Shown here: positions 1 to 8,005 of the stretch, piece by piece
Position numbering within the stretch: the first letter of the stretch is position 1
Layout of the letters: each line of letters begins with the position of its first letter
Assembly: GCA_030673425.1 (NCBI GenBank)
Contig: DAOVJB010000048.1
Location: 1-8,005, forward strand
Length of the DNA: 8,005 nt
From: Elusimicrobiota bacterium
GTDB taxonomy: Bacteria > CAYTYR01 > UBA6262 > DAOVJB01
Reading direction: 5' to 3'
Translations under genes and position numbers: made by a program
The notes under the pieces: generated by a model
Told to the model about the DNA's origin: nothing
The model's input: the letters and a program-made list of their open reading frames with translations, nothing else
The model's database searches: none

Positions 1-639
1 GAAATTAGACCTTTCGGGTCTAGTTGTCATAGAAAACTCAGAAACAATAGCACCGTTTTGAGCAATCTCCTCTGCTAAGACTCTATTTTCAGGAGGATAT
101 ATAAAACCCAAACCGCTACCCAGAACAGCTATTGTCCTCCCGCCCCTGGCTAATGTTCCCTTATGGGCATAAGTATCTATACCTCTTGCTAATCCACTCA
201 CGATGGTTATATTATTCTTAGCTAATTCTCCTGTTAATTTATCTGTTATTGCTTTTCCATAATCTGTAGCTTTGCGTGAACCTACGATAGCAACAGAAAC
301 ATTATCTTCAGGAATAAGATTCCCTTTTACATATAAAAATGGAGGGGGATTGAACGTAAATTTAAGATTTAAGGGGTATTCCTTATCGTAAATGGTTATA
401 ATTTTTACATTATGCTTTTTTATCAGATCTAATTCTTTGGTTATATCAGGATTTTTATCACATTGAATAATATCACGAGCAAGAATTCTATCTATCCCCT
501 CCACCTTTAAGAGTTCATCCAAACGAGCATTTAAGATTTCATCAGGGGATCCGAATCGATTAATTAAATTTCTATGTTTAGCAGGCCCCAAAGCAGGTAT
601 TAAATTCAAGGCTATCCAGCTTTTGTTTTTTTCTATCAC
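1..639 (-). CDS. dprA: DNA processing protein DprA (partial, C-terminus beyond window)
   Basis: DprA binds incoming single-stranded DNA in the cytoplasm and loads RecA during natural transformation; it is widely conserved even where competence is unknown. The 213 visible residues begin with a helix-hairpin-helix/SAM-like region (about 10-60, with IPALGPAK and LLKVEGIDRILARDI). The Rossmann-like domain follows, with AIVGSRKATDYG (117-128), TIVSGLARGIDTYAH (145-159), TIAVLGSGLGFIYPPEN (169-185) and VSEFSMTTRPERSNF at the window edge. It is cut just before the place where the family usually has a PRRNR-type motif. The start is GTG at 639: an in-frame TAA directly precedes it, no other Met occurs in the N-terminal half, and a GGGA ribosome site lies about 7 nt upstream. 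It has its own consensus promoter and is insulated from the upstream TPR genes by a terminator. The identification is firm; the true length is unknown. Confidence 0.96.
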   Translation of the reverse strand, partial: MIEKNKSWIALNLIPALGPAKHRNLINRFGSPDEILNARLDELLKVEGIDRILARDIIQCDKNPDITKELDLIKKHNVKIITIYDKEYPLNLKFTFNPPPFLYVKGNLIPEDNVSVAIVGSRKATDYGKAITDKLTGELAKNNITIVSGLARGIDTYAHKGTLARGGRTIAVLGSGLGFIYPPENRVLAEEIAQNGAIVSEFSMTTRPERSNF

Positions 640-691
640 TTAGAGTTCCCTTTTTCCTTCTAAAAAAGTTCTCGATAATTATAATCAAGGC

Positions 692-720
692 ATTATACAC
701 TATTAGAAAGTTATTGTCAA
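692..720 (-). promoter_or_regulatory. Consensus sigma-70 promoter for dprA
   Basis: On the minus strand a perfect TTGACA (715-720) is followed after exactly 17 bases by a perfect TATAAT (692-697). Transcription should begin near 685, leaving a leader of about 46 nt before the dprA GTG. The -35 box starts right after the T-run of the upstream terminator. Both hexamers match the housekeeping consensus fully, so this should be a strong constitutive promoter. Confidence 0.88.
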
Positions 721-721
721 T

Positions 722-749
722 AAAAAACAGACAGCTTCGAAAAACTGTC
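722..749 (-). terminator. Rho-independent terminator with UUCG tetraloop after the TPR genes
   Basis: Read on the minus strand, GACAGTTT - TTCG - AAGCTGTC can fold into an 8-bp stem (one G-U pair) capped by a UUCG tetraloop (730-749). It is followed by TGTTTTTTA (down to about 721). It lies 65 bases past the stop codon of the last TPR gene and just before the dprA promoter. It is the only clear intrinsic terminator I see in the window. Confidence 0.8.
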
Positions 750-813
750 ATTTGGTATATTTTGGAAAACCTTACTATATATATAAAGATAATTATTGCT
801 AGAGCTATTGAGC

Positions 814-1221
814 CTATAATGGTTCTAAATCCACGTTTTCCATCAATCTCCTGTGAGCTCCCTTAGCTGCATCAGTCTCAGGATAACGATTGATAACCTC
901 TCTATAAATAGATTCGGCTTTAGAAATCTCCCCTTGCCTCTCATAACAGCGTCCCAGCATATATTGAACATCACCTCTTAAGTCGAATTTTTTATTCTTA
1001 TAAAACGTTAAAAGCCATTCGTAGACTTCTGTGGCTTTGTCATACTTACGCATGAAGTAGTAAAAATTCCCTATCGTAAATTCCACCTTGGGTGCCCAAT
1101 CGCTGTCTTGATGCTCATAAGCGTAATCGTCAATTCTATTAAGAATTCTTTCATAATAGATACCTATTATAATTGTAAAAATTATAAAAATAACACATAT
1201 AATCAATAACTTTTTAAACAT
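814..1221 (-). CDS. Membrane-anchored TPR protein (tandem paralogue 1)
   Basis: A 135-residue protein of unknown specific function. Residues 4-24 form an uncleaved-looking hydrophobic membrane segment with no lipobox Cys. The rest should face the periplasm and holds two tetratricopeptide-type helix pairs: about 49-76 (TIGNFYYFMRKYDKATEVYEW) and about 85-116 (VQYMLGRCYERQGEISKAE, ending NRYPET). The style recalls the TPR units of BamD or YbgF/CpoB, which act in envelope assembly, but the protein is too short to be either. It is a tandem duplicate of the gene at 1274-1660 and shares the block WAPKVE-TIGNFYY-KYDKA. The ATG at 1221 has only a weak GCGGA ribosome site. It lies 52 bases downstream of its paralogue, so the two are probably co-transcribed, and a terminator follows. 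The TPR fold is well supported; the function is not known. Confidence 0.85.
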   Translation of the reverse strand: MFKKLLIICVIFIIFTIIIGIYYERILNRIDDYAYEHQDSDWAPKVEFTIGNFYYFMRKYDKATEVYEWLLTFYKNKKFDLRGDVQYMLGRCYERQGEISKAESIYREVINRYPETDAAKGAHRRLMENVDLEPL

Positions 1222-1549
1222 AATAAATCCGCTTTATAGGGATAAAATCACTGTTAACCTATTAAAGTATAGACTAAAATAGTTTTATATCTATATTTTC
1301 TATTCTCTTTTGAGCTTTCTTAACCAGCTCGCTTTTAGGATATTCGTCAATAAGCTTTTTATAAGCGGCCTTAGCCTTATCAGATTCTTTCTTGCCTTCA
1401 TAACAATTCCCTAACATATACTGGGCATTATCGGTAAATTCAGAATCCTTATAGTAGAATAAAATCCAATCATATACCTCTATAGCTTTATCATACTTAT
1501 GTATGTAGTAGTAAAAGTTTCCTATCGTATATTCCACCTTGGGTGCCCA
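1041..1549. repeat. Conserved block of a tandem gene duplication
   Basis: The plus-strand stretches 1041-1098 and 1492-1549 align without gaps with 52 of 58 bases identical by my count. They encode the WAPKVE-TIGNFYY-KYDKA block of the two TPR paralogues. Similarity at DNA level also covers the start region (ATGTTTAA with upstream GGATTTRTT) but falls away towards the C-termini. This marks a duplication of about 450 bp whose core has stayed nearly identical. Confidence 0.85.
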
Positions 1550-1660
1550 GGCACTATCCTTATGGTTATCAGCATAAATCTCTATCTGGTCAATAATTTT
1601 TTCATGATAGATAACAATAAACATAAAAATAAGAAATAAAATTAACGACTTCTTAAACAT
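1274..1660 (-). CDS. Membrane-anchored TPR protein (tandem paralogue 2)
   Basis: A 128-residue paralogue of the protein at 814-1221. It has an N-terminal membrane segment (about residues 4-20), the conserved HKDSAWAPKVEYTIGNFYY block, a first TPR (KYDKAIEVYDW) and a second (NAQYMLGNCYEGKKESDKAKAAYKK split over two helices, then DEYPKSE). An upstream in-frame ATG at 1702 would add 14 residues. The start at 1660 is preferred because GAGGG lies 8 nt before it, the membrane helix then begins directly, and the start aligns with the paralogue's. It sits 68 bases downstream of the small coiled-coil gene. The likely role is a periplasmic protein-protein interaction scaffold anchored in the inner membrane; partners are not visible from sequence. 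Compared with paralogue 1 it lacks a few residues in the membrane segment and between the two TPRs. Confidence 0.85.
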   Translation of the reverse strand: MFKKSLILFLIFMFIVIYHEKIIDQIEIYADNHKDSAWAPKVEYTIGNFYYYIHKYDKAIEVYDWILFYYKDSEFTDNAQYMLGNCYEGKKESDKAKAAYKKLIDEYPKSELVKKAQKRIENIDIKLF

Positions 1661-1728
1661 AAACAAATCCCTCTTATAGTAGGGGTCGTTATCCCATTGC
1701 AATAAGTATATAAATTCTGGCCCTGTTT

Positions 1729-1992
1729 TTAATGAAGAGTTGTGTTTTCTTTATTTTCTTCCTGTAATAATTTTATATAGGGATACAATTCCTGTAATTT
1801 TGTATATGCCTCATCTAAAGCAACATAAAGATCTTCTGATTCTAATCTGCTTTTTTCTAATTCTTTGGCCTTCTTCTGAAGTTTGAGTTCTAAATTCCTG
1901 ATTTTCTTGACGAAGTTTCCTTGTCTCATGTAATTTTTATCAACACTCCTTTCCCTGTTTAAGTTAGACTCACTTCGTTCGCTAACTTCCAT
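1729..1992 (-). CDS. Small coiled-coil protein, hypothetical
   Basis: A small cytoplasmic-looking protein of 87 residues from the ATG at 1992, not recognised as a known family. From about the motif MRQGNFVKKIRNLELKL onward it is strongly charged and heptad-like (LQKKAKELEKSRLESEDL, then YVALDEAYTKLQELYPY), which predicts a coiled coil. It has no signal peptide or membrane segment. The start is uncertain. A TTG at 2001, the ATG at 1992 and an ATG at 1929 are all in frame and none has a well-spaced ribosome site; GGAG before 1929 is 16 nt away. The first 20 or so residues (SERSES, NLNRERS) derive from a repeat-like sequence and may not be translated, so the conserved core may be only the 66 residues from 1929. 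It precedes the TPR genes and follows a possible promoter at 2049-2076. Confidence 0.6.
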   Translation of the reverse strand: MEVSERSESNLNRERSVDKNYMRQGNFVKKIRNLELKLQKKAKELEKSRLESEDLYVALDEAYTKLQELYPYIKLLQEENKENTTLH

Positions 1993-2018
1993 AGCTTTCA
2001 ATTAACGCTCTAAGCTAT
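1961..2018. repeat. Two adjacent short inverted repeats with AGCGAACGAAGTGAG motif
   Basis: AAGTTAG (1961-1967) pairs with CTAACTT (1982-1988), and ATAGCTT (1991-1997) pairs with AAGCTAT (2012-2018). Each is a 7-bp arm pair with a 14-base loop. The first loop holds the minus-strand string AGCGAACGAAGTGAG, a type of sequence I recall as recurrent in many bacterial genomes and giving SERSE-like peptides when translated. The second pair overlaps the ATG at 1992. It may be a dispersed repeat or a leader structure; the arms are short, so confidence is low. Confidence 0.4.
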
Positions 2019-2048
2019 CAGATTTATCCTTGTATCTTCATTATAGAT

Positions 2049-2076
2049 GATATATCTTATATAACTATTTTGTCAA
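2049..2076 (-). promoter_or_regulatory. Possible sigma-70 promoter for the coiled-coil/TPR genes
   Basis: A perfect TTGACA (minus strand, 2071-2076) lies 12 bases past the stop of the beta-barrel gene. The best -10 at normal spacing is TATATC (2049-2054, 16-base gap, 4 of 6 matches). A perfect TATAAT at 2040-2045 is 25 bases away, too far to pair with it. The intergenic position fits a start of the downstream operon, but the weak -10 leaves it uncertain. Confidence 0.42.
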
Positions 2077-2088
2077 GTATTTTTAGTA

Positions 2089-3048
2089 TCAAAACATAAA
2101 ACTTATCCCTGAAGAATAATAGTTAAATTCATCCTTGTTTTCATCTACATAAAGGGTATAACCTGAATTTAACTGCCAGCTCTCACTTAAAAAGCATTCT
2201 GCTTCCAGTGAATAGTAAAAAACCATTGAATTATCTATATAATTTATCAATCTGTTATAATCAAAACCCAAACAGAAGTAATCAGAAAAATATTGAGTCA
2301 AGTTTATACTATAACTACTCGCGGGAAAACTGGATATTGAAAATAAAACCCCTGGAAGTTTTGTATTAAAAATTCCTCCTAAAGCAAGAATAAAATCTAA
2401 ATATCTTTGAAATTGAGGGTTTTTTATGTCTTTATCATAGCTAAATGAGCTGTAATTAAGACTCAAAACTGTGTCTCTATAGAAAGTCTCTATTAATCCA
2501 AATGTCCAGCTATTCTGCTCTAATGTCCAGGTTGTATCTATATGTATTCTTTTCCGCCATACTGTAGTCGTGTCAATATATACATTTGCCGAGTGATTCG
2601 TCTGAGAGAAGTCTATAAATATCATGGTATCAAAATCATCATCATTGATCCCACCCTTGCTTTCACTAAAGGATAGATTAGCCCCGATAGTATCATATTT
2701 ATAACCAGCAATATCAGGACTAAAACTATATTGCATGCCGCTTGAGAAACTATCTGTAAAATTATATCCCAGGTTAAATAAATATGCTTTCTGGGTATCT
2801 TCGCTATTATCATCTTTTGAAAAGGAATACCCGATTGATGAATATAATCCATTATCAAAGTCAATGGATAAATCCAGACTATTTTCTAAATAGTCATCAG
2901 GACCAAAGGTCAGCCTATCCCCAAGCATCCCCCCAGCATAGCAGGTGCCAGAAACCGGACTATGAATAATAGATAGCTGATAAAATAGGAACAAGAAAGA
3001 TATTGTAAAAAATAAAATTATTAACTGCTTTTTAATAAAATTACCCAT
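2089..3048 (-). CDS. Predicted outer-membrane beta-barrel protein, family not recognised
   Basis: A 319-residue exported protein. A long basic-hydrophobic signal peptide (residues 1-38, MGNFIKKQLIILFF onward, likely cleaved at CYA-GG) is followed by repeated amphipathic strands of alternating residues, such as GLYSSIGYSFS, KAYLFNLGYNF, SFSSGMQYSFS, TVLSLNYSSFSY, FCLGFDYNRL and WQLNSGYTLYV. Asp/Asn-rich turns separate them. The chain ends in YYSSGISFMF; a terminal Phe is the classic signal for insertion by the BAM complex. The barrel may have 12 or more strands. I see no plug or catalytic motif and cannot name the family; it may be a porin-like or structural barrel. The ATG at 3048 has AGGGG 4 nt upstream. 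It follows the DUF3106-like gene by 98 bases, with a perfect hairpin in the gap, and is probably transcribed with the ECF cassette. Confidence 0.82.
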   Translation of the reverse strand: MGNFIKKQLIILFFTISFLFLFYQLSIIHSPVSGTCYAGGMLGDRLTFGPDDYLENSLDLSIDFDNGLYSSIGYSFSKDDNSEDTQKAYLFNLGYNFTDSFSSGMQYSFSPDIAGYKYDTIGANLSFSESKGGINDDDFDTMIFIDFSQTNHSANVYIDTTTVWRKRIHIDTTWTLEQNSWTFGLIETFYRDTVLSLNYSSFSYDKDIKNPQFQRYLDFILALGGIFNTKLPGVLFSISSFPASSYSINLTQYFSDYFCLGFDYNRLINYIDNSMVFYYSLEAECFLSESWQLNSGYTLYVDENKDEFNYYSSGISFMF

Positions 3049-3063
3049 TCTTCCCCTTTAAGC

Positions 3064-3090
3064 ATAATGAGGGGATATTCCCCTCATTAT
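3064..3090 (-). promoter_or_regulatory. Perfect 12-bp hairpin in the leader of the beta-barrel gene
   Basis: ATAATGAGGGGA (3064-3075) and TCCCCTCATTAT (3079-3090) are exact inverted repeats around a 3-base loop. On the minus strand the hairpin ends 15 bases before the ATG of the barrel gene. No T-run follows it on that strand (the next bases are GCTTAAAGGGG), so it does not look like an intrinsic terminator. Its downstream arm contains TCCCCT, complementary both to its own upstream arm and to the AGGGGA ribosome site of the barrel gene (3052-3057). Translational control, mRNA processing or protection of upstream mRNA are possible roles. Confidence 0.7.
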
Positions 3091-3146
3091 ACTTACTATA
3101 TATTTTAGCTATTAGAAATTAACCCTGTTATAATTGTTTTTTCTAT

Positions 3147-3695
3147 TTACCTTCTTCTTTTTTGCTTTAGCTTCTTCTTCCTATGTTTCTTAATTATTTC
3201 TTCCCTTTTTTTGGGTGGTAAGCGCCTGAATTTTTTCAGTTTCCTTCTCAACTCCTTCTTCTGTTCAGGAGACAGTTTTTTCCATTTCCTTAGTTTATTT
3301 CTTATCTCTCTTCTTTCCTCAAAGGATAACTTATTCCACTTGTTGTAATTTGTTAAAATCGCCTTACGTTCATGAGGAGGTAGTTTCCTAAATTCAGCAA
3401 AATTCATTCTGAGTCTTTGTTTTTCTTCTTTAGACAGCATCTTATATTCTCTTAATTTCTCCTTGACTGCTTTTTTCTGCTCGGGACTAAGTTTTCCCCA
3501 TGCATGATATTTTTCTTTGATAACCTTTTTCTGTTTATCTGTTAATTTCTCCCATTTCTTCAGATTCTTTTTGAACTTTAGTTCCTGCTCTTCTGTTACA
3601 TCAGGACTCTTCCTGGCATCTTCAGCCCATGCAAAACTCACAAATAACCCCGCACAGAATGTCATTATCAGCAGAAATTTAATTAATCTTTTCAT
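3147..3695 (-). CDS. Exported polybasic DUF3106-like protein of 18-residue repeats
   Basis: A 182-residue protein with a clear signal peptide (MKRLIKFLLIMTFCAGLF, likely cleaved after AWA at residue 24) and then seven tandem 18-residue units up to about residue 168. Each unit has an aromatic residue at 48, 66, 84, 102, 120, 138 and 156 and a Leu three residues later (51 to 159), followed by S/P-P-E-Q-K-K-like helix caps, for example WKKLSPEQKKELR. The C-terminus is nearly all Lys/Arg. The pattern matches DUF3106, a family of unknown function. The protein should be periplasmic, helical and extremely basic. The ATG at 3695 has an excellent GAGGTGAGGG ribosome site. An ECF-type promoter lies just upstream, so the neighbouring sigma factor should induce it. 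It may bind acidic envelope partners or act like a CpxP/Spy-type stress protein, but that is inference. Confidence 0.85.
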   Translation of the reverse strand: MKRLIKFLLIMTFCAGLFVSFAWAEDARKSPDVTEEQELKFKKNLKKWEKLTDKQKKVIKEKYHAWGKLSPEQKKAVKEKLREYKMLSKEEKQRLRMNFAEFRKLPPHERKAILTNYNKWNKLSFEERREIRNKLRKWKKLSPEQKKELRRKLKKFRRLPPKKREEIIKKHRKKKLKQKRRR

Positions 3696-3720
3696 TTTCC
3701 CTCACCTCTTCTTATACATA

Positions 3721-3749
3721 ATAGACGCATCTATTCCCATAAAGGTTAC
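3721..3749 (-). promoter_or_regulatory. ECF-sigma promoter for the DUF3106-like gene (P2)
   Basis: On the minus strand GTAACCTT (3742-3749) is followed by GCGTCTAT (3721-3728), giving TAACCTT-N15-GTCTAT, and then by TATGTAT. Element sequences and spacing match the promoter at 5089-5117 in front of the sigma gene. The -35 box overlaps the TAA stop of the 74-residue peptide gene. The start would be near 3714, about 19 nt before the ATG at 3695. Confidence 0.8.
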
Positions 3750-3970
3750 TCGCTGGTTGTATCAATAAACACTTCGTAATTATCAAATAGATCCCATTCT
3801 ACCAACATATCGAATATTTCCAATAAATCGTAATTATTTATTATCTCTATTTCCTGGTCGTCTAATTCCTTTTTTTTATCCGAAGCCACTGAAATCTCGG
3901 CATTTGCACCTGATGAGGTAAAAAATATCAGGCATAAAAATAAAAAATAAACATTAAGTTTTCTGTTCAT
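3746..3970 (-). CDS. Small exported acidic peptide with four hexad repeats
   Basis: A 74-residue protein with a signal peptide (MNRKLNVYFLFLCLIFF, likely cleaved after ANA at residue 24) and a mature part of about 50 residues. Residues 47-70 are four exact hexads: YDLLEI, FDMLVE, WDLFDN, YEVFID. The same four-hexad array, with D, D, D, E at position 2, forms the periplasmic tail of the anti-sigma factor encoded just upstream. The gene overlaps the anti-sigma gene by 17 bases, suggesting translational coupling. AGGAG lies 13 nt before the ATG, rather far. I know no family for it. Its position between an anti-sigma factor and a polybasic protein suggests a periplasmic decoy or co-regulator of the sigma system, which is inference. 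The start and coding status are supported by the signal peptide and the overlap. Confidence 0.75.
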   Translation of the reverse strand: MNRKLNVYFLFLCLIFFTSSGANAEISVASDKKKELDDQEIEIINNYDLLEIFDMLVEWDLFDNYEVFIDTTSE

Positions 3971-4442
3971 TAGATATATCAGTCTCCTGTAAGAGTTCTA
4001 AATTTTCCAGCAAATCAAGATTCTGGATGAGATCAAAGTCCATGAATAAGTCTATATTCTGTGCCAATTGCATCTGCTCATATGTTTTATTCTTATTGAC
4101 TAAATAAAGACTGCTTGAGGCTACTAGAATAATCACCAATAATGAAGTAGCTAAAATCGGGGCTAACTTAGGTTCAATAAAGACATTCTTATAGAACCTG
4201 GCTAAAGGAGAGCTTTCATCAATCTTCTGATAAACGTTATCCAGATAAGAATCCCATAATTCCTCTCCGGGTTCAATATCTCTTCTTTGATCAACCAATC
4301 TTAAAGTTTCCTCTATTTCTTTTAGCATATCACGGCAGGTTTGACATTGTTTAAGATGAGTATCAACCACAGCTGATTTTTCACTATCTAATTCTTTATA
4401 ATAGTAAAGGATTAATTCATTTTGGATTTCGTCGCATTTCAT
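3954..4442 (-). CDS. Zinc-finger anti-sigma factor, single membrane helix
   Basis: A 162-residue transmembrane anti-sigma factor expected to hold the ECF sigma factor encoded directly upstream. The cytoplasmic N-terminus carries the zf-HC2/ZAS zinc motif H29-x3-C33-x2-C36 (HLKQCQTC), with C3 as a possible further ligand. A linker leads to one membrane helix at about 93-115 (LAPILATSLLVIILV). The short periplasmic tail ends with four acidic/hydrophobic hexads at 130-153 (IDLFMD, FDLIQN, LDLLEN, LELLQE). The tail is far too short to be a folded sensor domain, so signalling probably depends on binding partners or proteolysis. The ATG at 4442 has a perfect AGGAGG 9 nt upstream and starts 1 nt after the sigma gene ends; the gene's 3' end overlaps the acidic peptide gene. 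Confidence 0.92.
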   Translation of the reverse strand: MKCDEIQNELILYYYKELDSEKSAVVDTHLKQCQTCRDMLKEIEETLRLVDQRRDIEPGEELWDSYLDNVYQKIDESSPLARFYKNVFIEPKLAPILATSLLVIILVASSSLYLVNKNKTYEQMQLAQNIDLFMDFDLIQNLDLLENLELLQETDISNEQKT

Positions 4443-4443
4443 T

Positions 4444-5070
4444 TCAACCCACCTCCTGTTTATAATCCGCTAAGTATGTCCTAAGATTTTTTATCGCTTT
4501 AAATAAACTTGCTTTTATTCCTCCTTCAGTAGCATCTAAAATATCAGCAACTTCTGAAATTTTTAATCCTTGAAAATGCTTTAAGACAAATATCTCTTTT
4601 TGTTTCTTAGGCAAACTTTTAACGGCATTCTCAATCGCCGTATTCAATTCTTTATTAATTGCTGCTTTTACTGGACTACTTTGCCAGGATGTATCTTCTA
4701 TGCTGGTATCCAATGTTTTCTCGGGTTCGTCTGTCATTTCATCTTTTTGCCGGAAATGAAAGCTGAACTTAGCAACCAAATACCTGTGTCTTAAATGACT
4801 CCGGCATAGATTAATAATAATCCTGTAAAACCATGTCTTAAAGCTGGCCTTTCCCTTGAATTTATAAATATTCTTATACACCCTTACAAAAGCCTCCTGG
4901 GATATATCCTCCGCATCGCTCTGGTTGCTGATCATACTATAGGCAAAATAATATGCCTGTTTTTTATATTTGTTAACCAGCTCATCAAAAGCATCTATAT
5001 CCCCATCCTTGCACCTTTCTACTAAGGAGTTATCACTATATTCAGTTGTGGATTTCAAATCTTCTGCCAC
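4444..5070 (-). CDS. ECF-type RNA polymerase sigma factor (RpoE-like)
   Basis: A 208-residue group IV sigma factor. Region 2 spans about 26-95 (DAFDELVNKYKKQAYYFA, SDAEDISQEAFVRVYKNIYKF and the -10-binding FKTWFYRIIINLCRSHLR). A charged linker of about 50 residues follows, then region 4 at about 145-200 (SLPKKQKEIFVLKHFQGLK, the helix-turn-helix ISEVADILDATEGGIKASL). It lacks regions 1 and 3, as expected for ECF factors. The start is GTG at 5070: TAA directly precedes it and GGAG lies 7 nt upstream. It is followed after 1 nt by its anti-sigma gene. The ECF-like promoter just upstream implies autoregulation, and the same motif precedes the DUF3106-like gene. It probably runs an envelope response whose inducer is not evident. 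Confidence 0.95.
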   Translation of the reverse strand: MAEDLKSTTEYSDNSLVERCKDGDIDAFDELVNKYKKQAYYFAYSMISNQSDAEDISQEAFVRVYKNIYKFKGKASFKTWFYRIIINLCRSHLRHRYLVAKFSFHFRQKDEMTDEPEKTLDTSIEDTSWQSSPVKAAINKELNTAIENAVKSLPKKQKEIFVLKHFQGLKISEVADILDATEGGIKASLFKAIKNLRTYLADYKQEVG

Positions 5071-5088
5071 TTAATATCTCCATACATT

Positions 5089-5117
5089 ATAGACGCTTTA
5101 AAATAAAAAAAGTTTAC
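5089..5117 (-). promoter_or_regulatory. Autoregulatory ECF-sigma promoter (P1)
   Basis: On the minus strand GTAAACTT (5110-5117) and GCGTCTAT (5089-5096) give TAAACTT-N15-GTCTAT, close to the sigma-E style GGAACTT-N15/16-GTCTAA architecture. The following bases AATGTAT are also nearly those of P2. The spacer is T-rich. The start near 5083 leaves a leader of only about a dozen bases, just enough for the GGAG ribosome site before GTG at 5070. Confidence 0.82.
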
Positions 5118-5157
5118 CCCGTTAAATATCTATATTACATCTCTTATATATTCGGTT

Positions 5158-7677
5158 TTATTGCTCCTGATAGACGGGAAGGGTGAAATAAAAAGTGCTT
5201 CCCTCTCCTAATTTACTTTCCACCCAGACACTACCGCCGTGAAGTTCTACCACCCGCTTCACAAGAGCTAACCCTAAGCCAGCACCTTCAATCTGTCCGC
5301 TAAATCCCTCCTCAACCTGATAGAACCTTTGAAATATTTTGTCAAATTCCTCTCCAGGTATACCCGGACCATTGTCTTGTATCTTTATCCTGATGAATTT
5401 ATTATCTATTGAAATAGCTTCAATTTTTACTTCTTTGGTTTCTTTATTGTTAAATTTTACAGCATTTTCAAGTAGATTTACAACACTTTCTTTAATTCTA
5501 TCCCCATCCACATAAATCCTGGACAGTTTCATTAATGAATTATCAATAAATATCTGAGCTTTGTTTTTCTCAATTAATGGTTTTAAGTTAGACAGTACTG
5601 ATTGAATTAACATATTCAAATCTACAGAACTGCGTTTCAATTCTATGGTTTCTGATTCCAAAGTAGTAAAAGAAATCAATTCATTTATAAGTCCAGAAAG
5701 AATCTGACTTCTTTCACTGATATTTTGCACAATTTCTTTTTGAGAATCATTCAATTCTTTTTGCATAAGCAACAACTCCGTATATCCAATAATCGGAGTA
5801 AGCGGAGTTCTAAGTTTATGTGATACTAACGCCAGGAAATTTTTCTTTAACGCCTCTTCGGTCCGCTCAACAGTAACATCACGCAAAATCATAATATAGC
5901 CTAAGGTATTTCCTTTATCATCAACAATTTTATTTACTTTGTTAGAAATAAAGAAAGATTGCCCTTTACCTCTGGACATCTCGCAAATGAAACTTCTCTT
6001 TTCACTTTTTTGAAATTCTTCAAGAGACGGCGATATGTTAAAATTTCCTATTACTTCAGTAAAATTCCTGTTCGAAAAATCGACAGGTGTTAAATTGAGA
6101 AGGTTACAGGAAGCTTCATTAAACATCATTATTCTTAGTTTAATATCTGTAAGTATCGCTCCATCACTCATATTATTAAAAACTGTTATCATTTTTTCTT
6201 TTTCTTGACTTAAATCACTAAATAACTGTGCATTCTTAATCGCAACAGCCGCATCATTAGCCAAAGTAGAAAGTATATCTAAATCCTCTTGTGTATACAT
6301 ATCTCCTGAAAGTTTATCACCTAAAATAAACAATCCCAGCAAACCGCTTTTATAAAAACTGGGGATGACTACACTTGCTCCTAATGTCTCTAAATCAAGC
6401 TTTATATTATTTAATTCGTATTGTAAATCCTTATAACTTCTAAATAGAGCTTCATTTTCTAACCAATGGTCTAATTCTTCCTTAACTAAGACACTCACCT
6501 CTTTTTTCTTTAATAATTTTCTTTTAACTAATACATCCTTTGTTGTTATAAACCACTTTATTAATGAACTATCCTTTCCCAATTTTATGTCTTTTATTTT
6601 GGTCTCTCCGTAAAAACCCTTAATTGCATAATGTTTAACAATATCATCCCATACTAAAATAAAAGTATGCTGAACTCTTATCTTTTTATTGAGAAAACGA
6701 GCAATTACTGACAACAACCTATCAGGATCGGTAATATCTATCATACCTTTACTGGCTTCCTTCAATGTTTTTTGATAATCATATTTTTTTTGAAAAAGCC
6801 AGCGGTCAGTAACTTTTACTAACAAACGATAAAGAGGAAAAGCAGTAATCAATATAACTAAAAAAATCAAACCTATTATTATCCACCAAACACCGCTAAA
6901 AGTATGTCTTAAAAATTCCTGCCATAAAAACATCGGCAGATACATAACCGCTACCACCCCACCAAAAAGAATTCCGAAAATAAATGTCCTCTTGATGATA
7001 ACACTAATATCCATCAACCGATAGCGGACAATGGCATAGGCAACAGTCAAAACATACATTGGAACCAGGTATGTTCCAAAAGGATAAATCTTTAAACCAA
7101 AAACTAGGAAAAAAGTGGTTGAACCTCCTGCAAAACCTGGAATTACTCCTAAAAGTAAGTATTTAATTTGATTCCGTCTATATGAAAGAGAATTCTTTAG
7201 TTCCTTAAATAATATAACTGTTCCATATATTGTTAAATAAGCAAATATTAATGGAAATAAATAATATAAAAAACCCGGAATAGGGTAATACTTAAAGCTA
7301 AATTTAGGGATTACATCCGCAACAAAGCTATGTGGAGAAATTAATACTAATAGGAAATAAACCAATATAGCTAAATAATAGTAAAGTAATTCTTTTCTTT
7401 TAACTTTAAGTTTATTTGCAAAGGAGAGAACAAAGTGGAAGAAAAAAACAGGAGTGAATATAGCGGATAAATTAAGAAAACGCCCCCAGAATAAAGCTAT
7501 ATTTTTATAATCAGTACTAAATGCTCTGAATAATCCCAAACCCCACAGAGCTACAGATAAGCTGAACAAGCTCCATGCAACTCTTGTATGCCCTTTTGGG
7601 GCCTTTAAATATACAAGAATAGCAGAGATTAAACTACTAATAAATATTAATATACCAGAAATCGCTAAATGATTCAT
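5158..7677 (-). CDS. 7TM-GAF-PAS hybrid-membrane sensor histidine kinase
   Basis: An 839-residue inner-membrane sensor kinase. The N-terminal ~220 residues form seven hydrophobic helices of the HisKA_7TM type (MNHLAISGILIFISSLISA onward). Two more helices lie at about 230-250 and 260-285, then a GAF-like domain (about 317-487), a PAS domain (about 495-605), a HisKA dimerisation domain with phospho-acceptor H620, and a HATPase_c domain. The latter shows the N box (ENAVKFN, N738), G1 (DNGPGIPG, D768), F box (FQRFYQ) and G2 (GAGLGLALVK, from G798), so ATP binding is intact. The H box reads SHKLRTPL, with Lys at H+1 where most HisKA kinases have Glu or Asp. No response regulator is encoded in the window. 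It starts 7 nt after the methyltransferase gene ends and has no strong ribosome site, suggesting translational coupling. The signal is unknown. Confidence 0.93.
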   Translation of the reverse strand: MNHLAISGILIFISSLISAILVYLKAPKGHTRVAWSLFSLSVALWGLGLFRAFSTDYKNIALFWGRFLNLSAIFTPVFFFHFVLSFANKLKVKRKELLYYYLAILVYFLLVLISPHSFVADVIPKFSFKYYPIPGFLYYLFPLIFAYLTIYGTVILFKELKNSLSYRRNQIKYLLLGVIPGFAGGSTTFFLVFGLKIYPFGTYLVPMYVLTVAYAIVRYRLMDISVIIKRTFIFGILFGGVVAVMYLPMFLWQEFLRHTFSGVWWIIIGLIFLVILITAFPLYRLLVKVTDRWLFQKKYDYQKTLKEASKGMIDITDPDRLLSVIARFLNKKIRVQHTFILVWDDIVKHYAIKGFYGETKIKDIKLGKDSSLIKWFITTKDVLVKRKLLKKKEVSVLVKEELDHWLENEALFRSYKDLQYELNNIKLDLETLGASVVIPSFYKSGLLGLFILGDKLSGDMYTQEDLDILSTLANDAAVAIKNAQLFSDLSQEKEKMITVFNNMSDGAILTDIKLRIMMFNEASCNLLNLTPVDFSNRNFTEVIGNFNISPSLEEFQKSEKRSFICEMSRGKGQSFFISNKVNKIVDDKGNTLGYIMILRDVTVERTEEALKKNFLALVSHKLRTPLTPIIGYTELLLMQKELNDSQKEIVQNISERSQILSGLINELISFTTLESETIELKRSSVDLNMLIQSVLSNLKPLIEKNKAQIFIDNSLMKLSRIYVDGDRIKESVVNLLENAVKFNNKETKEVKIEAISIDNKFIRIKIQDNGPGIPGEEFDKIFQRFYQVEEGFSGQIEGAGLGLALVKRVVELHGGSVWVESKLGEGSTFYFTLPVYQEQ

Positions 7678-7684
7678 AATTGAG

Positions 7685-8005
7685 CTATAACTTTCTAATG
7701 GTTAAAAACAAATAATTACTGCTTTCGGAAAGCTCCTCAAATTTTATATCCCAAACATCTTTCATACCATCTATCCAACCTAACATTTCCTGTTTAGTTC
7801 GATAAATCATATTCCATCCACCAACTAATTCGTAATATGCCCTGTGACTACTATTTTCTAAATTTATATTACAAATAACTAATACCCCACCCTTATGCAA
7901 AAGTTGGTATAATTCTTTAGCCAATCTTGAAGCCATTTTGTCAGTTAAATAATCAAATATACCCGAAGCATATATTAAATCTTTACCTTTAATCTCTTCT
8001 TTTAA
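7685..8005 (-). CDS. Class I SAM-dependent methyltransferase, C-terminal part (partial)
   Basis: The reading frame is open to the window edge, so only the last 106 residues are visible; an internal ATG at 7936 is not the start. The visible part fits the second half of a Rossmann-fold methyltransferase: KGKDLIYASGIFDYLTDKM (strand and helix after motif II), the helix RLAKELYQLLHKGG, the strand VLVICNIN, and the tail HRAYYELVGGWNMIYRTKQE. YASGIFDYL, the Gly-Gly turn and the W-x-x-IYRT segment recall methyltransferases annotated as extracellular-factor 3-hydroxypalmitate methyl ester synthases (PhcB-like), from memory of the family. The SAM-binding GxGxG loop would lie outside the window and cannot be checked. 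It ends 7 nt before the sensor kinase, so the two are probably one operon. Confidence 0.75.
   Translation of the reverse strand, partial: LKEEIKGKDLIYASGIFDYLTDKMASRLAKELYQLLHKGGVLVICNINLENSSHRAYYELVGGWNMIYRTKQEMLGWIDGMKDVWDIKFEELSESSNYLFLTIRKL

Follow-up and report, generated by a model that had tools for sequence, protein, structure and literature searches.

A sigma factor locus encodes an exported peptide that shares the acidic hexad array of the neighbouring anti-sigma tail and may compete with it for a DUF3106 protein

The window, meaning the whole stretch of 8,005 nucleotides that was analysed, makes up a single contig in a draft genome of 1.3 Mb. Its central part holds the genes of an ECF sigma factor, a membrane anti-sigma factor, a short exported peptide and a DUF3106 protein, flanked by a histidine kinase gene and the gene of a probable outer-membrane protein:

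5158-7677, minus strand: histidine kinase, 839 aa
5090-5117, minus strand: P1, ECF-type promoter-like site GTAAACT-N14-GCGTCTA before the sigma gene (exact motif)
4444-5070, minus strand: ECF sigma factor, 208 aa (Sigma70_r2, E = 4.6e-19; Sigma70_r4_2, E = 1.7e-11; TIGR02937 over its cut-off)
3954-4442, minus strand: membrane anti-sigma factor, 162 aa (zf-HC2), kept in three relatives
4095-4160, minus strand: predicted membrane segment of the anti-sigma factor, about residues 95-116 (hydrophobic stretch recognised by eye)
3984-4055, minus strand: acidic four-hexad array of the anti-sigma tail, residues 130-153 (hexad alignment and matrix score)
3746-3970, minus strand: exported array peptide, 74 aa (conserved position and purifying selection)
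3899-3970, minus strand: putative signal peptide of the 74-aa peptide, residues 1-24, with ANA before the cut (by eye)
3761-3832, minus strand: acidic four-hexad array of the peptide, residues 47-70 (hexad alignment and matrix score)
3722-3749, minus strand: P2, promoter-like site GTAACCT-N14-GCGTCTA before the DUF3106 gene (exact motif), its upstream end overlapping the stop codon of the peptide
3147-3695, minus strand: DUF3106 protein, 182 aa, a predicted basic helical solenoid with a signal sequence (PF11304, E = 2.3e-26; predicted model)
2089-3048, minus strand: probable outer-membrane beta-barrel protein, 319 aa (OMP_b-brl, E = 0.013, below cut-off), position kept in three relatives

The sigma factor is of the ECF type, with sigma-70 regions 2 and 4 only and a TIGR02937 score of 124.1 bits (cut-off 42.9), and the anti-sigma factor, whose gene adjoins it, is of the zf-HC2 type (23.4 bits, cut-off 22.2). 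The protein encoded after the peptide is a clear member of DUF3106 (92.7 bits, cut-off 24.3), a family without a stated function. Five genomes of the window's phylum were compared, namely the window's own (G000) and G001, G002, G003 and G004; the order sigma, anti-sigma, peptide, DUF3106, outer-membrane protein is found in all four that bear DUF3106.

The frames of the anti-sigma factor and the peptide overlap by 17 nt (3954-3970), and the three relatives retain the peptide at the same position. Among them the peptide frame has a dN/dS of 0.10-0.31, with one pair nearly saturated at synonymous sites, and this purifying selection bears out the view of the earlier note, made from the window's sequence, that the 74-residue frame is a gene; a chance or shadow frame is ruled out by the dN/dS values, the conservation and the shuffles described below. 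A profile built solely from the four anti-sigma sequences recovered the peptide alone in two relatives (E = 1.5e-5 and 2.1e-4), at the profile's membrane-plus-tail positions, and matched the peptide of the third relative weakly (E = 0.11). Judged from these matches, the peptide resembles a duplicated C-terminal portion of the anti-sigma factor and paralogy is plausible, short repeats being no proof of it. When its structure was predicted alone, the peptide showed no confident fold and was weakly helical (pLDDT 57), a model that fits a short element folding upon binding but that might also stem from a shallow alignment.

Residues 130-153 of the anti-sigma factor (IDLFMDFDLIQNLDLLENLELLQE) and residues 47-70 of the peptide (YDLLEIFDMLVEWDLFDNYEVFID) align without gaps over four hexads, with 8 of 24 residues identical. 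The earlier note had pointed to this alignment, and re-reading of the sequence confirmed that position 2 is acidic, reading D, D, D, E through the four hexads, and that Phe starts hexad 2, each in both arrays; in the relatives both arrays open that hexad with Tyr. With a hexad scoring matrix from whose training the peptide was excluded, the peptide scored 23.5 over four hexads, a value that none of 5000 shuffles reached (shuffle maximum 11.9), and the tail, which was in the training set, scored 47.9 (shuffle maximum 20.3). The identity between tail and peptide over 28 aa was reached by 35, 0 and 47 of 20000 shuffles in three of the four genomes, but by 4438 of 20000 in G003, where it is no better than shuffles; pattern and register therefore appear to be conserved more than exact residues, the conserved unit being h-[DE]-h-h-x-x plus the register. 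The tail remained below the cut-off of the LED repeat (PF20854; 15.5 bits versus 59), to which the window peptide had no match, and a literature search found no paper joining the LED repeat to an anti-sigma factor.

Two arrays with a common pattern and register, down to the residue that opens hexad 2, could in principle belong to partners of one another, the peptide binding the anti-sigma tail itself and shielding it from proteolysis or from DUF3106. We regard this as improbable, since both arrays are strongly acidic, which disfavours direct pairing, and since the variable to which they are linked is DUF3106. Within the window's phylum both arrays are present in all four DUF3106-bearing genomes. 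The fifth genome, G001, has no DUF3106 match, its nearest anti-sigma locus is without an array, and the third slot there holds an LTXXQ/Metal_resist (Spy/CnrX-type) protein (Metal_resist, 45.8 bits, cut-off 29.2). The anti-sigma frame of G001 (L101, 1501-1989, plus strand) has one in-frame TAG at codon 40 and is followed by the LTXXQ/Metal_resist gene; decay, a sequencing error or recoding may account for the TAG.

The same linkage was found in two larger surveys, one of 377 genomes of the phylum of a Deltaproteobacteria-labelled genome (delta-type) and one of 95 genomes of the Rokubacteria phylum, using an array profile to which 16 delta-type genomes and none of the Rokubacteria phylum had contributed. 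DUF3106 is present in 80 of the 377 and 64 of the 95 genomes, and the array profile is matched by 39 and 35, respectively, each of them among the DUF3106 bearers. All 74 array-matching genomes hence bear DUF3106, none of the matches being more than 1.7 kb away from it; P values for this co-occurrence ignore shared ancestry and overstate independence, because the co-occurrence is phylogenetically correlated. Across 60 delta-type loci, array scores were obtained for 58 of 770 same-strand ORFs in the neighbourhood of DUF3106 and for 0 of 2888 farther off. Five array-like ORFs on the opposite strand, not far from the array region, probably reflect that region read on the reverse strand. Taken together, the surveys and the short distances mark the C-terminal array of the anti-sigma factor as a general DUF3106-linked module. 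Verrucomicrobia loci have diverged tails, with hexads in only a few.

These data also bear on what reads the tail. The earlier note had proposed an unnamed ligand or a protease, for which the peptide would be a decoy, and membrane anti-sigma factors are indeed commonly under regulated proteolysis (PMC4598750). We consider a decoy role towards such a ligand, or towards a site-1 protease cleaving the tail, improbable, as the arrays track DUF3106 and not a neighbouring protease, and no protease gene was recognised within the window. DUF3106 adjoins the array in every array-matching genome, and the product of this next gene is the likely reader of the tail.

Free array peptides also occur outside the window's phylum. 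A small exported protein is encoded between the anti-sigma factor and DUF3106, directly before the latter, in 24 of 26 Rokubacteria-type loci; these peptides, of about 83-104 aa, carry the array in full or in part, and in a few of them it is uncertain where the frame starts. At least 17 of the 60 delta-type loci have a separate exported array peptide, located between the anti-sigma factor and DUF3106, upstream of the sigma gene or, in one case, downstream of DUF3106, and most of the 60 have none that was detected. The joint presence of both arrays in orthologous loci, on which the earlier proposal depended, thus stood within the window's phylum, where the arrays occur together in four genomes and are both absent from the fifth, and was not detected in most delta-type loci. 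A one-phylum oddity is ruled out by the delta-type and Rokubacteria-type peptides: the pair of tail and peptide recurs in at least three bacterial phyla, always beside DUF3106. The peptide is thus a recurrent and un-named third component of an ECF sigma module, and the representatives scanned matched no Pfam or NCBIfam family. The free peptides of one delta-type group (L160, L186, L189, L190, L192 and L196) have in common a C-terminal motif, WDPxE[DN]LPI, after the hexads.

Since both arrays are genuine, lie in coding frames and are jointly conserved within the window's phylum, and free exported copies exist elsewhere, a soluble partner of the tail is no accident, and its recurrence beside a basic periplasmic DUF3106 protein suggests that the peptide competes with the tail for DUF3106. 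The most serious alternative is that the peptide is a permanent partner that folds on and stabilises DUF3106, in which case the complex, and not DUF3106 alone, would read the tail or stressed proteins. The position directly before DUF3106 in the Rokubacteria-type loci would suit such a subunit, as would the lack of a confident fold of the peptide alone and the unlikeness of certain peptide arrays to the tail arrays; most delta-type loci, however, keep DUF3106 and the tail without a detected peptide, and the position of the peptide varies, including sites upstream of sigma, so that we consider a permanent subunit unlikely, although a real contender.

In five delta-type loci the free peptide is immediately preceded by a large exported ORF that has no Pfam match and may encode an outer-membrane barrel (L109, 2545-3987; L110, 1380-2999; L111, 1294-2703; L112, 11235-12731; L113, 4427-5902). 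Together with the probable barrel encoded after DUF3106 in the window's phylum, these ORFs would be in keeping with a peptide that is a small assembly or sensing partner of an outer-membrane protein and has only its DUF3106-binding array in common with the switch. This appears rather improbable to us, as the barrel assignments are sub-threshold or without a Pfam match, and the Rokubacteria-type peptide sits between the anti-sigma factor and DUF3106, in loci whose genes were classed as far as DUF3106.

The DUF3106 protein of the window is a confidently predicted basic helical solenoid, modelled as short helices of about 15 residues every 18 (pLDDT 89, pTM 0.52), with a net charge of +39 when the first 25 residues are excluded. 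All 61 delta-type DUF3106 domains measured carry a net positive charge, and the net charge of both peptide and tail is negative in each of the four window-phylum genomes; opposite charge by itself is weak evidence of contact between DUF3106 and the arrays. A search of the PDB by sequence and by fold gave no convincing match to DUF3106, which implies neither novelty nor difference, and a search of an open literature library found no paper on DUF3106, nor one linking it to acidic hexad tails or array peptides.

An exact GTAAMCT-N14-GCGTCTA precedes the sigma gene in the window's genome, G002, G003 and G004. The window contains two exact matches, P1 and P2, where 0.58 would be expected even with up to three mismatches, and the P2 site before DUF3106 is absent in the relatives (G002, G003, G004). 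Judged by the sequence motifs, the sites are placed as in the regulon of an envelope-stress sigma factor that controls its own gene. With the motif reversed as a control, each genome yielded 0 to 5 matches, a background that is not negligible. A conserved exported gene with LTDxQK motifs and no significant Pfam match (L249, L240, L241 and L242 in G000, G002, G003 and G004, respectively) is a probable member of the sigma regulon: in each of the four genomes its start is preceded, at a distance of 62-71 bases, by GTAAACC-N14-GCGTCT, which has one mismatch. In the window's genome, a one-mismatch site also lies 67 bases before the start of a lipoprotein-like 319-aa gene (L252, 501-1460, minus strand, G000:C179).

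We propose, with a probability of roughly 0.4, that tail and peptide are two ligands of DUF3106 and that the peptide is a soluble competitor within an ECF sigma switch that responds to envelope stress and regulates itself. From the membrane, the anti-sigma factor would retain the sigma factor in the cytoplasm and display its acidic, leucine-rich hexad array in the periplasm, where the basic solenoid of DUF3106 would dock on it and thereby set anti-sigma activity, in a manner similar to the action of CnrX on CnrY or CpxP on CpxA. The exported peptide, a product of the sigma operon, would be a second, soluble ligand of the same DUF3106 surface, and by competing with the tail it would set the threshold or the recovery. 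Because the window has a second promoter for DUF3106, induction would there raise DUF3106 over the peptide, and the peptide could set a threshold or a delay. The architecture, the conservation, the coding constraint, the co-occurrence of the arrays with DUF3106, the opposite charges and the common promoter motif are observations, and from them we infer the binding of DUF3106 to the arrays, the competition and the sign of the effect; the reading is favoured by the co-occurrence in 74 of 74 genomes, the absence of DUF3106 together with both arrays in G001, the opposite charges, the recurrence of exported array peptides, the motif common to P1 and P2 and the precedents of CnrX, RseB and CpxP, and it is weakened by the majority of delta-type loci, which have no detected peptide, the relatives without P2 and the lack of a significant CnrX or Spy fold match. 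The earlier decoy idea would thus survive in revised form, with DUF3106 as the shared partner.

Periplasmic proteins that act on membrane regulators are known from CnrX on CnrY and RseB on RseA (PMC4598750) and from CpxP on CpxA, where misfolded proteins titrate the periplasmic protein (PMC6737893). In CnrYXH of Cupriavidus metallidurans, an ECF sigma factor, a membrane anti-sigma factor and a periplasmic sensor are likewise encoded together, the anti-sigma factor being the presumed target of the sensor (PMC4598750); DUF3106, however, stays below the Metal_resist cut-off (PF13801; 14.2 bits versus 29.2, E = 0.05), and structural comparison of its predicted model with CnrX gave no significant match (Foldseek E = 8; VIA Z 2.5-2.6 over 55 residues), nor did comparison with Spy. 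RseB resembles the proposed sensor as a periplasmic protein encoded beside the anti-sigma factor, whose periplasmic part it binds, setting signalling (PMC4598750), whereas DUF3106 has no match to the RseB family. CpxP/Spy is a stress-induced periplasmic helical protein that is thought to bind the periplasmic part of CpxA until misfolded proteins titrate it away (PMC6737893). CpxA, in contrast, is a histidine kinase and not an anti-sigma factor, no soluble copy of its sensor part has been described, and DUF3106 gave no LTXXQ (PF07813, Spy/CpxP) row up to E = 1. To our knowledge, CnrYXH has neither an acidic tail array nor a soluble array peptide, and we know of no soluble copy of the RseA tail. 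A literature search found no paper joining an anti-sigma factor, a periplasmic peptide and a decoy.

We put forward only tentatively the wider claim that this is a widespread form of feedback, in which the sensory tail of an anti-sigma factor is mimicked by a soluble peptide exported from the same sigma operon, and the mimic competes for a DUF3106 sensor and sets the threshold of the envelope-stress response. If true, such a soluble mimic would offer an uncomplicated way to tune a stress switch. DUF3106, so far a family of no known function, gains a candidate role and candidate partners, and the predictions of the module are open to direct test with short peptides and one small protein.

Two further features of the window were noticed. 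A near-perfect inverted repeat (AATGAGGGGATATTCCCCTCATT) lies at about 3066-3091, between the DUF3106 and outer-membrane genes, and two adjacent small TPR proteins (814-1221 and 1274-1702, minus strand) look like paralogues of each other.
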